Source of the DNA: an uncultured Bacillota bacterium
GTDB lineage: Bacteria; Bacillota_I; Bacilli_A; RF39; UBA660
Assembly: GCA_905200435.1 (NCBI GenBank)
Contig: CAJKKJ010000045.1
Location: 1 to 6,821, forward strand
DNA length: 6,821 bases
Reading direction: 5' to 3'
Positions 1-6,821 of the stretch are shown here, piece by piece. The notes under the pieces are model-generated. The model made no database searches and was not told the origin of the DNA. It worked only from the letters and a program-made list of their open reading frames with translations. Numbering within the stretch: position 1 is the stretch's first letter; every line of letters starts with the position of its first letter. The translations under genes and the position numbers were made by a program.

Positions 1-278
1 CTTAAATCAAGTGTTAATAGCTTTGAGCATCTAATAAACATTCCTGTCATATCTGCAACATTAGATGTATTAAAACTAGATAAATTTAATTGTGTCATTG
101 ATGAACAATTTGCAAACATACTAGACATATTAGTTACTTTTGAGGTATCAAAGTTACTTAAATCAATTGATATTAATGCCGAAGCATTAGCAAACATACT
201 TCCCATGTCAGTTGCACTCGAAGTATCAAATTTATCATTGAAATTTATTTCTACTAAGTTTTTTTGATTGCTAAACAT
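1..278 (-). repeat. BspA-type LRR repeat block inside the surface-protein gene
   Basis: Three complete repeats and the start of a fourth of a 26-27 codon unit (78-81 bases) are visible in frame. Each starts at a MF pair preceded by Ser or Gly (Met at residues 243, 270, 296, 322), continues through a hydrophobic L-x-x-L/I-D/N-L/F strand, and ends with F-D/N-T-S-x-x-T/A-D/N-M. The units are diverged at the DNA level, so this is an old protein repeat, not a recent tandem expansion. The array continues past the window edge. Confidence 0.8.
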
Positions 279-1004
279 ACTCCCACATCCTTGTGGTGCT
301 AGAATTATACCTGTACTTACTACGTGCAAATCATATAATGTTTTAGTCGTATCAGTACTATCTGTTAATCCACTATCAGTAAGATATGCATATACTTTTT
401 TATCTTGATTTGAGTCATAAGATACATCCCAACATAAATCAGAATCACCTGTACAACTTGTTGGTTTATTATCTATATTACTATCAAATTCTATTGTTCT
501 TATATAAGATTTGTATGTAGAGTTCCAAAATTCTGTACTAGCGCTAACACCATTTTTCATCATAGCAGTTTCCATTATTTTACCTTTAGTTTTAATTAAA
601 ATATCACTATCTATATTACTATTAGATTTATAGTATATCGTTATAACACCAGTTAAATTACTATTAATACTACCATTATATATATTGTTATTAATCAAAT
701 TGTTAAAATTGCTATCGGTATAAAATTTAATAGAACTATCTCCTACAAATTCTATACTATAATCAGCATTTTTAGCACTGCCTACAGTATTTATATTTAT
801 ATTAAATGAGCCGTTTGTACCACTTAAATGTATTTTGTAGCCATCATTTATTATAGAGCCATTTTCTACACCTACTTTAAAAACCCAATCTTTTGTATTC
901 ATACTTAAATTGCCTGTTATTTCGCTTTTAAAAGCAGAATAAGTATAACTCAAAACTAAAAACATTAAACAAACTATCGATAACATTAAAACATTTTTCT
1001 TCAT
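1..1004 (-). CDS. BspA-like leucine-rich-repeat surface protein, 3' end outside window
   Basis: The first 334 residues are visible and the frame is still open at base 1. The start is ATG at 1002-1004, with an AGAGG ribosome site (1014-1018) nine bases upstream. Residues 1-24 form a signal peptide: MKK, then a hydrophobic core, then SYTYSAF. Residues about 25-170 are a Gly/Asn/Ser-rich, beta-looking domain without recognised motifs. Residues about 171-240 (Cys184, Cys191, Cys240) lead into the repeats. From residue 243 there are repeats of 26-27 residues of the type MFANCSxMxxLNLSSFNTSNVxDM, with Met at 243, 270, 296 and 322. This is the BspA/DUF285 (PF03382) pattern. In that family such proteins are exported and often mediate adhesion or host contact; that role is inferred here. 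The anchor, if any, lies beyond the window. The signal peptide followed at once by a beta domain resembles SipW-processed TasA-type proteins, but only weakly. The gene has its own promoter and is separated from nrdG by a terminator. Confidence 0.85.
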   Translation of the reverse strand, partial: MKKNVLMLSIVCLMFLVLSYTYSAFKSEITGNLSMNTKDWVFKVGVENGSIINDGYKIHLSGTNGSFNININTVGSAKNADYSIEFVGDSSIKFYTDSNFNNLINNNIYNGSINSNLTGVITIYYKSNSNIDSDILIKTKGKIMETAMMKNGVSASTEFWNSTYKSYIRTIEFDSNIDNKPTSCTGDSDLCWDVSYDSNQDKKVYAYLTDSGLTDSTDTTKTLYDLHVVSTGIILAPQGCGSMFSNQKNLVEINFNDKFDTSSATDMGSMFANASALISIDLSNFDTSKVTNMSSMFANCSSMTQLNLSSFNTSNVADMTGMFIRCSKLLTLDL

Positions 1005-1027
1005 ATTAACTATCCTCTACTATCTTA

Positions 1028-1056
1028 ATTTTACTATATATGTGAATAAAAAGCAA
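1028..1056 (-). promoter_or_regulatory. Putative sigma-A-type promoter for the BspA-like gene
   Basis: Reading on the minus strand, TTGCTT (1051-1056) and TAAAAT (1028-1033) are separated by 17 bases. The -10 matches the consensus at five of six positions and the -35 at three of six. The element lies just beyond the nrdG terminator and about 24 bases upstream of the ATG, leaving a short leader that carries the ribosome site. This supports transcription independent of the nrdD operon. Confidence 0.5.
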
Positions 1057-1057
1057 T

Positions 1058-1090
1058 AAAAAAACAATCAAATATATAAATGATTGTTTT
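1058..1090 (-). terminator. Rho-independent terminator of the nrdD-nrdG operon
   Basis: On the minus strand a perfect 10-base-pair stem (AAAACAATCA / TGATTGTTTT) encloses a 10-base AT loop. The RNA ends in a run of seven U (A run at 1058-1064 on the plus strand). The nrdG stop codon TGA (1068-1070) is the first three bases of the 3' arm, so the terminator is built into the end of the gene. The stem is AT-rich but long and uninterrupted. Confidence 0.85.
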
Positions 1091-1637
1091 CTCTATAACT
1101 AACATATTTTGGTTCTCTATAAATATACTTTTCAATTAAAACCAATTTATTTTTTTTGATGCTCTCTTTTATATCAATAATTCTTTGATTTTTAGAACCT
1201 CTAAATTTAACATCAAAACTTTTTTCTTCGATTAAGAACTTACCATCTACTAAAGCATCTACATTCATCAATAGTTCCTTTAGTTTTGGACTTCTATTCA
1301 TCATTTTTTTTAATTCTTCATAAGTAAATCCTGTATATAGCCATACATTAAGTCCAATACTTTGAGCATGCTTAGCAAGTTCTAAAACAGCATCCACTTG
1401 ATATAAAGGATCCCCTCCAGAAAATGTTATTCCTTGTTGATTGACAAGTTCACTCATTTCTTTTTTTACTTCATCAATATCCACCAAATATCCACCATTA
1501 AAATCATGAGTTTCAGGATTATGGCATCCCAAACAATTATGAGAACACCCTTGAGTCCATATTACAGTTCTTATACCTTCTCCATCAACAATGCTATCAG
1601 TTTGTAAAGGTGCTGCTAGTCTAATAGTCTTTGCCAT
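1068..1637 (-). CDS. nrdG: Anaerobic ribonucleotide reductase activating protein (radical SAM)
   Basis: This 189-residue protein is the activase that uses a [4Fe-4S] cluster and S-adenosylmethionine to place the glycyl radical on class III ribonucleotide reductase in the cytoplasm. The cluster motif CSHNCLGC has Cys31, Cys35 and Cys38, spaced CxxxCxxC, followed by HNPETHDFNGG, which is typical of NrdG. The SAM-binding SGGDP motif is at residues 73-77, and VWLYTG and LVDGKF follow in the usual order. The FRGSKNQRIID segment near residue 145 is also characteristic. About 30 residues follow it, a somewhat long Lys/Tyr-rich tail. The ATG at 1635-1637 lies inside the end of the preceding 53-residue ORF (17-base overlap), with only a weak AAGAGAT upstream, so translational coupling is likely. 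Unusually, its glycyl substrate appears to be a separate small protein. Confidence 0.95.
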   Translation of the reverse strand: MAKTIRLAAPLQTDSIVDGEGIRTVIWTQGCSHNCLGCHNPETHDFNGGYLVDIDEVKKEMSELVNQQGITFSGGDPLYQVDAVLELAKHAQSIGLNVWLYTGFTYEELKKMMNRSPKLKELLMNVDALVDGKFLIEEKSFDVKFRGSKNQRIIDIKESIKKNKLVLIEKYIYREPKYVSYRENNHLYI

Positions 1638-1782
1638 GTTTTACACGATCTCTTACTTCTGCTCTTTTAGCATTGTTAAATCTATCTACAGTACCTACTA
1701 AATAACCGGTAATTCTTCTGATTCTTTCGAATCCAACTCCTTCACCAACTTTTTTTTCTTCTCTTTTTACTTCTTCTTTCAT
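1621..1782 (-). CDS. Stand-alone glycyl-radical domain of class III ribonucleotide reductase (53 aa)
   Basis: This 53-residue protein consists of a charged Lys/Glu-rich leader (1-17), then FERIRRITGYLVG with the presumed radical-bearing Gly26, then FNNAKRAEVRDRVKHG. This is the C-terminal end normally fused to NrdD. Its role, inferred, is to carry the stable glycyl radical made by NrdG and dock into the NrdD barrel so that the radical can reach the active-site cysteine. The start is well supported: ATG at 1780-1782 with a perfect AGGAGG seven bases upstream that overlaps the nrdD stop. Only 11 bases separate it from nrdD, and it overlaps nrdG by 17 bases. It is in a different frame from both neighbours, and its own frame has a stop (TAA, 1798-1800) shortly upstream. 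Simple frameshift damage to a fused gene is therefore unlikely. The leader has no counterpart I recognise and may replace the linker. Confidence 0.9.
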   Translation of the reverse strand: MKEEVKREEKKVGEGVGFERIRRITGYLVGTVDRFNNAKRAEVRDRVKHGKDY

Positions 1783-1789
1783 AAATCTT

Positions 1790-1795
1790 CCTCCT
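1790..1795 (-). promoter_or_regulatory. Perfect AGGAGG ribosome site deciding the start of the 53-aa ORF
   Basis: AGGAGG on the minus strand overlaps two bases of the nrdD stop TAG (1794-1796) and lies seven bases before ATG 1780-1782. It is a better match than the site of nrdD itself (AAGGAG). This suggests translation by terminating ribosomes at a level equal to or above that of NrdD. Confidence 0.85.
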
Positions 1796-4085
1796 ATTTA
1801 CAATTTGAGCAACTTCTTAATTTTTCAACGCTTACAGCTTCACAGTCATGTCTTCCACATCTAGGACAAACATCACCAATTACACCAACATATCCACAAA
1901 CAGGATCTCTATCTACTGGATGGTTGATTGCTCCATAACCAATACCAGCTTCTTTCATTATACGAACTACTTTTTCAAACGCTTCAACATTGCTGGCTGC
2001 ATCACCATCTAATTCGATGTATGTTATATGTCCAGCATTAGTTAAAGCATGGAAAGGTGCTTCTTTTTTAATTTTATTTGTAACAGAGATATTATAATAT
2101 ACTGGAACATGGAATGAATTTGTATAATATTCTCTATCTGTTACGCCTTTAATTTTGCCATATATAGCTTTATCTATATTTACAAATCTACCAGATAATC
2201 CTTCTGCTGGAGTTGCTAATAGTGTAAAGTTTAAATGATATTTTTCTGAATACTCATCACATTTATTTCTCATATGAGTTATAATTTCTAATCCTAGTTT
2301 ATATGCATCATCATCTTCACCATGATGTTTACCAACTAAAGCTTTTAAACATTCTGCCAAGCCAATAAATCCAATTGATAATGTACCATGTTTCAATACC
2401 CTTCTTAATCTATCAGTAGGTTTTAATCTTTCGGCATCTATCCATACACCTTGTCCTAATAAGAATGGGAAATTATATACTCTTTTATTGCATTGAATTT
2501 CAAATCTTTCAAGTAATTGATCTTTTACTAAATCCATTTTTTCATCCAACTCTTTATAGAAACCATCAAGATCTGTTTTTTCGTTCTTGATTATTCCATG
2601 TTTAATACCTAATCTTGGTAAGTTAATAGATGTAAATGATAAATTACCACGACTTGGAGTTATTTGTTTATCTGGGTCAACAACATTTCCCATAACTCTT
2701 GTTCTACATCCCATATAACATACTTCTGTATTATAGTCACCTTCTTTATAGTACTGTAAATTAAATGGTGAATCTATAAATGAAAAATTAGGGAATAATC
2801 TTTTTGCAGAAACTCTACATGCAAGTTTAAATAAATCATAGTTTGGATCTTCTGGATTATAATTAACACCTTCTTTTACTTTAAATATTGATATTGGGAA
2901 AATTGGTGTTTCTCCGTCTCCTAAACCAGCATCAGTTGCAAGTAAAAAGTTTTTGATTACCATTCTACCTTCTGGACTAATATCTGTTCCAAAGTTTACT
3001 GATGAAAATGGTACTTGCGCTCCTGCTCTTGAATGCATTGTATTTAAATTATGAATAAATGCTTCCATTGCTTGATAAGTTATTCTATTAGTTTTAGCAA
3101 TTGCTTTATCGTAAGCAAATTTAACAGCTCTTAATAATTGCTCAGAATCTTTACAAAAACTATATAAATTGTCTATTGAACCTTCTATTGATGTCATTTT
3201 TTCTATTTCTTTAGCAAATTTATCAAAATTAATTAGTTTTATAACATCGGTATAATCAAAGAAATCAACTAATTCTTGTTTAAATTGTTTTTTAAATGTT
3301 TTTATAACACCAGGTGCCATATAATAATCAAATGCTGGAATTGATTGTCCGCCATGTTGATCATTTTGGTTTGATTGAATTGCAATTGCTGCTAGAGCAC
3401 TATAAGACATAATGTCATTTGGTTCTCTTAAAAATCCATGACCTGTTGAAAATCCATTTTCAAATAATTTGTTTAAATCTATTTGGCAACATGTTGTTGT
3501 TCCCATTGGTATAAAATCCATATCATGAATATGAATATCTCCATTATCATGAGCTTCAGCATATTTTTTCTTCATTAAATATGATTTTGCAAACTCTTTG
3601 GTTACTGTACTTCCGAATTGTAACATTGTGCCCATTGCTGTATCGCCATCAACATTTGCATTTTCTCTTTTTGTATCATCTTCACTTGCTGATTTTAATC
3701 CTAATCCTTCAATAGTTTTAAAGAATTTATGAGCTCTTTTTTCATCACTGAATAACTCTCTTGATTTAGATCTTCTATCTCTATATTCAGAAAATGATTT
3801 ATATACATCTTCGTATCCTTTTTTTTGTAATTCTTCTTCAATTAAATCTTGAATTGTTTCAATTTTAATTTTTTCTTCATTTTTATATTCTTTATCTATA
3901 CGATTCATAACACCAGTAAATACTTTATTGGCATCTTTACTATCATATACTAGTTCATCATTTTCATCTGTGATACTATCAAAGCCTTTTTTTATTGCTA
4001 TAGCAATTTTTGAAGCATCAAAATCTACTTTTTTGCCATCCCTTTTTACTACTTTAATAGCTAATTTTTCTTCTACTGCTTGCAT
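1794..4085 (-). CDS. nrdD: Anaerobic ribonucleoside-triphosphate reductase catalytic subunit lacking its glycyl-radical domain
   Basis: This is class III ribonucleotide reductase (763 aa), which reduces ribonucleoside triphosphates to deoxy forms without oxygen. I place the start at ATG 4083-4085: AAGGAG lies six bases upstream, and the GTG at 4098-4100 sits immediately before that site, so it is an unlikely start. Residues about 9-103 form an ATP-cone regulatory domain (VVKRDGKKVDFD). The barrel carries NGDIHIHDMDF (182-191), the CCQIDL cysteines (199/200), and CYMGCR with the presumed thiyl-radical Cys460. SINLPR follows at 486-491. Near the end Cys730, Cys740, Cys743 and Cys748 mark the zinc-site region, and the protein closes with CSNCK (Cys759, Cys762). 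The expected RxxGYLG glycyl-radical segment is absent and is encoded by the next ORF. Met458 and Asn481 lie where, from memory, formate-using NrdD enzymes have Met and Asn; that subtype call is tentative. Confidence 0.95.
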   Translation of the reverse strand: MQAVEEKLAIKVVKRDGKKVDFDASKIAIAIKKGFDSITDENDELVYDSKDANKVFTGVMNRIDKEYKNEEKIKIETIQDLIEEELQKKGYEDVYKSFSEYRDRRSKSRELFSDEKRAHKFFKTIEGLGLKSASEDDTKRENANVDGDTAMGTMLQFGSTVTKEFAKSYLMKKKYAEAHDNGDIHIHDMDFIPMGTTTCCQIDLNKLFENGFSTGHGFLREPNDIMSYSALAAIAIQSNQNDQHGGQSIPAFDYYMAPGVIKTFKKQFKQELVDFFDYTDVIKLINFDKFAKEIEKMTSIEGSIDNLYSFCKDSEQLLRAVKFAYDKAIAKTNRITYQAMEAFIHNLNTMHSRAGAQVPFSSVNFGTDISPEGRMVIKNFLLATDAGLGDGETPIFPISIFKVKEGVNYNPEDPNYDLFKLACRVSAKRLFPNFSFIDSPFNLQYYKEGDYNTEVCYMGCRTRVMGNVVDPDKQITPSRGNLSFTSINLPRLGIKHGIIKNEKTDLDGFYKELDEKMDLVKDQLLERFEIQCNKRVYNFPFLLGQGVWIDAERLKPTDRLRRVLKHGTLSIGFIGLAECLKALVGKHHGEDDDAYKLGLEIITHMRNKCDEYSEKYHLNFTLLATPAEGLSGRFVNIDKAIYGKIKGVTDREYYTNSFHVPVYYNISVTNKIKKEAPFHALTNAGHITYIELDGDAASNVEAFEKVVRIMKEAGIGYGAINHPVDRDPVCGYVGVIGDVCPRCGRHDCEAVSVEKLRSCSNCK

Positions 4086-4091
4086 CTTTAT

Positions 4092-4097
4092 CTCCTT
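4092..4097 (-). promoter_or_regulatory. Ribosome binding site fixing the nrdD start
   Basis: AAGGAG on the minus strand lies six bases upstream of ATG 4083-4085. A longer reading from GTG 4098-4100 would place this site inside the coding sequence and leaves no comparable site upstream, so the ATG is preferred. Confidence 0.8.
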
Positions 4098-4112
4098 CAC
4101 TTTCTAAAGACA

Positions 4113-4140
4113 ATTATACTATAGTGATAGTTAAAATCAA
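4113..4140 (-). promoter_or_regulatory. Promoter of the nrdD operon
   Basis: On the minus strand TTGATT (4135-4140) and a consensus TATAAT (4113-4118) are separated by 16 bases, about 28 bases before the nrdD ATG. The spacer contains the 8-base palindrome ACTATAGT directly against the -10, where a repressor would block polymerase. The left side (tcaCTATA) resembles half of the NrdR box, but the right half does not fit, so operator identity is unproven. Confidence 0.7.
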
Positions 4141-4512
4141 GCGAACAAATGTATATTTTTTTACTTTTAATCTACAATCCCTTATATTATAAAGAGTTTA
4201 CAAAAAAATATTTTTTTTGCATTTTCAAATTATTTACATTTTTGATTTTTCGATTTTTTTACTTTTTTTATTTTAGTATTTTTTCGATTTTCCTTTATTT
4301 TTATTAGTTTTACTCATTTTTAATGTTTTCAAAAATTTATATTTTTTTCATTTCTTTGATTTTTCATTTTTTAATTTTTTTGTTTTTTTGTATTTGTTAC
4401 AAATTAATTTTTTTTGCCACAATTCATTCATTTGAATACTATTTGATCACTAATTTATACTCTACTCCATATTAGAAAAATATATATTAGTTCATTCTAT
4501 AAATTACATATT
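4141..4512. other. Gene-free, T-rich low-complexity stretch upstream of the nrdD promoter
   Basis: No supportable gene lies here on either strand. The plus strand is dominated by runs of four to eight T (T8 at 4211-4218) separated by one to four other bases. A 12-base unit, TTTTTCGATTTT, occurs twice (4246-4257 and 4280-4291). Many T runs begin about 7-9 bases apart, not a clean helical repeat, so intrinsic curvature is possible but not shown. The part nearest the hydrolase relic (about 4440-4512) is mixed AT sequence with no hairpin of note. It may act as an AT-rich upstream region for nrdD or simply be decaying DNA. Confidence 0.5.
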
Positions 4513-4830
4513 TCAATTTTTTAATTTATTATTTTTTATTCTAAATATAACACTTTCATCTCGATCTGTTCTATATATTTTTGTTTTACTTATAATATCT
4601 AAAACTTCTTTATTTGGATGACCATATCTATTATTTTGCCCTCGCTAATTACTGAATATTTAGGATTTATCTTCTGAATAAATTCCTCAAAATTACTTGT
4701 TTTAGAACCATGATGCCCTACTTATAATACATCCATATTTTATACATATTTTTTTTTTAAAAGCTATTAACTAAATTAATACTTTCGCCCATATGATCAT
4801 AATTTTCACATGATGATTTTTAAAAAAAGC
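4513..4830 (-). pseudogene. Decayed ComEC-like metallo-beta-lactamase-fold hydrolase
   Basis: This is a degenerate relative of the gene at the right end of the window. Reading on the minus strand, NYDHMGESINLV (near 4800) looks like the metal-binding HxxxDH region of the fold. It is followed almost at once by MDVL-stop-VGHHGSKTS, so most of the middle of the domain is missing. The Lys codon expected after VL is TAA, a nonsense change. A one-base deletion then breaks the frame within the ISVGKNNRYGHP equivalent (GGCAAAATAAT against GGAAAGAATAAT in the other copy). After the shift it reads HPNKEVLDIISKTKIYRTD and ends at TGA 4513-4515. At least two frame-breaking lesions plus a deletion make it non-functional. 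The 5' boundary is approximate. Confidence 0.8.
4561..4740 (-). repeat. Left copy of diverged direct repeat (hydrolase 3' part)
   Basis: This stretch aligns with 6625-6808 in the same orientation. It shares a 39-base identical block (4597-4635 with 6661-6699), an 18-base block ending TTGTTTTA (from 4571 and 6635) and a 16-base block covering the GHHG codons. The copies lie about 2.06 kb apart and bracket the peptidase and nuclease genes. Confidence 0.85.
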
Positions 4831-4854
4831 AAGTTGAATGGGAAAATTTATTTT

Positions 4855-4886
4855 AAAAAAAAAGGATTACTTGTGTGTAACCTTTT
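4855..4886 (-). terminator. Rho-independent terminator after the metallopeptidase gene
   Basis: On the minus strand AAAAGGTTAC pairs with GTAATCCTTT across a six-base ACACAA loop, with a single bulged base in the 3' arm. It runs into nine U (A run at 4855-4863 on the plus strand). The stop codon TAA (4867-4869) is part of the 3' arm. This closes the hydrolase-nuclease-peptidase unit and isolates it from the relic and the nrdD operon. Confidence 0.8.
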
Positions 4887-5643
4887 CATCTTTATCTTCA
4901 TTCAAAATACTATTAATATAATTAAATCCAGCATTTATTTTTTCTTCAATAGGTATATTTTTGCTATAAATATTTCTCAATTTATCCATAACTTTACTAG
5001 AATCATCTTCAAGTTCATAAAAGCTATCATATCCTCGCTCATTAAAATCAAACATTGTAGAAAATGGTTTATTATTCAAAATAGGATCAGTTACCATCTC
5101 ACTATATTGCCATACTAAATATGGTGAGTCATATTCACGTCTTGGCGTTTCTGGATGAATTTGTTTCCATTTTTCAAACCATAAAAAATGTAATGTTTCA
5201 TGAGTACAAACCTCTAATAATTTTGAATCATCAACACCAGTGCAAATAGAAAAAGAAAAATCATCTAAATATCTTGGAAAAACCGGAATTAATCCAACGG
5301 TTGCACTTATCTCTTTTAAATCATTTGGCCATTCTATATTCAGATATGATGATAACGTTTTAAAATAATTATCATTATATTGTTTCCATAATGTATTATA
5401 TCTTTCAGTTTCACTTTTTATTCTATCTTTATATTTATTATAATCATTAGTAACTACTTCTTCTATTACTTTATATATTTTATTTTTTGACAAGTTTAAA
5501 TCCAAATTAGCTAGTTGAGGAAAGTATTTAATTGTAAAATCACGAACACTTAAGACTCCATTATTTTCGAAATATGCCCACTTTATGACATCTATATTTT
5601 CTTGCAAAGTCATTTCTTTAAACATAATTTTTGGTAAAGCCAT
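4867..5643 (-). CDS. Putative HExxH zinc metallopeptidase, family not recognised
   Basis: This 258-residue protein has no signal peptide or membrane segment, so it is probably cytoplasmic. Residues 147-152 read THETLH, giving an HExxH zinc site (His148, Glu149, His152). Thirty residues on, SEMVTDP supplies Glu182 in an ExxxD arrangement (Asp186), the layout of gluzincin peptidases. Peptidase activity is inferred from these motifs alone, and I cannot name the family or the substrate. The N-terminal half (about 1-110) is charged and probably helical, and the C-terminal tail is acidic and Lys-rich. The frame could start as far up as 5706. I prefer ATG 5641-5643 because AGGATGTG, one base off AGGAGGTG, lies five bases upstream and the longer form would overlap the nuclease gene. 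It lies 25 bases beyond the nuclease stop and ends inside a terminator, so it could be co-expressed with the nuclease. Confidence 0.7.
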   Translation of the reverse strand: MALPKIMFKEMTLQENIDVIKWAYFENNGVLSVRDFTIKYFPQLANLDLNLSKNKIYKVIEEVVTNDYNKYKDRIKSETERYNTLWKQYNDNYFKTLSSYLNIEWPNDLKEISATVGLIPVFPRYLDDFSFSICTGVDDSKLLEVCTHETLHFLWFEKWKQIHPETPRREYDSPYLVWQYSEMVTDPILNNKPFSTMFDFNERGYDSFYELEDDSSKVMDKLRNIYSKNIPIEEKINAGFNYINSILNEDKDEKVTHK

Positions 5644-5662
5644 ATTATCACATCCTATATCT

Positions 5663-5671
5663 ATTATATCA
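5663..5671 (-). promoter_or_regulatory. Possible extended -10 promoter for the metallopeptidase gene
   Basis: TGATATAAT on the minus strand fits the TGnTATAAT extended -10 exactly, and its TGA is the nuclease stop codon. No good -35 is seen at the expected distance (TTAGAG at best). A transcript from here would have a very short leader holding little more than the ribosome site. It may allow the peptidase to be expressed apart from the nuclease. Confidence 0.35.
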
Positions 5672-6556
5672 CACAAGTTCATATTCTCTAACAGAAATTC
5701 TTTCATCTGAACAATATTCTATAACAAATTTATTTTCTCTTTTGCATATTAATATTCCCATTGTATTATTGTTACTTATTTCTTTTATATGTTTATCTAT
5801 GTAATTCATGTATTTTTGAACTTGTGATATATATTCAACTTTAAATTCTGTTACTTTTAATTCTACAACCACATAACAATTAAACTTTATATTAAATAAT
5901 AACAAATCAATACAATGATTTCTGTCTCCTATTTTAATTTTATATTCACTACCTATAAAACTAAATGAATTACCAAGTTCTTTCATAAAAGATTCAATAT
6001 CTTCCAAAATTAAATTATGTAATGCTTTTTCAGTGGCTATATCAATATTATTCTTATTTCTAATTAATATGGGATTGGGGACTAAATCTGTTGTTTCAAT
6101 TTCATCATCAAGTATTAATTTGTTTTTAGTTTCAATAGGTAATCTTTCATATTCATTAGATTTAATCTTAAATTCTAATTCTCTAACTGATAAATTTTTA
6201 TTTATTGTATCTTTAATATAATAATTCATAGAATCAGTTTCTAAACTGAATAATAATCTTAAATGACTCCATGTCAATTGTGTCCACAGTGTGGACACTT
6301 TTTCATTACTAAATATATTGTATAATTGTTTCATTCTAAATAATGTTCTTCTATTATATTTTTTACCAACTTCAACAACTAATTTTTGAGAGTATTCATC
6401 TATAACATTATCTCCATATTTTCCTCCAGCCTCAGTTAATAATCTCCCTATTTCAAAATATGTAATAACTTTATGTCTTTCTTTTGAATAATCTTTTACT
6501 TTTGAATATATTTCATTATCAATTAATTTATTTTTTATCTCATTGTAATAATTCGT
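5669..6556 (-). CDS. YhcG/DUF1016-type PDDEXK nuclease, start codon apparently lost (ACG)
   Basis: Counted from the ACG at 6554-6556 the protein has 295 residues, the usual length for the family as I recall it. The N-terminal DUF1016 part begins NYYNEIKNKLIDNE and holds an IGRLLTEAGGKYG segment and QLTWSH (near 94). The C-terminal PDDEXK part has Asp217 (CIDLLLF) and ELK (Glu232, Lys234), followed by QVQKY. These are the expected metal-dependent nuclease residues; the DNA target is unknown. AAGGAG (6562-6567) lies five bases before the ACG, as expected for a former ATG. No ATG, GTG, TTG or CTG occurs in frame between the stop TAG at 6569-6571 and ATG 6334. A start at 6334 would give 221 residues, remove about 74 conserved ones, and has no good ribosome site. 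The gene is therefore a recent start-codon mutant, uses a rare start, or contains a sequence error. It overlaps the upstream hydrolase end by 22 bases. Confidence 0.8.
   Translation of the reverse strand, partial: TNYYNEIKNKLIDNEIYSKVKDYSKERHKVITYFEIGRLLTEAGGKYGDNVIDEYSQKLVVEVGKKYNRRTLFRMKQLYNIFSNEKVSTLWTQLTWSHLRLLFSLETDSMNYYIKDTINKNLSVRELEFKIKSNEYERLPIETKNKLILDDEIETTDLVPNPILIRNKNNIDIATEKALHNLILEDIESFMKELGNSFSFIGSEYKIKIGDRNHCIDLLLFNIKFNCYVVVELKVTEFKVEYISQVQKYMNYIDKHIKEISNNNTMGILICKRENKFVIEYCSDERISVREYELV
6280..6298. repeat. 19-base perfect inverted repeat inside the nuclease gene
   Basis: Arms GTGTCCACA and TGTGGACAC flank a single central G. The element is much richer in G and C than its surroundings and encodes VSTLWT just before the conserved QLTWSH. 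The arms can be read as two opposed DnaA-box-like nonamers (seven of nine against TTATCCACA). It may be a protein-binding site or a coincidence of the coding constraint. Confidence 0.6.
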
Positions 6557-6821
6557 GTCTGCTCCTTCCTATGGACTACAAGTCTCAATTTGTAATTTAT
6601 CTTTTTTAATTTAATACTACCATTAATATCTGTCCTATATATTTTTGTTTTATTTAAACCATCTAAAACTTCTTTATTTGGATGACCATATCTATTATTC
6701 TTTCCAACACTAATTATGGAATACTTTGGTTTTATCTCATCAATAAATTTTTCACTACTACTTGTTTTACTTCCATGATGCCCTACTTTTAATACATCTA
6801 CATTTGATATATTATATTTTT
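6535..6821 (-). CDS. ComEC-like metallo-beta-lactamase-fold hydrolase, C-terminal end only
   Basis: The last 94 residues and stop (TAA 6535-6537) are visible; the start and the main metal site are outside the window. The segment reads VDVLKVGHHGSKTSSSEKF, then PKYSIISVGKNNRYGHPN, then KIYRTDINGSI. This is the signature of the C-terminal hydrolase domain of ComEC/Rec2 and of stand-alone relatives. In ComEC that domain is thought to degrade one strand of incoming DNA. Whether this gene encodes a full membrane channel or a free-standing hydrolase cannot be told here. After NGSIKLKKINYKL about 16 further residues (RLVVHR onward) run through the ribosome site of the next gene. The relic copy stops earlier, so this tail may be a read-through of a lost stop codon. 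It lies directly upstream of the nuclease, suggesting one transcript. Confidence 0.8.
   Translation of the reverse strand, partial: KYNISNVDVLKVGHHGSKTSSSEKFIDEIKPKYSIISVGKNNRYGHPNKEVLDGLNKTKIYRTDINGSIKLKKINYKLRLVVHRKEQTRIITMR
6625..6808 (-). repeat. Right copy of diverged direct repeat (hydrolase 3' part)
   Basis: This is the partner of 4561-4740, in the same orientation, with the identical 39-base block at 6661-6699. The frame is intact here and broken in the left copy, so this copy is the functional or more recent one. Confidence 0.85.

Follow-up and report, generated by a model that had tools for sequence, protein, structure and literature searches.

The locus described here very probably encodes a class III ribonucleotide reductase (RNR) in which the glycyl-radical domain resides on a separate 53-residue protein, receives its radical from the activase NrdG and docks in trans into NrdD. 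Class III reductases supply anaerobes with precursors of DNA and are destroyed by oxygen, which cleaves the chain at the radical glycine. In the proposed mechanism, NrdG would install the radical on the 53-residue protein, and the charged small protein would then dock into the truncated NrdD, completing its active site in trans, with Gly26 predicted to lie next to Cys460 of the finger loop, the position that the corresponding glycine takes in one-chain NrdD. Because the bond cut by oxygen is the one at the radical glycine, the split would allow the cell to shed ~6 kDa instead of ~87 kDa and to put in a new domain.

Gene layout and domain content of the locus

In the window, that is, the whole stretch of 6,821 nucleotides that was analyzed, the genes follow the order nrdD–grd–nrdG, with all three on the minus strand. 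The first gene, nrdD (1794..4085, minus strand), was identified through profiles and homologs as encoding a truncated class III RNR catalytic subunit. Its product comprises 763 aa when read from the ATG at 4085; the ORF is open up to a GTG at 4100, and the ATG, which has AAGGAG upstream and homologs of 763 aa, is the likely start rather than the GTG. The protein ends in ...SCSNCK, at a TAG stop codon (1796-1794) located 11 nt before the ATG (at 1782) of the small gene (1621..1782, minus strand), the assignment of which as a free glycyl-radical domain protein of 53 aa is based on positions 533-562 of PF13597, homologs and purifying selection. The small gene has an AGGAGG ribosome-binding site (1790..1795, minus strand) that overlaps the nrdD stop and ends 7 nt before the ATG, and its ORF includes FERIRRITGYLVG, with the Gly26 codon (1705..1707, minus strand) specifying, by homology, the predicted radical glycine of RRITGYLVG. 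The third gene, nrdG (1068..1637, minus strand), encodes a radical-SAM activase of 189 aa and shares 17 nt with the small gene. The sequence thus bears out an earlier reading of this DNA made from its letters alone (hereafter, the sequence-only reading), which had proposed a separate 53-residue ORF 11 nt downstream of nrdD, with its own AGGAGG and overlapping nrdG. Relative to nrdD, the small ORF is shifted in frame by 2 (= -1), and removing the stop alone could therefore not fuse the two.

Profile searches distribute a single family over both ORFs. Positions 1-536 of the Pfam NRDD model (PF13597) match the large ORF with 638.7 bits, and positions 533-562 match the small ORF with 32.1 bits (cut-off 26.2), in agreement with the claim, also made from the sequence, that NrdD stops at CSNCK without a glycine segment. 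NrdD additionally matches the ATP-cone PF03477 (61.1 bits) and PRK07111 (1046.6 bits, positions 3-715 of 746), and the activase matches the NrdG model TIGR02491 (153.1 bits, cut-off 126.1). Relative to the Prevotella copri NrdD, the window core aligns to residues 8-708, and residues 18-49 of the small protein match residues 707-738 (8p23). The locus therefore presents an NRDD barrel with an ATP-cone, the MGCRT finger-loop cysteine and an nrdG in the operon, as expected of a class III enzyme, but the glycine segment lies solely on the 53-aa ORF and not on the barrel chain, which makes this a two-chain variant rather than a canonical one-chain NrdD.

The cysteine of YMGCRT, which we take to be the thiyl cysteine of the RNR finger loop, is encoded at 2706..2708 (minus strand) and is residue 460, as the sequence-only reading had numbered it, when counted from the ATG at 4085 (465 from the GTG). 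Residues M463, G464, C465 and R466 (GTG numbering) are invariant in 51 split cores, and the Met-Gly-Cys of this loop is presumably the signature of a formate-type enzyme, an association also made in PMC9669993. The zinc half-site C735, C745 and C748 (GTG numbering; 1857..1898, minus strand) is likewise invariant in the 51 split cores, its role in zinc binding being assigned from homologous glycyl-radical domains of NrdD (PMC11226230). NrdD hence keeps the ATP-cone, the barrel and the zinc half-site and lacks the radical-glycine segment, so that the notion of a glycyl-radical domain moved off NrdD holds for the glycine half only, the zinc half having stayed behind. On the separate half, TGY is seen in 74 of 74 domains from split loci, in 71 of 72 from the phage collection and in 118 of 120 of the long form. 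The idea of the CSNCK end as a redox tail was dropped, as the C-termini of split cores vary widely and the finger loop has the Met-Gly-Cys of formate-type enzymes.

Docking was examined by modeling a core and small domain, from a pair other than the window's own, as one chain with the stop read as a residue. Both this joining and the inclusion of 40 natural one-chain NrdDs in the model alignment favor docking by construction; the resulting model has a pLDDT of 69-85 (blocks of ten) over the domain and below 50 in the linker. When the window NrdD core was modeled alone, in a model that gives no view of what occupies the empty site, block pLDDT was 46-55 from about residue 731 to the C-terminus.

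Recurrence of the split across genomes

A search of genomes for conserved split nrdD/small ORF/nrdG operons, an arrangement that the sequence-only reading had put forward, yielded recurrence, a variety of frames, purifying selection and a consistent gene order. Of 80 GTDB loci in which the small protein was found, 74 have the same split, and the split loci cover all three relative frames and all three stop codons. The gap between core and small gene is below 60 nt in 47 of the 72 split loci measured, with a maximum of 304 nt; the small ORF has an SD-like site ahead of it in 71 of the 72, and an nrdG match lies within 700 nt in 68. The small ORF is under purifying selection, with a pN/pS of 0.11 for the window domain against 72 others. 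Matches excluded from the counts were G322, where two 45-aa pieces lie at contig ends, and G372, G368, G367:C42 and G471 (another form, or RRITGYLVG not confirmed), and G302 was rejected as a split locus, its DNA reading as one chain with a long insert.

Frameshifting or stop read-through could in principle yield a fused protein, the two ORFs being then a single gene, and in 25 of the 72 split loci the two parts do share a frame with at least one stop between them. The spread over three frames and three stop codons, the gaps of up to 304 nt and the near-universal SD-like sites make this explanation very improbable, as does G125/L187, where one contig carries both nrdD and the free domain at a large distance from each other. 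No slippery site was seen by eye at the nrdD/small-gene junction of the window, and a programmed frameshift was rejected on the basis of the frames, gaps and stop codons.

The same survey bears on a second explanation, in which the split stems from faulty sequencing or assembly, or from decay of an nrdD that has an intact copy elsewhere. Some relatives (G074, G087, G089 and others) do carry a second full-length NrdD, and the organism of the window may have a second NrdD as well. The sequence-only reading had itself named one fused ORF in relatives, or a full-length nrdD elsewhere in the genome, as observations that would speak against it. The relatives, however, are split: the glycine segment is absent from the last 120 residues in 120 of 120 closest NrdD relatives among the matches listed, which rules out a sequencing error, and the domain-less NrdD is the sole NrdD-sized match in 41 of 50 genomes around split loci. 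Together with the low pN/pS and with an occurrence in several phyla, these data leave error or decay with a negligible probability. Most split loci belong to metagenome-assembled genomes (MAGs), among them MAGs named Fibrobacter succinogenes, but they also include records not titled MAG (L090, L124 and Subdoligranulum variabile L316). The evidence from sequence supports the view that the split is native and conserved, with the radical domain on a protein of its own encoded next to nrdG.

The frequency of the arrangement differs among class samples. In a Fibrobacter-like class sample, 30 of 39 genomes with an NrdD have core and free domain side by side, as do 19 of 58 in a Desulfovibrio-like one. 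Two Bacillota-like samples contain few such neighboring pairs: 4 of 86 genomes with an NrdD in the first, two of which came from the seed set, and 1 of 104 in the second, this one being the seed. A single clade comprising all split NrdDs was rejected. At E≤0.01, at least 7995 of 7999 scored candidate proteins of ~30-92 residues match the small domain, a set that may include contig-end fragments. Where such small proteins carry a name, it is "anaerobic ribonucleoside-triphosphate reductase" or hypothetical, which makes them look like fragments.

Free domains away from a split nrdD

Free radical-domain proteins of a second family, ~92 residues long and with a conserved N-terminal domain of their own, were found within one taxonomic family in 20 of the 24 genomes that have the matching NrdD and in 0 of 19 others. 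NrdD is mostly fused in that family, and the free genes are not adjacent to nrdD. Ten of these long-form proteins gave no match to PF01228, five searched against NCBIfam matched NrdD models alone, and a profile of the family matched NrdD in the PDB over the radical domain only; matches of its N-terminal part to designed Top7 and to SpaO were weak (E 0.18-0.79) and unconvincing. Several genomes carry more than one free domain gene, with five in G099 (one under the cut-off) and three each in G100, G346 and G362; no free domain was found in the genome of L293. Matches to the domain are rare among phage-collection records (14 of 50,697, 11 of them faecal and without annotation), and 47 of 50 phage-collection records carrying it have no NrdD. 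The plasmid collection contains 27 records with a match, the one opened (Clostridioides, L315) holding an ordinary fused nrdD-nrdG.

These observations weigh on whether the small protein is exchanged. It could instead belong to a permanent two-chain enzyme, in which the domain binds in trans once, following neutral gene fission, without exchange or repair. The short gaps in most split loci are compatible with a fixed stoichiometry, and repeated splitting alone would look identical in the absence of replacement. We regard such a permanent pair as a plausible yet less probable account, since multiple, non-adjacent and lone phage-collection domains are more easily reconciled with supply in trans than with a fixed pair. 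Action of the small protein in trans is strongly implied, and the extra free copies in one genome, the free copies in genomes whose NrdD is fused, a genome in which NrdD has lost the domain and a free copy lies elsewhere, and the lone phage-collection copies lend indirect, sequence-level support to a detachable and replaceable radical domain. We lean, by a little, towards the broader proposal that many anaerobes have a two-component class III RNR, whose exchangeable domain would occur as an obligatory ~53-aa partner of domain-less NrdD encoded in the operon, as a dedicated ~92-aa spare part for fused NrdD encoded mostly elsewhere in the genome, or as a phage gene re-arming the host's dNTP synthesis; with a free domain in place, the in-chain copy could decay, and splits would arise repeatedly. 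Phages with the domain alone would exploit host NrdD in the same manner, which suggests a cheap strategy to sustain host dNTP synthesis.

Comparison with known systems

No description of a split or free NrdD radical domain was found in the literature searched, which comprised mainly open papers, so that a prior report in print is possible; for the split as a native arrangement, the sequence-only reading had likewise pointed to no description. The portions available of PMC11528403, PMC9531940, PMC9669993, PMC11226230, PMC8683613, PMC4493059, PMC12662201, PMC12288474, PMC3653736, PMC12338860, PMC2795772, PMC3019208 and PMC4390871 contain none. The pairing of NrdG with a 53-residue substrate offers a minimal two-piece system for studies of radical installation.

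In one-chain NrdDs (P. copri 8p23/8p2s, Streptococcus thermophilus 9d3x, phage T4 1h7a), the same barrel, zinc region and glycine loop are found, but domain and barrel form one chain, which here is interrupted after the zinc half-site and before the glycine loop. The NrdJa/NrdJb enzyme of Pseudomonas aeruginosa is also a two-chain RNR with a separate C-terminal part (PMC9669993); unlike the window system, it is a B12-dependent class II enzyme, and a class II assignment of the window NrdD was rejected, as B12-dependent RNR models align only to about residues 14-115, the ATP-cone. Phage genomes with nrdD spread over several ORFs resemble the split described here, but in the available text of PMC3653736 the breaks accompany introns, inteins or homing endonucleases or are fragmentation left unexplained, and no free conserved radical domain is described.

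The closest parallel is provided by YfiD/GrcA of E. coli and Y06I of phage T4, which PMC8683613 presents as spare parts of pyruvate formate-lyase. They too are small free copies of a C-terminal radical domain, served by the enzyme's own activase and found in both cell and phage (PMC8683613). Given that these known free domains act on pyruvate formate-lyase, the small protein might serve that or another glycyl-radical enzyme, or be a decoy or regulator. This is highly unlikely: at E≤1 the 53-aa protein matches NRDD/NrdD models alone, with no PF01228 or GrcA model, its gene sits between a domain-less nrdD and nrdG, and the 92-aa forms follow the matching NrdD type. Membership in GrcA/YfiD was accordingly rejected, the RRITGYLVG being of NRDD type and the resemblance one of mode only. 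YfiD/GrcA and Y06I, moreover, support a complete one-chain enzyme, whereas the large subunit here has no domain of its own. In the text available of PMC8683613, repair is shown for pyruvate formate-lyase only and extended to other glycyl-radical enzymes as speculation; the question of spare-part proteins beyond pyruvate formate-lyase, left open there, is now directly testable. By analogy with YfiD/GrcA, we infer that the small protein would be replaced after oxygen damage, and the best reading of the locus is a class III reductase made of two components, with a radical domain open to exchange, akin to YfiD/GrcA in mode and belonging to a different family.

Gene order and cut site in the window

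In the window, nrdD (4085-1794, minus strand) stops after CSNCK, and the 53-residue ORF encoding the free glycyl-radical domain (1782-1621, minus strand) begins with an ATG 11 nt past the NrdD stop, seven bases 3' of an AGGAGG, and overlaps nrdG (1637-1068, minus strand) by 17 nt; the CSNCK end, the 11-nt spacing, the AGGAGG and the overlap with nrdG, as noted by the sequence-only reading, are all seen in the window DNA. The Pfam family NRDD is divided between the two proteins (positions 1-536 on NrdD, 533-562 on the small protein), as is the alignment to Prevotella copri NrdD 8p23 (residues 8-708 and 707-738, respectively). With three zinc-region cysteines, invariant across 51 split cores, kept on NrdD, these split points place the cut within the glycyl-radical domain, separating its zinc half from the glycine loop. 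The window NrdD also retains the ATP-cone and the MGCRT finger loop.

Elsewhere in the window, all on the minus strand, lie a protein of 221 aa that combines a DUF1016 N-terminal domain with a YhcG PDDEXK nuclease domain and whose N-terminus is apparently shortened (5669-6334), a 279-aa protein matching no Pfam family above cut-off (4867-5706), and a partial ORF with a DUF285 region that by eye is surface-protein-like (3-1004). Positions 4523-4756 and 6587-6821 hold two diverged copies of one stretch, 77-82% identical; by eye, a ComEC-like metallo-hydrolase ORF has its end in the latter, and the former is a broken remnant.

Conservation, frequency and origin of the split

A fused ORF in close relatives would point to a sequencing error. 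The glycine segment was, however, absent from the last 120 residues of all 120 closest relatives listed for the NrdD C-terminus (80-99% identity there), and the split is no such error. A search with the small protein, which admitted only proteins of about 30-92 residues, gave at least 7995 matches at E<=0.01 from the 7999 candidates scored; Met is the first residue in all 120 matches listed, and some of the others may be contig-end pieces of fused genes. The best 80 of at least 533 confirmed GTDB stretches, a set that favors split loci through the use of the small protein as query, were then considered. Here, 74 loci carry a domain-less NrdD with the free domain downstream, one is fused and five show the domain alone at the locus. 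For the 72 split loci measured (two with only a short core piece were left out), the frame relation of core and free domain (25/30/17), the NrdD stop codon (TAA 46, TAG 19, TGA 7) and the intervening gap (1-304 nt, median 34) vary more widely than read-through or frameshifting could account for. An SD-like site precedes the small-ORF start, picked as the candidate with the best SD, in 71 of the 72, as against 158 of 1522 internal ATGs, and nrdG lies at most 700 nt downstream in 68. The domain itself is under constraint, with a pN/pS of 0.12 across 73 rows (0.11 when that of the window is compared with the remaining 72). Recurrence, varied frames and stops, this low ratio and the proximity of nrdG together support the proposal of a native, separate radical-domain protein.

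The split locus could also be decaying beside an intact full-length nrdD elsewhere in the genome. Among 50 hand-chosen genomes of the 80 GTDB loci, a domain-less NrdD was present in 48 (in G093 as two pieces across two contigs) and was the sole NrdD-sized match in 41, which argues against such decay in these relatives; seven had a second NrdD-sized match, one of them degenerate, one genome was fused only, and one had a fused NrdD plus a lone domain. Several genomes encode additional free domains, with five in G099 (one below cut-off) and three in G100.

Whole-genome samples were drawn by class of seed locus and counted by hand from printed rows. Core and free domain were adjacent in 30 of the 39 genomes with an NrdD match in the Fibrobacter-like sample (51 genomes; eight others fused only, one with core and domain on separate contigs), in 19 of 58 in the Desulfovibrio-like sample (60 genomes) and in 4 of 86 in the Bacilli-like sample (120 genomes), two genomes in each case belonging to the seed set, and in the Clostridia-like sample (118 genomes, 104 with a match) only in the seed itself. 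A stop separates core and domain in all 16 Fibrobacter-like pairs read on DNA (L245-L256, L318-L321) and in the Desulfovibrio-like pair L322, and the splits of G172 and G189 in the Bacilli-like sample were verified on DNA. Lineages thus differ: the split is the usual arrangement in some but is rarely found in others. A second Clostridia-like candidate, G302, was rejected, as its DNA encodes a one-chain NrdD (L323); its long insert separates the zinc half-site from the glycine loop, at the point where other genes split. Two further loci deserve mention: L190, an NrdD ORF of 798 aa whose C-terminus by eye runs into thioredoxin/glutaredoxin-like sequence, and L315 (NZ_CP149735.1), a deposited 10-kb Clostridioides plasmid with an ordinary fused nrdD-nrdG, which may be a chromosome fragment.

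Trees of NrdD without the radical domain required 10 changes between split and fused states, both with FastTree (132 rows left of 168 once near-duplicates and pieces had been removed; at least nine forced by supported branches) and with quick IQ-TREE on 58 hand-picked rows (at least seven forced), and a single split clade was rejected in the latter (p-AU 6.45e-32). The trees do not separate gains of the split from re-fusions; fused NrdDs L172 and L186 fall inside the window's mainly split group. In both trees the nearest named neighbors of the window NrdD are uncultured Bacilli and Tenericutes MAGs. Intermediates also occur. In L239, a decayed domain remains on NrdD, with a free domain downstream. 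In L187 (2.5-Mb contig), NrdD ends GLERIPRINLESE and nrdG begins directly after, with no domain remnant in the three forward frames read; the contig carries a free domain protein at a distant site, 99% identical to a protein named Thomasclavelia spiroformis, and another full-length NrdD match in this genome differs in length (732 aa). The NrdD chain of L293 lacks the glycine and stops, and no free domain was found in the assembly. The two-gene split at a functional border is conserved and recurrent, and is accompanied by losses of the in-chain domain.

Free domains in phage-collection DNA and a longer family

Free radical domains occur in phage-collection DNA as well as in bacteria. The set kept from 101 confirmed IMG/VR stretches comprises 80, of which 68 have the domain alone in the fetched flanks, eight are fused and four split. 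Searched whole, 50 of the 72 non-fused records, many of them fragments, gave a domain-sized match only in 47 cases and an additional larger NrdD match in three. A rough motif sort assigned the 72 loci to a short form (52) or a long form (10), with 10 unsorted. Named phage genes flank the domain in five of nine scanned non-fused loci, encoding tape measure and major tail proteins (L078), a virion structural protein (L058, a 238-kb record), a terminase (L010), an endolysin (L015), and an endolysin and transposase (L019); the other four yielded no named family. No nrdD match was found in the records of these five and other lone-domain loci. In Eggerthella phage EL753P1 (L161), a domain-less nrdD carrying an intein-like insert lies upstream of a separate small radical-domain ORF (6964-7175) whose own frame is broken within RRI/TGYL. 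A 119-kb record, L067, holds two free-domain ORFs and an NrdD-sized match at another site.

The free domains of seven genomes in the Bacilli-like and Clostridia-like samples (six having an NrdD match, G177 lacking one) belong to a second family of longer build, about 92 residues (range 90-97), in which the same RRITGYLVG segment follows a conserved N-terminal stretch (consensus ...NGxMxExEIxAYI...SLTLTIDGDxVDLxY...); no convincing known relative of this stretch was found. Within the G125 family (43 genomes), 24 genomes have an RRITGYLVG-type NrdD, typed on DNA and including two shortened ones. The long-form protein, read on DNA, is present in 20 of these 24 versus none of the 19 others (Fisher p 1.7e-8, for a hypothesis framed once the data were known and with no correction for kinship). 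Six of the 19 were typed on DNA, one lacks an NrdD match, and match length set the remaining ones apart. Its gene lies away from nrdD in the cases seen, except in G312 (L267), where it is downstream of a fused nrdD, and its N-terminal part is less constrained than the domain (pN/pS 0.38 vs 0.18, 20 rows). The long-form protein looks like a dedicated NrdD spare part. Members are L257-L261, L266, L267, L296-L310 and L312-L314, and the NrdD alongside is mostly fused.

Possible domain exchange and comparison with YfiD

Whether fused, split, from the phage collection or of the long form, the domains have near-identical majority sequences, FERIRRITGYLVGT(L)DRFN(N/D)AK, and the TGY motif is present in 74/74 split, 71/72 phage-collection and 118/120 long-form rows; for the fused form no count can be given, as its 52 rows were selected by this motif. 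This sameness makes exchange of the domain between chains plausible. The small protein is predicted to be the NrdG substrate and radical holder, and may be replaced after oxygen damage. No report of an NrdD spare part of this type was found in the literature as far as it was accessible, and Andorfer et al. suggest that spare parts may exist for further glycyl-radical enzymes (PMC8683613). By analogy with YfiD, which according to the same source replaces the oxygen-damaged part of pyruvate formate-lyase (PMC8683613), the free domain would play that role for NrdD.
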